From a bacterium (GTDB lineage Bacteria; Pseudomonadota; Alphaproteobacteria; Rhizobiales; Aestuariivirgaceae), in NCBI GenBank assembly GCA_022842165.1, contig JALHQC010000006.1, positions 59,155 through 123,154 on the forward strand: DNA of 64,000 nt, in the 5' to 3' direction. Made by a program: the position numbers and the translations under genes. The notes below the pieces were generated by a model. That model made no database searches. It saw only the letters and a program-made list of their open reading frames with translations, and was not told where the DNA came from. Positions 1 to 64,000 of the stretch are shown piece after piece. Every line of letters starts with the position of its first letter. The first letter of the stretch is position 1.

Positions 1-88
1 CGCTGAAATTTGCATTTCAAATGATCTGTTTCCCTCAATTCGGCAACTTATGTCCAAGGCCCAGGCAAATGCTGCAGATTGGGGGCTG

Positions 89-574
89 CTAGCCCTTCCG
101 CGGTATCCCGATCCTGTGCCCCACCTGCGGCGGCACCGGCAAAGCCTTGTGGGCCTCGAACATGCCTTCGATCTTCTCCATCACATCCGGCGGGAAGGAA
201 GCAGATTTCTTTATCCCCATGTCCACATGCATCACGATGATCTCGGTCACGCAGGAGAGCCAGCCCTCGGTGGCGTGATACATCTGCTGCACGTAATGCA
301 CGCGCTTCTGGTCGCAATCCAGCACCTGCGTCGCGATCCGCACCGAATCGCCCGCATGAAGCTCGCGCACATAGGTGTTGTGGCTTTCCAGCGTGAAGAA
401 GGAGGCGTTGCGCTCCTTCACATAGTCCGGCCCCAGCCCCACGGCGGCAAAGGCTTCGTCGCCCGCCCGGTCGAAGAGGACGTTGTAATAGGCCATGTTG
501 AAGTGGCCGTTATAGTCTGTCCACTGGTCTTCCACCTTCTGGATTTGCCCAACGAAGGGTGCCGGATAAGCCAT
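89..574 (-). CDS. Acyl-CoA thioesterase, hot-dog fold (4HBT/YbgC-like)
   Basis: A 161-residue protein with the hot-dog thioesterase active-site motif DYNGHFN at residues 20-26, in which the Asp is the usual catalytic residue of the 4-hydroxybenzoyl-CoA thioesterase family. It probably hydrolyses an acyl-CoA; the substrate cannot be told. I chose the ATG at 574, because family members begin only about 15-20 residues before this motif; the longer frame would run into the divergent gene at 609. The gene is divergent from the FAD-linked oxidase with only 34 bp between start codons, so the promoters must overlap. Family sure, substrate unknown. Confidence 0.85.
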   Translation of the reverse strand: MAYPAPFVGQIQKVEDQWTDYNGHFNMAYYNVLFDRAGDEAFAAVGLGPDYVKERNASFFTLESHNTYVRELHAGDSVRIATQVLDCDQKRVHYVQQMYHATEGWLSCVTEIIVMHVDMGIKKSASFPPDVMEKIEGMFEAHKALPVPPQVGHRIGIPRKG

Positions 575-608
575 CGCAAATTCTCCGAATTCTGCTATTT
601 TCGCTCCC

Positions 609-2000
609 ATGGATAACCCGAGCCTGAAGAACAGCACAACCCATGCCGTGGCCGAGATCCGCGAGGCGCTGGGCGACCGTCTTTCAACCGCCCAGGCCGT
701 GCGCGACCAGCACGGGAAAGACCAGACCTGGAACCCCGGCGCGCCGCCCGATGCCGTGGCCTTCGTCCACAATACGGATGAGGTTCAGAAGGTCGTGGCG
801 ATCTGCGCGAAGTATGGCACGCCCGTCATTCCCTATGGCACCGGCACCTCGCTCGAAGGCCATTTCACAGCACCCTTCGGCGGCGTTTCCATCGATCTCT
901 CGGCGATGAACAATATCCTCGAAGTCAACGCCGCCGATCTCGATGCCAGAGTGCAGGCAGGCGTCACGCGGAAGCAGCTCAACTCGCATTTGCGCGACCA
1001 GGGCCTGTTCTTCCCCGTCGATCCCGGTGCTGATGCCAGCCTCGGCGGCATGGCGGCGACCAGGGCTTCCGGCACCAATGCGGTGCGCTACGGCACGATG
1101 CGGGAAAACGTGCTGAACGTCACCGCCGTGATGGCCAACGGCGAGATCATCCGCACCGGTTCGCGCGCCAAGAAATCTTCCGCGGGCTACGACCTCACGC
1201 GGCTGCTGGTCGGCTCCGAGGGAACGCTCGGCGTCATCACCGAAGTGGCGCTCAAGCTCTACGGCATTCCGGAATCGATCGTCTCCGCCGTCTGCCCTTT
1301 CCCGAGTGTCGAGGCCTGCTGCAACGCCACCATCACGGCGATCCAGATGGGCCTTCCCATCGCCCGCATCGAACTCGTCGATGAAGAGCATGTGAAGGCC
1401 TTCAACGCCTATTCTAAGATCGACTTGCAGGTGAAGCCCACGCTGTTCCTCGAGTTCCACGGCACCACGGCTTCCGCACAGGAACAGGCCGAGACCTTTG
1501 CGGCCATCGCGGAGGATCTGGACGGCGGCCCCTATCGCTGGGCCACCAAGGAAGAGGACCGCCAGAAGCTCTGGCAGGCGCGGCACGATGCCTTCTGGGC
1601 GACGAAATCGCTGGTGCCGGGCAAGGATGCCTTCGCGACGGACGTTTGCGTGCCGATCTCGCGGCTGGCGGAATGCGTCACCGAAACCCAGGCCGATCTT
1701 GCCGCAAACAATCTCTACGGCCCCATCGTCGGCCATGTGGGCGACGGCAATTTTCATGTCGTCATGTTCTGCGACCGCGCCGATCCGGCGGAGGTCAGGC
1801 GCGTGAAGGAGGTCTACGGCCGCATGATCGACCGGGCCATCGCCATGGGCGGCACCTGCACGGGCGAGCATGGCATCGGTTCCGGCAAGGTGGCCTATCT
1901 CGAGAAAGAGCACGGACCCGCGCTCGCCTTCATGCGCGACATCAAGCGCGCGCTGGACCCCAGGAACATCATGAACCCCGGCAAGAACGCCGCCATTTGA
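609..2000 (+). CDS. FAD-linked oxidase (D-lactate/glycolate dehydrogenase type)
   Basis: A 463-residue flavoprotein of the GlcD/Dld family. The FAD-binding PCMH domain is shown by PYGTGTSLEGH (about 75-85) and the GGMAATRASGTNAVRYGT stretch (about 145-165). The C-terminal substrate half carries HVGDGNFH (about 375-383) and TGEHGIGSGK (about 415-425), both typical of D-2-hydroxyacid dehydrogenases that pass electrons to cytochrome c or quinone. D-lactate is the best guess; glycolate or another 2-hydroxyacid is possible, but the GlcE/GlcF partners are not nearby. The AsmA-like gene follows after 31 bp. Confidence 0.88.
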   Translation: MDNPSLKNSTTHAVAEIREALGDRLSTAQAVRDQHGKDQTWNPGAPPDAVAFVHNTDEVQKVVAICAKYGTPVIPYGTGTSLEGHFTAPFGGVSIDLSAMNNILEVNAADLDARVQAGVTRKQLNSHLRDQGLFFPVDPGADASLGGMAATRASGTNAVRYGTMRENVLNVTAVMANGEIIRTGSRAKKSSAGYDLTRLLVGSEGTLGVITEVALKLYGIPESIVSAVCPFPSVEACCNATITAIQMGLPIARIELVDEEHVKAFNAYSKIDLQVKPTLFLEFHGTTASAQEQAETFAAIAEDLDGGPYRWATKEEDRQKLWQARHDAFWATKSLVPGKDAFATDVCVPISRLAECVTETQADLAANNLYGPIVGHVGDGNFHVVMFCDRADPAEVRRVKEVYGRMIDRAIAMGGTCTGEHGIGSGKVAYLEKEHGPALAFMRDIKRALDPRNIMNPGKNAAI

Positions 2001-2031
2001 TTGACGCAATGCGACTCCAACACGAGCCCCC

Positions 2032-5000
2032 ATGAAGGTCTGGAAATCGCCCGTATTCTATTTCGGCATCCTGCTGGTGATCGCCGTCGCCGGCCTCCTT
2101 GCCGCGCCCTTTGTGGTAAACTGGAACAGCTACCGCGCCGATCTCGAGGCCTATGGCAAGAAGCTCACGGGGCGCACGGTGAAGATCGAGGGGCCGATCT
2201 CGGCACGCCTGTTCCCATGGCCGCGCCTTACCGCCGACAATGTGACGATCGCCAATCCGCCGGGCCTCGACACGCCGGAATTCGCGCGCGCCGAGCGTAT
2301 CGTGGTGCGGATGACGCTGGCGGGCCTTGCCAATGGCGGCATTGATGTCGAGGCAATCGAGATCGAGGGTCCCACGGTGCGCTTCCAGCGCCTGGCCACG
2401 GGCGAGGGCAACTGGCTGTTCAAGCCCGCCGCGGACCTCATCGACAGCGACATTCTCTCGCGCGTCAGCCTCGACCAGATCACGCTCAGCGGCGGCACCC
2501 TGCAGTTCACCGACCGGCGGCGCGGCGAAACCGTGACGCTCGACGACTTCAACGCCACCATCTCGTCTCCCGCCGTGCGCGGGCCGTGGCGCATGCGCTC
2601 GGTGTCGCTTCACGACGACAAGGCCTACACGATCTCGCTGGCCACCGGCACCTGGGTTGCCGACGAGCCGTTCCGCTTTGGCGCCACCATAGCGGCAGCC
2701 GATGGTTCGGGTCTTGTCTTCAGCCTCGATGGCACGCAGACCGGCAACAGTCTTGAAGGCGGCGTGCGGATCGAGCCTGCCACCACGGGCGAGGGGAAGT
2801 CGGACGCCGAAGGCGCGGTGCGCCCGCTGGTCTTCACCTCGAAGGTCAAGGCCACCTTCGATGCCGTCGACTTCGACGATATCGCAATCGCCCCCAGCGA
2901 TCCGCGGCAGGGCGGCGCCATCACCACGGGATCGGCCCGCCTCACCCTCGGGCGGCACATCGATGCGCGCGTCGATCTCAGGTCCTCGACGCTCGATCTC
3001 GACGAACTCGCAGGTGCCGAATCGCGCAACCTGCTGCGGCAGGCAGGCAGCCTCGCGCTGGCCGACAGCTTCCTGAAACTGCTGCCCGCCGACATGAGCC
3101 TCGCGGGGTCGATGAAGGTCACAGCCCTCAAGACCGGGGGCGAAACGCTCGACAATTTCGCGCTCTCCCTCGAGGCGGATCGCAATGCCCTGCGGATCGG
3201 CGAATTGTCGACTGGCCTGCCCGGGCGTTCGCAGGTTTTGTTCAAGGGCGTCTACTTCCCCGGCGATGCCGCCGAACTGGCGGGCGATCTGGCGCTCGAA
3301 TCGAACGATCTCCGGGCGCTCGCCATGTGGGGCTGGCACGAGGGCAGCGACAGTCTCGCCAGCCTGTGGACCGGCAGCCGGGGCCGCTTCAAGATGCAGA
3401 CCGATCTCAGCATCACCGCCTCGCGCTTCCGGCTCTCCAAGGCGCAGTACGAACTCGACGGCGAGCGCGGCAATGCCGAACTTTCCGTCACCTCCGCCGG
3501 GCGCGGCGCCATCGATCTCCGCATCGACGGCAACCGCATCGATATCGACAGTTTCGTGCCGCAGGGCGTGTCAGCGCTGTCTTCCGGGGCAGACAAGGGT
3601 GTCACCGGTCTCGCCGCCGCGCTGTTGCCGGATGGCGATGTGCCGGATCTGCGGCTGACGCTGCAGGCGGCCCAACTCCTGCTCAATGGCGTCACCGCGT
3701 CTGACGTCGCCATCGATCTGGCGTCGGGGTCCAACGGGCTCGATCTCCGCACCCTGTCGATCGGTGCGGTTGGCGGTGCGCGGCTCGAGGCCAACGGCCT
3801 CATTCTCGATGCGGGGCAGGGAGCGGATGGTTCGATCGGCCTCGACATCACGGCGGAGGATCCGCGCGAACTGCTGCGGCTGCTCGGCATGGTGCGGGGG
3901 AAGGATGATCCCTCCTGGGCCAGAAATCTTGGTCCCACGGCGCTGCGCGGAGACTTGAGCGTCAAGCCCTCGGCGGAAGGCTCCAACGTTTCGTTCGGCC
4001 TCAATGGCACGGCAGGCGAACTGACGCTCGCCGCCAATGGAACGGTAAGCGCAAAGATGGATATCGGCATCGAGGCCTCGGTTGCCGCCACGCAGTCGGC
4101 CCGGCTGATGGCGCTGCTGGGGCTCGAACCGGCGGCTGAGGATAGCGTGCCGGGGCGGATCGAGATCAAGGCCGCTGGCACGCCGAAGGATGGCTTCATG
4201 GCCAATGCCTCGCTCCAGGCCTATGGCGCGCGGTTCGACTATCAGGGCAGCGCCAATCCGCTGGCCCAGGGCCTCGGGCTCGATGGCAAGCTCACGGCAC
4301 GCTCCACCAGCCTGCGCGATCTTGGCCTGGCGACCGGCCTGCCGCTGGCAACGGCGCCCGATGGCGTGATGTCGCTCGACGCCGGGATTGCCAGCGATGG
4401 CGCAACATGGAAGCTCACCGGCCTTTCGGGCCGCTTCGGAGACAACCGGATCGAGGGCAGCGCCGAGGTCGATGCTGCGCGGAAGCTCTCGGCGCAGATC
4501 ACGTTTGGCCGCATCGCGCTCATCGATGTCCTCGCAACCGCATTCCTCAACTGGACGGGTGCGGCCCCCGATATCGAGACAGCCTTCGCGCCGGGCTTTC
4601 CCTTCGGGTTGACGGGCGAAGTCTGGCTCAGGCCGGAGACCCTGCAGGTTCACCAGCATTTCGAGGCGAAGGGTGCGGAGATCGGCGTCATCGCCGCGCC
4701 GGGCGAGATCACGCTGGCGATGTTCGCGAAAGATGACACGGGCCGCGACGCCGCCGTGGAGATCAGTTCGCGCGGCAGCGATTCGAGCCGCAAGCTCGAA
4801 GGCCGCGTCAAGATCCCGGTCGATCTTGCCCGGCAGCTTTCCCTGGTCAATGGGTCGCCCATTGCCAGCGGCCTCGGCATGATCGAGGTGAAGTTCCAGT
4901 CGGAGGGCCGCAGCCCCGGCGGCGCGCTGGCTGCGCTGCAGGGCAGTGGCTCGTTCGATTTTGAGGATTTCCGCCTTCTCGGCATCACGCCATCGGCCTT

Positions 5001-5793
5001 CAATGCGACACTGGCGGACGCGAAGGACGCGGCCGGCATTACGGCTGCCTTCGATGCCCTGCGCGCGGGCGACGGCTTGCCCTTCGGCAAAGTCAGCGGC
5101 ACGGTGACGATCACCAATGGCGAGGTCGGCTTCCTGCCTTTCGGCATCAAGTCGGCGGAGGCGGATGTGATGGTAAAACCCCTGGCCGAACTCGCGCTTG
5201 GCGAAATCGACGCCGCGATTACCCTGTCGCTGAAGGGCCGGGCCGATCTTCCGGCCATGAGCCTCAGCTATGCGGGGCCGCCCGCCGCACTGGCACGCAA
5301 TGAGGATAATTCCGAACTGGCAACGAAACTCGGCGTCACCATCATGCAGCAGGGGATCGACGAACTCGAACGCCTGCAGCAGGAGCAGAAGCGCCTGGCC
5401 GCCGAAGAAGAAAGGCAGCGCGTCATCGACGAAGAGCGGCTGGCCGCCTATTACGCCCAGCGCGACGAACTGATCCTCAGGAAGCGCGAGATCAAGGTCC
5501 ATTCCGAGATGCGCGCACTTGAGGCCGAGCGCCTGCGCCAGCAGATCGAGGCTGAACGCGCCGCCAATGCCGATATCAGCAAGTCCGAACTGCGCCAGCG
5601 GCTGCGCGAAGTCCGTACCCATCGCCGCCTCGCGCGGTTGACGGCCGCGCCGCAGCCAAAGCCCAAGCCCGTGCAGCCGGCCAGCGTCAGGACGCCGCCG
5701 AAGCCAGCGCCTTCCGGCCCGGTCATTCTCGTTCAGCCAAAGGGCGCTCCGGTGGTGATCTCGGCCGAGCCGGACGCGCCGCCCTCGCAATAG
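2032..5793 (+). CDS. AsmA family protein, 1253 aa
   Basis: A very long envelope protein. One N-terminal membrane anchor (about residues 6-27) is followed by an AsmA N-terminal domain and about 1,000 residues rich in short alternating beta segments, as in the bridge-like AsmA/TamB/YhdP group proposed to move phospholipids between inner and outer membranes. From about residue 1105 to 1200 the sequence turns into a charged Glu/Arg/Gln-rich coiled coil, then a Pro/Lys-rich tail. That C-terminal extension is not part of the AsmA core and may anchor a partner. Family assignment is good; the lipid-transport role is known from homologues, not seen here. Confidence 0.85.
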   Translation: MKVWKSPVFYFGILLVIAVAGLLAAPFVVNWNSYRADLEAYGKKLTGRTVKIEGPISARLFPWPRLTADNVTIANPPGLDTPEFARAERIVVRMTLAGLANGGIDVEAIEIEGPTVRFQRLATGEGNWLFKPAADLIDSDILSRVSLDQITLSGGTLQFTDRRRGETVTLDDFNATISSPAVRGPWRMRSVSLHDDKAYTISLATGTWVADEPFRFGATIAAADGSGLVFSLDGTQTGNSLEGGVRIEPATTGEGKSDAEGAVRPLVFTSKVKATFDAVDFDDIAIAPSDPRQGGAITTGSARLTLGRHIDARVDLRSSTLDLDELAGAESRNLLRQAGSLALADSFLKLLPADMSLAGSMKVTALKTGGETLDNFALSLEADRNALRIGELSTGLPGRSQVLFKGVYFPGDAAELAGDLALESNDLRALAMWGWHEGSDSLASLWTGSRGRFKMQTDLSITASRFRLSKAQYELDGERGNAELSVTSAGRGAIDLRIDGNRIDIDSFVPQGVSALSSGADKGVTGLAAALLPDGDVPDLRLTLQAAQLLLNGVTASDVAIDLASGSNGLDLRTLSIGAVGGARLEANGLILDAGQGADGSIGLDITAEDPRELLRLLGMVRGKDDPSWARNLGPTALRGDLSVKPSAEGSNVSFGLNGTAGELTLAANGTVSAKMDIGIEASVAATQSARLMALLGLEPAAEDSVPGRIEIKAAGTPKDGFMANASLQAYGARFDYQGSANPLAQGLGLDGKLTARSTSLRDLGLATGLPLATAPDGVMSLDAGIASDGATWKLTGLSGRFGDNRIEGSAEVDAARKLSAQITFGRIALIDVLATAFLNWTGAAPDIETAFAPGFPFGLTGEVWLRPETLQVHQHFEAKGAEIGVIAAPGEITLAMFAKDDTGRDAAVEISSRGSDSSRKLEGRVKIPVDLARQLSLVNGSPIASGLGMIEVKFQSEGRSPGGALAALQGSGSFDFEDFRLLGITPSAFNATLADAKDAAGITAAFDALRAGDGLPFGKVSGTVTITNGEVGFLPFGIKSAEADVMVKPLAELALGEIDAAITLSLKGRADLPAMSLSYAGPPAALARNEDNSELATKLGVTIMQQGIDELERLQQEQKRLAAEEERQRVIDEERLAAYYAQRDELILRKREIKVHSEMRALEAERLRQQIEAERAANADISKSELRQRLREVRTHRRLARLTAAPQPKPKPVQPASVRTPPKPAPSGPVILVQPKGAPVVISAEPDAPPSQ

Positions 5794-5796
5794 GTT

Positions 5797-6012
5797 TCAA
5801 GCGCCGGAGCGTCCCAGATTCAGCAGCCAGACGCGGATGGCGCTGGACAGGTTGCGCGGACCCCGCGACTGGTCGATCTCGGAAACCAATGCGGCAATCG
5901 ACACGCCGCGCCGGGCGGCTTCCTGCTGCAGGGCCGTCCAGAATTCCGGCTCGAGCGAGAGAGACGTGCGATGCCCGGCGATGGTGAGCGAGCGCTTGAG
6001 GTCCTTCGCCAT
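5797..6012 (-). CDS. Ribbon-helix-helix domain protein, 71 aa
   Basis: A 71-residue protein with a ribbon-helix-helix core: the beta-strand segment RTSLSLEPEFW (about 15-25) is followed by two helices. This type is common in Rhizobiales next to DUF4169 and fumC. Its ATG overlaps the TGA of the DUF4169 gene (ATGA), so it is the third gene of a translationally coupled fumC-DUF4169-RHH operon. It may bind DNA, but the target is unknown and RHH proteins can also be antitoxins; no toxin is adjacent. Confidence 0.8.
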   Translation of the reverse strand: MAKDLKRSLTIAGHRTSLSLEPEFWTALQQEAARRGVSIAALVSEIDQSRGPRNLSSAIRVWLLNLGRSGA

Positions 6013-6188
6013 CAGTCGTCGCGCTTGTGGGCGTCGAGGTCCTTAGCCGCCTTCGCCTTCTCGGCATACGTCAGCTGCTTCTCGGCCTTGGCTCGCCCGA
6101 ACTTCGCGCGGTTCTCCGTGGCCTTTTCGTCCTTCTCGGCGCGCGCCTTTTGCTTGCGGCGAAGCTTGAGGCTGACAATCTCGCCCAT
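6012..6188 (-). CDS. DUF4169 family protein, 58 aa
   Basis: A short, highly charged ORF (Lys/Arg/Glu/Ala-rich) that begins [16 protein letters not shown] and ends HKRDD. The pattern matches DUF4169, a small alphaproteobacterial family usually found between fumC and a ribbon-helix-helix gene. Its ATG overlaps the fumC stop (TGATG) and its stop overlaps the next ATG, so translation is probably coupled on both sides. Function unknown; the composition suggests a nucleic-acid or ribosome contact, which is only inference. Confidence 0.8.
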   Translation of the reverse strand: MGEIVSLKLRRKQKARAEKDEKATENRAKFGRAKAEKQLTYAEKAKAAKDLDAHKRDD

Positions 6189-7576
6189 CACTTCGGCCCG
6201 ATCATGTCCTCGGGCCGCACGATGCGGTCGAAGTCTTCTGCATCGATCCCGTCCTTCACTGCTTCCTCGCGGAGCGTCGTGCCATTCTTGTGTGCGGTCT
6301 TGGCGATCTTCGCCGCACGGTCATAGCCATATTTCGGGGCGAGCGCGGTGACGAGCATCAGCGAGCGCCCCAGCGCTTGCGCGATATTGTCCTCGCGCGC
6401 CTCGATGCCGACGACGCAATTGTCGGTGAAGCTCACTGCGGCATCGGCCATGAGCCGCACCGACTGGAGGAAGTTGTAGGCCATCACCGGGTTGAAGACG
6501 TTCAGTTCGAAGTGGCCCTGGCTTCCGGCGAAGGTCAGCGCCGCGTGGTTGCCGAAGATCTGTACACAGACCATCGTCAGCGCTTCGCATTGTGTGGGGT
6601 TGACCTTGCCCGGCATGATCGATGAGCCCGGCTCGTTTTCGGGCAGCGACAGTTCGCCAAGGCCCGAACGCGGGCCTGAGCCCAGGAAGCGGATGTCGTT
6701 GGCGACCTTGAACAGTGAGGCCGCCACCGTGTTGATGGCGCCATGGCTCATCACCATCGCGTCATGCGCGGCCAGCGCCTCGAACTTGTTGGGAGCGGAG
6801 GTGAATTCCATGCCGGTAATGGCGGCAATGCGTTCCGCCACCTTCTCCGCAAAGCCCACGGGCGCATTGAGGCCGGTTCCCACCGCCGTTCCCCCTTGCG
6901 CCAGTTCCATCAGCATCGGCATCGTCTGCTCGATGCGCTTGATGCCGTTCTCGACCTGTTTCGCATAGCCGGAAAACTCCTGGCCCAGCGTCAGCGGTGT
7001 CGCATCCTGCGTGTGCGTACGGCCGATCTTGATGATGTTGGCCCAGAGCTTCGCCTTGTCGTCCAGCGCCTTGTGCAGGTGGCGGAGCGCGGGCAGCAGG
7101 TCATGATGGATCTGCTCGGCGCAGGCGATGTGCATGGCCGTGGGGTAGGTGTCGTTGGACGACTGGCTCATGTTCACATGGTCGTTAGGATGCACGGGCT
7201 TCTTGGTGCCCATCACGCCGCCCATCATCTCGATCGCCCGGTTCGAGATCACCTCGTTGGCATTCATGTTGGATTGCGTGCCGGAACCCGTCTGCCAGAC
7301 GACCAGCGGAAAATGCGCGTCGAGCTTTCCCTCGATCACTTCCTGCGCGGCCTTGACGACCGTTTCGCCCACCGTCTTGTCCAGCCGGCCCAGCGCCATG
7401 TTGGCTTCCGCCGCCGCGCGCTTCACAATGCCCAAGGCCCGCACCACGGGCTGCGGCTGCTTCTCCCAGCCGATCTTGAAGTTCCCGATCGAGCGCTGCG
7501 CCTGCGCGCCCCAGTATTTCGTGGCATCGACTTCGATCGGGCCAAAGGTATCGGTCTCGGTGCGGGTCTTGGTCAT
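6188..7576 (-). CDS. fumC: Fumarate hydratase class II
   Basis: A 462-residue class II (iron-independent) fumarase that converts fumarate and malate in the TCA cycle. The start region [20 protein letters not shown] and the family signature [11 protein letters not shown] (about residues 316-326) are clear, and length is normal. I use the ATG of [12 protein letters not shown]; an ATG 36 nt upstream (MDPSNCNRK) is possible. It is the first gene of the fumC-DUF4169-RHH operon, overlapping the next gene by one base. The MFS gene lies 77 bp upstream on the same strand. Confidence 0.97.
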
Positions 7577-7653
7577 GGGCTCAGGCTTCCGGTTGCAATT
7601 CGAGGGGTCCATAGCATCAAGCGGCTTTGCCTGCCAACCAGACGGACGTCGTA

Positions 7654-8826
7654 TCAGCGCGGGTGCAGCCTTGCGAGCCAGATCATGGCGAGGGCGGAAA
7701 CCAGCGCCGCGCCGCCTGCAATCATCAGCGCCGTCTGCGGCGCGGTCACTGTCAGCAGCAATGCGAAGAGCAGCGGCGCCGCGGCGTTGAGCACCAGATT
7801 GGGCGCGGCGATGATGCCCAGCACCTCGCCATAGCCCTTGCGCCCGAACAGCACGAGCGGCACCGCGCCCTTGGCAATCGTCACCAGCCCGTTCGAAGCG
7901 CCGTAGAGCACGGCGAAGACCAGTGCGGCCGCCGCCGTGAATCCGCCCGCCGCGAAGATGGCCAGCGCCACCGGCAGCAATCCGAAGGCGATGAGGCCCA
8001 GATGCACGGCCTTCAGCCTCTTCCCCAGCATGATCTCGCCGATGCGGCTCGCGACCTGCGCCGGTCCAATCAGTGCCGCCATGGTGACGGCTTCCGCACC
8101 GGCAAAGCCCAGGCCTTCGAACAGCGGCACGACATGGGCGGAGATGGACGAGAACACCAGCCCGTTGAAGGCGACGATCGCCGCGAACAGCGCCATGGCT
8201 TTCCTGCGTGCCGTGCCTTCCAGCGGCATATAAGTGTCGTCCTCCACCTTCGCGGCCTGCGCTTCGCCCCTGGCGCCATGGAGCACAGCGGCATGGATCG
8301 GAAGGCACACGGCGAGATGGAGTGCGGCATAGATGAGCAGGGCAGTGGTCCAGCCCCAGTTCTCCGACAGCACATGGCTGAGCGGCCAGAACACGGTCGA
8401 GGCCAGGCCGCCGAACAGCGTCAGATATGAAATCGCCCGCCGCGCACCCGCACCGGTGATCTGGGCGAGGCTTGCGAAGGCTGCATCATAGGTCGAAAGC
8501 CGCATGGCGACGCCCAGCACCAGCCAGCCCGCCACATAGGTGACGGGATGCGGAAATGCACCGATGATCGCCAGTCCGAGCGCCGAGAGCAGCGACCCCG
8601 CCATCATCAGCTTCCGCCCGCCGCGCCTGTCGATGAAGCGCCCCGCCCATGGCGAGATCAGCCCGCTCACCAAAAGTGCTGCAGAGAAGGCTCCGAAGAT
8701 CAGCGCCTTCGGCCAGCCGGTGGATGTGGCGATGTCCTGAGAGAGCGCACCCAGCGCATAATAGGTGGTGCCCCAGCCGATGATCTGGGTGATGCCGAGG
8801 CCGGTGATGATGAGCCAGAGGGGCAA
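7654..8826 (-). CDS. MFS transporter
   Basis: A 390-residue integral membrane protein with about 12 hydrophobic segments. The loop between the second and third segments (about residues 60-72) reads [14 protein letters not shown], the usual MFS motif A (GxxxDRxGRR). The N-terminal TM1 motif resembles carboxylate or drug exporters, but the substrate cannot be inferred. It stands 77 bp before fumC on the same strand; the upstream side (8827-8965) holds two perfect palindromes, which may separate it from the PHP gene. Confidence 0.85.
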
Positions 8827-8863
8827 CTATGAAGCCGACTTCACAGCGCGTCTTTTCGCCGTC

Positions 8864-8929
8864 ATGGCCGGGCGCGTCCCGGCCATCTGGAAGAGACTGG
8901 CGAAAGATGCCCGGGACGAACCCGGGCAT
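8864..8929. repeat. Pair of REP-like palindromes
   Basis: Two perfect hairpins lie 20 bp apart in the gap between two genes: ATGGCCGGG-CGCGT-CCCGGCCAT (8864-8886) and ATGCCCGGG-ACGAA-CCCGGGCAT (8907-8929). Both have 9-bp arms and 5-nt loops, the same architecture as the other palindromes in this window. They may end transcription or protect mRNA ends. Confidence 0.75.
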
Positions 8930-8965
8930 GACGAGAATGGGAATGCGCTTGCGTGGCCATAGACC

Positions 8966-9898
8966 TCACCTCACCTCATCCCACCAGATCGGATTGCTCC
9001 ACGCCTTCTTGCCGTCATTGTCGATGACGACGACGCGGAACCACGGGCTCTGCTTCTTCAGCAGCCAGCCTTTTTCAAGCTTCGCGAGATCGAAGCTCGC
9101 ATCGGTGATGGCGCGACCGTTCCGGACCATGGTGCGCGAGTTCCCGCACAGCACCGTGATCGTGTCGACGGGCGAACACGAGATCGCGATCTCCTTGCCT
9201 TGCATTTCGATCCCGTAAATCTGCGGACCCTGGCTCGAGTAATATTCGCCGCTCTTCATCGCCGCCAGCAGCGTATCGGGGTCGAGGCTCTCCGCCTTCA
9301 CATGCACCCAGCCGCCAAAATGATCGGGCGTCTTGAAATGCGCGTCATCGGTCGCGAAGGCAGATAGCCGCTTTCCCTCGCTCAGCAACTGGTCGAGCAG
9401 GTACCAGCCGTCGCCGCGGTCGTTCTCGATGGCGCAGCCGTGATTGTAGATTTCGACCGCATGGGCGCAAGCGATGGCGCGGCCATCCTCGATCGTCAAT
9501 TGCGACCAGGCGGGATGCGCGATGCCGATGAAAGCGCCGGCCTCCTTCGCGCGCTCCGCCACGTGCGCGCCCGTCTCGCCGTCAACATTCTTGGGAAAAT
9601 CCAGCGGCAGGCCGGCCGCCACGATGTGCCAGAGTTCGCCCACGGCGGTTTCCGGCGCATGCAGTTCAGCGCCGATCAGCGTCGTGAAACTGTTGGAGCG
9701 GAAGCTCCGCGTGTCGGCGATCGGCCAGTCGAAATTGCCGATGAAGTGTTCCGACAACTGCATGAAGTCGTAGCCCGCGTTCTTGTAGGCTTCGACGACC
9801 TGAGCTGGCGCCAGCGCGCCATCGGAGAGATTTGAATGCGTGTGGAGATTGCCGCGCCAGAAGCGGCCGGGCGTCGAGAAGGGCGCAAGGAGGGCCAT
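8966..9898 (-). CDS. PHP-domain phosphoesterase
   Basis: A 310-residue protein with the PHP metal-site signature GNLHTHSNLSDG (about residues 16-27), then GYDFMQLSEHF and a later ATDDAH, which supply the other metal ligands. PHP proteins hydrolyse phosphoesters such as histidinol phosphate, nucleotides or 3'-5' oligonucleotides. The C-terminal third has an added beta-rich region, as in PHP proteins of unknown substrate. It is 15 bp downstream of kup and likely in the same transcript. Confidence 0.8.
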   Translation of the reverse strand: MALLAPFSTPGRFWRGNLHTHSNLSDGALAPAQVVEAYKNAGYDFMQLSEHFIGNFDWPIADTRSFRSNSFTTLIGAELHAPETAVGELWHIVAAGLPLDFPKNVDGETGAHVAERAKEAGAFIGIAHPAWSQLTIEDGRAIACAHAVEIYNHGCAIENDRGDGWYLLDQLLSEGKRLSAFATDDAHFKTPDHFGGWVHVKAESLDPDTLLAAMKSGEYYSSQGPQIYGIEMQGKEIAISCSPVDTITVLCGNSRTMVRNGRAITDASFDLAKLEKGWLLKKQSPWFRVVVIDNDGKKAWSNPIWWDEVR

Positions 9899-9913
9899 CG
9901 TTCTTCCTGTTCG

Positions 9914-11800
9914 TCAGATGCTCATCTGCATGCCGAGCTCGACCACGCGGTCGGGCGGAATGCGGAAGAACTCAATAGCCCGGGCCGACTGGTTTGCCAT
10001 CATGATGAAGATGCGTTGCTGCCAATACGGCAATGCGGAGCGGGCTGACATACGAATGACACGTCGGCCGAGGAAATAGGAGGCTTGCCTTGGATCGATC
10101 TCAAGACCGAAGGATGCGCAGGCGCGCAACGCCTTCGGCACGTCCGGCTGCTCCATGTAACCGAAGCGCGCCTCGACCAGCCATGCGCCCAATGGCAATT
10201 GCTTGACGCTCACGCGCTCCTCGCCGTCGATCCGGGGCTCGCTCGTCGTCTCGGCGGTGATGAACACCAGCCGGTCATGCAGCACGCGGTTGTGCTTCAG
10301 ATTATGCATCAGGGCGCTTGGCGCATAGACGGGATCGGTCTGCAGGAACACGGCGGCTCCTGCCACGCGCGTCGGCTGGCGGCGCTCGAGGCTTTCGAGC
10401 AGCGGCACCAGCTCGACCGATTCCTTCCTGAGCTTTTCGGCCAGCGCCTGGCGGCCGCGCATCCATGTCACCATCAGCATGATGATTGTAGCACCCAGCA
10501 GCACGGGCATGTAGCCGCCATTCGCAAGCTTCAGCCCGTTCGCCGCGAGGAAGATGGCCTCGATCATGAAGATCAGCAGGATCGCCGGGATGACGAACCA
10601 CCGTGGCAGGGTTCTCGCCTTCCAGAAGAAGATGGTGGCGAGAATGGAATCGACGATCATCGAGGTGTTGACCGCGATGCCATAGGCCGATGCCAGATTG
10701 GTCGAGGATTTGAACACCAGCACCAGGATGATGACGCCCGCGAGCAGCATCCAGTTGATCTGGGCGACATAGATCTGCCCCTGCTCGGTCTCGCTCGTAT
10801 GGGTGATGCTCATGCGCGGAAAGAGGCCGAGCGACATCGCCTGCTGGGCAATCGAGAAGGCGCCGGTGATGACGGCCTGCGAGGCGATCACCGTTACGCA
10901 GGTGGCAAGCGCCACGAGCGGAATGAGGCCCCAGCCCGGCGCCATGAGGAAGAACGGATTTTCCACCGCATGGGGATGCGAGATGATGAAGGCGCCCTGG
11001 CCAAGATAGTTGAGGATCAGCCCGGGAAACACCACCGCCAGCCACGCCATGCGGATCGCCTTCGAGCCGAAATGGCCCATGTCGGCATAAAGCGCTTCAC
11101 CGCCGGTGACCGCGAGGAACACGCCGCCGAAGACGAGCAGGGCGAGGGCAGGGCGCTCGATCAGCATCGAGGCGCCATAGGCCGGGTTGAAGGCATAGAA
11201 AATCTGCAGGTCGTCGAAGATGTGATAGACGCCCAGCACACCAAGAACGAAGAACCACAGCGCGGTGATCGGCGCAAACAGCTTGGCCACGCCGGCCGTG
11301 CCCTTGTACTGGAACAGGAACAGCGTGATCAGGATGCCGAGCGTCAGGGGCACCACATAGGGCTCGAAGCCTTCGTTGATGACCTTCAGGCCTTCGACGG
11401 CGGACAGAACCGACATCGCCGGCGTGATCATCGCATCGCCAAAGAAAAACGCCGCACCGATGATGCCGAGCGCCAGCACGAAACCGCCCTTCTTGCGGAG
11501 CAGCGTTTCGACCAGAACGACGAGCGACAGGATGCCGCCTTCGCCCTTGTTGTCGGCGCGCATCAGGAAGACGACGTATTTCAGCGTGACGATCAGGATC
11601 AAGGCCCAGATCAGCAGCGATGCGACACCCAGCACCGCAGTGCGCAGGTCTCCTCCTGCCTGTACGACGGGATGCAGCGCTTCGCGCATGGCATAGAGGG
11701 GGCTCGTTCCAATATCGCCGAAAACGACGCCGATCGAAGCGAAAGCCAGGGCGACCGTCGACTTCGAGGGGCCATGGGCCTGATCGTTCTTCTGTTCCAT
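9914..11800 (-). CDS. kup: Low-affinity potassium transporter Kup
   Basis: A 628-residue KUP/HAK/KT family potassium uptake protein. The N-terminal segment ALAFASIGVVFGDIGTSPLY (about residues 16-35) is the KUP signature; about 12 membrane segments run to about residue 450, followed by a cytoplasmic C-terminal domain. I chose the ATG of MEQKNDQAHG; an upstream extension rich in Arg is less likely. mepA lies 44 bp upstream and the PHP gene 15 bp downstream, all minus strand. Confidence 0.95.
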   Translation of the reverse strand: MEQKNDQAHGPSKSTVALAFASIGVVFGDIGTSPLYAMREALHPVVQAGGDLRTAVLGVASLLIWALILIVTLKYVVFLMRADNKGEGGILSLVVLVETLLRKKGGFVLALGIIGAAFFFGDAMITPAMSVLSAVEGLKVINEGFEPYVVPLTLGILITLFLFQYKGTAGVAKLFAPITALWFFVLGVLGVYHIFDDLQIFYAFNPAYGASMLIERPALALLVFGGVFLAVTGGEALYADMGHFGSKAIRMAWLAVVFPGLILNYLGQGAFIISHPHAVENPFFLMAPGWGLIPLVALATCVTVIASQAVITGAFSIAQQAMSLGLFPRMSITHTSETEQGQIYVAQINWMLLAGVIILVLVFKSSTNLASAYGIAVNTSMIVDSILATIFFWKARTLPRWFVIPAILLIFMIEAIFLAANGLKLANGGYMPVLLGATIIMLMVTWMRGRQALAEKLRKESVELVPLLESLERRQPTRVAGAAVFLQTDPVYAPSALMHNLKHNRVLHDRLVFITAETTSEPRIDGEERVSVKQLPLGAWLVEARFGYMEQPDVPKALRACASFGLEIDPRQASYFLGRRVIRMSARSALPYWQQRIFIMMANQSARAIEFFRIPPDRVVELGMQMSI

Positions 11801-11844
11801 GGACGCGCCTTTGACGGCGCTGCTCCCTGTCTGTTTCCCGGCGG

Positions 11845-12795
11845 CTATTCGGCCGTCACGACGGCGCGGCATTCAGCAGGTAGCGCCGCCAGTGTCAAGG
11901 GTGGGGCGGGCTTCGGCGGCTTGGCATTGGGGTCGGGCTTCTTCTTCGGCACCCAGGGAACATCGCCCATCCAGTAGGCCAGTTCCTCGCCGCAGCCGGT
12001 GCCGTCCTTCGGACGGGCCGGCGCCTGGTTCTTGCACGTCGTCGATCCGGCCGGGCAGTTGATGCGGATGTGGAAGTGATAGTTGTGCCCGTAATAGGGG
12101 CGCACCTTGCCCAGCCACGCGCGGTCGCCCGTCGCCCATTTGCAAAGCTCGGCCTTGATCGGCGGATGGACGAAAAGCCGCGCCACCTCGTCATAGGAGG
12201 CGGCGCGCTTCAGTAGCCTCGCATGCGCCTCGGTCCACACCTTGTAGTCCATGGTCTGGCGGTCCTTGACGACGAGCTTTGCCGAGATGTCCTCGCGCTC
12301 GCGCCTGGTCAGCGTGCGGTTCGGCATCGGCGTCAGCCACACGTCGGCATCAAGCCCCACCTGGTGGCTGGCATGGCCCGACAGCATCGGCCCGCCGCGC
12401 GGCTGGGCGAGATCGCCCACCAGCAAGCCGTTCCAGCCATCTTTTTCCTTGGCCTCGATCGCCAGCCGCTCGACCAGCGCCACAAGCTTCGGGTGGCCCC
12501 AGTTGCGATTGCGCGACAGCCGCATCACCTGCCAGGCCGGGCCATCGACCGCCAGCGCCTTGCCGCCCGCCATGCAGCCCTTGGCATAGGAGCCGATGGC
12601 GCGGGCCTTCATGCTGCGTGTGGGGAGCTTCTGCCCGCCGAACACCTTCTTGGCGGGAAGCTTCGAGAGCGACTTGTCGCTCATCGCGGCGAGTGCTGCG
12701 GCATCTTCTTCCGACTGGGCCAGCGCAGCGGCCGCCGGAAGGGTGAGGCACAGCATGGCGGCAACAAGCAGGGAACGCAGCATCGGGAACCTCAT
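11845..12795 (-). CDS. mepA: Penicillin-insensitive murein endopeptidase
   Basis: A 316-residue LAS-type metallopeptidase that cuts D-Ala-meso-DAP crosslinks in periplasmic peptidoglycan. A clear Sec signal peptide ends near AAALAQ (about residue 27). The zinc motif GHASHQVGLDADVW and the later HFHIRINCP supply the metal ligands, and several Cys fit the disulfides of the family. Its ATG overlaps the sspB TGA (ATGA); a second ATG 12 nt later would also leave a good signal peptide. Confidence 0.93.
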   Translation of the reverse strand: MRFPMLRSLLVAAMLCLTLPAAAALAQSEEDAAALAAMSDKSLSKLPAKKVFGGQKLPTRSMKARAIGSYAKGCMAGGKALAVDGPAWQVMRLSRNRNWGHPKLVALVERLAIEAKEKDGWNGLLVGDLAQPRGGPMLSGHASHQVGLDADVWLTPMPNRTLTRREREDISAKLVVKDRQTMDYKVWTEAHARLLKRAASYDEVARLFVHPPIKAELCKWATGDRAWLGKVRPYYGHNYHFHIRINCPAGSTTCKNQAPARPKDGTGCGEELAYWMGDVPWVPKKKPDPNAKPPKPAPPLTLAALPAECRAVVTAE

Positions 12796-13295
12796 TTTTT
12801 TCGGAAGTGGTCCAGCGACACGACCTTGGCTGCCTCATCTTGCGCGGCACTTTCGGGCGCTTCGGCGGCCGCCTCGGCATCGCCCCCGGCGATGGGCGCG
12901 ACTTTCGCGGCCTCGCCGTCCTTCGGCCTCTTGCCCGCGGCCACCGATTCGAACTGCAGGCCGAACTGCACGGCGGGATCGAGGAAGCCCTTCACCGCAT
13001 CGAAGGGGATGATCAGCTTCTCCGGCACATTGTCGAAGGAGAGTTCGACCTCGAAGCGGTCGTCATAGACGTGGAGGTTCCAGTACTGGTGCTGGAGAAC
13101 GATCGTCATCTCGCGCGGATAGCGCTGGGCGATCTTCTCGCTCACCGTCACATCCGGGTGGCGGGTGTTGAAGGCGATATAGAAGTGATGCTCGCCCGGA
13201 AGCCCCGTCGTCGCCGCGATCTTCAACGCATCCCGCACCACGCCCTTCAGGGCATTCTGGGCAAGCAGGTCATAGCGCATCAGGTCTTCAGGCAT
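12792..13295 (-). CDS. sspB: SspB-type ClpXP adaptor (alpha class)
   Basis: A 167-residue stringent-starvation-protein-B-like adaptor. The N-terminal substrate-binding fold contains GLPGEHHFYIAFNTRHPDV; a long acidic and Ala-rich linker follows; the extreme C-terminus VVSLDHFRKK is the ClpX-binding tail typical of alphaproteobacterial SspB. Known role: delivers ssrA-tagged and some native proteins to ClpXP. I chose the ATG at 13295 over a TTG 12 nt upstream. Translation is coupled to mepA by a 4-bp overlap. The tmRNA gene that makes the tag is only 1.5 kb away. Confidence 0.92.
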   Translation of the reverse strand: MPEDLMRYDLLAQNALKGVVRDALKIAATTGLPGEHHFYIAFNTRHPDVTVSEKIAQRYPREMTIVLQHQYWNLHVYDDRFEVELSFDNVPEKLIIPFDAVKGFLDPAVQFGLQFESVAAGKRPKDGEAAKVAPIAGGDAEAAAEAPESAAQDEAAKVVSLDHFRKK

Positions 13296-13524
13296 CTTGG
13301 GTCTCAAATCCGGATAAATCGAAGCAGAAGCCGCGTATCATACCCGCCAAGACCCGTCAAAGTCATCCGGTGTCAGCTGAGTGAGATATCTGCGCGTCAA
13401 AAACATGGACCGCGCCGTCACCTATTGGCCAGTGCTGGTATTTCAACAGCGATTTCAAAGACAAGTTCCGCTTGCGAAGGGTGTGGACTGTGCGGTTGCC
13501 ACGCGGGCAACAAAGCACATGCAT

Positions 13525-14289
13525 TCAAAATGTCGTCTGTCCCCGGGCTGTGCCGGGATTTCCAGCGCTTGGGCTGCCTATCAGGCGCCGGTGTTCCCGT
13601 TCCGGCAGCCCGTATGCCGTGCCCGCGAAGGCTTCGAGCCCCGGCCGGTTGGTCACGACGACCATGCCGCGGAACGATTTGATGAGCCTTTCCCCCTCGA
13701 GGATATGCAGCGCCTCGGTTATGCCCGCGCGCCGTACCGAAAGCATGATCGACAGGAATTCGTGCGTCATGGGGAAGGTGGCGCCCACCCGGTCCTGGCA
13801 CATCAGGAGCCAGCGGGCCAGGCGCGTTTCGATCGTATAGGCGCCATTCGCTAGGGCGGTCTGCGACGTCTGGATGCCGAGGATGAATGCATAGCGGAGC
13901 AGGATGGCCCGCAAGGCCGGCCGGGTATCGAATGCTTCGAGCAGCTTTGCTTTCGGCAGTCGCAGGGCGCGGCCCTCGACCTGCACCATCACTTCGTTCG
14001 GATCATGATCGGCCTGCAGCACGATCGATGTGCCTATGAAGCCGTCGTGGCCCACCATTCCCACTTCGACGCGAACATCATCGCTCGTCGTTGCAATGAA
14101 CGAGCAGATGCCGCTCAGGGGAAAATACACGAAGTCATCCGGCGTGTTGCGGAAGCTCAGAACATCGCGCTGGCGAAGTTCGATCAGTTCGAACGACGGC
14201 TCCAGAAACGCGATGTCCGCGGGCAGCATGGCGGCAAGAATCTGGTTCTCGGCATAGGCCTGTAAATCGACTGTCATGTTCCCGGCCAA
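13525..14289 (-). CDS. Crp/Fnr family regulator, copy 1
   Basis: A 254-residue regulator with an N-terminal cyclic-nucleotide-binding-like domain (PLSGICSF...GMVGHDGFIG, about 55-85) and a C-terminal winged helix-turn-helix (MTHEFLSIMLSVRRAGITEAL, about 175-196). It lacks the N-terminal Cys cluster of oxygen-sensing FNR, so the signal is unknown. The TTG at 14289 is chosen because its next residues, AGN, match the ATG start of the paralogue at 16268; an ATG at 14277 is the alternative. It is strongly similar along its length to that paralogue. A conserved dyad (14407-14425) sits about 118 bp upstream, between this gene and the divergent small gene. Confidence 0.88.
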   Translation of the reverse strand: MAGNMTVDLQAYAENQILAAMLPADIAFLEPSFELIELRQRDVLSFRNTPDDFVYFPLSGICSFIATTSDDVRVEVGMVGHDGFIGTSIVLQADHDPNEVMVQVEGRALRLPKAKLLEAFDTRPALRAILLRYAFILGIQTSQTALANGAYTIETRLARWLLMCQDRVGATFPMTHEFLSIMLSVRRAGITEALHILEGERLIKSFRGMVVVTNRPGLEAFAGTAYGLPEREHRRLIGSPSAGNPGTARGQTTF

Positions 14290-14406
14290 CCTGGGGCGGG
14301 AGCGCGCAATATCTCTCAGCCGGCCACGCCCTGAACATTGGCAACCGATGCAGCCGTTTTAACACTCCTGGTCCGGAAAAGATTCCAAATTCGGCACGCA
14401 GCAGAT

Positions 14407-14425
14407 TCTGTACGGAGGCGGACAG
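14407..14425. promoter_or_regulatory. Putative Crp/Fnr-type operator, site A
   Basis: TCTGTACGGAGGCGGACAG, a dyad of TGTAC-N6-GGACA. The 5-6-5 spacing is that of Crp-family sites (TGTGA-N6-TCACA). It lies between the divergent copy-1 regulator (118 bp upstream of its start) and small gene 1 (61 bp upstream of its ATG). Near-identical sites are at 15211 and 16390. Autoregulation is inferred. Confidence 0.5.
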
Positions 14426-14485
14426 TCGCTGGCTGAAGTTTTCCGGCCGGTCTAGCCAACAGCAAAGATGATCAGGAGGCTTGCG

Positions 14486-14680
14486 ATGAAGCATCACCGC
14501 GCCATGGCGACCAAGCACATCGCGGACAGCAAGCGGGAAGGCCGGCCGGTCGACATCTATAAGGTTGTGAGCGATCTCCAGTCCGAGTTCCCGAATGTCG
14601 CCTATGTTACATTGGTCACCATCGTATCGGAGGAAGTGCTGGAGGCTGGTTACGATGCCTTCTGGGATCGGCGGAAGTGA
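14486..14680 (+). CDS. Small conserved protein paired with Crp/Fnr regulator, copy 1 (64 aa)
   Basis: A 64-residue charged protein of unknown function. The start is the ATG at 14486, because a perfect AGGAGG lies at 14474-14479; the longer frame would place this ribosome site inside the gene. It aligns without gaps to the 65-aa product at 15320 (about 24 of 64 identical), with the core PVDxYKVVxxLQxExPNV at residues 21-38 and a conserved Trp near the end. It is divergent from Crp/Fnr copy 1. No domain is recognised. Confidence 0.75.
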   Translation: MKHHRAMATKHIADSKREGRPVDIYKVVSDLQSEFPNVAYVTLVTIVSEEVLEAGYDAFWDRRK

Positions 14681-14739
14681 TGCCCGGAAGGGCTTCGGCC
14701 CAAGCCAAGAGGCGCAAGCCTAGCGCGCTCAATTCCCAA

Positions 14740-15095
14740 ATTTCAGCTCTTTGAAATAAAGTGCCGGCTTCTGTTGCCAGGTGCCGGCGGACCCCGCCTT
14801 GAACTGCTAAGCCCAAGGACTTGATTTCCCTAGCTCAGGCTGCTTACGCAGCCACCGCGACGGGAGCATAGTTGTCGTTGGCAACTATATGTTTAGCCCG
14901 ATAACGTCGGTACCATCACGGGCAAAAAGCTATCCTTTACACCCTCGTCGATCCTGGTTCGCCCCCATCACAGGCCGCCCTCGGGGGGTCGTCCTGCGGC
15001 GGTCTGTGGTGGAGGCGCCGGGTACTGCCCCCGGGTCCGAATGGTTTATTACGATGACCGTTTATCGCCATAGTCATGCCCGTTGCCGGGCGTGA
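14740..15095 (-). ncRNA. ssrA: tmRNA, two-piece alphaproteobacterial type
   Basis: Read on the minus strand, an acceptor piece ends with CGCCTCC-ACCA (15017-15007), a 40-nt hairpin spacer follows (15006-14967), and the coding piece starts at 14966 with GGGGGCGAACCAGGATCGAC. GGGGGCG pairs with CGCCTCC to form the tRNA-like acceptor stem, the hallmark of permuted tmRNA. The tag frame is 14882-14844 and encodes ANDNYAPVAVAA plus TAA, flanked by the hairpin GCTGC-GTAA-GCAGC. Further pseudoknot stems follow. tmRNA rescues stalled ribosomes and marks products for proteolysis. Outer ends are approximate. Confidence 0.93.
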
Positions 15096-15210
15096 CGGTT
15101 TCAATATAGGCGGCGCAGGCCGCGAATGGAAGGGGTGGCGGGAGGGCATGCGCCGCGAGGCATTACACGCTTTGGGTGTCTGACGCGAATTCCGGGCCGC
15201 CGCTGGGGAA

Positions 15211-15229
15211 TCTGTACAAAAATGAACAA
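15211..15229. promoter_or_regulatory. Putative Crp/Fnr-type operator, site B
   Basis: TCTGTACAAAAATGAACAA, the second copy of the TGTAC-N6-GNACA dyad. It is 91 bp upstream of small gene 2 and also upstream of the divergent tmRNA gene, so it could act on either. Confidence 0.45.
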
Positions 15230-15283
15230 TCTCAAGTTGTTAGCTTTGTACGCTACCGTTCCGTTTGTGGCGCGATTCACCCT

Positions 15284-15302
15284 GGTTAACTATGTGTTAA
15301 CC
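15284..15302. promoter_or_regulatory. Perfect inverted repeat before small gene 2
   Basis: GGTTAAC-TATGT-GTTAACC, 7-bp arms and a 5-nt centre, ends 17 bp before the ATG at 15320 and just before its TGGAGG ribosome site. It may be an operator or an mRNA hairpin that affects translation. Confidence 0.45.
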
Positions 15303-15319
15303 TCAATGGAGGCCGAAAG

Positions 15320-15517
15320 ATGAGTCGAGATCGTTTGTGTGTGGTTCGCCGGGTGGCGGGTGCAATCCGTCAGCAGGAGCCGGTAGACGTCTACAAGGTC
15401 GTGGAACAGCTTCAGGCCGAGCTGCCTAACGTTCCGGGCGACGTGCTGCTCCACGATGTCGAGGATGAAATCGCCAAGGCCCGCTGCAGCGCGATCTGGG
15501 AGAAGCGCGAGCGATAG
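15320..15517 (+). CDS. Small conserved protein paired with Crp/Fnr regulator, copy 2 (65 aa)
   Basis: A 65-residue paralogue of the product at 14486, sharing PVDVYKVVEQLQAELPNV and a C-terminal W-E-K-R. A TGGAGG ribosome site lies at a suitable distance from the ATG. It is convergent with Crp/Fnr copy 2, which ends 22 bp away, whereas copy 1 is divergent from its regulator, so the two pairs are not a simple tandem duplication. Function unknown; small size and partnership with a regulator suggest an accessory or modulating protein (inference). Confidence 0.75.
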   Translation: MSRDRLCVVRRVAGAIRQQEPVDVYKVVEQLQAELPNVPGDVLLHDVEDEIAKARCSAIWEKRER

Positions 15518-15539
15518 CGGTTTCGGTCGGGCAAAGCTG

Positions 15540-16268
15540 TCAGCCCGGGGCGGGCGTGATCAGGCGTTTCTGTTCGCGCTCGGGCAAGCCGTAGGCGGTG
15601 CCCGCAAGCGCCTCGAGGCCGAGGCGGTCGCTTATCGAAACGCTGCCGCGCGTCGACTTGATCAGATGCTTGCCCTCCAGCGCATGCAGGGCGTCGGTGA
15701 TCCCGGCGCGGCGCACCGCGAGCATCTTCGACAGGAAGTCGTGGGTCATCGGAAAGCTGCTGCACACCCAGTCCTGGCACATCAGCAGCCAGCGGGCGAG
15801 GCGCACCTCGATGCCGAAATGGCCGTTGACCAGCGCCGTCTGGGCCGATTGTACGCCCATCACATAGATGCTCCGCAGCAGCACCGTGCGTGCCTGAGGC
15901 CGGGTTTCGAAAATCTTGCTCAACGCAGCCCGCGGTATGCGCAGGGCGCGCCCATCGGCCTGCACCATCACTTCATGCGGGTCGTGATCGGCCTGCAGCA
16001 CGATGGCGCTGCCGACAAAACCTTCGCTTCCCACCAGGCCGGTCTCGACGCGGACGTTGTCATCCGTCACCGTGATGAACGAGCAGATGCCGCTCAGCGG
16101 AAAATAGGCAAACTCATCGAGCACGTTGGGGCGGCTGAGAATGTCGCGCTGATGCATGTCGATCGCCTCGAACTGCACGGCAAATGCATCGCGCTCAGTT
16201 GAAGGCATTGCAGCCAGCAGCTGGTTTTCACCGAGGATATCGGAATGTGGAGACACGTTCCCAGCCAT
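15540..16268 (-). CDS. Crp/Fnr family regulator, copy 2
   Basis: A 242-residue regulator similar to copy 1 along its whole length. It has the cNMP-binding-like core (FPLSGICSFITV, GLVGSEGFVGSAIVLQADHDPHEVMVQ) and the winged HTH (MTHDFLSKMLAVRRAGITDAL). No FNR-type Cys cluster is present. The ATG at 16268 is the only good start. Its 5' region shares blocks with that of copy 1, including GCGCCCTGAACATTG, and the conserved dyad lies at nearly the same distance (122 bp). Effector and regulon are unknown. Confidence 0.88.
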   Translation of the reverse strand: MAGNVSPHSDILGENQLLAAMPSTERDAFAVQFEAIDMHQRDILSRPNVLDEFAYFPLSGICSFITVTDDNVRVETGLVGSEGFVGSAIVLQADHDPHEVMVQADGRALRIPRAALSKIFETRPQARTVLLRSIYVMGVQSAQTALVNGHFGIEVRLARWLLMCQDWVCSSFPMTHDFLSKMLAVRRAGITDALHALEGKHLIKSTRGSVSISDRLGLEALAGTAYGLPEREQKRLITPAPG

Positions 16269-16389
16269 TGAGGGGCGAGAGCGTGGAACAGTCTCTCATT
16301 CGGCCGCGCCCTGAACATTGCTGGCCGATGGCATGGTCTTTCACACACAAACCGACGCACAACCAGTTACAAATTCACGTTCCGGCAAG

Positions 16390-16408
16390 TCTGTACGTTG
16401 GCGTACAA
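16390..16408. promoter_or_regulatory. Putative Crp/Fnr-type operator, site C
   Basis: TCTGTACGTTGGCGTACAA, the most symmetric copy (TGTAC-GTTGGC-GTACA). It sits 122 bp upstream of Crp/Fnr copy 2 and 156 bp upstream of thyA. It shares 14 of 19 bases with site A, and the spacing to the regulator gene is conserved. Confidence 0.55.
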
Positions 16409-16563
16409 AGGTTAAGCCGAGAGGGACAAAGCACTTTCCGCAAGTCCTCGGCGGCCTGAAAGGGGCTTCCGGGCCGTGCTGCCCCCATGCCGCCGCCAGC
16501 GGTTGGCAGGCGCGGCAATGGCGGCTAGAGTTTCCCGTTCACAGGATTCTGCCGAAACATCCC

Positions 16564-17358
16564 ATGCAGCAATATCACGACCTCATGCGCCACGTGCGCG
16601 ATCGCGGGCACCGCAAGGACGACCGCACGGGCACGGGAACACTTTCCGTCTTCGGCTACCAGATGCGCTTCGATTTGCGCGCGGGGTTTCCGCTGGTCAC
16701 CACCAAGAAGCTGCATCTGCGCTCGATCTTCCACGAGCTGCTGTGGTTCATCCGTGGCGACACCAACATCAGATACCTCAACGACAACAAGGTCACGATC
16801 TGGGACGAGTGGGCCGATGCGAACGGCGATCTCGGCCCCGTCTATGGCGCGCAATGGCGTTCGTGGCCGGCGCGCGATGGCTCGACCATCGACCAGCTGG
16901 CGCAAGTGATCTCGCGCATCCGCCAAAGCCCGGATTCGCGGCGCCTCATTGTCACCGCCTGGAATCCGGCGGATGTCGACAAGATGGCGCTGCCGCCCTG
17001 CCACTGCCTGTTCCAGTTCTACGTGGCCGACGGCAAGCTCTCCTGCCAGCTCTACCAGCGCTCGGCGGACATATTCCTCGGCGTGCCCTTCAACATCGCG
17101 TCCTATGCGCTGCTCACCCACATGGTGGCGCATGTCACGGGGCTCGAACCCGGCGAGTTCATCCACACGCTGGGCGATGCGCATCTCTACCTCAACCATC
17201 TCGACCAGGCGGACGAGCAGCTGAAGCGCCAGCCGCTGACGTTGCCGCGCCTCATCTTCAAGCGCGACGTGAAGTCGATCGACGATTTCCGCTACGAGGA
17301 TTTCGAGATCGCGGGCTATCAGGCGCATCCCGGCATCGCCGCGCCGATTGCGGTGTGA
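16564..17358 (+). CDS. thyA: Thymidylate synthase
   Basis: A 264-residue thymidylate synthase, exactly the length of the E. coli enzyme. It methylates dUMP to dTMP using methylene-tetrahydrofolate. The catalytic Cys is in [12 protein letters not shown] (about residue 146); the folate and dUMP sites are seen in [18 protein letters not shown] and [20 protein letters not shown] segments. The start [11 protein letters not shown] matches the family. It begins an operon with a CPBP protease, a GNAT enzyme and folA, which recycles the dihydrofolate made here. Confidence 0.97.
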
Positions 17359-17381
17359 TCCATGGTCATGCGGTCTTGAGC

Positions 17382-18200
17382 ATGTTCGGAGGGGATTTTG
17401 CCGGCGGCTGGTTCCGCCGCATTCACCAGCCCGTCAATCCGGCGGGGCTGGGGCGGGCTATCGCCATCGCCGCTGGCCTCGTGCTGCTGCACCAGGTCCT
17501 GCAGGTCGTATTCTCGGGCGCCGTGCTGGCGGCTTTTTTCGATGGCAATTTCGAAGACACGCGCAGCATCGTCAAAGCCAACCTCACGGTGATCTTTCCG
17601 GCCTCGATCCTGATCGCGCTGGCGGCCTGGAAGCTGGCGGGCGTGAAGGGCGGCAATCCTGCGGAGGTCTTGAGCCTCCGGAAGCCGCGACTCACGCCGG
17701 CTGGATGGGCGGCAATCATCGGCGGCTTCATCGTCGCCATGTACGCCGCCATCATCCTGATCGTCATGATCCTCGGCATCGACCTCGACCAGTATACGCC
17801 CGGGCCCGACGGGGCCTCGCCCGATGGCGGGTCGGCCGGCCTCGTCAAGGAAGCGATGTTCGACATCGCCAACGAGCCCTTGCTGTTCCTGCTGGTGTTT
17901 CCCTCGATCGCGCTCGGCGCGCCGATCGCGGAAGAAGTCATCTTCCGCGGCCAGCTGTTCTCGGCCTTGTCGCAAACACGGCTCGGCGTTTCGGGTACGG
18001 CGGTCATCACCGCCGGGCTGTGGGCGCTTCTACACATGTCGGAGCCGTGGCTGTCGGTCGGGCTCATCTTCGTCATGGGCCTCGTCTTCGGCTGGCTGAT
18101 GTACCGGTTCGGCAGCCTGTGGGTGGTGATCGCCTGCCACGCGGCATGGAACGCGATCTACTCGCTCATTCTCTTTGCCAGCCTTGGAGGGCAGACGTGA
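17382..18200 (+). CDS. CPBP family intramembrane glutamic endopeptidase (CAAX-like)
   Basis: A 272-residue membrane protein of the CPBP/Abi family. The catalytic EEVIFRGQ (EExxxR motif, about residues 187-194), a later LLHMSEPW His, and CHAAWNA (HxxxN motif) near the C-terminus are all present, with about seven hydrophobic segments. These proteins are intramembrane proteases; roles include bacteriocin immunity and prenyl-protein processing. An upstream GTG that overlaps the thyA stop is an alternative start. Lies between thyA and a GNAT gene with a 4-bp overlap downstream. Confidence 0.87.
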   Translation: MFGGDFAGGWFRRIHQPVNPAGLGRAIAIAAGLVLLHQVLQVVFSGAVLAAFFDGNFEDTRSIVKANLTVIFPASILIALAAWKLAGVKGGNPAEVLSLRKPRLTPAGWAAIIGGFIVAMYAAIILIVMILGIDLDQYTPGPDGASPDGGSAGLVKEAMFDIANEPLLFLLVFPSIALGAPIAEEVIFRGQLFSALSQTRLGVSGTAVITAGLWALLHMSEPWLSVGLIFVMGLVFGWLMYRFGSLWVVIACHAAWNAIYSLILFASLGGQT

Positions 18201-18673
18201 CGCTCGACATCCGCGCAGCACAGCCGGGAGACGGCGTTGCCCTTCATGCCATGGTGATAGCGCTGGCCCAGTCGCATGGCTATGGGGATCATGTCGTTGC
18301 GACGCCCGCCGGCTATGAGGCCGCGCTGTTCCGCAATGAACCGATCATTGGCGCATTCATCGCCACGGTCGATGCCGTGCCGGCCGGATGCGCCATCTGG
18401 CACAGAAGTTTCAGCACCTTCCGGGGCTGCGAGACGATCTATCTCGAAGACCTGTCGGTGCTGCCGGAGTTCCGGCGCAAGGGCATCGCCAAGGCGCTTC
18501 TGAAGCGCATTGCCCGCCTTGCCGTGGAACGAGGGTGCCCCCAGGTCTATTGGCTGATGATGGGCTGGAACGATGGCGCGCGGCAACTCTATCTCGAGGC
18601 GGGTGCCGAGGTCGAGGACGGCAACTGCTTCTGCCGCCTCCATGGCGAGGCGCTGGAAAGGCTCGCCACATGA
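18197..18673 (+). CDS. GNAT family N-acetyltransferase
   Basis: A 158-residue acetyltransferase. The acetyl-CoA loop is in EDLSVLPEFRRKGIAKALL (about residues 81-99, RxxGxA motif), and LYLEAGAEVEDG is the usual C-terminal strand region. The start is a GTG that overlaps the TGA of the CPBP gene; a GGAGGG ribosome site precedes it, and no ATG exists upstream in frame. Its stop overlaps the folA ATG (ATGA). Substrate unknown; small amines or diamines are common for this subtype. Confidence 0.87.
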   Translation: MTLDIRAAQPGDGVALHAMVIALAQSHGYGDHVVATPAGYEAALFRNEPIIGAFIATVDAVPAGCAIWHRSFSTFRGCETIYLEDLSVLPEFRRKGIAKALLKRIARLAVERGCPQVYWLMMGWNDGARQLYLEAGAEVEDGNCFCRLHGEALERLAT

Positions 18674-19158
18674 TTTCCTTCGTCGTCGCCATGTCGCGGA
18701 ACGGCGTCATCGGGCGTGACGGCGGATTGCCGTGGCATATCTCGACCGATTTGAAGCGCTTCAAGGAAATCACCATGGGAAAGCCCGTGGTGATGGGCCG
18801 CAAGACCTGGGAAAGCCTTCCGAAAAGACCGTTGCCGGGCCGCCGCAACATCGTCATCACCCGGCAGAAAGGCTATGCCGCGGCAGGTGCGGATGTCGTC
18901 GGCACGCCGGAACAGGCCTTGAGACTCTGCGCGGGGGAGCCTGAGATCGCGGTCATCGGCGGCGGCGAAATCTACCGGCTGTTCTGGCCGATGGTCGACC
19001 GCCTCTATCTCACCGAGGTCGATCTCGACGTTTCCGGCGACACGCATTTTCCGGCCGTTGCACCGCAGGACTGGCGCGAAGTGGCGCGCGAGGTTCACCC
19101 CCGGGGGCCGAGGGACAGCGCCGCCTTCGTCCTCCGCACGCTCGACCGCGTCAGGTGA
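18670..19158 (+). CDS. folA: Dihydrofolate reductase
   Basis: A 162-residue dihydrofolate reductase that regenerates tetrahydrofolate with NADPH. Motifs seen are NGVIGRDGGLPWH (substrate loop), the active-site Asp in STDLKRFK, VVMGRKTWESLP and VIGGGEIY (cofactor site). It closes the thyA-CPBP-GNAT-folA operon, and pairing with thyA makes biochemical sense. Start fixed by the 4-bp overlap with the GNAT stop. Confidence 0.96.
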   Translation: MISFVVAMSRNGVIGRDGGLPWHISTDLKRFKEITMGKPVVMGRKTWESLPKRPLPGRRNIVITRQKGYAAAGADVVGTPEQALRLCAGEPEIAVIGGGEIYRLFWPMVDRLYLTEVDLDVSGDTHFPAVAPQDWREVAREVHPRGPRDSAAFVLRTLDRVR

Positions 19159-19182
19159 AACATTAAGTCTTTCTAATGCCGT

Positions 19183-19195
19183 GGACATTTTGTCC
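19183..19195. promoter_or_regulatory. Inverted repeat upstream of hflK
   Basis: GGACA-TTT-TGTCC lies 53 bp upstream of the hflK start, just before a CCTATAT hexamer-like element that could be a -10 box. Possible operator in the hflKC promoter; not proven. Confidence 0.3.
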
Positions 19196-19248
19196 CGTGC
19201 TACCTATATCGCAGCAGTATTCTCGCATGACAGAAGAAGGTGACATGA

Positions 19249-20343
19249 ATGCCGTGGAATTCCGAAGGCGGTGGCGGTAATCAGGGTCCGTGGGGCCAAG
19301 GCCCCTGGGGACAGGGCGGCGGTCCGAAGCGGCCAAACAATGGCGGCGGCGGTGGCCGCGGGCCAACGCCTCCCGATCTCGACGATCTGATCCGCAAGGG
19401 CCAGGACAAGCTGAAGCAGGTGCTGCCATCGGGCGGCGGGCGCTTCGGCTGGGCGCTGCCCGTCCTGCTGGTCGCGCTCTTCGTCATCTACAACAGCGTC
19501 TACCAGGTGCAGCCGGATGAGCGCGGCGTCGTGTTGCGCTTCGGCGAATATTCGCGCACCGCCGAACCTGGCCTCCACTTCGCGCTGTGGCCGGTCGAGA
19601 CCATGGAAAAGCCGCGGGTTGGCGCGGTCCGCCAGATCAACATCGGCACCGAGGACAATGAAGGCCAGATGCTGACCGCCGACAAGAACATCCTCGGCGT
19701 TCCCTTCTCGGTGTTCTGGCGCATCAACGATCCCAAGAACTTCCTGTTCAACGTCGCCGATCCCGAACGCACCATCCGCTCGATCTCGCAGAGCGCCATG
19801 CGCGAGGTCGTCGGCCAGACGCGCGCCCAGCAGGTGCTGACCACCGGCAAGAACGCCGTCGAAGCACAGGTGATGACCATCACCCAGACGCTGCTCGACG
19901 AGTATGCCTCGGGCGTCACGGTGACGTCGGTCAACCTGGGCGCGGTGCAGCCGCCGCGCGAAGTGGCCAACGCCTTCGCGGAAGTGGTGCGTGCCGGCCA
20001 GAACCAGCAGCAGCTGATCAACGAGGCCGAACAGTACCGCAACCAGCAGGTCCGCCTCGCGGAAGGTGAAGCGGCCAAGCTGGTCGAGGATGCGAGCGGC
20101 TACAAGGCCCGCGTCGTTGCCGAGGCGGAAGGCGAAGCAGCCCGCTTCCTCTCCGTCTACGAGCAGTACAGGAACGCCCAAGGCGTGACGCGCGAACGCA
20201 TCTTCCTGGAAACCATGGAAGCGATCCTTGGCAACACCAACAAGATCGTGATCGAGGAAGGCGCCAATGGCCAGGGCGTGGTGCCCTATCTGCCGCTTCC
20301 CGAAATCCAGAAGCGGACCACCACCGCCACGCCGCAGAACTGA
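19249..20343 (+). CDS. hflK: FtsH protease modulator HflK
   Basis: A 364-residue SPFH protein. A Gly/Pro/Asn-rich cytoplasmic N-terminus (1-60) is followed by one membrane segment (about 65-82) and an SPFH/Band 7 domain (QPDERGVVLRFGEYSRT onward) with a C-terminal helical part. With HflC it forms a large periplasmic cage around the FtsH protease and controls membrane-protein turnover. HflC follows after 16 bp. Confidence 0.95.
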   Translation: MPWNSEGGGGNQGPWGQGPWGQGGGPKRPNNGGGGGRGPTPPDLDDLIRKGQDKLKQVLPSGGGRFGWALPVLLVALFVIYNSVYQVQPDERGVVLRFGEYSRTAEPGLHFALWPVETMEKPRVGAVRQINIGTEDNEGQMLTADKNILGVPFSVFWRINDPKNFLFNVADPERTIRSISQSAMREVVGQTRAQQVLTTGKNAVEAQVMTITQTLLDEYASGVTVTSVNLGAVQPPREVANAFAEVVRAGQNQQQLINEAEQYRNQQVRLAEGEAAKLVEDASGYKARVVAEAEGEAARFLSVYEQYRNAQGVTRERIFLETMEAILGNTNKIVIEEGANGQGVVPYLPLPEIQKRTTTATPQN

Positions 20344-20359
20344 TCGAGGACCTGAGAAC

Positions 20360-21304
20360 ATGAGCGCTACGAAAAGCATTCTCGGCATTCTGGCGGCAGC
20401 GATCGCCATACTGCTGTACCTCTCCTACTTCGTCGTCAATGAAAAGGAAAAGGCGCTGGTCCTGCGCTTCGGTGAAATCAACCGCACCGTCGAGCAGCCT
20501 GGCCTCTATTTCAAGCTGCCCTTCGCCGATACGGTCACCATGATCGAGGACCGCATCATCATCTGGGAAAACAACGACCGCCCGGTGCAGGACGTCGCCT
20601 CCCAGGTCTATATCGTCGATGCGATCACGCTGGCCCGCATCAAGGATGCGCGGCTGTTCCGCGAAACCCTCGGCGCCGACCTGATGCAGGCGGAAGCCCG
20701 CATCTCGGCCCGTCTCGACGCGGCACTGCGCCAGACCTATGGCCGCCGTTCCTTCGATGCGGCCCTGTCGTCGGACCGCGCGGTGATGATGCGCGAAATC
20801 CGCGACGCGCTGCGCGAGGAGGCCGACACGCTCGGGATCGAGATCGTCGACGTGCGCGTGCGCCGCACCGACCTGAGCGAAAACGTGCTGGAACAGACCT
20901 ACCGCCGCATGGAATCCGAGCGGAACGCGCTGGCCCAGGACATCCGCTCGCAGGGCGAGGCGACCAAGACCCGCATGAACGCCGAGACCGACCGCACCTA
21001 CACGGTGAAGCTGGCCGAAGCCCGCAAGCAGGCGGAAATTCTCCGCGGTGAAGGCGACGGCGAGCGCAACCGCGTATTCGCGCAGGCCTTCCAGCAGGAC
21101 CCCGAGTTCTTCAGCTTCTACCGCTCGATGCAGGCCTATGCGAAGAGCCTCGCCAGCGACGGGACGACGCTGGTCCTGAAACCCAGTTCGGAGTTCTTCA
21201 AGTACTTCGGCACCCAGACTCCGGCGGCCACCGCGACGGACCAGGCGCCTCAACCGGCACCCGCGCAACCGGTGCAAGCGGCGCCCGTACAGCCGGTGCA
21301 ATGA
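20360..21304 (+). CDS. hflC: FtsH protease modulator HflC
   Basis: A 314-residue SPFH partner of HflK. One N-terminal membrane segment (about residues 5-24) is followed by VVNEKEKALVLRFGEINRTVEQPGLYF, the start of the SPFH domain. The C-terminus is an Ala/Pro/Gln-rich tail with QPAPAQPVQAAPVQPVQ, unusual compared with the E. coli protein. The stop overlaps the ATG of the DUF2065 gene. Confidence 0.95.
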   Translation: MSATKSILGILAAAIAILLYLSYFVVNEKEKALVLRFGEINRTVEQPGLYFKLPFADTVTMIEDRIIIWENNDRPVQDVASQVYIVDAITLARIKDARLFRETLGADLMQAEARISARLDAALRQTYGRRSFDAALSSDRAVMMREIRDALREEADTLGIEIVDVRVRRTDLSENVLEQTYRRMESERNALAQDIRSQGEATKTRMNAETDRTYTVKLAEARKQAEILRGEGDGERNRVFAQAFQQDPEFFSFYRSMQAYAKSLASDGTTLVLKPSSEFFKYFGTQTPAATATDQAPQPAPAQPVQAAPVQPVQ

Positions 21305-21498
21305 TACCTGAACTGCTGATGGCCCTCGGTCTCGTACTGGTGATCGAGGGCCTTCTTTATGCCTTGGTTCCGGGGCACTTGAAAGCCATGATGCTGTCGT
21401 TCCAGAAACTTTCCGACGACCAGTTGCGTATTGGGGGAGTGGCCGCCATGGCGGTGGGCGTGGTGATCGTGTGGGTGGTGCGAAGCGTATTCCTCTGA
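21301..21498 (+). CDS. DUF2065 family membrane protein, 65 aa
   Basis: A 65-residue protein with two hydrophobic segments (about 3-22 and 45-63). It matches DUF2065, the small membrane protein commonly encoded right after hflC. The ATGA overlap with hflC implies translational coupling. It may be a minor part of the HflKC-FtsH complex; no direct evidence is visible. Confidence 0.88.
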   Translation: MIPELLMALGLVLVIEGLLYALVPGHLKAMMLSFQKLSDDQLRIGGVAAMAVGVVIVWVVRSVFL

Positions 21499-21522
21499 TC
21501 CGATGTTTTGGAGAGCGATGAC

Positions 21523-23049
21523 ATGAGCGGCAAGTTCTTGAAGGTGCGCGGCGTTAAGGCGCTTGGTGTTGGCATCGTGGCGCTGGGTCTGGCGTCGGGA
21601 CTGGTGGCCGCGCAGGAATCGCCCGTCATCAACCAGGGCAACACGCTCACTCCCACGCAGCCGCAGCTTCAGGAACTGCCGTCGGTTGCCGACCTTGCCG
21701 ACAGGCTGCTTCCCGCCGTCGTCGAGATCACCATCGAATCCAAGGGCGTTTCCGCCGCGCCGCGGCTTCCCACGCCGCCGGGTGGAGAAGAGAACTCGCC
21801 CTTCAAGGATTTCTTCGACGATTTCCTCAAGCGCCAGGGCGAGGACAATGAACCCCGCCCGATGACCTCGATGGGCTCGGGCTTCGTGGTCGATGCCTCT
21901 GGCCTCATCGTCACTAACAATCATGTGGTGGAGGGGGCCGAGACGATCGAAGTCCACCTGCAGGACGATACGATCCTCAAGGCCGAACTGGTCGGCCGCG
22001 ACCCCAAGACCGACCTCGCCGTGCTGCGCGTCAAGGCCGACAAGCCGCTGCCCATCGTCAGCTTCGGCGACAGCGACAAGCTCAGGATCGGCGAGTGGGT
22101 GATGGCGATCGGCAATCCCTTCGGGCTTGGCGGCTCGGTGTCGCTCGGCATCGTGTCGGCGCGCAACCGCGACATCAGCGCCGGCCCCTATGATGATTTC
22201 ATCCAGACGGACGCCGCCATCAACAAGGGTAATTCCGGCGGGCCGCTGTTCAATCTTCGCGGCGAGGTGATGGGCATCAACACGGCGATCTTCTCGCCGT
22301 CGGGCGGCTCCGTCGGTATCGGCTTCTCGGTTCCGGCCAACACCGCGCGCAACGTGATCGACCAGCTCGTCAAGTTCGGCGAAACGCGGCGCGGCTGGCT
22401 GGGTGTCAAGATCCAGTCGGTCACCGACGACATCGCCGAGACCATGAACCTGCCCCGCCCACGCGGCGCGCTGATCGCCGATGTGACGCCGACCGGACCC
22501 GCCGAGAAAGCCGGGATCCAGTCCGGCGACGTCGTCATCGAGTTCAACGGCCGTCCGGTCAATTCGATGCGCGATCTGCCGAAGATCGTCGCCGAAACCG
22601 AGATCGGCAAGCAGGTGCCGGTGAAGGTTCTGCGCAAGGGTCAGGAAATGACCGTGATGGCCGAAGTGGGCCGCCTCGAGGACGGCGAGAAGATGGCGTC
22701 CGCCGCAACCCCCGGCCAGAGCGACCAGGCGGCACCCGCCGTGCTCACCGTTCTCGGCATGACGGTGAGTTCGATGACGGACGAACTCCGCACCCAGTAC
22801 ACGATCGACAAGGACATCAAGGGCGCGGTCATCACCGAAGTCGCCCAGGATGGTGCCGCGGCCGAGAAGCGCCTCGAGCCGGGCGACGTCATCACCGAGG
22901 CCGGCGAGCAGGAAGTGATGGGTGCCGCCGATATTTCGGCGCGGATCGCGGAGGCCGAAAAGGCCGGCAAGAACTCGATCCTGCTGCTCGTCGCCAAGGG
23001 TGGCAAGCAGGGCGAGATGCGCTTCATTGCCATCAAGCTGAAGAAGTAG
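21523..23049 (+). CDS. Periplasmic serine protease DegP/DegQ (HtrA)
   Basis: A 508-residue HtrA protease with a signal peptide ending near LVAAQ. The triad is His134 (NNHVVEG), Asp164 (KTDLAVL) and Ser238 (GNSGGPLFN); two PDZ domains follow (about 290-380 and 410-500). It degrades or refolds misfolded envelope proteins. The ATG at 21523 is chosen over a TTG 15 nt upstream. Being next to hflKC puts membrane and periplasmic quality control in one cluster. Confidence 0.94.
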   Translation: MSGKFLKVRGVKALGVGIVALGLASGLVAAQESPVINQGNTLTPTQPQLQELPSVADLADRLLPAVVEITIESKGVSAAPRLPTPPGGEENSPFKDFFDDFLKRQGEDNEPRPMTSMGSGFVVDASGLIVTNNHVVEGAETIEVHLQDDTILKAELVGRDPKTDLAVLRVKADKPLPIVSFGDSDKLRIGEWVMAIGNPFGLGGSVSLGIVSARNRDISAGPYDDFIQTDAAINKGNSGGPLFNLRGEVMGINTAIFSPSGGSVGIGFSVPANTARNVIDQLVKFGETRRGWLGVKIQSVTDDIAETMNLPRPRGALIADVTPTGPAEKAGIQSGDVVIEFNGRPVNSMRDLPKIVAETEIGKQVPVKVLRKGQEMTVMAEVGRLEDGEKMASAATPGQSDQAAPAVLTVLGMTVSSMTDELRTQYTIDKDIKGAVITEVAQDGAAAEKRLEPGDVITEAGEQEVMGAADISARIAEAEKAGKNSILLLVAKGGKQGEMRFIAIKLKK

Positions 23050-23065
23050 CGCCGGGCCTTCAGTA

Positions 23066-23109
23066 GCCGCCGCAGCTGCCGGTTTACAAGCTGGCGGCCG
23101 GGGTGTTTT
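23066..23109 (+). terminator. Probable terminator after degP
   Basis: A hairpin with arms GCCGCC(GC)AGCT and AGCTGGCGGC, an 11-nt loop and a short TTTT downstream. The bulge and short T-run make it imperfect. Confidence 0.45.
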
Positions 23110-23118
23110 ATCAGCCCC

Positions 23119-24324
23119 ATGTCGAAAGTCCTCCGTCCATTGCTGGCTGTGGCGGCGCTTTTGCTTGGGGCGGTGGCGGCACTTGCCGGCGAGCGGGTGG
23201 CGCTCGTCATCGGCAATGGCCGCTACGAGGGTACGGCGCCGCTCACCAATCCGGTCAACGATGCGCGCGACGTGGCCCAAAAGCTCGAGGCGCTGGGCTT
23301 CACCGTCGTCTCGGGCTTTGACCTCGGCAAGCGCGAGATGGAACTGAAGATCGGCGCCTTCTCGGACCTGATCGAGGGCGCGGAAGCCAGCCTCGTCTAT
23401 TTCGCGGGCCATGGCGTGTCCGATCGCGGCGGCCGCAATTTCCTCGTCCCCGTCGACGGCCATCTCGATGCGCCGGGCAAGCTGAAGTTCGAATCGATCG
23501 CCATCGACGACATCGCCGAACTGATGAGCCAGCAGACGGCGGTGAGCATCCTCATCCTCGATGCCTGCCGCAACAATCCATTCGCGCGCGCACCGCAAGG
23601 CACGCGTGGCGCGGCCGATGCTTCCGCGGGGCTTGCCGCCGGCAATTCCTATGCCGGCACCTATACGATCTATTCGGCCCAGCCCGGCGCGGTTGCCCTC
23701 GACGGCACGGGCCGCAATTCGCCCTTCGCCGCAGCACTGCTCAAGCATATGGCGACACCCGGCATCACCGTCGAAACCATGATGGGGCTGGTCAAGACCG
23801 ACGTGATGGCCGAGACCAACGGCTTTCAGGAGCCTGATGCCAGCGGGCTGCTGGGCAAGCCGTTCAACCTGGTGACGGGAGCGGAGGTGGCCACCCGCGC
23901 CATCGCAGCGCCCGATGCGGCGGAAACTCCGGCGGTCCCCGGCATCGCGGAACAGGCGCAGATCCGGCAGTTCATCGAAAGCGAGTATCTCGATCCGGAC
24001 ATCGTCAACCTCGAAGCCACCATCGCGCGGGTCTATATGCCCGAGGCCAATGTCTTCGGCACTTTTGCCAACCAGCAGGAAATCCTGCTGCTGAAGAAGG
24101 GGTTCTTCGACCAGTTCCTGCGTTGGGAGCTGAGCCTCTATCCGGGCACGCTGGAAATCACCTTCGCTAGCGAGAAGAAAGCCCGCGCCGTTTTCGTCCT
24201 CAAATATGTCTATTGGCCGAAAGCAAAGCCGGATACGCCGGCCGAGGGGAATTTCAAGGCCGCACTTGATCTCGTCGAGCAGGATGGCCGCTGGAAGATC
24301 CAGTCCGAAGCGGCGGTCAACTGA
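23119..24324 (+). CDS. Secreted caspase-like (C14) protein
   Basis: A 401-residue protein with a signal peptide ending at ALAGE (about residue 24) and a caspase/metacaspase-type p20 domain. The catalytic dyad is His98 in YFAGHGV and Cys150 in LDACRNNPF. After about residue 290 comes a separate domain of unknown type (IRQFIESEYLDPDIVNLEATIARVY onward) rich in aromatic residues, perhaps a substrate-binding module. It is probably periplasmic. It follows degP and is convergent with serB, 7 bp apart. Confidence 0.85.
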   Translation: MSKVLRPLLAVAALLLGAVAALAGERVALVIGNGRYEGTAPLTNPVNDARDVAQKLEALGFTVVSGFDLGKREMELKIGAFSDLIEGAEASLVYFAGHGVSDRGGRNFLVPVDGHLDAPGKLKFESIAIDDIAELMSQQTAVSILILDACRNNPFARAPQGTRGAADASAGLAAGNSYAGTYTIYSAQPGAVALDGTGRNSPFAAALLKHMATPGITVETMMGLVKTDVMAETNGFQEPDASGLLGKPFNLVTGAEVATRAIAAPDAAETPAVPGIAEQAQIRQFIESEYLDPDIVNLEATIARVYMPEANVFGTFANQQEILLLKKGFFDQFLRWELSLYPGTLEITFASEKKARAVFVLKYVYWPKAKPDTPAEGNFKAALDLVEQDGRWKIQSEAAVN

Positions 24325-24331
24325 AGGCGGG

Positions 24332-25198
24332 TCAGTTCACGAATTCGGAAGCCTTGTAACCTTGGAGATAGAGAAGCGCCGTCAGGTCGGCGTGGTCGAT
24401 GGCGATCCTCGCCTGTTCGCGCACCTTGGGCTTGGCGTGCAGCGCCACGCCCATGCCGGCTTCCAGCAGCATTGGAATGTCGTTCGCCCCATCGCCCACC
24501 GCCACCGCATGTTCCGGCGAGACGCCAAGCCGTGAGGCGATGCGGCGCAGGGCGTCGACCTTGGCCTGCTGGCCGAGGATCGGCACGCCCACTTCGCCTG
24601 TCAGCCGGCCATCGCGGATGATCAGGTCATTGGCCTGGTTCTCGTCGAATCCCAGTTCGGCGGCGACCCGCGAGGTAAACGGCGTGAAGCCGCCGGAAAC
24701 GAGTGCCGTATGGGCGCCCGCCGCCTTCATGGTGGCAATCAGCGTCCGCCCGCCCGGCATGTAGGTGATCCGTTCACGGACGATCTGGCCGATCACCGAT
24801 TCTTCGAGGCCGCGGAGGAGGCCGACGCGCTCCTTCAGTGCGCCCTCGAAATCGAGCTCGCCCCGCATGGCGCGGATGGTGATATCCTTGATGCGCTCGC
24901 CCACGCCCGCCACGACGCCCAGCTCGTCGATACATTCCTGCTGGATCATGGTCGAATCCATATCGGCAATGAGGAGCCGCTTGCGGCGGTTCTCCGCCGG
25001 AACGACATTGGCGTCGATCGGCAGCCTCGCGATTTCCGCCCGGAACCGCGGTAGCTGTTCGAACACCGGAACTTCCAGCGCCTCGCCGTCCGACAGCCAT
25101 TGCGGGTTCCTGCCGCCGGCATCGTGCAAGCGGGATAACACATCGCTTCCGATTGCGCGCGAGCCGGGGGCTGCTATGAGAATGAGAAGCGAATCCAT
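24332..25198 (-). CDS. serB: Phosphoserine phosphatase SerB
   Basis: A 288-residue HAD-family phosphatase, the last step of serine synthesis. The nucleophile motif IADMDSTMIQQECIDEL has Asp79 and Asp81; VSGGFTPFT (motif II) and GDGANDIPMLLEAGMGVAL (motif III/IV) follow. The N-terminal 70 residues are the regulatory extension seen in long SerB. The start codon abuts the divergent miaA start (CATATG, no gap). Confidence 0.95.
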   Translation of the reverse strand: MDSLLILIAAPGSRAIGSDVLSRLHDAGGRNPQWLSDGEALEVPVFEQLPRFRAEIARLPIDANVVPAENRRKRLLIADMDSTMIQQECIDELGVVAGVGERIKDITIRAMRGELDFEGALKERVGLLRGLEESVIGQIVRERITYMPGGRTLIATMKAAGAHTALVSGGFTPFTSRVAAELGFDENQANDLIIRDGRLTGEVGVPILGQQAKVDALRRIASRLGVSPEHAVAVGDGANDIPMLLEAGMGVALHAKPKVREQARIAIDHADLTALLYLQGYKASEFVN

Positions 25199-26068
25199 AT
25201 GACCGGCAACTTTCAAAAACGCGCGCTGCTTATTGCAGGCCCCACCGCCAGCGGCAAGTCCGCGCTGGCGCTCGATCTGGCGCGGAAATGGAACGGCGTC
25301 ATCATCAATGCCGATGCGCTGCAGGTCTATCAGCCCTTGCGCATTCTCTCCGCCCGGCCGACGGCCGAGGAGGAAGCAGCCGCGCCGCACCGGCTTTACG
25401 GCCATGTAGGCCCCAAGGCGCAGTTCTCGGTGGCGCGCTGGCTGAAGGAAGCCCGGCTCGAGATCGAGGCGACATGGGAGCGCGGCCTCTATCCCATCAT
25501 CACCGGCGGCACCGGCCTCTATTTCCGGGCGCTGGAGAAGGGGCTGGCGCCGGTGCCGGAAATTCCTGCCGACATCAGAGCCCATTGGCGGAGCTTCGAG
25601 GGCGATCTCCACGCCGAGCTCTGGCAGCGCGACCAGGAGATGGCCAGCCGCCTGCTGCCGACCGACCGGCAGCGGCTGGTGCGCGCGCTGGAGGTGGTCG
25701 ACGCGACGGGAGTATCCCTTCTCGAATGGCAGCGGGACGGCCAGTCGATGGCGCCATTGGCGGGGGTCGAGGTCGAGCGCATCTTCATGGAGGTGCCGCG
25801 GGACGAGCTCTACGCCCGCGCCGAGCTTCGCTTCGACCAGATGCTGCGGGCAGGGGCGCTGGACGAGGTGCGCCCGCTCATGGGGCTCGATCCGGTGCTT
25901 CCGATGATGCGGGCGATCGGCGTGCCGGAGCTTCTCGCCCATCTCCGGGGCGAAGTGACGCTCGAAGACGCCACGGCCAAGGCCAAGACCGCGACCCGCC
26001 AATACATCAAGCGCCAGCTCACCTGGTGGCGAGGCCAGATGGCCCACTGGCGGGAGTTACCGGCTTGA
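25199..26068 (+). CDS. miaA: tRNA dimethylallyltransferase
   Basis: A 289-residue MiaA that isopentenylates A37 in tRNAs reading UNN codons. The P-loop GPTASGKS (residues 14-21), NADALQVYQPLRILSARP, and TGGTGLYFRALEKGLAPVP motifs are clear. Its ATG follows directly on the serB ATG on the other strand, and only a weak GAGAAG ribosome site is present upstream, within serB. Confidence 0.95.
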   Translation: MTGNFQKRALLIAGPTASGKSALALDLARKWNGVIINADALQVYQPLRILSARPTAEEEAAAPHRLYGHVGPKAQFSVARWLKEARLEIEATWERGLYPIITGGTGLYFRALEKGLAPVPEIPADIRAHWRSFEGDLHAELWQRDQEMASRLLPTDRQRLVRALEVVDATGVSLLEWQRDGQSMAPLAGVEVERIFMEVPRDELYARAELRFDQMLRAGALDEVRPLMGLDPVLPMMRAIGVPELLAHLRGEVTLEDATAKAKTATRQYIKRQLTWWRGQMAHWRELPA

Positions 26069-26115
26069 CTGCTTGAAGGATGCGCAAGGGGCCGGGGCAT
26101 GTTATATAGACCGGC

Positions 26116-26715
26116 ATGAACACGCATTTCCGTCCCGCTGGACTGCCCCTCACCACGCAGGCTGCCGAAGGTCTGGCGCGCCGGCTGTGGACGGTCGCCG
26201 AAATTGAAGCGATGGTGGCAGCCGGCATCCTGCTGGAAGACGAGCGTTTCGAGCTGATTGATGGAGAAGTGGTTCCCATGCCGGCAAAAGGCAGCAGGCA
26301 TGAGAGCTATAAGGCGGCACTGATCGATCACTGGTTCCGGCACAAGTCAAACGCCTATCGCATCATTCCTGAAACCACATTCCGGCTCGGAGTCAGCACC
26401 TTTCTGGAACCCGACTTCCTGTTCTACGACAGCCGCAGCAAGGTCTCGGAAATCTCGCCTGCCACATCGCTTCTGGCAGTCGAAGTTGCCGATACAACAC
26501 TTGCCTACGACAAGGGGCGGAAAGCCCAGATCTACGCCCGTTTCGGCGTGAAGGCCCTGTGGGTGATCGACGTCGGCACGCTGGAAACCTTCATTTTCGG
26601 CGATCCTGCGGAAGACGGCTACCGGAATATGCATGTGGTGAGGCCTGACGAAACTCTCGCTCCGGCCTTCGCCCCGGAACTGGCGGTAAAGCTCGCCGAA
26701 CTGGCCGAGTTCTGA
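26116..26715 (+). CDS. Uma2 family endonuclease-like protein
   Basis: A 199-residue Uma2 (DUF820) protein. The PD-(D/E)XK-like core is suggested by ERFELIDGEVVPMP, EPDFLFYDSRS and LLAVEVADTTLAYDKGRKAQIYARFGVKALWVID. Family members are mostly cyanobacterial and their role is unknown, with transposon or defence links proposed. Here it is a single gene between miaA and the ilv leader. Confidence 0.85.
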   Translation: MNTHFRPAGLPLTTQAAEGLARRLWTVAEIEAMVAAGILLEDERFELIDGEVVPMPAKGSRHESYKAALIDHWFRHKSNAYRIIPETTFRLGVSTFLEPDFLFYDSRSKVSEISPATSLLAVEVADTTLAYDKGRKAQIYARFGVKALWVIDVGTLETFIFGDPAEDGYRNMHVVRPDETLAPAFAPELAVKLAELAEF

Positions 26716-26735
26716 GAGGCGATCCGGCATCGCCC

Positions 26736-26763
26736 TTGACTTTTCCGCTCACCGCCTTAGAAC
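26736..26763 (+). promoter_or_regulatory. Promoter of the ilvB leader
   Basis: TTGACT (26736-26741), 16 bp, then TAGAAC (26758-26763). Transcription would start at about 26770, at or 1-2 nt before the ATG of the leader peptide at 26772, so the leader is probably leaderless. Confidence 0.5.
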
Positions 26764-26771
26764 CTCGACCC

Positions 26772-26819
26772 ATGAACAGCATTCTCGTAGTAGGACCGCG
26801 CAACGCCGGGGAGGGTTAA
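26772..26819 (+). CDS. ilv attenuator leader peptide, 15 aa
   Basis: A 15-codon ORF encoding MNSILVVGPRNAGEG. Ile, Leu, Val, Val in succession are the regulatory codons expected of a branched-chain attenuator. It ends in TAA within a perfect palindrome, and it is followed by a terminator before ilvB. No ribosome site can exist if transcription begins at the ATG, as known for some alphaproteobacterial leader peptides such as trpL. Confidence 0.8.
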   Translation: MNSILVVGPRNAGEG

Positions 26820-26874
26820 CCCTCCAGGAACTGGTGGTGTTGCGCGGAATCAGGCTCCCTCGGGGGCCTTTTTT
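26796..26874 (+). promoter_or_regulatory. ilvB transcription attenuator
   Basis: Stem 1 is CCGCGCAACGCC (26796-26807) with GGTGTTGCGCGG (26836-26847). Inside it is the 16-bp palindrome GGAGGGTTAACCCTCC (26810-26825). The terminator is GGCTCC-CTCG-GGGGCC (26853-26868) followed by TTTTTT. A ribosome stalled on the Ile/Leu/Val codons would cover the 5' arm of stem 1 and change downstream folding. The antiterminator pairing was not resolved by eye. Confidence 0.8.
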
Positions 26875-26931
26875 ATTGCCTGAAAGCGACAGGCGTGTTT
26901 GACGGAATATGACAGGATCAAGAGGTTTGAG

Positions 26932-28701
26932 ATGGCCACGACCGAGATGACAGGTGCTGAAATCGTGCTGAAGGCACTGGCGGACCAGGGCGTCGAACAT
27001 GTGTTCGGCTATCCGGGAGGTGCTGTGCTGCCGATCTATGACGAGATCTTCCAGCAGGAGAAGGTGAAGCACATCCTCGTCCGCCACGAGCAGGGCGCCA
27101 CCCACATGGCGGAAGGCTATGCCCGCTCCACCGGCAAATGCGGCGTCGTGCTCGTCACCTCGGGCCCCGGCGCCACCAATGCGGTCACGGGCCTGACCGA
27201 CGCGCTGATGGACTCGATCCCCATGGTCTGCCTCACCGGCCAGGTGCCCACGCATCTGATCGGCAATGACGCGTTCCAGGAATGCGACACGGTCGGCATC
27301 ACCAGGCCCTGCACCAAGCACAATTATCTCGTGAAGGACGTGAACGATCTCGCGCGCATCCTACATGAGGCGTTCTATGTGGCAACCCACGGCCGCCCGG
27401 GCCCGGTCGTGGTCGATATCCCGAAGGACGTGCAGTTCGCCACCGGCCGCTACGTTGGCCCCAAGAACATCGAGCACAAGACCTACCGCCCCAAGGTGAA
27501 GCCGGACCAGAACGCCATCCGCGCGGCGGTGGAGCTCATCGCATCCGCCAAGCGCCCGGTGCTCTATACCGGCGGCGGCGTCATCAATTCCGGCACCACG
27601 GCATCGAAGTTGCTGCGCGAATTCGTGGCGCTCACCAATATCCCGATCACCTCGACGCTGATGGGCCTCGGCGCCTATCCCGCATCCGGCAAGAACTGGC
27701 TCGGCATGCTGGGCATGCACGGCATGTATGAAGCCAACATGGCGATGCATGATTGCGACGTGATGATCAACATCGGCGCCCGCTTCGATGATCGCATCAC
27801 CGGCCGCCTCAACGCCTTCTCGCCGGGTTCGAAGAAGATCCACATCGACATCGATCCGTCCTCCATCAACAAGACGGTGCGCGTCGATATCCCCGTGGTG
27901 GGCGATGTCGCCCACGCGCTGGAAGACATGATCCGTGTCTGGAAGTCGAAGTCGCTGTCACTCGACAAGAAGGCGATGGACGCCTGGTGGAAGCAGATCG
28001 ACGGCTGGCGCGCGCGCGATTGCCTGAAGTACCGCAAGAACGCCGACGTCATCATGCCGCAATATGCGATCGAGCGGCTCTACGAGCTGACGAAGCACAT
28101 GGACACCTACATCACCACCGAAGTGGGCCAGCACCAGATGTGGGCGGCGCAGTTCTACAAGTTCGAGGACCCGAACCGCTGGATGACGTCGGGGGGCTTG
28201 GGCACCATGGGCTATGGGCTTCCCGCGGCCGTGGGTGTGCAGATGGCGCATCCGAAGTCGCTGGTCATCGATATCGCGGGCGATGCCTCGGTGCAGATGA
28301 CGGCGCAGGAAATGTCGACCGCCGTGCAATACCGTTTGCCGGTCAAGATCTTCATCCTCAACAACCAGTACATGGGCATGGTGCGCCAGTGGCAGCAATT
28401 GCTCCACGGCAACCGCCTGTCGGAAAGCTACTCCGAGGCGCTTCCCGATTTCGTGAAGCTGGCGGAGGCCTATGGTTGCGTCGGCATCCGCTGCGACAAG
28501 CCCGCCGATCTCGATGGCAAAATCAAGCAGATGATCGAGACGCCGCATCCCGTCATCTTCGATTGCCGTGTCGCCAGCCTCGCCAACTGCTTCCCGATGA
28601 TCCCTTCGGGCAAGGCGCATAATGAGATGCTGATGGGCGAGGACGTGCCGGACGAGGAAGTCGGCACCGCCATCGACGCCAAGGGCAAGATGCTGGTCTG
28701 A
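26932..28701 (+). CDS. ilvB: Acetolactate synthase large (catalytic) subunit
   Basis: A 589-residue ThDP enzyme for the first common step of valine, leucine and isoleucine synthesis. The catalytic-Glu region VFGYPGGAVLPIYDEI...RHEQGATHMAEGYAR and the ThDP site GDASVQMTAQEMSTAV...NNQYMGMVRQWQ are present. The ATG at 26932 has an AGAGG ribosome site; a TTG 33 nt upstream is rejected. The small subunit is 870 bp downstream, separated by an unknown gene. Confidence 0.95.
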   Translation: MATTEMTGAEIVLKALADQGVEHVFGYPGGAVLPIYDEIFQQEKVKHILVRHEQGATHMAEGYARSTGKCGVVLVTSGPGATNAVTGLTDALMDSIPMVCLTGQVPTHLIGNDAFQECDTVGITRPCTKHNYLVKDVNDLARILHEAFYVATHGRPGPVVVDIPKDVQFATGRYVGPKNIEHKTYRPKVKPDQNAIRAAVELIASAKRPVLYTGGGVINSGTTASKLLREFVALTNIPITSTLMGLGAYPASGKNWLGMLGMHGMYEANMAMHDCDVMINIGARFDDRITGRLNAFSPGSKKIHIDIDPSSINKTVRVDIPVVGDVAHALEDMIRVWKSKSLSLDKKAMDAWWKQIDGWRARDCLKYRKNADVIMPQYAIERLYELTKHMDTYITTEVGQHQMWAAQFYKFEDPNRWMTSGGLGTMGYGLPAAVGVQMAHPKSLVIDIAGDASVQMTAQEMSTAVQYRLPVKIFILNNQYMGMVRQWQQLLHGNRLSESYSEALPDFVKLAEAYGCVGIRCDKPADLDGKIKQMIETPHPVIFDCRVASLANCFPMIPSGKAHNEMLMGEDVPDEEVGTAIDAKGKMLV

Positions 28702-28726
28702 TACGGCAAGCGGAGGAAACCGGACG

Positions 28727-29575
28727 GTGACGAGGGGCGATGACGATGCGGAGTGTGCGGGGCGGCTGGCCTCGGCAATCCGCATGGCGTTGGACGTGCC
28801 CGCCACGGCGCCGCCAGGTTTTTCCGGCGCGTTCGAAGATGCCGCCGAGCTGTTTGGCGACGCGCTGCATTTCGAGGCCGACCCGCGGCTGTTCGCCAGC
28901 AACCTGCTGTTCGAATGCGGCCCGCCCGGGGCGCGGAAGCGTGTCTGCCAGTTCTTCACCGGCTGGGGCGACTGGGAGCAGATCAGTTTCGACTTCCGCA
29001 ACGAAGCCATTTTCCGCGAGGTGGGCGAGGTCGCGGCCCAGGGCGGATGGTCCCGTCAGTTGCCATCGCACCGGAAGTTCCGGGTGCGGATGCGGGATGG
29101 CCGGCCGGTCAGGCGGAACAATGTCGCACTAGATACCGTCGCGAAGATCGACGCCTATTTCGAGAATACGGCATCGCTTCTCGCCAGCATCGCGGCGAAG
29201 GGTGTGGTGCGGCGGCCGGCCTTCACGATCGAGATGGCGGCGGCTTTTGCCGCAAGCGAAATCCGGCCAGTGGCGGCGGAGATTGTCGAACGCGACGTTG
29301 GAGCGGGCATCGGCCCCCGGGGTGAATTGCTTCGCGTCTGCCCCGGCCTGCATCGCACGGCAGCAGCACTTCACCTGGGGGTCGCGTCCATGCCGGTCGA
29401 GCTGCGGATGATCCACATCGCATTCCTGAGGCAGCACGGCGCGGCAGAAGATCCGCTTGCCGCCGTCCGCCGCGTTCTTGCCCATGCGCGCCGCGCCTAT
29501 GCAGCCGCCAGCCGGCCGGGTGCTGATCCCTTCCTCCAACAACAGTCCAGACCGTATCAGGAGACACCGCCATGA
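28727..29575 (+). CDS. Unknown protein between ilvB and ilvH (282 aa)
   Basis: A 282-residue soluble protein, no family recognised. The GTG start has a GCGGAGG site, and the stop overlaps the ilvH ATG (ATGA), so it is a genuine operon member. Visible features: a mixed first half with FFTGWGDWEQISFDFRNEA, a basic segment near residue 120 (RMRDGRPVRRNN), and an Ala-rich helical second half. It has no membrane segment or signal peptide. An effect on acetolactate synthase is possible but purely positional. Confidence 0.75.
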   Translation: MTRGDDDAECAGRLASAIRMALDVPATAPPGFSGAFEDAAELFGDALHFEADPRLFASNLLFECGPPGARKRVCQFFTGWGDWEQISFDFRNEAIFREVGEVAAQGGWSRQLPSHRKFRVRMRDGRPVRRNNVALDTVAKIDAYFENTASLLASIAAKGVVRRPAFTIEMAAAFAASEIRPVAAEIVERDVGAGIGPRGELLRVCPGLHRTAAALHLGVASMPVELRMIHIAFLRQHGAAEDPLAAVRRVLAHARRAYAAASRPGADPFLQQQSRPYQETPP

Positions 29576-30132
29576 ATGTTCTTCAAGCCGCACCCGGCTC
29601 GGCCTATTTTCTCGATCCCTCGAAGCCGGAGATCGAGACGCACACGCTCGCCGTCATCGTCGACAACGAGCCGGGCGTTCTCGCCCGCGTCATCGGCCTG
29701 TTCTCGGGGCGGGGCTACAACATCGACTCGCTTACGGTATCGGAAACCCAGCACGAGAAGCACGTCTCGCGCATCACCATCGTGACGAGCGGCACCGCCG
29801 CGGTGATCGTCCAGATCAAGCATCAGCTCGAGCGCATGGTGCCGGTCCATTCTGTGGCGGACTTGACCGTCCAGGGCCAGGCCATCACCCGTGAACTCGC
29901 CATGGTGAAGGTCGCGGGCACCGGCGAAAAACGCGTCGAGGCGCTCAGGCTGGCGGATGCCTTCCGCGCCCGCGTCATCGATGCCGGAACGACGAGCTTC
30001 ATCTTCGAGATCACGGGGAAAAGCGACAAGGTGGAGCAGTTCATCTCGCTCATGGTGCCGCTCGGCCTCGTCGAAGTCGCCCGCACCGGCGTTGCCGGCA
30101 TCACGCGCGGACCAGAGGGAATGAAGGAGTAA
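29572..30132 (+). CDS. ilvH: Acetolactate synthase small (regulatory) subunit
   Basis: A 186-residue regulatory subunit with an N-terminal ACT domain (TLAVIVDNEPGVLARVIGLFSGRGYNIDSL, about 24-53) that binds valine for feedback inhibition, and a C-terminal ACT-like domain. The start MNVLQAAPG overlaps the stop of the preceding gene. Confidence 0.95.
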   Translation: MNVLQAAPGSAYFLDPSKPEIETHTLAVIVDNEPGVLARVIGLFSGRGYNIDSLTVSETQHEKHVSRITIVTSGTAAVIVQIKHQLERMVPVHSVADLTVQGQAITRELAMVKVAGTGEKRVEALRLADAFRARVIDAGTTSFIFEITGKSDKVEQFISLMVPLGLVEVARTGVAGITRGPEGMKE

Positions 30133-30221
30133 AGCGGACTGGCATTTTTTCAGTGAACCGGACCATTTGTACGGTCCAATTCATTGCTAGGCAGGAGGCT
30201 CGTTCATGGAGTGCCTGAACC

Positions 30222-30962
30222 GTGCCGTGCAAGCTGTCCGTCAATGTCAATGCCATCGCCTATCTCCGCAACCGGCGCGATCTGCCGTGGCCGTCCGTCG
30301 AGGGCTTGAGCCGCATCGCGCTTGATGCAGGTGCTGTCGGGATCACGGTTCACCCGCGCCCTGACGAGAGGCATATCCGGCGCAGCGATGTGACCGAACT
30401 CGGCCACCTGCTGCGGATGGATTATCCGGGCAAGGAGTTCAACATCGAGGGCTATCCGGACGCGCGGTTCCTGGACCTCGTCGAGAAAGAAAAGCCCGAC
30501 CAGGTGACGCTCGTTCCGGATGATCCCAGCCAGGGCACCTCCGACCATGGCTGGGACATTGCCGCGAACCGCGCGCTGCTGACCGAAGTCATCGCGCGTC
30601 TCCACAAGGGCAACATGCGCGTGTCGCTCTTCGTCGATCCCGATCCAGCACTCCCCGCGCTTGCCAGAGAAGTCGGCGCCGACCGCATCGAGATCTACAC
30701 CGGCCCCTATGGCGGGGCGTTTTCTGCCGAAGCCTTCCAGCGCGAATTCGACAAGGTCGTGGCCACGGGTAAAGCGGCGGAGAAGGCCGGCGTCGGCCTC
30801 AATGCCGGGCATGACCTGACGCGGCAAAATCTTCCCGCCCTTGTCAAGGCGATGCCGAACCTGCAGGAAGTGTCGATCGGCCACGCCATCATCGCCGATG
30901 CGCTGACCCTCGGGATGGCGGAAACCGTGAAACAGTTCAGGCAGGCCATTGGCGACTTCTGA
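30222..30962 (+). CDS. pdxJ: Pyridoxine 5'-phosphate synthase
   Basis: A 246-residue PdxJ that joins 1-deoxy-D-xylulose-5-phosphate and 3-amino-2-oxopropyl phosphate to make pyridoxine phosphate. LSVNVNAIAYLRNRR, ITVHPRPDERHI, YTGPYGGAF and GLNAGHDLTRQNL are family motifs. The start is a GTG, since an in-frame TGA lies 6 nt upstream. A strong AGGAGG at 30193-30198 instead fits an out-of-frame ATG at 30206 that opens a 39-codon ORF overlapping the pdxJ start. Confidence 0.93.
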   Translation: MPCKLSVNVNAIAYLRNRRDLPWPSVEGLSRIALDAGAVGITVHPRPDERHIRRSDVTELGHLLRMDYPGKEFNIEGYPDARFLDLVEKEKPDQVTLVPDDPSQGTSDHGWDIAANRALLTEVIARLHKGNMRVSLFVDPDPALPALAREVGADRIEIYTGPYGGAFSAEAFQREFDKVVATGKAAEKAGVGLNAGHDLTRQNLPALVKAMPNLQEVSIGHAIIADALTLGMAETVKQFRQAIGDF

Positions 30963-31578
30963 TCTCCTTCTTCTCCTCTCGATCGGGCTGATCCAGCTTC
31001 TCGCCGTCATCTCGCCGGGGCCATCGTTCCTCATCACGGCGCGCACGGCGGTGGCGCAGTCGCGGGCCGATGGCATCAAGGTGGCTTTCGGCCTTGGCGC
31101 GGGAACGGTTGTCTGGTCGGCCGCTGCACTTCTGGGCCTCAACCTGCTGTTCGCGGCGGTGCCGATGCTGTTCATGGCCATGAAGGCAGGCGGCGCGCTG
31201 TTCCTGCTGTGGATCGCATACCAGATTTTCCGCCACGCCGCCGAACCGCTGAAACTTGAGAACGGCGGCGAGAAACTGGGCAATCCCTTCATGAAGGGAT
31301 TCCTCACCCAGATCGCCAACCCCAAGGTCGCGGTGTTCTTCGGCTCGATCTATTACGCCGTCATGCCGGCGGACGAGCCCCTGAGCATGCGTCTCATCAT
31401 GATCGTCATCTTCACCTTCAACGAGGTGTGGTGGTATTCGGCGGTGTCGCTGTTCTTCGGCTCCGGCCCGGTGCGCGTCTTCTATCTCCGCGCCAAGGCG
31501 TGGATCGACCGGATCACCGGCCTGTTCCTCGGCGCACTGGGCTTGCGGCTGCTGTGGTCGGCGGGCGAGGGGATCTGA
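30949..31578 (+). CDS. LysE family amino-acid exporter
   Basis: A 209-residue LysE/RhtB translocator with five to six membrane segments. SPGPSFLITARTAVAQSRADGIKVAFGLGAG (about 22-52) is the LysE signature. The start is a TTG that overlaps pdxJ by 14 bp; no better start exists before the signature. Substrate not predictable; family members export lysine, homoserine, threonine or similar. Confidence 0.88.
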   Translation: MATSDLLLLLSIGLIQLLAVISPGPSFLITARTAVAQSRADGIKVAFGLGAGTVVWSAAALLGLNLLFAAVPMLFMAMKAGGALFLLWIAYQIFRHAAEPLKLENGGEKLGNPFMKGFLTQIANPKVAVFFGSIYYAVMPADEPLSMRLIMIVIFTFNEVWWYSAVSLFFGSGPVRVFYLRAKAWIDRITGLFLGALGLRLLWSAGEGI

Positions 31579-31601
31579 GGGGTGCTTCCCTCCGCTCTCC
31601 A

Positions 31602-31681
31602 TCACCGGCCTTGAGCCGGTGACCCAGGCTTTCCGTATTCGCGATTGCTGAAAGTCTGGCTGGCCGGGTCAAGCCCGGCCA
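31602..31681. repeat. Pair of REP-like palindromes
   Basis: TCACCGGC-CTTGA-GCCGGTGA (31602-31622) and TGGCCGGG-TCAAG-CCCGGCCA (31661-31681), 8-bp perfect arms and 5-nt loops. They fill the gap between the convergent LysE and SMP-30 genes and may terminate both. Confidence 0.75.
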
Positions 31682-31689
31682 TGGAGAGC

Positions 31690-32616
31690 TTATGCTGACG
31701 GATCGAAGTTCAACCGCAAGCCCGGCCTCGGCCAGGGCATGCTCACCACGCGGCCGGTGCTCGACAGGGTGATGTAGGCCGTCATCAGGTCCTTGCCCCC
31801 AAAGCAGATGTTGGTGCAGATCGGATCGGGCACGGCCACGAACTCGACGAAATTTCCATCGGGCGCCACCACGTTGATGCCGCCGAGCACCAGCGAGGCC
31901 ACACAGATGTTGCCGTCGCGCTCCACCGCCAATGAATCATAGGACGTGTATCCCGGCGGTCCGCTCAGGTGCCGCCCGCCATTCTCGTGCGGCGGCTCTT
32001 GCCGGATCATGCCGGGCGCGAGAATGTCGAAACCCCACAGATGCCCGGTGCGCGTCTCGGCCACATAGACCACCGACTCGTTTGGCGAAAGTCCCACGCC
32101 ATTCGGCATGATCATCGGCTGCACCAACTCGGTAATCATGCTGCCGTCGGTCTTCGCATAGTAGAGCGCGCCCAGGTCGACATCGCGCGCGCGGCGCTTG
32201 CCGTGGTCGGTGAAATAGAAGCCGCCCTGCCGGTCGAAGACGATGTCGTTCGGCCCCTTCAGCGGGTGCCCGCCGCATTCGGTGTAGATCACCTCAACGT
32301 TGCCGGTGTCGATGTTCACGCGTTCAATACGGCCGCCGCTGTAGTCCGCCGCCTGTCCGGAAGGCACCAGCCTGCCGCCCGCAGTGTTCCACGAAAAGCC
32401 GCCGCTGTTGCAGACATAGAGATAACCATCCGGTCCGAAACCCGCGCCATTGGGTCCGCCGCCCGGCGTGGCAAGCGTCGATTTCCGCCCGTCCCTCGCA
32501 ATACGCGTGATGATGCCCTTGGCGATCTCGACAACCAGCATGCCCCCGTCGGGCAGCATGACGGGCCCCTCGGGAAACGCGAGCCCCGATGCGACTTCGG
32601 TGAACTGCGGCGTCAT
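31690..32616 (-). CDS. SMP-30/gluconolactonase-like protein
   Basis: A 308-residue six-bladed beta-propeller of the SMP-30/gluconolactonase/LRE family. The metal-site Glu is in LAFPEGPVMLPDG (about 9-21), with later GPNDIVFDRQGGFYFTD (Asn/Asp ligands). It likely hydrolyses a sugar lactone. It is last in an operon with a cupin and a RidA protein, with 4-bp overlaps throughout. Confidence 0.88.
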   Translation of the reverse strand: MTPQFTEVASGLAFPEGPVMLPDGGMLVVEIAKGIITRIARDGRKSTLATPGGGPNGAGFGPDGYLYVCNSGGFSWNTAGGRLVPSGQAADYSGGRIERVNIDTGNVEVIYTECGGHPLKGPNDIVFDRQGGFYFTDHGKRRARDVDLGALYYAKTDGSMITELVQPMIMPNGVGLSPNESVVYVAETRTGHLWGFDILAPGMIRQEPPHENGGRHLSGPPGYTSYDSLAVERDGNICVASLVLGGINVVAPDGNFVEFVAVPDPICTNICFGGKDLMTAYITLSSTGRVVSMPWPRPGLRLNFDPSA

Positions 32617-33008
32617 GCGTTCTCCGGTGTTACAGGCAGCGCAAGCGGTGCATTGGCGCTGCCGGCCTTCAGTTCAACCGTCGTGAAGCTCAGCATCGTA
32701 TCGCCGATATTTTCCAGATCATGCACCATGCTTTCGCCCGGGCCGAAGCGGTAATGCCGTGTCGTTCCCACGTCGTAACTGGTGTCCACGCTCCGGCCAT
32801 CGGCATAGGTCGAGCGCGAGGTGCCGCCGCTGGTCGCCGTCCAGAAATAATTCAGCACATGCTTGTGAAATCCCACGCGCTCGCCAGGCTTCAACTCGAT
32901 CCGCCAGACGCGGACATCGTCAGTCTCCGACAGCAGGCGCTGGCCCACCATGCCGTTTCCCGCCATTGCGCGTTCGAGTTCCGCCTTTCGTGCGTCATCC
33001 ATGTTCAT
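32613..33008 (-). CDS. Cupin-domain protein, 131 aa
   Basis: A 131-residue protein with a cupin-like barrel: WRIELKPGERVGFHKHVLNYFWT (about 35-57) is motif 1, and MVHDLENIGDTMLSFTTVEL is near motif 2. The metal site would have HKH. The ATG at 33008 overlaps the RidA stop, and its TGA overlaps the SMP-30 ATG. It may be a small-molecule isomerase or dioxygenase; unknown. Confidence 0.72.
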   Translation of the reverse strand: MNMDDARKAELERAMAGNGMVGQRLLSETDDVRVWRIELKPGERVGFHKHVLNYFWTATSGGTSRSTYADGRSVDTSYDVGTTRHYRFGPGESMVHDLENIGDTMLSFTTVELKAGSANAPLALPVTPENA

Positions 33009-33460
33009 ATCTCCGCAAAAAGAACAACCAGCGACGTGCAGTCCAACGGCATCACCGGATTGGTATAGATCATGCGCGTGTGCCGGCCCTTGTCGCCGAA
33101 GGCCGTGTTGATCAGGTCCGACGCGCCGTTGAGGCATTTCGGATGTTCCTTGTAGCTCTCGTCCACCCACATCGTTCCTTCCAGCCTCACGATGCGCTTC
33201 ACCTTCGAGAGTTCACCCACCGCGTTCTTGATCTGCGCAATCGCGTTGAGGCAGGAGAGCTGGCACGATCTGTAGCCGTCCTCGCCTGAAAGCTCGCGTC
33301 CGATGCGGCCGGAATAAGCAAGCCTGCCATCGCGCCAGGGGAGGTTGCCGGAGGTCATCACCACATTGCCGCTGATGGCCCATGGCACGTAGTTCGCCAC
33401 CGCACCCGCCGCCGGCGGCAGCACCAATCCCAGTTTCTCGATCCGCTGTTCTGGCGTCAT
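33005..33460 (-). CDS. RidA/YjgF family protein, 151 aa
   Basis: A 151-residue member of the YjgF/YER057c/UK114 group, which in its archetype deaminates reactive enamine/imine intermediates. The segment GNVVMTSGNLPWRDGRL and the C-terminal TRMIYTNPVMPLDCTSLVVLFAEI fit the longer RidA-like subfamily. I chose the ATG of MTPEQRIEK because GGAGGGG stands 5 nt before it. First gene of the RidA-cupin-SMP-30 operon. Confidence 0.83.
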   Translation of the reverse strand: MTPEQRIEKLGLVLPPAAGAVANYVPWAISGNVVMTSGNLPWRDGRLAYSGRIGRELSGEDGYRSCQLSCLNAIAQIKNAVGELSKVKRIVRLEGTMWVDESYKEHPKCLNGASDLINTAFGDKGRHTRMIYTNPVMPLDCTSLVVLFAEI

Positions 33461-33575
33461 CGGCCCCTCCATTTCCAAAAAGTAATATCATGCCTGCCTT
33501 GAAATGGCAGGGGCCAGCCCTACTTCGAATTTGTCCGGGCCCCTCTGGCGCTGCATCACCAAAGCGCGATGTCGG

Positions 33576-34607
33576 ATGCATGACATGACAGGGGTATCCG
33601 CCGTGGAAGTTCTCTCGGGTTTTCTTGTTGCTGATTGGCTCACCAAGCCTGTCTGGATGTGGCTGGCCTTCATGGCCATTGTCATCACCCTGCTGGTGCT
33701 CGATCTCGGCGTCCTGCACAAGGAACACCGCGAGATCGGCACCCGCGAAAGCCTTGTGCTGTCAGGCGTCTACATCAGCCTTGGCGTCGCTTTCGGTGCC
33801 TGGGTGTGGTGGTATCTCGGTGCCCAGTCCGGCATGGAATATCTGACGGGCTTTGCCGTCGAAAAGGCGCTGGCGATGGACAATGTCTTCGTCATCGCCA
33901 TGATCTTCTCGTTCTTCGCGGTGCCGCGCAAGTATCAGCATCGCGTCCTGTTCTGGGGCATCCTTGGCGTGATCGTGCTGCGCGCCATCATGATCGGGCT
34001 TGGTGCGGCGATCGTCAGCGAATTCTCCTGGGTCATGTATATCTTCGCGCTCTTCCTGATTGCCACCGGCATCAAGATGATCGTGTTCGCCGACAAGCAA
34101 TACGACGTTGCGAAGAATCCGCTGCTCTCCTTCATGCGCCGCCGCTTCAACGTGACGGACGAGCATCACGGCGAAAAACTCTTCGTGAAGAAGTTCCACC
34201 CGAAGACGGGCAAGCCTGCGTGGTTCATGACGCCGCTGTTCCTCGCCCTGATCCTCATCGAGGTGGCGGATGTCATTTTCGCGGTCGATAGCGTGCCGGC
34301 GATCTTCGCCATCACCACGGATCCCTTCATCGTCTACACCTCGAACATCTTCGCGATCCTGGGCCTGCGCGCGCTTTACTTCGCGCTTGCCGCCATGGTC
34401 AGCCGTTTCCACTATCTGAAGCTGGCGCTCGCCGTGGTGCTGATCTTCATCGGCTCGAAAATCTTCCTCGCCGACCTTCTGGGCCTCGACAAGATCCCGC
34501 CCGCCGTCTCGCTCGCCGTCACCTTCGGCATCCTGGCCTCCGGCATCGTCTACTCCTTGTGGAAGACGAGGGGGTCAGTCCGCGCGCGAGGCGCGATCGA
34601 GAGTTGA
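33576..34607 (+). CDS. TerC family membrane protein
   Basis: A 343-residue TerC/Alx-type protein with about eight membrane segments. The paired Asp motif LVLDLGV and the AMDNVFVIAMIFSFF and VADVIFAVDSVPAIFAIT segments (conserved acidic membrane residues) are typical; members have been linked to tellurite resistance and manganese export. The start could also be 33585. Its last 33 bp overlap the convergent aldo/keto reductase gene. Confidence 0.9.
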   Translation: MHDMTGVSAVEVLSGFLVADWLTKPVWMWLAFMAIVITLLVLDLGVLHKEHREIGTRESLVLSGVYISLGVAFGAWVWWYLGAQSGMEYLTGFAVEKALAMDNVFVIAMIFSFFAVPRKYQHRVLFWGILGVIVLRAIMIGLGAAIVSEFSWVMYIFALFLIATGIKMIVFADKQYDVAKNPLLSFMRRRFNVTDEHHGEKLFVKKFHPKTGKPAWFMTPLFLALILIEVADVIFAVDSVPAIFAITTDPFIVYTSNIFAILGLRALYFALAAMVSRFHYLKLALAVVLIFIGSKIFLADLLGLDKIPPAVSLAVTFGILASGIVYSLWKTRGSVRARGAIES

Positions 34608-35519
34608 GACATCCTCGGCCGTCAGCTTCAGCGCCATCGCGGCGGCGAGGTCGTCGAGCTGGGCGATGCTGGTGGCGCTGGCAATCGCCCTGACGCGCGG
34701 CTTGTGCGTAAGCCAGGCCAGCGCCACCTGCGCGCAATTGGCGCCATGCGCTGCGGCCAGGGCATCGAGCGCTGATAGGATGCGAAGCCCTCGCGGGTTC
34801 AGGTATTCCGTGGCGCTGCCGCCGCGCGCCTTGCTCTTCGCGGCATCTTCCGTGCTGCGGTACTTGCCGGTCAGGAAGCCTTCGGCCAGTGCGAAATAGG
34901 CCATGACGCCGAGATCATACCTGCCGCAGACAGCCTTCAGCTCCGTCTCGAACACGGCGCGGTCGGCCAGATTGTAATGCGTCTGCAGCACGGCATAGCG
35001 CGGCAGGTTTTCGCGCTCTGCCGTTTCCATGATGGCGGTGAGGCGTTGGGCCTCATAATTCGATCCGCCGATCGCCTTCACCTTTCCGCTCTCGATCATG
35101 CGCTCGAAGGCGCGCAGTGTTTCCTCAGGCGGCGTCGCCTTGTCGTCGTAATGGAGATAGTAGAGGTCGATGTAGTCAGTGCCCAGCCGCTTAAGAGAGG
35201 CATCCACCGCCTTCGTCAGGTAGACGGCAGTCGCATTGCCGCCCGCCAGTTCGCCCGGTGCGCCGGGGGCACCACCCTTGGTGTGGATATGCACAGCAGT
35301 CCGGTTGCCTCGGGCCTTCATCCAGTTGCCGATGATGGTTTCGGACTCGCCGCCCTTGTTTCCACTCGCCCAGTGCGAATAGACGTCCGCCGTGTCGATG
35401 GCGGTCAGCCCGCGCTCCACGGCGGCATCGAGCAGCCGGTGGGAGGAGGGCTCATCCACATTCCAGCCCAGCACATTGGTGCCGAGGATGATCGATGGCG
35501 TGGCGGGATCGAGGGTCAT
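34575..35519 (-). CDS. Aldo/keto reductase
   Basis: A 314-residue NADPH-dependent reductase with a TIM-barrel fold. The catalytic residues are seen in AIDTADVYSHW (Asp, Tyr) and a His/Lys region HIHTKGG. C-terminal cofactor residues are in VRAIASATSIAQLDDL. Resembles the YghZ/IolS-like class that reduces aldehydes. The ATG at 35519 follows CAGGAG at good distance. Confidence 0.9.
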   Translation of the reverse strand: MTLDPATPSIILGTNVLGWNVDEPSSHRLLDAAVERGLTAIDTADVYSHWASGNKGGESETIIGNWMKARGNRTAVHIHTKGGAPGAPGELAGGNATAVYLTKAVDASLKRLGTDYIDLYYLHYDDKATPPEETLRAFERMIESGKVKAIGGSNYEAQRLTAIMETAERENLPRYAVLQTHYNLADRAVFETELKAVCGRYDLGVMAYFALAEGFLTGKYRSTEDAAKSKARGGSATEYLNPRGLRILSALDALAAAHGANCAQVALAWLTHKPRVRAIASATSIAQLDDLAAAMALKLTAEDVSTLDRASRAD

Positions 35520-35646
35520 GGCGTGCTCCTGGTTCAAGCAGCATCCTAGAGTGACAACCGCGAATCCGGAAAGAGCCTGCCGCGCGGGCCAGCCCTGCGG
35601 CATCGCGTTTACGGCGTGGGAAGGGGCTTCCGCATAAGCTCATCCC

Positions 35647-36840
35647 ATGGTGCAATCCCTTCACATCGCGATCTGCGGCGCTGGCCCCGCGGGTCTCTCG
35701 GCGGCGCTCGCCCTGAAGGCGCAGGGCCACCGCATCACCCTGTTCGACCAGTTCGAAAAGCCGAAACCCCTGGGCTCGGGCCTCATCCTGCAGCCCACGG
35801 GCCTTGCCGTGCTCGACTGGCTGGGCGTTGGCCCGCGCATCCGCAGCCTTGGTGCGCGCATCGACCGGCTCTACGGCAAGGCCTGTGGCTCGGCGCGCGT
35901 GGTGCTGGACGTGCGCTACGAGGTGCTGGGAAACCTGCGCGGCCTTGCCGTTCACCGCGCCGCACTGTTCAACGTGCTGCATGATGCCGTGAAGGCCGCA
36001 GGAGTCGAGGTCGAACCGCTGAGTCAAATCAAGGATTTGGAGGGCACCTCTCTCATCGTGAATGAAGCCCGCCGCGAAGGCCCCTTCGACCTCGTCATCG
36101 ATGCGCTCGGCTCGCGCTCGCCGCTTATTCCCCATGCGGCAGGGCCGGATTACCGCTCAGCTCTCGCCTATGGCGCCATCTGGTCCAGCCTTCCCTGGCC
36201 CGGCGCGCCTTTCAATCCAAATGCCCTCGAGCAGCGCTATGACAAGGCCTCCATCATGCTGGGCGTTCTCCCCATCGGCCGCCAGCATGAAGAAGCCGTG
36301 GAGCAGACAGCCTTCTTCTGGAGCCTCAAGACCGATGAATTCGGCATGTGGCGCGAAGCCGGGCTGGAGCACTGGAAATCCCGCGTGCTCGGCTACTGGC
36401 CGGAATGCCAGCCGCTGATGGATGCCGTCTCCACTCCGGACCAGATGGTGCTCGCCAGCTATCACCACCACACCCTGTCCATCCCCTATGGCGAGCGGCT
36501 CGTCTTCATCGGTGACAGCGCGCATTCCACCAGCCCGCAGCTGGGGCAGGGCGCCAACATGGCGCTGCTGGATGTCTCGGCACTCGCCTTCGCGCTCAAA
36601 GAACACGCCGATTTGCGAGACGCGCTAAGTGCTTACGCGGCAAAGCGCAGGTTCCACGTGAAGCTCTACCAGGCGATGTCGCGGGTCTTCACGCCCTTCT
36701 ACCAGTCGGATTCCGAACTCCTGCCCCTGGCGCGGGATCATCTCGTCGCCAGCCTCAGCCGCATCGGCCCGGTACAGAAAATTCTGGCGGCTGTCGTTTC
36801 CGGCACGCTGGGCCTGCCGTCGAAACTGACAGAACGCTGA
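35647..36840 (+). CDS. FAD-dependent monooxygenase (UbiH/PHBH type)
   Basis: A 397-residue flavin monooxygenase. The Rossmann motif ICGAGPAGLSAALALKAQGHRITLFDQ (about 8-34), the DG-like VIDALGSRS (about 149-157), and RLVFIGDSAHSTSPQLGQGANMALLD (second FAD motif, about 282-307) are all present. Substrate unknown. It stands next to the aldo/keto reductase in divergent orientation, 127 bp apart. Confidence 0.9.
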   Translation: MVQSLHIAICGAGPAGLSAALALKAQGHRITLFDQFEKPKPLGSGLILQPTGLAVLDWLGVGPRIRSLGARIDRLYGKACGSARVVLDVRYEVLGNLRGLAVHRAALFNVLHDAVKAAGVEVEPLSQIKDLEGTSLIVNEARREGPFDLVIDALGSRSPLIPHAAGPDYRSALAYGAIWSSLPWPGAPFNPNALEQRYDKASIMLGVLPIGRQHEEAVEQTAFFWSLKTDEFGMWREAGLEHWKSRVLGYWPECQPLMDAVSTPDQMVLASYHHHTLSIPYGERLVFIGDSAHSTSPQLGQGANMALLDVSALAFALKEHADLRDALSAYAAKRRFHVKLYQAMSRVFTPFYQSDSELLPLARDHLVASLSRIGPVQKILAAVVSGTLGLPSKLTER

Positions 36841-36842
36841 CG

Positions 36843-37064
36843 GTGCGCGCCAGCGATTATGGGCTGGCCCTCGGCACCCTGGCCGACGCCAGCTATTTCG
36901 CGGTGTCAGGCGCTGCCGATGCGGGGCATGGGCGCTTCCTCTATGCCAGCGGCACGCGCAGCCTGATGTGGGATGCGGATGGCAACGCGGCCACCGCCAA
37001 TGTGGTGATCGCCACATTCGACAAGGCCGTGACACTCGGCTTCACCGATTTTCTGGTAATTTGA
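36843..37064 (+). pseudogene. Remnant of an RTX-type C-terminal domain
   Basis: A 73-codon frame whose second half, GRFLYASGTRSLMWDADGNAATANVVIATF...TDFLVI, has the shape of the last domain of type-I-secreted RTX calcium-binding proteins, where DRFIYDxxTGxLxYDADGxG...ATL...ADFxVI ends the protein. No glycine-rich repeats precede it: it begins with a GTG only 2 bp after the monooxygenase stop and has no ribosome site. So it is more likely a leftover C-terminus than a working gene. Confidence 0.45.
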
Positions 37065-37119
37065 AATCGGATGAGCCGGGGCCCTTGCGCGGCGGGCACC
37101 GGCTTATAGACATTCGACT

Positions 37120-37641
37120 TCAGCACGAGCCGCGGCAGACGCGATAGCCGGCAAGAAAACTCTTCTTGCCGTCGCCATCGGTATCCGGCAGGCGCACGCG
37201 GAGGTACAGAAACCGCGTGTTGCTGTTGGGCGTGAAGCTTGTCTCCAGCGTCACCTGTCCGCGATCGTTGTCGGTTGTGGAGGCGGAATCGAAGCAGCCG
37301 CCGCCATTGCCAGAATCTGCCTCGCAGATCCAGATCGCGGCTTTGCCGCCGGGATCGTTGGTGTTATCGAAGACGACGGCGCGAACGATGACCGATGTCG
37401 AGGCGGGGCTCATCCGTTCGTAGCGGATGGGGCACAGGATGTCGCGGTCGCCGCTTGAGTGGGTGTTCACGGCAAAACCGTTCTGGTACCACACCGAAGT
37501 GGCGAGTTCGCCCGCGATTGTGGTTCCGACACAGCCGATAGCGGGAAGGAACTCGTTCGGGCCGGCCTGGACGGGGGCGGCGAAAAGGGCGGAGGCTTGA
37601 AACACGATGGCGGCAAGGCCGGCGGTCTGAAACGTCTTCAT
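37120..37641 (-). CDS. Secreted protein of unknown function, 173 aa
   Basis: A 173-residue protein with a signal peptide ending near APVQAGP (about residue 25). The mature part is beta-rich with six Cys that could form disulfides (CVG, ILCPIRY, WICEADSGNGGGCFD, VCRGSC). The ATG at 37641 is chosen, with GGAG before it. No family recognised; secreted extracellular or periplasmic location is supported by the sequence. Confidence 0.7.
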   Translation of the reverse strand: MKTFQTAGLAAIVFQASALFAAPVQAGPNEFLPAIGCVGTTIAGELATSVWYQNGFAVNTHSSGDRDILCPIRYERMSPASTSVIVRAVVFDNTNDPGGKAAIWICEADSGNGGGCFDSASTTDNDRGQVTLETSFTPNSNTRFLYLRVRLPDTDGDGKKSFLAGYRVCRGSC

Positions 37642-37753
37642 GGGGGTCACTCCAATCTGTTTACGTCAGGTTATGCCTCTCTCGTTCCCTAATGGACCGC
37701 AGCCCTTGAACCGGCGCTGAACCCGCGATTTAGGCCGTGTTCAGCTTGCATGA

Positions 37754-38854
<1,101 letters not shown>

Positions 38855-38869
38855 CAGCGAAGCTGCGTG

Positions 38870-38890
38870 TCACCGGGCTTGACCCGGTGA
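38870..38890. repeat. REP-like palindrome
   Basis: TCACCGGG-CTTGA-CCCGGTGA, the same loop and architecture as the palindrome at 31602. It lies 15 bp after ilvC. Confidence 0.7.
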
Positions 38891-38905
38891 TCTTTGATTA
38901 TTGCG

Positions 38906-38934
38906 ATGGCCGTCCCCCGGGGCGGCCATTTTGT
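38906..38934 (+). terminator. ilvC terminator
   Basis: A GC-rich hairpin with arms ATGGCCG...CGGCCAT (inner pairs TCCCC/GGGG) and a T-rich tail (TTTTGTTT). Confidence 0.7.
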
Positions 38935-39270
38935 TTAAAGCCGCCAGTCACATGATGCGAATGCACCACTGTTAAATTTGAATATGCCGACTAACTTAAC
39001 CAAAGCAATCGGTGGCCATCCAAGCAGCAGCGACAAATTATAGTTGCAGGCTATTTGGAACTGTGCAATACGCCGCTCTCCATTCGATAATCGGAACGAA
39101 CGTGACCCAACTCGCAATCCATAGCGCATTTGCGCACGAACTTGCCCAGCCTGAAAGGCTGTCGGGCAAATGCGAGCGGCTGGGCAGAAGCCCGGATTTT
39201 CTCATTACGAGTTTCATCGATTAAACTGGTGGCAGATCATCATCTTCCGCCTTAACAAGCGGAGGATCAC
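38935..39270. other. AT-rich gap before the rtcB unit
   Basis: This stretch is visibly richer in A and T than its surroundings. It has one weak plus-strand ORF ending at 39224 (GTG starts at 39012 or 39102, C-terminus SPDFLITSFID) without a clear ribosome site. I see no other feature. The base change marks the start of a probably acquired segment that contains rtcB. Confidence 0.4.
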
Positions 39271-39435
39271 ATGATCGTACTTAAACAAAATCCATATTTT
39301 ACCGGCATCGGACGGCGACCTCAGTCGCCAAGCACGATCACACATCCAGACGTCGGCTGCGAACGCGGCCGATACATTGGACATCATTCAATTGCATCTC
39401 ACCACACAATACATTTCCGAAAGCGACGAACATGA
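39271..39435 (+). CDS. Small ORF coupled to rtcB, 54 aa
   Basis: A 54-codon ORF beginning MIVLKQNPYF and ending FRKRRT. An ideal GCGGAGGATCAC ribosome site precedes its ATG, and its TGA overlaps the rtcB ATG (ATGA). It is rich in His and Arg. It could be a small protein or a translational lead-in for rtcB. No family recognised. Confidence 0.55.
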   Translation: MIVLKQNPYFTGIGRRPQSPSTITHPDVGCERGRYIGHHSIASHHTIHFRKRRT

Positions 39436-40733
39436 TTCACAAGATCATCTATGGCGACCATGACGACAAGACAATCCAGCAGCTCGACCGCTGCCTTGCA
39501 ACTGGAAGCGCTGTGGCTGGCGTACTTTGCGCCGACGGCCATCTTGGTTATGCGCATCCGATCGGCGGAGTTGTCGGCTATACCGATCATATCTCGGTAT
39601 CTGGCGTAGGTTTCGACATTGCCTGTGGCAACATGGCAGTGAAGCTCGACACGCGCTACGACGACATTCGGAACTCCGCCGCCACAATTCTGCAGGACGT
39701 CGCGAAACAGGTCAGCTTTGGTGTCGGGCGCAAGAATGCCGAGCGTGTCGACCACGATCTCTTTGACAGCGATCTGTGGAAGGCCGCCGATGTCGAGGAC
39801 CTCAAGACCACTGCGCGGGCGCAGCTTGGAACTGTTGGTTCCGGTAACCACTACGTTGACCTTTTCGAGGACGAGGACGGCTTCGTATGGATCGGCGTCC
39901 ACTTCGGGTCGCGCGGGCTCGGCCACAAGACAACGACGAAGGCTCTTGCTGCAGCCGGTGCGAAAAGTGGCATGGAAGTGGAGCCGGCTCTGCTGGATGT
40001 TCATTCGGATGCCGGCCGGGCTTATCTTGCGGGTGTCGAACTGGGCGGACTCTATGCCTACGCGGGCCGTGAGTGGGTTGTCGAGAAGGTGCGGTCGATC
40101 ATCGGCGGCAACGTGTCCTTCTCGGTCCACAACCACCACAACTTCGTGTGGCGCGAGCAGCACAATGGGGTTGACATGTATGTGGTCCGCAAGGGTGCCA
40201 CACCGGCGTTCCCGGGGCAGTTCGGCTTCGTCGGCGGCTCGATGGGCGATGATGCCGTGATCCTCCGCGGGGTCGACAGCGAGGCGTCAACGGCCGCGCT
40301 TTTTTCGACGGTGCACGGCGCAGGCCGTGTCATGTCGCGCTCGAAGGCGATAGGCGGTGTCGCAACGGTTGGCCAATGCACGGCTGATGGCTGCAGCACT
40401 CAGGTTCCGTGGATGGACTATGAGCGTGCCCGCGCTGAGGCTGGCCTGAAGCAGGGTGCGCAATACACGCTGTGCGGGGCACACCCGCGGGAGACGATGC
40501 GAAAGCTGAAGCTCCGTCAGCAGGGTGCTATCCGGCACGGCGACTGGAAGGCATGGATTGCCGACCGGAACGTCATGCTGATCGGCGGCGGGATCGATGA
40601 AGCTCCGCAAGCCTATCGCCGCCTGCCGGAAGTCCTGGCCGCCCATGCCGGAACGATCGAAATCGTCCACAGGCTCCGCCCGTTCGGGGTGATCATGGCG
40701 GGCGAGAACGAGTTCGATCCGTTCAAGGACTGA
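39432..40733 (+). CDS. rtcB: RtcB family RNA ligase
   Basis: A 433-residue 3'-phosphate RNA ligase that joins 2',3'-cyclic-phosphate or 3'-phosphate RNA to 5'-OH ends using GTP and Mn2+. Metal and GMP residues appear in DGHLGYAHPIGG, GVGFDIACGNM, GSGNHYVDLFE, HFGSRGLGH, HNHHNFVW, and the guanylylated His in STVHGAGRVMSRSKA. Codon use is more AT-rich than neighbours, suggesting transfer. No archease, RtcR or RtcA is near, so it resembles the orphan RtcB type linked to repair of damaged tRNA or rRNA. Confidence 0.93.
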   Translation: MIHKIIYGDHDDKTIQQLDRCLATGSAVAGVLCADGHLGYAHPIGGVVGYTDHISVSGVGFDIACGNMAVKLDTRYDDIRNSAATILQDVAKQVSFGVGRKNAERVDHDLFDSDLWKAADVEDLKTTARAQLGTVGSGNHYVDLFEDEDGFVWIGVHFGSRGLGHKTTTKALAAAGAKSGMEVEPALLDVHSDAGRAYLAGVELGGLYAYAGREWVVEKVRSIIGGNVSFSVHNHHNFVWREQHNGVDMYVVRKGATPAFPGQFGFVGGSMGDDAVILRGVDSEASTAALFSTVHGAGRVMSRSKAIGGVATVGQCTADGCSTQVPWMDYERARAEAGLKQGAQYTLCGAHPRETMRKLKLRQQGAIRHGDWKAWIADRNVMLIGGGIDEAPQAYRRLPEVLAAHAGTIEIVHRLRPFGVIMAGENEFDPFKD

Positions 40734-40742
40734 TAACAAGAG

Positions 40743-40768
40743 GAAGAAGGCCCTCCGGGGCCTTCTTC
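40743..40768 (+). terminator. rtcB terminator
   Basis: Perfect hairpin GAAGAAGGCCC-TCCG-GGGCCTTCTTC, 10 bp after rtcB. The T-rich 3' arm substitutes for a clean T-run. Confidence 0.75.
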
Positions 40769-40976
40769 ACATCCTGTTTCTACGAAACGAAAGCACCCAT
40801 GGTCTCCACCAAGCAGCTCTCGAAGCTTCGCAGGCTGGTTCCCGTTGGTGCCTTCACGCCGACGCTGACGAATGGACAGTTCGCCGTTCCGGATGTTGGT
40901 GGCGAAGGAAGTGAAGAGTCTTGCCACGGGTTCTGGCTGTTCGTCGCCGATCATGCCGTGTGTTAGCACTTCGGCG

Positions 40977-41150
40977 GACGCCAACGCGCTGGACAGCCAG
41001 CGCTATGACATCGTCACCATCGCCGCCGTGGCGGATCTCGTGCCCACGCTGCTGATGGCGCTCCAGACTGGCGGCAAATCCTCCACACTTGCCAAAGTGA
41101 CTTCCTTCGCTGGCACCGTGGTATTCGCCGGGTCGGCACAAGCCTCCTAA
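40977..41150 (+). pseudogene. Decayed partial copy of the ankyrin gene
   Basis: Bases 40977-41070 match 42761-42854 of the ankyrin gene, with blocks such as AACGCGCTGGACAGCCAGCG and CTATGACATCGTCACCATCG nearly identical. The translation ADANALDSQRYDIVTIAAVAD is shared; after about 95 bp it drifts and stops at 41148. There is no signal peptide, no first repeat and no start site, so it is a fragment. From 40769 to 40976 I see only a possible 55-codon ORF from 40799 of unknown nature. Confidence 0.65.
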
Positions 41151-42298
41151 AGATTAAACTCCGCCCAGATCAGATGATGATCGGATGCCTCGTCCTTTGC
41201 GCCCGTCACGGTGTCGAAGGGCTTCCAGGTATTGGGATGATAGGACCCGCGCCGTTCCAGTCCGGTTGTCACCAGCGCGGCCTTCAGATCGGGCGACATG
41301 ATGAGATAGTCGAGTTTGCCGGATTTCAGGCCGGTGCCGTAGGTGCCGGGGCGGTCTTTCGGATAGTCGGGATGATCCATGACATCGGCAAATCCGCCCT
41401 TCAGGATTTCGCCGATGGGGCCGCTGTCCGGCGTATCGTTGAGATCGCCGGCGACCAGCACGAGGCCGCTGCGCCCGAGTGCCGCCGTGGCGATGGCGAA
41501 GGCCCGCCTGGCCTGCACGCGGCGGCGCTTGGTTGCCTCGTCTTCCTCGCCATTGGTGCTGAAGGTGCTGTTGCGTTTCGACTTCAGATGGTTCGGCAAC
41601 ACGATAAGAGACTGGCCGCCCGGCAGCAGGATCTCGAACTCCGGGCAATCGCGCGAAAACACCTGCCGCGTGTCGGTGGGAGACTGGCCCTCCACGTCCC
41701 TGTACTGGTCATCGACGTGCGAGCGGATATCGCGGATCGGAAACCGGCTGGCGATCCCGACGTCGATGCCCCGGCCATCATTGCCGTCGATTACCATGTA
41801 ATGCGGATACGAGATGCCGAACTTCGCCTCCAGCACCTGCTCGTTGAAATGCCGGAAGGTCGGGCGCGATTCCACTTCGATCAGGATCAGGATGTCGGGA
41901 TTGCTTTCGGCGATGACGCGCGCGGTGTTATAGGTCGCCATCCATGTCACGTCTTCCTTGCGGAGTTCGAACCAGCCCGTCCAGTCGGCACGGCCCGAGG
42001 CGACCACGGTCAGGGGAGAATTCTTCGGCGTCTTCTTCTTGTAAAACAGCTTGCCCCTGATCTTCTGCATCTGAACCAGCGCGTTGCTAGGCGGATTGAG
42101 AAGATGCCAGCCATATTTCTTCGAGAGTGCGATCAATATCTCCTTGTCCTGATCGGAATAGACCGCTTTCTCGACGATGGTATTGGCAAGCGCATGGTCC
42201 TCGATTGCCGCCCGGCCATCGCCCTCATGCGCCTCGCTCATCGCGGAGGCGCGCTGGAAGAGATTTTCGAGATTGTAGGATGCGATCTTGATTGCCAT
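41147..42298 (-). CDS. Endonuclease/exonuclease/phosphatase family protein
   Basis: A 383-residue EEP-domain protein. The metal residues are suggested by KIASYNLENLF (Asn, about 4-14), DILILIEVES (Glu, about 134-143), VLVAGDLNDTPDSGPIGEIL (Asp/Asn, about 300-319) and the C-terminal ASDHHLIWAEF (Asp-His). Such enzymes act on DNA, phosphoinositides or sphingolipids; no signal peptide is seen. A GTG just before the ATG is the alternative start. Confidence 0.85.
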   Translation of the reverse strand: MAIKIASYNLENLFQRASAMSEAHEGDGRAAIEDHALANTIVEKAVYSDQDKEILIALSKKYGWHLLNPPSNALVQMQKIRGKLFYKKKTPKNSPLTVVASGRADWTGWFELRKEDVTWMATYNTARVIAESNPDILILIEVESRPTFRHFNEQVLEAKFGISYPHYMVIDGNDGRGIDVGIASRFPIRDIRSHVDDQYRDVEGQSPTDTRQVFSRDCPEFEILLPGGQSLIVLPNHLKSKRNSTFSTNGEEDEATKRRRVQARRAFAIATAALGRSGLVLVAGDLNDTPDSGPIGEILKGGFADVMDHPDYPKDRPGTYGTGLKSGKLDYLIMSPDLKAALVTTGLERRGSYHPNTWKPFDTVTGAKDEASDHHLIWAEFNL

Positions 42299-42478
42299 CA
42301 CGTTGTCCTGCCGAAGACGTCGGGATCAAGCACATGCACGAAGGCCGCATTATCTTCTTGACCTATCCTTACGTCAATCGAATTTCTGCCGGACGATTTC
42401 CGGAGCCGCGTTCCGCGCCCGTGACATTGGAGGAGACCACGGTATTGTAGCCGGGCCAACAACGCGGGGGGTGAGGCA

Positions 42479-43171
42479 ATGAACATTACATTCAGACGTA
42501 AACTGAACCCTGCAGCAGTGCTGGCGGTGCTGTTTCTTGCCGATCCCGCATCCGCCCAGATTGCCCCGTCGGCGGCCGAGATCGCGGCCTATTCAGGCCT
42601 TCATTCTGCGGCGGCTTCGGGCGAGACAGCACCCGTGCGTGCCGCCGCCGGAAAGCCCGCCGTGCTCGATGCGCGCGACGGGCATGGCCGCACGCCGCTG
42701 CATGTCGCGGCCCATCTGGGCCAGCATGAGGTGATGCGCGCACTCGCCAAGGCGGGAGCGGACGTCAACGCGCTGGACAGCCAGCGCTATGACATTGTCA
42801 CCATCGCCGCGGTGGCGGATGATGTGCCGACACTTCTCGTGGCGCTCGAGATCGGCTGCTCGCCCGCCAACATTACCAGTCCGTGGGATGGCACCGCGCT
42901 GATCGCCGCCGGGCATGAGGGCCACGAGGGGATCATCCGTGAACTGATCAAGGCGGGCGCGCCGCTCGATCACATCAACAGCCTGGGCTGGACGGCGATG
43001 ATCGAGGTCGTCGTGCTGGGCGATGGTGGCAAGCGCCATCAGGCTTCAGCGCGCGAACTGGTGCAGGCGGGAGCCGACGTGACGATCGCCGACCGCGAGG
43101 GCAAGACACCGCTCGAGCTTGCGAAGGAGCGTGGCTACACCGAAATGGTGGAGATCATCTCGAAGCGCTGA
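42479..43171 (+). CDS. Secreted ankyrin-repeat protein, 230 aa
   Basis: A 230-residue protein with a signal peptide ending near DPASAQIAP (about residue 27) and about five ankyrin repeats: DGHGRTPLHVAAHLGQHEVMRALAKAGADVNALD, then WDGTALIAAGHEGHEGIIRELIKAGAPLDHINSLG and TPLELAKERGYTEMVEII. It is exported and likely a protein-protein interface. Its end overlaps the convergent dehydrogenase gene by 17 bp. A broken relative is at 40977. Confidence 0.87.
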   Translation: MNITFRRKLNPAAVLAVLFLADPASAQIAPSAAEIAAYSGLHSAAASGETAPVRAAAGKPAVLDARDGHGRTPLHVAAHLGQHEVMRALAKAGADVNALDSQRYDIVTIAAVADDVPTLLVALEIGCSPANITSPWDGTALIAAGHEGHEGIIRELIKAGAPLDHINSLGWTAMIEVVVLGDGGKRHQASARELVQAGADVTIADREGKTPLELAKERGYTEMVEIISKR

Positions 43172-44162
43172 GGGCTTCGAGTGCCGCCCATTTCGCTGCG
43201 TCGATCTCGCAGCCATTGGCTTCCGCGTCGCGCCGGTTTTCCCAGCGCACTTCGCCGGGCAGCAGCACATGCCCGCCGGAGGCTTTCAGCGCCGCGACCA
43301 GGCCTTCGAAACGGGCGTGATAGCTTTCGAGCGGCATGAAGCGCGCGATATCGAGCGCCAGCAGGAAGTGGCCATTGCCGCCATTGCGCGAAAAATCATT
43401 GTACATCGAGGCCACACCATCGCCCACGGCCGCACCGGTGATGACGCCCGCCAGGATTTCCACCAGCAGCGAGAGCCCGAAGCCCTTCGGTCCGCCAAAC
43501 GGGAGGAGGGCGCCATCGCCCACCTTGCGCGGATCGGTGATCGGCTGGCCGTGGTCGTCGATGGCAAGGCCCTCGGGCAGCGGCTCACCCTTTTCGATGT
43601 GCTCGCGCACCGTCGACCCGGCCAGCGCGCTTGTCGCCATGTCGAAGAGGAGATGTTCGCCATTGGCGCGCGGCGCGCCGAAGGCGAAGGGATTGGTACC
43701 CAGCACCGGCTTCAGCCCGCCATGCGCGACGACCTTGGGGAATGAATTGCTCATGGCGATGCCGATCATGCCGGCATCCGCCGCCATGTTCACGTAGAAG
43801 GCGCCGGCACCGAAGAAATTGCTGTTGGCAACGCCGACCGCGCCGATGCCAGCAGCGCCCGCCATGCGGATCGCCTCCGCCATGGCGCGTTCTGCCGCCG
43901 CATAGCCGAAGCCGCCGCCGCCATCGAGCCGGGCAATGGCCGGGGCCACCTGCTCGAGAGCCGGTTCCGCCTTGCCGTTCAGCACGCCTGCGGCGAGGCG
44001 CTTCACGTGAATGGGAATGCGCTCGATGCCGAAGTTGTGGCGGCCGACGCTTTCGCACCAGCCCATGTGCCGTGCCGCCGCTGCGGCCTGGGCGGGGCTT
44101 GCGCCATGTGCCGTCAGTATACGGATGATCTCGCGCTCAAGCTCCGGGCGGGCGATGCGCAT
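43155..44162 (-). CDS. Ldh family (malate/L-lactate type) oxidoreductase
   Basis: A 335-residue NAD(P)-dependent dehydrogenase of the Ldh2/MDH2 family (ureidoglycolate, L-sulfolactate, delta-1-piperideine-2-carboxylate reductase relatives). Motifs: VANSNFFGAGAFYVNMAADAGMIGIAMSNS, VLGTNPFAFGAPR, and FGGPKGFGLSLLVEILAGVITGA. It is 6 bp after the second ATP-grasp gene, last in a four-gene operon, where it could reduce an imine or keto group in the product (inference). Confidence 0.88.
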   Translation of the reverse strand: MRIARPELEREIIRILTAHGASPAQAAAAARHMGWCESVGRHNFGIERIPIHVKRLAAGVLNGKAEPALEQVAPAIARLDGGGGFGYAAAERAMAEAIRMAGAAGIGAVGVANSNFFGAGAFYVNMAADAGMIGIAMSNSFPKVVAHGGLKPVLGTNPFAFGAPRANGEHLLFDMATSALAGSTVREHIEKGEPLPEGLAIDDHGQPITDPRKVGDGALLPFGGPKGFGLSLLVEILAGVITGAAVGDGVASMYNDFSRNGGNGHFLLALDIARFMPLESYHARFEGLVAALKASGGHVLLPGEVRWENRRDAEANGCEIDAAKWAALEALSASR

Positions 44163-44168
44163 CGGGGA

Positions 44169-45341
44169 TCAGCTCACCAGCCGCGCCGCGATGGCGAGCG
44201 TCGCGCCGAGCATGGGGAGCGGGTCCGACAGCGACACCAGCGGAAACACCATGCCGGGCTTTGCTACGCTCTTAAGCCAGCCCCAGAACGACAGTTCGCC
44301 CTTCCGCCGCAGTTCGAGGAAGCCCATGAAGTCGCGCAACGGATACCAGTAGCGCAATTCGCGGCTTTCGAGGCGGGGCTCCGGCACCGGCTGCTTCGTC
44401 AGGTGGCAATAGATCATCAGGTCGATCGGCACCCCGGCGCGGCGGACGAGTTCCTGTGCCGCGGTGAAGCGGGCGTTGACCTCGATCACCTTCAGCTTGC
44501 CGTCGCGCAGGTCGCGCTTGAACTCGATGTTGCCGAGGCCCTTGAGCCCGGCGCTGTCGAAGAATTTCTGTCCCGCGGCGGCCGTTTCGGGCAGCCAGCC
44601 GGTCTTGTGATAGCAGGCATTGCCGCGGTTGACCGGCCAGCGGCGGATGACGCTCTTGGTGAAATCGAACAGCCGCCGCCCGTCCTTCGTGCGGTAGGTG
44701 TAGTAGCTCGAGAGAAGCGAGTCGGGCCCCGGTATCATCTCGCCGATGAACACGTCGATGCCGTGGTCCCAGGCCTTGCGCACATGATCAGCGAGTTCGT
44801 CGAAGCTCTCCTCGACGATGAACAGTTTGCGCTTGAACACGCGCGTGAACTTGTGCGACTGGATCGGCCGCACCATGGCGGGAAAAGCGATCTCACGGCG
44901 CAGCGCCTCGAGGTCCTGGTTCTGTTCGAGCCGCCAGTGCCGCGGCGCGTCGACGCCGGCAAGCCTTGCCAGTTCGAGCGTCCGGGTCTTGTCGAGGAAG
45001 TCGTTCTGCAGAATGGGATCGCTCTCGTCGAGCGTATAGCGCAAGGCCAGGCTGCCGCGATGGGTGTTGACGAATTCGATCGCCTCGTCGCTCAACGCCC
45101 AGACGATGTGGCCGTTGAGCCGGCCGTCATTGCCGAGCAGCAGGGCTTTCCAATAGTCCTGCTGTGCGGTTTTCCTGGGAACGGGCAGGGCCTCGGTGCA
45201 ATAGCGCGAATGCAGCGCCCAGCAGTTCGCGGGGCCGCTCACCCGGATCGGAATGCCGAGCCTGCCCAGATGCCGCGTGATCGAGAGAGCGTTCTCCTTG
45301 CCACCCAGCAGCAATACCGGCCTCGAAACATCGATCCTCAT
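44169..45341 (-). CDS. ATP-grasp carboxylate-amine ligase (COG3919-like)
   Basis: A 390-residue ATP-grasp enzyme. An N-terminal Rossmann-like start (VLLLGGKENALSITRHLGRLGIPIRV) is followed by the ATP-grasp fold: FPAMVRPIQSHKF lysine, IDVFIGEMIPGPDSLL, and GNIEFKRDLRDGKLKVIEVNARFTAAQEL with metal-binding Glu/Asn. It would activate a carboxylate as acyl phosphate and couple it to an amine. A C-terminal hydrophobic stretch (GATLAIAARLVS) may touch the membrane. It overlaps the preceding ATP-grasp gene by 4 bp. Confidence 0.8.
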   Translation of the reverse strand: MRIDVSRPVLLLGGKENALSITRHLGRLGIPIRVSGPANCWALHSRYCTEALPVPRKTAQQDYWKALLLGNDGRLNGHIVWALSDEAIEFVNTHRGSLALRYTLDESDPILQNDFLDKTRTLELARLAGVDAPRHWRLEQNQDLEALRREIAFPAMVRPIQSHKFTRVFKRKLFIVEESFDELADHVRKAWDHGIDVFIGEMIPGPDSLLSSYYTYRTKDGRRLFDFTKSVIRRWPVNRGNACYHKTGWLPETAAAGQKFFDSAGLKGLGNIEFKRDLRDGKLKVIEVNARFTAAQELVRRAGVPIDLMIYCHLTKQPVPEPRLESRELRYWYPLRDFMGFLELRRKGELSFWGWLKSVAKPGMVFPLVSLSDPLPMLGATLAIAARLVS

Positions 45342-46468
45342 CCTGCGGCCACCCGGAGCTGCGATGATGGCCTGTGGGCTTCCGGCAGGATCACCGTGCC
45401 GGATCTTGTCTCGAACATGTGGGCGATGAGCGTTGCCGCCACCGAAAGCCCGGCGCGCGGCGCCGAGAGGAGATCGTGGTGATGAAGGCCGGGCGTGGTG
45501 TTGATCTCGCCGATCAGGCCATTGTCCCTGGTCAGGGGCTTCGCGATATCGCGGGCGATGATGTCGATGCCCGCCAGCCTCACGCCAAGGTTCAGCGCGA
45601 GGTTGGCGCACGCCGCAATGGTGGCGGGATGCACCGTGGCGCTCAGCGAATGGTTCTGGCTTGCGTCATTCTCGTTGCAGGCGCGCTTGACGATCACGGT
45701 TTCGCCGGTTGCCGGAACGGCGCGCGGCGTCAAGCCCTGAGCGGCGAGATAGTCGAGAGCCTCGCGGTCGAGGCGGATGGGGCTCAGCGCCGTGAAGTGC
45801 CGCCCCTTGAGGCGCTTTTCGTTTTCAGCGGTCACCAGTTCGCGGATGCTGCGCATCCCGTCGCCCAGGATGCGCGGCGGGTCGCGGCGCACCGCATCGA
45901 GGAAACGGCCATCGACGAAGAGCAGCCGCCACGACTGGCCTTCGATCTGTTCCTCGGCGATGAGGTCGGTATCGAAACGTGCCGCCCAGATCGCCGCGCG
46001 CTTCAGCGCGCTGCGGGTGGTGATGCCGGTGGTCACGCCGCGTCCGCCGCCGGTGCCGAAATTGGGCTTCACCACCAGGGGCCGCGCGGCGCTGTCGAGC
46101 AGGCCATAGGCCGCGCCGAGGTCGGTCACCGGAAAGCGCACATGCTTCGGAACGGCGAGGCCCTGTTCGGCCAGCAGCTCGTAGGTCAGCGCCTTGTTGC
46201 CCATCAGGTTCAGCGTCAGATGATCGTCGAGCCGCACCTCGGGGCCGCGCACGATGACAACTGTGCCATTGCGGGTCAGGCGGGTGTAGCTGTCCCATTT
46301 CCGGATCTGGGCGCCAAGCTCTCCCGCCACGCTGTTCCAGAACAGGTCATAGTAGCGGCGGCGCAACTCTAGGAACTTCAGGTGCTGGACGTTGCCGGGC
46401 ACGTCCGCCAGGCGAAGCCCGCGGAACAGCGTCCGGGTGATGAGGGGATGCACGTTCATGATCGTCAT
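45338..46468 (-). CDS. Stand-alone ATP-grasp ligase (cyanophycin-synthetase-like)
   Basis: A 376-residue ATP-grasp protein. LVVKPNFGTGGGRGVTTGI (about 133-151) resembles the glycine-rich ATP loop of cyanophycin synthetase and RimK/GshF-type ligases; IAEEQIEGQSWRLLFVDGRFLDAVRRDPPRILGDG and GEINTTPGLHHHDL are further family marks. The Mur-ligase domain of cyanophycin synthetase is absent, so it probably makes a single peptide-like bond. The ATG at 46468 overlaps the stop of the upstream gene. Confidence 0.8.
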   Translation of the reverse strand: MTIMNVHPLITRTLFRGLRLADVPGNVQHLKFLELRRRYYDLFWNSVAGELGAQIRKWDSYTRLTRNGTVVIVRGPEVRLDDHLTLNLMGNKALTYELLAEQGLAVPKHVRFPVTDLGAAYGLLDSAARPLVVKPNFGTGGGRGVTTGITTRSALKRAAIWAARFDTDLIAEEQIEGQSWRLLFVDGRFLDAVRRDPPRILGDGMRSIRELVTAENEKRLKGRHFTALSPIRLDREALDYLAAQGLTPRAVPATGETVIVKRACNENDASQNHSLSATVHPATIAACANLALNLGVRLAGIDIIARDIAKPLTRDNGLIGEINTTPGLHHHDLLSAPRAGLSVAATLIAHMFETRSGTVILPEAHRPSSQLRVAAG

Positions 46469-47220
46469 TCCACCAGGCAATGATCGGCGGCGAGCTGGCG
46501 GTCGACCCAGTCGTTGGAGAATTTCCCGGCCTTCACATCGCTCACATACTGCTGCATGCGGGCGCGGTGGGCGCGCAGCCGCATGATGGTTTCCTCCGCC
46601 ACCTCGCGGCGGATCACTGCCACGCCCGAGGTATCGGCGGCGATGATGTCGCCGGGGTTGACGACGATGCCGCCGCAGCTCACCGAATGATTGAGCTCGC
46701 CAGGCCCCCGGTGGAGCGGACCGAATGGCGTCACCCCGCGCGCGAAAACCGGCAGGCCGGCCTCGATCAGGCCGGGCAGGTCGCGCACCAGGCCATCGAC
46801 GATAAAGCCTGCAATTCCACGGTGTTTTGCCTTGTTGGCGACGAGATCGCCCAGCACGGCGTTGCGCTGGCTGCCGCTGGTGTCGACGACGACGACGTCG
46901 CCCGGCTTGGCGGCATCAAGCGCCTTGTGAACCATCAGATTGTCGCCGGGGAAAACCTTGACGGTCAGCGCCGGGCCGACCAGCGGCAGGCCGTTCACCA
47001 GGTTCCTGATCTCGGGCGCCATCGTGTACATGCGGTTCAGGATGTCGGAAATATCGGGTGTCTCGAAATCGCGGTACATGGCGGTGAGCGTAGCCGGCGG
47101 CCGCTCGATCGAGAGACGGATGCGGAAACCCGCACCCGGCGTCATCTCGGCGGACTTGGGGCGCTCGGTTGCGCCGGCGTCGTGCTGTGGCCTGCCGAAG
47201 GGGCTCGGAATGATTGCCAT
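46465..47220 (-). CDS. RraA-like protein (HMG/CHA aldolase family)
   Basis: A 251-residue RraA-fold protein. DISDILNRMYTMAPEIRNLVNGLPLVGPALTVKVFPGDNLMV, DVVVVDTSGSQRNAVLGDLVANKAKHRGIAGFIVDGLVRD and GDIIAADTSGVAVIRRE match the 4-hydroxy-4-methyl-2-oxoglutarate aldolase/RraA group, including the G-x-R-D-like catalytic stretch. It leads the four-gene operon. It may split or form an oxo-acid that the ligases use; true role unknown. GGAAGG ribosome site precedes the ATG. Confidence 0.85.
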   Translation of the reverse strand: MAIIPSPFGRPQHDAGATERPKSAEMTPGAGFRIRLSIERPPATLTAMYRDFETPDISDILNRMYTMAPEIRNLVNGLPLVGPALTVKVFPGDNLMVHKALDAAKPGDVVVVDTSGSQRNAVLGDLVANKAKHRGIAGFIVDGLVRDLPGLIEAGLPVFARGVTPFGPLHRGPGELNHSVSCGGIVVNPGDIIAADTSGVAVIRREVAEETIMRLRAHRARMQQYVSDVKAGKFSNDWVDRQLAADHCLVE

Positions 47221-47370
47221 GGCTGTTGCCTTCCTTGTTCCCGGATTGAACTATGCTTGCGAATGGTGCATGCCGGGTGCCACACGGAAGCGCGCTTGCG
47301 GCCATCGTTAACACTATCTTAACGCGCTGTGCCGGGACTAGAATTTGGGCATTCAACGGGAGAAACCGGG

Positions 47371-47874
47371 ATGAGTCTCGAGAGCGATATCGCCGGAATT
47401 CAACGGCAGGAAGAACGGCTGCGGTTCGAGCGGTTCGGCGAGGCCGATGCCTGGGCGCTCGGCAGCCAGATGCGCGCCGCCGCCACCTCGCGCGAGATGC
47501 CCTTCGTCATCGACATCCGCATCGGCAACCGGCCGCTGTTCTACACGGCACTGCCCGGAACCTCGCCCGACAATCCCGAATGGGTTCGCCGCAAGGTCAA
47601 CACCGTGCTGCGCTTCCACAAATCGTCCTACCGGGTGGGCCGCGAATATGAACTGAAGCGCCAGGCCTTCGATCATTCGCGCGGCATCGACCCGATGAAC
47701 CATGCCCCCGCAGGCGGCGGCTTTCCCATCCACATCATCGGCACAGGCGTCGTCGGCGCGGTCACGGTATCGGGCGTCCCGCAGCGCGAGGACCATGGCT
47801 TCGTCGTCGAAATGCTCTGCGCGTTCCTTGGCGAGGATCACGCGGCGCTGGCGCTGGGGCCTGAATCGCCCTGA
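47371..47874 (+). CDS. UPF0303/heme-degrading domain protein
   Basis: A 167-residue member of the UPF0303 (HbpS/GlcG-fold) family. FVIDIRIGNRPLFYTALPGTSPDNPEWVRRKVNTVLRFHKSSYRVG and FPIHIIGTGVVGAVTVSGVPQREDH are characteristic. Relatives bind or break down heme, but many have no known role. The start is the ATG at 47371. It shares its stop base with the TauE ATG (TGATG). Confidence 0.85.
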   Translation: MSLESDIAGIQRQEERLRFERFGEADAWALGSQMRAAATSREMPFVIDIRIGNRPLFYTALPGTSPDNPEWVRRKVNTVLRFHKSSYRVGREYELKRQAFDHSRGIDPMNHAPAGGGFPIHIIGTGVVGAVTVSGVPQREDHGFVVEMLCAFLGEDHAALALGPESP

Positions 47875-48617
47875 TGCAGGACGCCGTCTGGTTCTACGGG
47901 GTGATTTCGCTTGCCGCGCTGCTGGTGGGGGCGTCCAAGGGCGGCCTGCCGATCGTCGGCGTGCTGAGCGTGCCGGTCATGGCGCAGGTCATGCCGCCAG
48001 TCGCCGCCGCGGCAATGCTGCTGCCGGTCTATATCGTCAGCGACGTCGTCGGCCTGTGGGCCTACCGCAAGCAGTATGACAGGCGGAACCTGATCATCCT
48101 GCTGCCAGCCATGGTGTTCGGCGTCGGCGTCGGCTGGGCGACCGCGCATGTGACGCAGGAATGGATGGTGACGCTGCTGATCGGCGTCATCGGCCTGTTC
48201 TACTGCGCCACCGCAGTGATGAAGCGGAAGGACGCAGCTCCAAAACCCGCGGACGTGCCGCGCGGCCTGTTCTGGGGCACCGTCACCGGCTTCACGAGCT
48301 TTGTGTCCCACACCGGCGGCCCGCCCTACCAGATGTATGTGCTGCCGCAGAAGCTCGAGAAGATGGTGTTCGCCGGCACCAGCACCATCGCCTTTGCCAT
48401 CATCAACATGGTGAAGGTGGTGCCATATTGGGCGCTCGGCCAGTTCAACCCCGGCAATCTGAAGCTTGCCGCGTTGCTCTCGCCCGTCGCCATCGCCGGT
48501 GCGCTTCTGGGTTACAGGCTCACCGCCATCATCCCTGAAAAACTGTTCTTCCGCTTCGTCGAGGTCGCGCTGTTCCTGCTGTCGCTGAAACTCATCTATG
48601 GCGCGCTGCTGCAGTAA
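47874..48617 (+). CDS. TauE/SafE family permease
   Basis: A 247-residue membrane protein with about eight hydrophobic segments; the start GVISLAALLVGASKGGLPIVGVLSVPVMA and the middle TGFTSFVSHTGGPPYQMYVLPQKL are TauE/SafE marks. Members export sulfite, sulfoacetate or other organo-sulfur anions. Coupled to the UPF0303 gene. Confidence 0.9.
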   Translation: MQDAVWFYGVISLAALLVGASKGGLPIVGVLSVPVMAQVMPPVAAAAMLLPVYIVSDVVGLWAYRKQYDRRNLIILLPAMVFGVGVGWATAHVTQEWMVTLLIGVIGLFYCATAVMKRKDAAPKPADVPRGLFWGTVTGFTSFVSHTGGPPYQMYVLPQKLEKMVFAGTSTIAFAIINMVKVVPYWALGQFNPGNLKLAALLSPVAIAGALLGYRLTAIIPEKLFFRFVEVALFLLSLKLIYGALLQ

Positions 48618-48690
48618 CCGCGCAGCATCGCGGCAATCGGGACAATGTTCCGGTTGCCGCCTCTCACGCCCCGCGCGATAGTCCGTCATT

Positions 48691-49599
48691 ATGAAACTCA
48701 CCTTCCATACTTATGATGTTTTCACCGCCCGCAAGTTTGCGGGCAATCCCTTGGCGATCGTCGAGGATGCGGACGGGCTCACAGATGCGCAGATGCAGAC
48801 GATCTGCCGCGAGTTCAACCTGTCGGAGACGATCTTTGTCATGGCGCCGGATGATGCGGCGAACACAGCCAAGGTCCGCATCTTCTTTCCCGGCGGCGAG
48901 ATGCCGTTCGCGGGCCATCCGACAGTTGGCTGCGCCATTCACCTGGCGCAAAAGAAGTACAAGCCCGGCTGCGCCTTCGAGACGGTGATCCGGCTTGAAG
49001 AGGTAGCAGGGCTCGTGCCCGTCAAGGTCTCGCGCATCGGCGATGTGCCGCGCGCCCAGTTTACCGCACCCGTGCTGGCGGTGGCGCCCGATGTTGCCCA
49101 GCCTGAGCCTGGCGCCATTGCCCGCGCGCTCGGCCTCGAAGTTGCCGACATCGGCTTTGGCAAGCATTCCGCCCGGCTGCTTCAGGGGGGCACGCGCTGC
49201 CTTCTCGTGCCCATCGCTGCGCGTGCCGCGCTCCAGCGTGCAAGACCCTGCGAGCCGCAATGGTCCTCGCTCGTCACCCCGCTCGGCACCGATATGGCCT
49301 ATCTCTACACACCCGGCGGCGATGGCGCCAACACCGCTTACCGCGCCCGCATGTTCGCGCCGACCGGCGGCATTCCGGAGGACCCGGCGACCGGTTCCGC
49401 CACGGCGATCCTCGCCACGCAATTGCTGGAGTTCGAAAGCCTCAAGGACGGCACCCACCGCTGGCAGCTAGAGCAGGGCTACGAGATGGGCCGCCCGTCG
49501 GACCTGTGGCTCGAGGCCGATGTCGCGAACGGAAAGCTCGCCGCCGTGCGGGTTGCGGGACAAGCCGTGCAAATCTCGTCGGGTGTGCTAGAAACCTGA
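48691..49599 (+). CDS. PhzF family isomerase
   Basis: A 302-residue PhzF/DapF-fold protein. FAGNPLAIVEDADGLTDAQMQ (about 12-32), LSETIFVMAP (catalytic Glu region, about 46-55), FFPGGEMPFAGHPTVGCA and EDPATGSATAILA are typical. PhzF isomerises dihydro-hydroxyanthranilate, but most homologues have unknown substrates. No phenazine genes are near. Confidence 0.9.
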   Translation: MKLTFHTYDVFTARKFAGNPLAIVEDADGLTDAQMQTICREFNLSETIFVMAPDDAANTAKVRIFFPGGEMPFAGHPTVGCAIHLAQKKYKPGCAFETVIRLEEVAGLVPVKVSRIGDVPRAQFTAPVLAVAPDVAQPEPGAIARALGLEVADIGFGKHSARLLQGGTRCLLVPIAARAALQRARPCEPQWSSLVTPLGTDMAYLYTPGGDGANTAYRARMFAPTGGIPEDPATGSATAILATQLLEFESLKDGTHRWQLEQGYEMGRPSDLWLEADVANGKLAAVRVAGQAVQISSGVLET

Positions 49600-49644
49600 C
49601 GGGGATTTACGGGAACGGGCGCGGGAGGGGGAGACCACCACACC

Positions 49645-50067
49645 ATGAAGACGATTTTGCTCATTGCCCATTTCATTGCGATTGCCACGGGAACGGGCAT
49701 GAGCATCGCCAACTACATCAACATCCGCATCGCGTCCGGCGAGAAGGGCGACCGTGCGGCGGCACTGGCCTACCTCCGCCGCGTGCTGGCGCGCATCGCC
49801 GATATCGTGATCGCCGCGATCTGGATCACCGGCATCGGCTTGTGGCTCAACCTCGCGCCGGCGGAAGAGCCCAACATCTGGTTCATGGTGAAAATCGGCT
49901 TCGTGCTTCTTCTCACGCTCAGCCACGGCCTCGCCCGGATGACCGCGGGCCGCATGATGCGAAGCGGCGATGCGACGCTCTATCCCCGCCTGGAACTCTT
50001 CGTCTCCGGAGTCTGGATGTCGGCGCTCGCCGCGATCATCCTCGCGGTTCTGGCTTTCGAGACGTAA
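49645..50067 (+). CDS. Small integral membrane protein, 140 aa
   Basis: A 140-residue protein with four hydrophobic segments (about 1-22, 47-68, 78-95, 112-137). The His at positions 9 and 93 within helices could bind heme, as in CopD/DUF2269-like proteins, but this is tentative. It is a single gene 45 bp after phzF and before an inverted-repeat region. Confidence 0.72.
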   Translation: MKTILLIAHFIAIATGTGMSIANYINIRIASGEKGDRAAALAYLRRVLARIADIVIAAIWITGIGLWLNLAPAEEPNIWFMVKIGFVLLLTLSHGLARMTAGRMMRSGDATLYPRLELFVSGVWMSALAAIILAVLAFET

Positions 50068-50083
50068 GGCGGTCTCACGAATT

Positions 50084-50216
50084 CCCCCCTCTCCCCGGCC
50101 TGGCCGGGGGAGAGGGCAGGGTGAGGGGGCGTTTCCGCGAATACCATTTCCATAATGACGCGTGGCTGCAGCCCCCTCACCCCACCCTCTCCCCCACATT
50201 CGTGGAGGAGAGGGGG
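50084..50216. repeat. Compound inverted repeat
   Basis: Two palindromes (CCCCTCTCCCCGG...CCGGGGGAGAGGG, and CCCTCTCC...GGAGAGGG) are nested within a larger inverted repeat in which 50107-50130 pairs with 50171-50194 at about 22 of 24 bases. It sits between convergent genes and likely terminates both. It looks like a bipartite REP-type element. Confidence 0.72.
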
Positions 50217-50221
50217 CACAC

Positions 50222-51817
50222 TTACAACAGCTTCTCCTGCTTCCCGTCTTTCTCCTTCGCGGCCTTCTTGAAGCCTTCCGAATGGCCGAAGGGAATTTGC
50301 GGGCGCTTTCCCGCGAAGAGGTCGGCGATGGTGACGATCTGCAGCTTCGGAAACCTGCCGAAGCCCGTGTCGTAGATTCCCGCCGAGGCGGCTTCCGCGA
50401 TCATCGGCTTTGTCGGTTCTACCAGAGACAGGAAAATGCCCATGGGGGCCTTCTCGCGGTCCAGCACGCCTTTCAGGTCGCGGATCATGGGAACGGACAC
50501 GCTATCGCCGCCCTTCACCGAGACGATGGCGCGCTCGGTCTTCTTGCCATCCGGCTTGAAATAAATCAGCCCGTCGATGCCGCCATCCGCACCCTTTTTT
50601 CCATCGCGATAGGGAATGGCGCCCAGAAGCGACGTGCTCCACTTCTGGAACTCATGCTTGTCCTTCAGCGCAAGTGCGCGCGCGCCGCCCACGTCCTTCG
50701 GCACGCCATGAACGTCATACCGGATGCCAGGAAATGCCTTCTTCAACCGGCTTTCGATCAGAGCAATGGCAAGATGCGTGACATCGATGCCGATCCACTG
50801 CCGGTTCAGCTTCTGCGCCGCATGAACCGTGGTGCCGCAGCCGCAGAAGGGATCGAGCACAACGTCGCCTTCGTTGGATGACGCCGAGAGAATGCGTTCG
50901 AGCAGGGCAACGGGCTTTTGCGTGGGATAGCCGAGGCGTTCCTGTGCTACCGCATTCACAGCCGGTATGTCAGTCCATACGGAAGACACTGGAACACCTT
51001 CTTGCTCATCCAAGAATCGCTTCTCGCGAGGAATACCGCCGGAAGGGGGAAAATAGATCAAGCCATCGGCTTCGGCCTGAAGCATCCGTTCCTTCGTCCA
51101 TCTCCATACCTTGGTATGCCCATGAAACTCGTAAGTAAGGTTAGGGCGATCAGGGCTTGGGTTCGATAGTGAAGTTGCTTGAAAGCGACGCCCAGTTTTT
51201 TCATCAATCAGATTGTAGCGCAAAAGGTATTCATCGCTGTACGGAGCATATTGAGGCAGCCATTTGTATTCATCTGACTTTCTGTAGAACAGCACAATGT
51301 CATGATTTGAGGCAAACCTAGAGAAGGCGAGTCCTTTTGGTGTAGTGCGTACCCAAGCAATTTCATTCGTAAAGCATTTCAATCCAAACACCGCATCGAG
51401 CAAAATCTTGAGATAGTGGCTCGCGGTCGGGTCGCAGTGAAGATAGAGCGATCCGGTTTTCTTCAGTACACGGTGCAATTCCAGGAGCCTCACCGCCATC
51501 ATGGCCAGATAGGCCATCATGTCGTTCTCTCCCAGAAAGCTCCGCATGGCGCGCAGCATGTCGGCGGCGTTGGAATTGCCGGATTGCATCACCTCGTCGA
51601 AGGCGCTTTCGGCCACGTCGTTCCAGTGCCAGGTGTCCTCGAAGGCCTCGATCTGGGCCTGTGATTGCTCGCCGCCGGGCGCCTTGAACAGCACGTTGTA
51701 ATTGGCGTTCGAATTGAAGGGCGGGTCGAGATAGACAAGGTCCACGCTCTCATCTGCGATGTGTTCCCGCAGCACATGCAGGTTGTCGCCATAGTAAAGC
51801 GCGTTCGCCATCGCCAT
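50222..51817 (-). CDS. DNA methyltransferase fused to a nuclease-like domain
   Basis: A 531-residue protein. The beta-class N4/N6 methyltransferase has DPPF (31-34) before the SAM-binding DPFCGCGTT (about 322-330), and TQKP nearby. After about residue 390 comes a Mrr-like domain: KGADGGIDGLIYF (about 408-420) and AIVSVKGG (about 431-438) fit a PD-(D/E)XK active site. This suggests a single-chain restriction-modification enzyme or a methylation-dependent type. No separate restriction gene is nearby. Start uncertain among ATGs at 51841, 51817 and 51811. Confidence 0.87.
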   Translation of the reverse strand: MAMANALYYGDNLHVLREHIADESVDLVYLDPPFNSNANYNVLFKAPGGEQSQAQIEAFEDTWHWNDVAESAFDEVMQSGNSNAADMLRAMRSFLGENDMMAYLAMMAVRLLELHRVLKKTGSLYLHCDPTASHYLKILLDAVFGLKCFTNEIAWVRTTPKGLAFSRFASNHDIVLFYRKSDEYKWLPQYAPYSDEYLLRYNLIDEKTGRRFQATSLSNPSPDRPNLTYEFHGHTKVWRWTKERMLQAEADGLIYFPPSGGIPREKRFLDEQEGVPVSSVWTDIPAVNAVAQERLGYPTQKPVALLERILSASSNEGDVVLDPFCGCGTTVHAAQKLNRQWIGIDVTHLAIALIESRLKKAFPGIRYDVHGVPKDVGGARALALKDKHEFQKWSTSLLGAIPYRDGKKGADGGIDGLIYFKPDGKKTERAIVSVKGGDSVSVPMIRDLKGVLDREKAPMGIFLSLVEPTKPMIAEAASAGIYDTGFGRFPKLQIVTIADLFAGKRPQIPFGHSEGFKKAAKEKDGKQEKLL

Positions 51818-52024
51818 CGCCCCGATTCGAGAAACCCCCATCCTAGCGCGATGCCGGGAAGGAGCCAGTTGTTCATATTTTGTTCTAAAGGCGCGGCTGC
51901 CGTGATGTCAATACACACCATCAGCATCGTTCCAGTTTCCAGCCTTCAGAACAACATGCCGCGCGGTTTTTACCCTGCCTTTACCCCCGCCTCCTAGCCT
52001 CGTTCGCAAGCAGGGAGCGTTGCG

Positions 52025-52816
52025 ATGTCGTTCGGAAAACGTGGGGTTGCAGAACCACAGCGGCTGACGGATCGGCAGCCTGCCGAAGGGCATGCAGAAC
52101 GCCCGCCCTTTCGCATTCCGAAGCTGGTCAGGCAGCTGGCGAAGATCGCGGTCACGATCACCTTCTTCGTCGCCTGCTTCAACTTCATCCCGATGCTGTT
52201 CTACTTCGTCATCGAACAGCGCATCGGTTATTCGGACTCGCCATCCGAGTTCGACCTGAGGGTCGACTCACCCGGCGGCTATGACGCGAAGGACGCCGCT
52301 CTCCAGCAGTCCTGCCTCACGCCCAGATACCGCAAGACATATCCGGAATTTGGCGCCAGTGCCGCCAAGAAGCTGATCACCAGCAAGATCAGGCTCACCG
52401 TCGAATCCGGCACCCGCTATTTGGCTTGCGTCATGCGCACCGATGCGGAGCGCTACTGCGAGGATCATTACCGCCAGCGGCTTGCCCACAATCTCGCCGC
52501 CTATTTCGAGGCGAAGTCGAGCTATCTCGCCTTCTTCGATCTGATCGTCGCGCGCAGCGGCGGCCGCAGCAAAGAGAACATCCGCGAGACCGAGGCCTGG
52601 AAGAAATATGCCGCGATGATCACCAAGGTGAATGTCGAGGACGGCGGAGCGACCTACGCGGTAACACCCGAAACCCACCCCGAACTCGCCGCGGGCATCA
52701 GCGATCTCGCGTCGCGGGGGCTGCTCCGTGCAAGCGATTTCGGATGGTTCGCATCGCCACCCGCCGAGATCGCGGCACTCTTTCCCGAAACCCCTGCCAA
52801 CGGAGCCTGTCCATGA
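52025..52816 (+). CDS. Membrane-anchored protein of unknown function, 263 aa
   Basis: A 263-residue protein. A basic, Pro-rich cytoplasmic start (1-35) leads to one membrane segment (about 39-62, VTITFFVACFNFIPMLFYFV), then a soluble domain that carries four Cys (CLTPRY, ACVMRT, YCEDHYRQ, ACP) and many helices. The outside domain is probably periplasmic. The TGA overlaps the next ATG, so it forms a two-gene unit with 52813. No family recognised. Confidence 0.72.
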   Translation: MSFGKRGVAEPQRLTDRQPAEGHAERPPFRIPKLVRQLAKIAVTITFFVACFNFIPMLFYFVIEQRIGYSDSPSEFDLRVDSPGGYDAKDAALQQSCLTPRYRKTYPEFGASAAKKLITSKIRLTVESGTRYLACVMRTDAERYCEDHYRQRLAHNLAAYFEAKSSYLAFFDLIVARSGGRSKENIRETEAWKKYAAMITKVNVEDGGATYAVTPETHPELAAGISDLASRGLLRASDFGWFASPPAEIAALFPETPANGACP

Positions 52817-53427
52817 GTTCGCGGATGACGATCAATGATGATGACGGCCTGCCCAGTTGGGTGACCAGCCCCGGATTCATCTTCGTGGCCTGCGTCGTCG
52901 CCTTCTTCGGGGGCCCATGGGTGTTCGAATACGCCGCAGCTTTTTTCAACCCGCCGCCGGCCATCGAGCGCACGGAGCAAAGCCCGGCCGCAGCACCCGT
53001 GGCCTGCTATCCCTACAGCAAGAACGACGCCGCGGTGAAATACGCATCGAAATGGCGCGGCAACTCCGACAGGGTCAGGGCCGAGCTCCTGCGCATGCGC
53101 ACGCGGGTAAAGTCGCTCATGGCGGATTGCGCCTATGACACATGCGAGCCTGCCAAACTCAAGGTCCTGAGCGAGGAGATGGGCGAATATCTGATCGGCC
53201 GCCGCACCGTGACGCTGGTCTACTGGTCACAAAAGGGCGCTTCCGGCGTCGACTATGTCAACAGCATCTTCGCCAGCGAGGACGACAGGGCGATCACGCG
53301 CTACCTGCAGGCGGGCTTCGAGAAGGACGAACTGAAGCGCGTTCCCTACGACAGCAACGCCGCAAAGGCGGTCATCCCCGTGCTGCTGTCCAAGAACAAC
53401 AGGATCGGCATCTGCAAGACGGAATAG
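52813..53427 (+). CDS. Membrane-anchored protein of unknown function, 204 aa
   Basis: A 204-residue protein with one N-terminal membrane segment (about 19-40, SPGFIFVACVVAFFGGPWVFE) and a soluble outer domain with paired Cys (ACYPYS, DCAYDTCEPAK, GICKTE). The architecture repeats that of the upstream gene, but sequence similarity is not clear. Translation is coupled by the 4-bp overlap. Function unknown. Confidence 0.72.
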   Translation: MSSRMTINDDDGLPSWVTSPGFIFVACVVAFFGGPWVFEYAAAFFNPPPAIERTEQSPAAAPVACYPYSKNDAAVKYASKWRGNSDRVRAELLRMRTRVKSLMADCAYDTCEPAKLKVLSEEMGEYLIGRRTVTLVYWSQKGASGVDYVNSIFASEDDRAITRYLQAGFEKDELKRVPYDSNAAKAVIPVLLSKNNRIGICKTE

Positions 53428-53670
53428 CTACTCCACCCCCAGCATCGCCTTGGCTTCGGTCAGCACGTCGACACCTTCCTGCTCGTTGCCCGCGCCACAG
53501 AGCTGGACGGCCTGATTGCGCATGTCCTCGGCCTGGGCGCGCTGTTCGGGTTGAAGCTCCTTGGTTTCGAGCGCGGTATCGATCTTCTGCAACTCGTCCT
53601 GACAAGGGCCCGCCAGAGCGGGGCCGGAGGCGGCTGCGGTCAACGCAAGGGCAAGGGCTAGGGCTTTCAT
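53428..53670 (-). CDS. Small secreted helical protein, paralogue 1 (80 aa)
   Basis: An 80-residue protein with a signal peptide ending at GPALAGP and a short mature helical part with two Cys (GPCQDEL, VQLCGAG). It resembles the product at 55657: MKxL...ALAGPALAG, then a C-x(6)-ID-x-A/M spacing and a C-terminal EAKAMLG. Periplasmic, unknown function. Confidence 0.72.
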   Translation of the reverse strand: MKALALALALTAAASGPALAGPCQDELQKIDTALETKELQPEQRAQAEDMRNQAVQLCGAGNEQEGVDVLTEAKAMLGVE

Positions 53671-53760
53671 GTCGGCATATCCTCCGGAATCCTGCTGACC
53701 GTCTTAGATCATTCCCGCCACCCGTTGCCAGCGAAGTATGACGCTTGTGAGATCGGAGGT

Positions 53761-53778
53761 TGTTGCCAGGTTGCAACA
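53761..53778. promoter_or_regulatory. Inverted repeat TGTTGC-N6-GCAACA
   Basis: A perfect dyad with 6-bp arms, 90 bp upstream of the small secreted gene that is read leftward. It could be an operator or part of a terminator. No other feature is seen from 53671 to 53959. Confidence 0.3.
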
Positions 53779-53959
53779 GGCTGCAGAAATCTCCTGCTGC
53801 CGTGGCGCTTGTCCTTGCGCTGCCGTTGCAGCGGGTCTAAGCGCCGCCTCCCCGGACCGACACCGTCCGAGCCCAAGCGGGTGAAGTTCAAAAAGCTTCT
53901 CCGGCGCGCCTCTCCCTGAGAGTGCCGTGTACCTGGGCCGGAAGAGGACGATCCGGGTT

Positions 53960-54031
53960 GAGGATGTAGCTCAGGGTAGAGCACCGGCATCAAGCCGGGG
54001 GTCGCGGGTTCGATTCCTGCCGTCTTCTCCA
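53960..54031 (+). tRNA. tRNA-like sequence 1, irregular (possible UCA anticodon)
   Basis: A 72-nt cloverleaf: acceptor GAGGATG/CGTCTTC with T-CCA encoded, D-stem GCTC/GAGC with a 6-nt loop, T-arm GCGGG-TTCGATT-CCTGC. The anticodon arm is CCGGC-ATCAA-GCCGG, a 5-nt loop; if the last pair opens, the loop is CATCAAG with anticodon TCA but A instead of U at 33. It is either degenerate or a non-standard tRNA. The antisense frame across both tRNA-like sequences is the typical false ORF. Confidence 0.55.
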
Positions 54032-54103
54032 CTGCGAATAGCTCAGTTGGTAGAGCAACAGACTGTAATCTGTGTGTCGAAGGTTCGAGTCCTTCTACGC
54101 AAT
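54032..54103 (+). tRNA. tRNA-like sequence 2, irregular (GTA or TGT anticodon)
   Basis: Directly abuts sequence 1. D-arm GCTC-AGTTGGTA-GAGC and T-arm GAAGG-TTCGAGT-CCTTC are canonical. The anticodon stem ACAGA/TCTGT encloses only six bases, CTGTAA, reading GTA (Tyr) by position, but the short variable arm is not that of a bacterial tRNA-Tyr. The acceptor has TGCG/CGCA with two mismatches and no CCA. Probably a decaying or foreign tRNA. From 54104 to 54445 I see nothing else. Confidence 0.5.
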
Positions 54104-54445
54104 CTCGCGGCGTAACACCCGCAGGCTGTGAACTGAGCCTTCCGGAGTGGCCGGTGCAACGTCCAAGGCGATCGCGCAAGCGATAGGCGGAGGAGGGACG
54201 CGCCGCCTGCATCACGCCTGTGCCGAGGACTGCCGCCGCAACGCGCCGCGGGATCTGGCTCTGAAGCATCCGCTTCAGGCTCCATCCCGATGGCCCGCAG
54301 CGCTGGCGCCGCGGCCCGTGTGCTGCCGGTCCAAGGCTGCTCCGGAAGGTGTTCGCATTTCAACATCAACCCAAACCCAAACCCCAAGAGGACCACCGCC
54401 TCATGCACTGATGCTGACGCGACTGCCGAGAAGGAGACTGAGAAG

Positions 54446-55612
54446 ATGATCGAAGTGAAGAAATATCTGCTGCGTACCCGGGTCACCGTACCCGAGGCGG
54501 AGCGCGCCGTCGTTCTGGTGAACGGCAAGCTCAACACCATTCTCCGTCCGGGCCGTCACTTCTTCACATCGCTGGGAAACGATCTGAAGGTGGAGCAGCA
54601 TGACCTGAAGCAGCCGGTGTTCACCAGCGCCTATGAGCAGGCGCTGCTGAAGGACATGCCGCAGCTGGTAGCCGAGCATTTCACCGAAGTCCGCACCGGC
54701 GAGGGCGAGGTGGCCGTCATCTACCGCGATCAAAAGCTGTTCTGGGTGGTGAAGCCCGACAGCCGCGTGCTGTTCTGGACCGATGCCGGGCCGTGGAAAA
54801 TCGAGAAGATCGATGTCACGGCCTCGCTCAGCGTGCCGGAACCGCTGGCGCTGCGCATCATCGGGTCGGGAACGGTCGACCGCATCAAGCGCTTCGCGGT
54901 GGAGGATGGCCAGGTCGGCCTGCTCTCGATCGATGGCGCCTATGCGGGACGGCTGGAGCCCGGCATGCACGCCTTCTGGAACGTCGGCCGCACGGTCAAC
55001 GTGAAGGTCGTCGACACACGCCAGCACGCGCTGGACGTCACCGGCCAGGAGGTGCTGACGCGCGACCGCGTGTCGATCCGCGTGAACCTCGTGGCGCGCT
55101 ACCGCGTCACCGATCCGGTGAAGGCGGTGGCGTCCGTCAAGGATTATGCCGATGCGCTGTACCGCGCGCTGCAGCATGCCTTCCGCCAATCGCTCAGCGT
55201 CAAGACGCTGGACGAGCTCCTGTCGCGCAAGGGCGATACCGATGCGGAGGCCGCCGCGCAGGTGAAGTCCGAGATGGCGGCAATCGGCATCGAGGTCGCC
55301 GACATCGCCATCAAGGATGTGATCCTGCCGGGCGACATGCGCGAGATCCTGAACAAGGTCGTGACGGCGGAGAAGGAGGCGGAAGCCAACGTCATCCGCC
55401 GCCGCGAGGAAACCAACGCCACGCGCTCGCTGCTGAACACCGCGAAGGTGATGGCGGAGAACCCGGTGATGCTGCGGCTGAAGGAACTGGAAGCCTTGGA
55501 AAAGATCGCCGACAAGGTCCAGTCCTTGACCGTCCATAACGGCACGCGCGGCCTCCTCGACGATCTCGTGTCGCTGAAGGCCGATCCCGTCGTCCCGAAG
55601 CGCAAGGCTTGA
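54446..55612 (+). CDS. Slipin family SPFH protein
   Basis: A 388-residue slipin/stomatin-like protein. The Band 7 core runs from about residue 160 (VEDGQVGLLSIDGAYAGRLEPGMHAFWNVGRTVNVKVVDTRQ) through VTGQEVLTRDRVSIRVNLVARYRV and DVILPGDMREILNKVVTAEKEAEANVIRRREET. Unlike usual slipins, no clear N-terminal membrane hairpin exists and the first 150 residues form a second SPFH-like half (PEAERAVVLVNGKLNTILRPGRHFF). The ATG at 54446 follows AAGGAG. Confidence 0.87.
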   Translation: MIEVKKYLLRTRVTVPEAERAVVLVNGKLNTILRPGRHFFTSLGNDLKVEQHDLKQPVFTSAYEQALLKDMPQLVAEHFTEVRTGEGEVAVIYRDQKLFWVVKPDSRVLFWTDAGPWKIEKIDVTASLSVPEPLALRIIGSGTVDRIKRFAVEDGQVGLLSIDGAYAGRLEPGMHAFWNVGRTVNVKVVDTRQHALDVTGQEVLTRDRVSIRVNLVARYRVTDPVKAVASVKDYADALYRALQHAFRQSLSVKTLDELLSRKGDTDAEAAAQVKSEMAAIGIEVADIAIKDVILPGDMREILNKVVTAEKEAEANVIRRREETNATRSLLNTAKVMAENPVMLRLKELEALEKIADKVQSLTVHNGTRGLLDDLVSLKADPVVPKRKA

Positions 55613-55620
55613 ACGACAAG

Positions 55621-55648
55621 CCCTCCCCCGGTTCAGGCCGGGGGAGGG
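55621..55648. terminator. Bidirectional hairpin between convergent genes
   Basis: CCCTCCCCCGG-TTCAGG-CCGGGGGAGGG, 11-bp perfect arms, 9 bp after the slipin stop and 9 bp before the end of the opposing gene. No T-run, so it may be a REP-like element. Confidence 0.6.
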
Positions 55649-55656
55649 CGCTTCTG

Positions 55657-55896
55657 TCAGATCCCCAGAAGCTTCATCGCTTCGCCGAGCGAGGCTTCGG
55701 AAGCGGCATGGTCGCCCGCCTCATGTTCCGCCTTGCCCTTGGTGTAAAGTTCCATCGCCTTGGCCTTGGTGGCCTCATCGGCGGTCGTCGTCTTCATGGC
55801 CTCGTCGATCTTGCCCATGAGCATCGGACACTGGCCGGCAAGAGCCGGCCCGGCGAGGGCAAAGGACAGGGCGGCAGCAATAATGAGCTTCTTCAT
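55657..55896 (-). CDS. Small secreted helical protein, paralogue 2 (79 aa)
   Basis: A 79-residue protein. The signal peptide ends at GPALAGQ; the mature part CPMLMGKIDEAMKTTTADEATKAKAMELYTKG... is helical with a single Cys. It matches the layout and several positions of the product at 53428. The pair flanks the tRNA-like/slipin segment. Unknown function. Confidence 0.75.
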   Translation of the reverse strand: MKKLIIAAALSFALAGPALAGQCPMLMGKIDEAMKTTTADEATKAKAMELYTKGKAEHEAGDHAASEASLGEAMKLLGI

Positions 55897-56030
55897 GGTG
55901 TCGTTCTCCCTTTGAGATTGCAGAATTCGAAGACCGCTCCCGGCCAGCAGCCCTCAATTCCCTTTACGCCGCCTTTGGGGTCCGGCTTCCTGCTGCTGCG
56001 GAAATATTTGCGTGCCGCCCTGCCTTGATC

Positions 56031-56164
56031 TATAGGAACGGCATGGCGCGCGCGCGAAACATCACGTCTGGTCCTGCAGCTTTTCCGCTGCCGTTCGCGC
56101 TTGGCCGCCTGCTTCTTAGCTGCCCCTGAGGGCCGGCCGGGCTTCTGCCCTGGCTCTGCAGGGG
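56031..56164 (+). promoter_or_regulatory. leuA leader region with SD-sequestering hairpin
   Basis: TTGCGT (56008-56013), 17 bp, TATAGG (56031-56036) would start transcription at about 56043, the ATG of a leader ORF. CCCCTG (56123-56128) can pair with CAGGGG (56159-56164), the ribosome site of leuA. A ribosome stalled on Leu codons 56109-56117 would mask CCCCTG and free the site. There is no T-run, so control would be translational. Confidence 0.45.
56043..56129 (+). CDS. Candidate leu leader peptide, 28 aa
   Basis: A 28-codon ORF that ends in LGRLLLSCP: Leu codons CTT, CTG, CTT, CTT cluster near the end. It lies between a likely promoter and leuA. An AGGA lies 6 nt upstream, though transcription may start at the ATG itself. 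The design fits branched-chain leader peptides; assigned by position and content. Confidence 0.5.
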   Translation: MARARNITSGPAAFPLPFALGRLLLSCP

Positions 56165-56167
56165 TGA

Positions 56168-57889
56168 TTGACGGACACCAACCCAGCTAAGCTCAAGCCC
56201 GAAGAGACCGACATCATGATGATTTCCCCCCGCGAAAAATATCGCCCGTTTCCGCCCGTCCATCTGCCCGACCGGCAGTGGCCCAGCAAGACGATCGCCG
56301 CACCGCCCATCTGGTGCTCGGTCGATCTGCGCGACGGCAACCAGTCGCTGATCGAGCCCATGGGGCCGGACCGCAAGATGCGGATGTTCGAGGCCCTTCT
56401 CAAGATGGGCTTCAAGGAAATCGAGATCGGATTCCCTTCCGCCTCGCAAACGGATTTCGATTTCTGCCGCTACCTCATCGACAACAAGAAGATTCCGGAC
56501 GATGTCACGGTTCAGGTGCTCGTCCAGTGCCGCGAGGAACTGATCACCCGCACCTTCGAAGGCATTCGGGGTGCCAAGTCGGCGATCGTCCACTTCTACA
56601 ATTCGACCTCCGAACTGCAGCGCCGCGTGGTCTTCAAGCAGGACCGCGAAGGCATCAGCCAAATTGCGGTGCAGGGTGCGCGCCTCATCAAGAAACTGGC
56701 GCAGGAAAGCGGCATGGAAGATGCCATCCGCTTCCAGTACAGCCCCGAAAGCTTCACCGGAACGGAACTCGATTACGCGGTTGATATCTGCGAAGCGGTG
56801 ATGGACGAGATCCGCCCGACGCCGGCGAAGAAGCTCATCCTCAATCTGCCCGCAACCGTCGAGATGTCGACGCCCAACATCCATGCCGACCAGATCGAGT
56901 GGTTCTGCCGCAACATCAAGGCGCGCGACAGCCTCATCATCTCGCTCCACCCGCACAACGACCGCGGCTCGGCGGTCGCCGCCACGGAACTCGGCTTGCT
57001 CGCAGGGGCGGACCGCGTGGAAGGAACGCTCTTCGGCAATGGCGAGCGTACCGGCAACGTCGATATCGTGACGCTCGCCATGAACATGTTCAGCCAGGGT
57101 GTCGATCCGCAGCTCGATTGCTCGAACATCAACGATCTCGTGCGCATGGCGGAGTACTGCAACCAGCTTCCCGTCCATCCGCGCCACCCCTATGCGGGCG
57201 AGCTCGTGTTCACGGCGTTCTCCGGCAGCCATCAGGATGCGATCAACAAGGGCTTCAAGGCCATGGCGGCCTCCAACAAGCCCTTGTGGGAAGTCCCCTA
57301 TCTCCCCATCGACCCGATGGACCTGGGGCGCTCCTACGAGGCGGTCATCCGCATCAACTCGCAGTCGGGCAAGGGCGGCATTGCCTATATCCTCGAAAAG
57401 GAACACGGCATCGAACTGCCGCGCCGGCTGCAGATCGAGTTCTCGAAAACCGTGCAGGCGATCGCCGATGGCGAGGGCGTCGAACTGGCCGCCGACCGGC
57501 TGTGGAGCGCTTTCGAAGGCGAGTATCTCGACGGCAACGGCCGCTACGGCTTCGTCTCGCATTCGGCAAGTTCCGACCATACCGAGCAGGACGTAATCGC
57601 CAAGGTCACGGTCGACGGCAATTTGAAAACCATCCTCGGCCACGGCAACGGCCCGGTCGACGGTTTCGTCGACGCGATCCGGAAAGAAAGCGGCCTGGCC
57701 TTCGACGTGGCAGACTACCGCGAACACGCCATGGGCACAGGTGCGAATGCCACAGCCATCGCCTATGTAGAACTGCGGCTCGCTGACGGCTCAACGCTCT
57801 TCGGCGTCGGCATCGACAAGAACATCGTGGTGGCGAGTCTGAAGGCGGTGCTGAGCGGCGTGAACCGGGCGCTAAAACGCAACTCTTAA
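56168..57889 (+). CDS. leuA: 2-isopropylmalate synthase
   Basis: A 573-residue LeuA (alpha-IPMS, type with long N-terminal extension). It condenses acetyl-CoA with 2-oxoisovalerate, the first leucine-specific step. KYRPFPPVHLPDRQWPSKTI leads into WCSVDLRDGNQSLIEP (metal Asp), with LHPHNDRGSAVAATELGLLAGADRVEGTLFGNGERTGNVD and a C-terminal leucine-feedback domain. The TTG start (CAGGGGTGA before it) is chosen; an ATG at 56216 is the alternative. Confidence 0.94.
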   Translation: MTDTNPAKLKPEETDIMMISPREKYRPFPPVHLPDRQWPSKTIAAPPIWCSVDLRDGNQSLIEPMGPDRKMRMFEALLKMGFKEIEIGFPSASQTDFDFCRYLIDNKKIPDDVTVQVLVQCREELITRTFEGIRGAKSAIVHFYNSTSELQRRVVFKQDREGISQIAVQGARLIKKLAQESGMEDAIRFQYSPESFTGTELDYAVDICEAVMDEIRPTPAKKLILNLPATVEMSTPNIHADQIEWFCRNIKARDSLIISLHPHNDRGSAVAATELGLLAGADRVEGTLFGNGERTGNVDIVTLAMNMFSQGVDPQLDCSNINDLVRMAEYCNQLPVHPRHPYAGELVFTAFSGSHQDAINKGFKAMAASNKPLWEVPYLPIDPMDLGRSYEAVIRINSQSGKGGIAYILEKEHGIELPRRLQIEFSKTVQAIADGEGVELAADRLWSAFEGEYLDGNGRYGFVSHSASSDHTEQDVIAKVTVDGNLKTILGHGNGPVDGFVDAIRKESGLAFDVADYREHAMGTGANATAIAYVELRLADGSTLFGVGIDKNIVVASLKAVLSGVNRALKRNS

Positions 57890-57906
57890 GCCCCTCATTC
57901 AGTCAT

Positions 57907-58041
57907 CGCCGGACTTGTTCCGGCGAACCATTTGTCAGCACGCGCGCTTGCCGAAAGCTGGGCCCCCGCCTTCGCGGGGGTGACGGTTCGAGGGAGATAT
58001 CAATAAGTACCGTCACCCCGGCGCAGGCCGGGGCCCAGCTT
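57907..58041. repeat. REP-like palindromes and paired inverted repeat
   Basis: CGCCGGA-CTTGT-TCCGGCG (57907-57925) is followed by an inverted pair: 57955-57986 (with the inner hairpin CCCCCGC-CTTC-GCGGGGG) against 58010-58041 (with CCCCGGC-GCAG-GCCGGGG). The outer arms AAGCTGGGCCCC and GGGGCCCAGCTT match. It may terminate leuA. Confidence 0.72.
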
Positions 58042-58104
58042 CCTTCCGCTGCTGAAAATATTCCTTGACTTTCCCCGCAAGTTAGGATTACATTCTCCAC
58101 AGTT

Positions 58105-58404
58105 CAACCGGACAGGAGGGGACAATGTGCACAGCGTCTCGCATTGACCGGAGGAACAGGCAGCGCCTGCGGGGTGAAGGAATGACAGCACCTCCATCCC
58201 CCTGGAGCTTCGGTCAGGACCCTTGGGCACTAGGACCCAAGCGCCTTCAATGGCTAGGGATGGCTCTACATTCCATCGCGAAGAACCTGGCCCCGGCACA
58301 AATCGCTGCGTCTCTATCCGTGGCTTCGGCCCATCACCCAACACACCATCTTTCGACGGCCGCAAGGGCTGGAGCCATGGCAGGGGCATCCCCTCCATTT
58401 TTTT
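58105..58404 (+). ncRNA. Candidate structured non-coding RNA (or long leader)
   Basis: About 300 nt with no convincing coding frame. GGAGGGGA near the 5' end (58115-58122) is the exact complement of TCCCCTCC (58389-58396), which is followed by seven T. Internal hairpins include CTTGGG-CACTAGGA-CCCAAG. A possible promoter TTGACT-N17-TTACAT lies at about 58064. It ends 26 bp before the ATG of the next gene, so it could be a separate RNA or a regulatory leader. No known RNA class was matched by eye. Confidence 0.5.
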
Positions 58405-58429
58405 CATCCTGTCATGAGGCCCGACCGCC

Positions 58430-58948
58430 ATGAACATTCCGCCACCCTCTCACACGGCGAAGAAGCAGCGCGGCCGCGCGCGTGATGCCGCGCCCTTCGT
58501 CTCGCTCAGGCCTTGGGCCGGCTTCACCGCGCATCAGTCGCCGCGGGCCTTGCCGCTTCCCGTCTGTCCTTCCCCCCGCTGCCGCCGCGCCAGGGCCTGC
58601 ATCGCGGCGCTCGATGATCTCTATTGCCAGCGCACGCATCACGGCCTCGATGAGTTACGCCGCCAGCGCCTCAACAGCCCGCTCCAGCGGGAGCTCGACT
58701 CGGTACTGCCGGTGCTGGACGAGACCGACCTTTCCGAGCGCATGGAGAGGATTGCCGCACTCGCCGAAATCCGCCGCGCGTATGTGGCGCGCATGCTGGC
58801 GCTGTGGAAGGCGGGCGGGCTCGGCCCCGGTTTCCACAAGTTCCGCAGCGCCGGCGTCATCATGAGACCACCGCTCAAAACCTATGCCGAAAGCGCCTCG
58901 AAGCCGCCGCAAAAGAGGGGTGGACAAGCCCCCAAGAGGGACGTATAG
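58430..58948 (+). CDS. Unknown Cys/Arg-rich protein, 172 aa
   Basis: A 172-residue basic protein. PVCPSPRCRRARACIAALDD (about 45-64) holds three Cys in a pattern that could bind zinc, as seen in hypothetical proteins of this order. A helical middle part (LQRELDSVLPVLDETDLSERMERIAALAEIRRAYVARML) follows, and a Lys/Pro-rich tail. It lies 26 bp after the structured block and before tRNA-Lys. Function unknown. Confidence 0.62.
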   Translation: MNIPPPSHTAKKQRGRARDAAPFVSLRPWAGFTAHQSPRALPLPVCPSPRCRRARACIAALDDLYCQRTHHGLDELRRQRLNSPLQRELDSVLPVLDETDLSERMERIAALAEIRRAYVARMLALWKAGGLGPGFHKFRSAGVIMRPPLKTYAESASKPPQKRGGQAPKRDV

Positions 58949-58996
58949 ACCCGCCCGTCGGCTCCGTTCACGCGGAGCCGTACGTCCTTGATGGAC

Positions 58997-59072
<76 letters not shown>

Positions 59073-59522
59073 ATTATATCAAATACTTAGCGGTAAGATC
59101 ATCAAATCCGGACCACCGGAATTGATGATGCACCAGTTGGGCGAGCGGGTTGACGTAACAGCCGATTACCACACTCCCGACGGAGCATCGGGCAGGCATG
59201 TGTTCGATGCCTGCCGCGGATGCATGGAGTGCGGATTCGACGGCAGGGCGAGCCAGGTGTTCGAAGCCTTCGGCATTGCGTTGCCTGGGCCGTCTCAGCC
59301 GATGTTGGATCAGCTTTTTTTCCAACAACTTCAGCTCGTCAGCCGCCAGCAGCTTGGCGGGCCGGTCCAACCCGCAGCGGCTTCGCGGCCGGCGCATCTG
59401 TGTCGCGGCTGCAACAATCAGGGCGAAAACGTGGCCGATGTTGGCCGGCGGGACGGGCTTCGCCATATTTCCCTTCAACCCCCGCATGTGTTGGGGTAGT
59501 CGTACATGTGAACTCTCAGATT
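59073..59522. other. Gene-poor stretch before the repeat protein
   Basis: About 450 bp follow the tRNA. A plus-strand frame of about 124 codons (59125-59499) has Cys pairs (ACRGCMEC, CRGCNNQGE) but no ribosome site and mixed codon use; the opposite strand has a similar weak frame. I cannot decide, and call neither a gene. Confidence 0.35.
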
Positions 59523-59540
59523 CCGGCACGCCTGTGCCGG
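59523..59540 (+). promoter_or_regulatory. Perfect hairpin upstream of the repeat protein
   Basis: CCGGCAC-GCCT-GTGCCGG, 24 bp before the ATG at 59565. It could form in the mRNA leader or mark the end of an upstream transcript. Confidence 0.45.
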
Positions 59541-59564
59541 ACTAATGATCACGGGGAAATACAG

Positions 59565-62500
59565 ATGACGCTCACCGCAGCCTCCACCACCTCGCGCAAC
59601 GAAACCAGCCTCCATTCGGGGCGCAATTGGCGCCGTGCGCTGCTGGTGACCACGGTGCTCTCGGCGGCCCTGCTGGGGTTGACCGCGCATGGCCAGAAGG
59701 TTCAGGCGGCCTGCAACATTGCGGCCACTGCCGGCGATGATCTCATCACCTGCAACGCCGCTGGTGACTTTCCCGATGGTTTGGCGGGCGACGACACGAT
59801 CAACTTTAACGCGGTGAATGTCGGGGGTGCCCAGGGCGGTGCTGATGACGACCTGATTGCTGTCAACGGCAGCTCGACCGTCATCAATGACGTCGCTGGC
59901 GGCGACGGAATTGACACCATCACCGTCGACGGGGCGTCGTCGGTGGGGTTCTACATCTTCGGCGACGACGAGGCTGGCGATCCCTTGGGAGATGGTGCTG
60001 ACTCGATTTCGGTTCTTGGCGGTTCGACGGCGGCTTCTGGCGTATTTGGCGGTCAAGGCGGCGATACCATCACCATAGATGGGGTCTCGTCTGTGGGTAA
60101 CGGCATATACGGTGATGATTCGACGTCGAGCGCCGTTGGGGGCGATGATTCGATCTCGGTCCTCGGCAACTCGACGGTCTCGCTTATTTATGCAGACGGC
60201 GGAAATGACTCGATTCGCATCGATGCTTCGACCTTGGTATCTGACGTTGCAGGCAACGATGGCAACGATACCATCAGGGTGACGAACGGCTCATCCATCG
60301 GCACCGATGTGGACGGCGGCAACGACAATGACTCGATTACAATCTCAGAGTCGACTGTGGGCGGCGTCGTTACGGGCTATTACGGGAACGACACCATCCG
60401 TGTCACCAATGGTTCTTCCATCGGCAACGATGTCGATGGCAACCTCGAAGACGATTCGATCGCCATCCTCGATTCCACCGTCAACGGCTCGGTTTTTGGC
60501 GGTGATGGCAACGACACGATCTTCATCGATCCTTCCTTCATTGCGGGCGACGTTGCCGGCGGCGTCGGCAATGACAGCGTGGTCATCACCGACTTCTCGA
60601 CGGTGACGGGAAGCGTGCTGGGCGATGCCGGCACCGATACCATCCTGATCAGCGCCAGTTCCTCGATTGGCGTCGACGTCGACGGCGGTGCCGATGCCGA
60701 CACGATCAACGTCAACACCCTCTCGACCATCACCGGTTCGGTGCTGGGTAACACAGGTGCTGACCGCATCACCATCAACAACGCCAGCGTCGGCATCAGG
60801 GTCGACGGAGGCGGTGACGCCGACATTATCAACGTGATCGCGCTGTCGACGGTCTCCGTCGCAGTGAGTGGTGACGACGGTTCGGACACGATCAACGTCA
60901 ATGGCTCGGAGGTCGGCGCGATCGATGGCGACGCAGACGCCGACTCGATCAGCGTGCTCGCGGGTGCCACCGTCACCAACACGGTGGCGGGTTCAGAAGG
61001 CGCCGACACCATTACGGTCAATGGCTCCTCGGTTGGCGTCAATGTCGATGGCGGCACTGAAGCCGACGTTATCAGCGTCATCGGTCTTGCGACGGTCACC
61101 TTTAATGTGCTGGGCGATACCGGCAACGACACGATCACGGTCAACGGCTCGCAGGCGGGCGCGGTCGATGGCGGGGCTGACGCTGACTCGATCAGCGTCA
61201 TCGGACTGGCCACGGTCACCAACTACGTCGTGGGCGGCGCGGGGGCTGACACCATTCGGGTCAACGGTTCCTCGGCGGGCGGAGTCGCCGGCGGCACGGA
61301 AGCCGATTCGATCAGCATCGTCGGTATCTCGACTATCGCCATCGATGTGTTTGGTGACGCTGGCGCTGATACCATCACCGTCACCGGTGCATCTTCGGTT
61401 GGCAATGACGTCAATGGCGTTGGGGATGCCGACTCGATCACCGTCAACGGCGCATCGACCATTGGCAATAATGTGTTCGGCGAGGCCGGCGCGGATACGA
61501 TCCTGATTGATCAGGCGTCTTCGGTCAGTCAGGACGTCGATGGCGGCACGGAAGACGACCGGATCACGGTAACCGGCGCATCGACCGTTGCCAATTCCGT
61601 GCTCGGCGATGCGGGAGCCGACACGATCCTGATCGACCTCGCGTCGTCGGTCGGCAGCAACGTCGAAGGCGGCACGGAAGCCGACCTGATCACCGTGACC
61701 GGCGCTTCGACCGTTTCCGGTAATGTTGTGGGTGATGCCGGGGCCGACACCATCCTGATCGACCTGGCCTCACTGGTCAACCAGTCGGTCGAAGGCGGCG
61801 CGGATGCTGACTCCATCACCGTGACCGGCGCCTCGACCATCGGGTTCGGTGTAGGGGGCGATGCCGGCAATGACACGATCTTGATTGACCTCGCCTCCTC
61901 GGTGGGTGCGAATCTCGAGGGCGGCGCGGACGATGACTCGGTTACCGTCACCGGCGCCTCGACAGTCAATAGCAGTGTGGATGGCAGCGACGGTGCCGAC
62001 ACCATCCTGATCGACCTTGCCTCATCGGTTGGAATCAACGTCAACGGCGGCTCGGAGGCCGACTCCATCACCGTAACCGGCGGCTCGACTGTCGGCAGCA
62101 GTGTCAACGGCGAAGCTGGCAACGACACGATCCTGATCGACCTTGCCTCATCCGTCGGCGCAAATGTCTTCGGCGGCTCGGAAGACGACCTGATCACCGT
62201 GACGGGTGCCTCGACGGTGGGCGGCGTGCAGGGTGATGCCGGCGCCGACACCATCCTGATCGACCTCGCGTCCTCGGTGGGCGCAAATGTCGACGGCGGT
62301 TCGGAAGCCGACCAGATCACCGTAACGGGTGCGTCGACGGTTGCCACCGACGTGCGGGGCAATACCGGCAACGACACCATCACGGTGTCGGGCGCCTCCT
62401 CGGTCGGCAACAATATCCGCGGCGATCAGGATGCCGACTCGATCACCGTCACCGGCGCTTCGACAATTGCCAACAACGTGCTGGGCGATGCCGGTGCCGA

Positions 62501-64000
62501 TACGATGCTGATCGACCTCGCGTCTTCGGTCGGCGGCAGCGTCGATGGCGGCACGGAAGCCGACACCATCACGGTGACGGGCAATTCGACCGTTACGGCC
62601 TCCGTGCTTGGCTCCGCGGGCGCGGACAGCATTCTGGTGGACGGTTCGAGCGTGGGCGTCGACGTCGACGGTGGTGCGGGCTTTATTCCGGACAACGACA
62701 ACGACACCATCACCGTCCAAAACGGCTCGACGGTCGGGGGCTCGGTCTGGGGCGGCTCGGGCACCGGCAACGACTCGATCACGGTGGATGCCTCCTCCGT
62801 GGGCGACTTCGTCGTCGGCGAAGGCGGCGACGACTTTATCGCCGTCCAGAACGGCTCGACCGTAGGCGACTCCGTCGTGGGCAATGAAGGCAACGACACG
62901 ATCGGCATCGACAACTCGACCGTGGGCGACAGCGTCGTCGGCGGCGATGACAACGACTCGATCACGGTCGCCAACGGCTCAACCGTCACCAACGATGTCC
63001 TTGGCGATGCTGGCCTCGATACGATCCTGGTCGACGCCTCGAGTGTCGGCAACGACGTCGACGGCGGCTCGGAGGATGACTCGATTGCCATCCACAACTC
63101 GACCGTGGGCAACGATGTCCTCGGCGGCACCGGCAACGACACGATCTTTGTCGATCCGTCCCTGATCCTGGGCGACGTCAACGGCAATGCCGGCAATGAC
63201 AACATCACCATCACCGATACCTCGACGGTGACAGGCTCGGTGCTGGGCGAGGCAGGCCTCGACACGATCCTCATCAACCAGTCCTCGCAGATCGGCCAGA
63301 ACGTCGATGGCGGCACGGAAGCCGACAGCATCACCATCAACGGCAGCGCCTCCGTGGCGGGCTTTGTTGACGGCGGCACCGGCAACGATACGATCACGGT
63401 CGATGCCGGAACCAACCTCAATCCGACGCGGATCGGCGGCCAGCTGCGGGGCGGCGATGATGCCGATGTCATCAACATCGGTCTCAACGCCTCTGGCTTG
63501 ATCGGCCAACAGGTAACGATTGTCGGTGCAGTATTGGGCGGCTCGGGTGCCGACACCATCCGGGTCGATGGCGGCACCTTGACCAACGGCATCGATGCCG
63601 GGGACGGGGCAGACTCGGTCAGCCTGTTCGGTGGACTGATCGACGGCTTGAACGGCGGCAACACCATCGAGATGGGCACGGGTGCCGATACGCTGGTGGT
63701 CAATGATCTGGCCGACGCCGGCCAGTTCCTCGACATCTCGGGGATCGTCGTCTTCAACGGCGGCACCGGAGCCGATACGGCGAACTTCTTCAACCTGAAC
63801 TCGGGCCAGGTGGCGGGTGCGCTCTTCGACCGGCAGTTCAACAGCTGGGACGTTGTCAACTTCACCAACTCCGAAGTGGATATCGACGGCACGCCGACGA
63901 TCACCAGCCTGAACCTGTTCAACTCCAGACTGTTCCAGACCGACGGTTCGCTGACGATCCTCGACGAGGCGGGCGGCAATACCGCGACACTGTTTGCCGA
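59565..64000 (+). CDS. Giant secreted RTX-like repeat protein, N-terminal 1,478 residues
   Basis: An open frame from the ATG at 59565 to the window end. Residues 18-45 form an extended signal peptide (RRALLVTTVLSAALLGLTAHG), then CNIAATAGDDLITC. About 1,250 residues of tandem repeats follow, about 21 per coil and 42 per strict unit (126 bp); the clearest run at 61,600-62,600 reads ASSVGxNVxGGSEADxITVTG then ASTVGxxVxGDAGADTILIDL. GGxxxDxIxV blocks resemble RTX calcium-binding nonapeptides, but recur every 21 residues. After about 1,360 the repeats stop and an autotransporter-like passenger end (FDRQFNSWDVVNFTNS) begins. A C-terminal barrel would be outside the window. Confidence 0.88.
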   Translation, partial: MTLTAASTTSRNETSLHSGRNWRRALLVTTVLSAALLGLTAHGQKVQAACNIAATAGDDLITCNAAGDFPDGLAGDDTINFNAVNVGGAQGGADDDLIAVNGSSTVINDVAGGDGIDTITVDGASSVGFYIFGDDEAGDPLGDGADSISVLGGSTAASGVFGGQGGDTITIDGVSSVGNGIYGDDSTSSAVGGDDSISVLGNSTVSLIYADGGNDSIRIDASTLVSDVAGNDGNDTIRVTNGSSIGTDVDGGNDNDSITISESTVGGVVTGYYGNDTIRVTNGSSIGNDVDGNLEDDSIAILDSTVNGSVFGGDGNDTIFIDPSFIAGDVAGGVGNDSVVITDFSTVTGSVLGDAGTDTILISASSSIGVDVDGGADADTINVNTLSTITGSVLGNTGADRITINNASVGIRVDGGGDADIINVIALSTVSVAVSGDDGSDTINVNGSEVGAIDGDADADSISVLAGATVTNTVAGSEGADTITVNGSSVGVNVDGGTEADVISVIGLATVTFNVLGDTGNDTITVNGSQAGAVDGGADADSISVIGLATVTNYVVGGAGADTIRVNGSSAGGVAGGTEADSISIVGISTIAIDVFGDAGADTITVTGASSVGNDVNGVGDADSITVNGASTIGNNVFGEAGADTILIDQASSVSQDVDGGTEDDRITVTGASTVANSVLGDAGADTILIDLASSVGSNVEGGTEADLITVTGASTVSGNVVGDAGADTILIDLASLVNQSVEGGADADSITVTGASTIGFGVGGDAGNDTILIDLASSVGANLEGGADDDSVTVTGASTVNSSVDGSDGADTILIDLASSVGINVNGGSEADSITVTGGSTVGSSVNGEAGNDTILIDLASSVGANVFGGSEDDLITVTGASTVGGVQGDAGADTILIDLASSVGANVDGGSEADQITVTGASTVATDVRGNTGNDTITVSGASSVGNNIRGDQDADSITVTGASTIANNVLGDAGADTMLIDLASSVGGSVDGGTEADTITVTGNSTVTASVLGSAGADSILVDGSSVGVDVDGGAGFIPDNDNDTITVQNGSTVGGSVWGGSGTGNDSITVDASSVGDFVVGEGGDDFIAVQNGSTVGDSVVGNEGNDTIGIDNSTVGDSVVGGDDNDSITVANGSTVTNDVLGDAGLDTILVDASSVGNDVDGGSEDDSIAIHNSTVGNDVLGGTGNDTIFVDPSLILGDVNGNAGNDNITITDTSTVTGSVLGEAGLDTILINQSSQIGQNVDGGTEADSITINGSASVAGFVDGGTGNDTITVDAGTNLNPTRIGGQLRGGDDADVINIGLNASGLIGQQVTIVGAVLGGSGADTIRVDGGTLTNGIDAGDGADSVSLFGGLIDGLNGGNTIEMGTGADTLVVNDLADAGQFLDISGIVVFNGGTGADTANFFNLNSGQVAGALFDRQFNSWDVVNFTNSEVDIDGTPTITSLNLFNSRLFQTDGSLTILDEAGGNTATLFA

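Follow-up and report, generated by a model that had tools for sequence, protein, structure and literature searches.

Between sspB (PF04386), to the left, and thyA (PF00303), to the right, the window (the whole 64-kb stretch of DNA that was analysed) carries two genes for Crp/Fnr-type regulators, crp1 and crp2, two genes for small proteins, small1 and small2, and ssrA, which separates the crp1/small1 pair from the small2/crp2 pair (Table 1). The regulators are 63% identical across 230 residues, the small proteins align without gaps at 38% identity (E 3e-16, a single comparison), and by coordinates and strands the first pair is divergent and the second convergent. Paralogous regulators, paralogous ungapped proteins of 64-65 aa, ssrA between the pairs and the differing orientation of the pairs had all been proposed in the first-pass annotation of this DNA and hold up, as does its remark that the small protein has no described family: neither small1 nor small2 matched a family in Pfam or NCBIfam. 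In the genome assembly to which the window belongs (4.3 Mb, 117 contigs, 99% complete), small1 and small2 are the only copies of the small gene at E <= 1, and crp1 and crp2 the only crp genes at E <= 1e-15.

Table 1 Genes and predicted operators of the locus, in window coordinates.
Feature	Position	Strand	Location or product	Evidence
crp1	13525-14277	-	Crp/Fnr-family regulator, 250 aa from ATG	HTH_Crp_2 3e-11, cNMP_binding 2e-7
Predicted operator TGTACGGAGGCGGACA	14409-14424		crp1/small1 spacer	One mismatch to TGTAC-N6-GTACA; matrix score 15.4, rank 3 in 64 kb
small1	14486-14680	+	64 aa	AGGAGG precedes ATG
ssrA	14760-15135	-	Permuted alphaproteobacterial tmRNA	RF01849 277.2 bits; ARAGORN 14753-15102
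Predicted distal small2 operator TGTACAAAAATGAACA	15213-15228		Divergent ssrA/small2 spacer	One mismatch; matrix score 15.2, rank 4
Predicted proximal small2 operator TGTACGCTACCGTTCC	15247-15262			Matrix score 16.0, rank 2 in 64 kb
small2	15320-15517	+	65 aa	small1 paralogue
crp2	15540-16268	-	Crp/Fnr-family regulator, 242 aa	HTH_Crp_2 1e-10, cNMP_binding 1e-6
Predicted crp2 operator	16392-16407			Perfect palindrome TGTACG-TTGG-CGTACA, no mismatch; matrix score 17.8, rank 1

Both regulators exceed the Pfam cut-offs of 27 for HTH_Crp_2 and 27.5 for cNMP_binding (43.5 and 31.5 bits in crp1, 41.8 and 28.9 bits in crp2), which places them in the Crp/Fnr superfamily. The nearest solved chain by sequence is 3iwz (E 0.0047), and a structure of crp2 predicted without an alignment was discarded at a pLDDT of 52. 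The predicted model of small1 (pLDDT 87) consists of three helices and two short strands; a fold search with it returned weak and mixed matches, several of them winged-helix chains, and no family stands out. The charge of the small protein is balanced, which speaks more for contact with a protein than with DNA, and the third helix of small1 is acidic. The tmRNA assignment of ssrA rests on a score far above the RF01849 gathering score of 50, and ARAGORN likewise reports the gene.

All four protein-coding genes of the two pairs are preceded by a common 16-bp palindrome of the TGTACG-N4-CGTACA type, our predicted operator. It was first spotted by eye in the leaders of crp1 and crp2, which are homologous, align with each other and have TGTACG-N4-CGTACA in common. 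With at most one mismatch to TGTAC-N6-GTACA there are three sites in the 64 kb, all of them at the locus, where 0.21 would be expected, and none of 100 shuffles of the window reached three; the site at 15247 departs from this plain pattern by more than one mismatch and was found by a matrix. Built from 11 sites picked with the window's own pattern, the matrix ranks 16392, 15247, 14409 and 15213 highest in the window (17.8, 16.0, 15.4 and 15.2; the next position scores 9.5), a ranking that is only partly independent because of how those sites were selected. The same four positions still lead when the site from genome G270 is removed from the matrix, and the top four fell inside 3 kb for 0 of 300 column-permuted matrices. 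Site 14409 lies 77 bp ahead of the small1 ATG and 147 bp ahead of the crp1 start, sites 15247 and 15213 stand in tandem 73 and 107 bp upstream of the small2 ATG, and site 16392 is 139 bp ahead of the crp2 start.

In the whole 4.3-Mb genome the palindrome has 16 distinct sites, of which 13 lie outside the locus, and 10 of the 12 outside sites with surroundings fall inside an ORF according to a crude ORF caller. One site that this caller puts within an ORF, C27:25665 (score 17.1), is taken for intergenic, with what we take to be rpsU on one side and what is presumably the gene of a small exported-looking protein on the other, while C6:16801 (score 14.8) lies 32 bp upstream of a gene that we assume to be YbjQ-like. 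Word searches of the open-access literature returned no paper on the predicted operator or the small protein.

Of 297 genomes from the order, 21 encode relatives of these regulators at E <= 1e-35, with a maximum of six per genome. Among the 28 homologues outside the window that were read from 34 listed places, 10 have, in the 300 bp ahead of the match, a site with at most two mismatches and 18 do not (500 shuffles gave a mean of 1.0 and a largest value of 4); in four of the 28 the match starts within the protein, and the stretch upstream is there not the true leader. The enrichment of sites before crp genes of this subgroup from other genomes bears on the question of which protein binds them. 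Another Crp-type protein, for instance a Clr orthologue, might occupy the predicted site and the local crp genes might be mere further targets, in keeping with the outer GT...AC of the palindrome, which equals that of Clr sites in the parts of PMC10127613 that describe them; given this enrichment, and given that site 16392 has G and C where the Clr core has C and G, we consider such a binder unlikely. We favor binding by Crp1 and Crp2 themselves. In the crp tree the two are sisters (support 100/98) and the homologue of genome G028 branches next (97/93), and this topology suggests that they arose by a duplication after the split from the G028 homologue.

SspB delivers ssrA-tagged proteins to ClpXP, and sspB is present in all 37 genus members searched. 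The gene order sspB-ssrA-thyA, with a permuted tmRNA and thyA, is found in 18 of the 20 genus loci read, the two exceptions being a locus that stops at a contig end (L107) and one that has a tRNA and no ssrA (L111); a crp or small gene occurs in none of the 20. Because 18 of these loci keep the order without the pairs, the pairs are evidently insertions around ssrA: judged by gene order, crp1-small1 was inserted between sspB and the ssrA 3' end and small2-crp2 between the ssrA 5' end and thyA, both in the window's lineage, and ssrA is a resident gene outside the inserted pairs. The link of both pairs to the tmRNA is, on this comparison, positional, and the tie to ribosome rescue suggested in the first-pass annotation is not supported; with sspB-ssrA-thyA as the order in 18 of the 20, a rescue partnership was dropped as the main reading. 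Control of ssrA by the pairs, and hence of ribosome rescue, could be sought in site 15213-15228, which lies inside the ssrA/small2 spacer, at a distance of 78 bp (Rfam) or 111 bp (ARAGORN) from the ssrA 5' end. However, this spacer also serves small2, with the second site close before its ATG, and together with the genus loci that do without the pairs this makes control of ssrA highly improbable. A foreign origin of the locus was also considered from composition, with no clear sign (G+C of 0.575-0.647 in the locus vs 0.587-0.683 in the flanks that were read, in stretches of 600 bp), and searches of viral contigs and of plasmids found a close relative in neither. Genomic islands often integrate at tmRNA genes, as described in PMC11915505.

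Close relatives of the small proteins are few. A single-sequence protein search with the small protein retrieved itself alone, and genomes with matches number 2 of 100 among relatives, 3 of 69 in the family, 2 of 297 in the order and 5 of 385 in the class, each count including the window's own genome; the four class matches beyond it are weak (E > 1e-3), and two lie within frames of more than 500 aa. A database of genome and metagenome proteins added 28 further proteins, mostly of a 60-residue type starting MHMDAILRITAILQ, with P0032 and P0037 the sole proteins found to be as near to small2 as small1 is. Close homologues with readable context come from two sister species within the genus; G001 contributes three and G019 two. 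No crp gene of this subgroup lies near any of the five within the 8-16.5 kb read for each (one is at a contig start), and a crp homologue was not found in either genome at E <= 1e-15. Upstream of four of the five there is no good site (scores 7.0-10.2); the fifth, on contig C20 of G019, has a score of 11.2 at 94 bp, passing the threshold used for the A7 family described below, in a genome without a detected crp.

A further relationship is that with A7, a remotely similar sister family whose proteins have 70 residues and end in FD instead of W. Its seed was an 81-residue ORF of like layout adjoining the crp gene of G270. A trimmed A7 profile of 16 rows matched the small family (A5) at P 1.5e-4, a level that none of 300 column shuffles equalled, and matched the six W-type rows of that family at P 4.9e-6 (without a shuffle control), following P 0.007 in the first, untrimmed comparison; all of these P values need a discount for a seed picked by eye among some dozens of crp-neighbour ORFs. 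Full-length profile similarity above chance thus places the small proteins and A7 in one putative superfamily. DUF2388 was hit by 4 and TIGR02448 by 1 of the 16 A7 members, all below cut-off. Matches to the seed ORF were found in 9 of 61 genomes of G270's family, and matches to A7 in 11 of 31 genomes chosen for crp or A7 matches and in 9 of 397 genomes drawn from the order. There are 59 distinct A7 places in 16 genomes, nearly all in one family (f23).

At 15 of these 59 places a Crp gene of this subgroup is found no more than 1 kb away, and the A7 gene always lies downstream of it on the same strand. The 15 are spread over 10 loci in seven genomes, six of which belong to one genus; tandem pairs of A7 genes occur at five of the crp loci, and in the less selected draw from the order 12 of the 32 listed A7 places belong to these 15. 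The A7 genes also share the predicted operator. A site with a score of at least 11 stands 79-87 bp before the match in 11 of the 59 places, where 0.15 would be expected in a 26-bp slot that was set after seeing the data, and three of the 11 are not beside crp; at the window locus the corresponding distances to the ATG are 73 and 77 bp. The first A7 gene behind crp has the operator in 8 of 10 cases, the other two falling below the score (G133:C31, 2.7; G809:C11, 8.9). In several A7 promoters a TTGAAG-like hexamer follows 5 bp past the site and an xTAAAT-like one 17 bp further on; in small1 and small2 the corresponding hexamers are weak, and the layout is a tentative one.

Among the 28 crp homologues outside the window, 25 have neither small type adjacent, an A7 neighbour occurs at L061, L064 and L067 only, and small-family profiles run against the surrounding 1.5 kb found nothing above noise. 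In the tree, those crp genes that adjoin A7 occupy at least two well supported positions, apart from crp1/crp2, and the association is therefore one of the Crp subgroup with the small-protein superfamily that extends over more than a single crp lineage. At A7-crp loci the predicted site is mostly ahead of the small gene and not of crp: leaders of A7-adjacent crp genes score 7.1 (L176), 4.9 (L179), 1.0 (L191), 5.0 (L192) and 9.9 (L152), with better values at L189 (18.2) and L190 (10.7). Because most of these leaders lack a good site, crp autoregulation is not general.

We consider it fairly probable that the locus is an autoregulated Crp/Fnr switch that activates two small, possibly winged-helix-like proteins via a common predicted operator. 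In this model, Crp1 and Crp2 likely bind the 16-bp palindrome, binding at their own leaders likely produces autoregulation within the window locus, and binding at the small promoters likely switches on small1 and small2, activation being proposed because in several A7 promoters the site and the TTGAAG-like and xTAAAT-like hexamers are spaced as in an activator promoter. The small protein would then serve the regulon as a protein-binding effector. The connection between the small protein and this Crp subgroup, made in the first-pass annotation, is thereby sustained by the common operator and by A7 genes that adjoin crp at nearly the same operator spacing, while its proposal of a small protein acting on or together with the regulator explains the data no better than a small protein that is the regulator's target. 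That annotation had also held that the connection would suffer if homologues occurred mostly without such regulators, and this is partly what we find: the five close homologues have no such crp in the stretches read around them and 44 of the 59 A7 places are farther than 1 kb from such a crp, whereas 15 adjoin one.

The same distribution weighs on the idea that the small protein is a putative dedicated co-regulator, itself controlled by Crp, that would dampen or tune its Crp by binding it, in a negative feedback. Paralogous pairs within one locus, an operator common to their genes, A7 genes directly behind Crp, with tandem copies, and a balanced charge with an acidic third helix in small1 are all consistent with it; close homologues in genomes where crp was not detected and the many A7 places remote from crp argue the other way, and we regard a co-regulator as possible, if rather unlikely. 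Decidedly unlikely, in our estimate, is a two-gene module of a Crp/Fnr branch and winged-helix-like micro-regulators that are expressed from an operator-fixed promoter, bind Crp and set its output, doubled around ssrA and with the tmRNA under its control. For the autoregulated switch that we prefer, the regulon, the signal and the function of the small protein become directly testable through the predicted operator and its targets, and if the small proteins do feed back on the regulator, they would represent a new mode of Crp/Fnr tuning.

Among known systems, FixK and FnrN of Alphaproteobacteria share membership of the Crp/Fnr superfamily with crp1 and crp2, and differ in that their site is of the TTGAT type, in contrast to TGTACG-N4-CGTACA at the window locus. 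FnrN moreover has an iron-sulfur cluster with N-terminal residues, whereas the cysteines of crp2, at positions 62, 164 and 169 only, do not form an FNR-type N-terminal cluster. Autoregulation has been described for fixK, in a passage of PMC4999443. Another likeness is Clr of Sinorhizobium meliloti, a Crp protein of cluster G with a 16-bp palindromic site, as predicted for crp1 and crp2, and the core GTNNCNNNNGNNAC; according to the passages on Clr in PMC10127613, the site lies 42-76 bp upstream of the transcript start at most activated promoters. The inner half-site bases differ, since TGTACGTTGGCGTACA at 16392 carries G and C and so departs from the Clr-type core, Clr works with cAMP or cGMP, and those passages name no small-protein partner. 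A7 resembles small1 and small2 in length, profile, promoter site and Crp neighbourhood, and differs in its ending and in a similarity to them that is remote only. Beyond these systems, what is new here is the predicted operator, the insertion around ssrA and a sister family whose promoters are laid out in nearly the same way.

A second perfect palindrome, GGTTAAC-TATGT-GTTAACC, lies close upstream of small2, the gene for the 65-aa paralogue, and its arms would flank the -10 region if the small2 promoter were positioned as in the sister family of small proteins. Among the sites read, the top further predicted operator palindrome of the same genome (matrix score 17.1) falls in the spacer between a gene that we take to be rpsU and one for a small exported-looking protein, which has a paralogue close by.

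Elsewhere in the subgroup, crp homologues (loci L068, L059, L065, L070, L052, L055 and L073) adjoin small proteins that we regard as DUF6894-like, some of them convergent, or single receivers that are presumably CheY-like. The crp subgroup may thus keep small partners of various kinds. In two congeneric species alike (G001 and G019), mutually similar genes, which we assume to be CYTH-like, lie a few kb from the small-protein homologues.

Locations of features in the window and in individual loci
Feature	Location	Remark
Second palindrome	window 15283-15301
Match to Rhizobiales sRNA Atu_C8 (RF02502)	window 26767-26885	62.7 bits vs 50
Cloverleaf tRNA, anticodon UCA	window 53960-54031	72 nt; labelled tRNA-SeC by ARAGORN
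tRNA-like gene, GTA-like loop	window 54032-54104	weaker; immediately after the UCA tRNA
Presumed CYTH-like gene	L011 3126-3635
Presumed CYTH-like gene	L021 7608-8000
Further predicted operator site and its surroundings	L038 1501-1516 and 1120-1353

The tRNA with the UCA anticodon might decode UGA; selenocysteine tRNAs are normally longer than this one.
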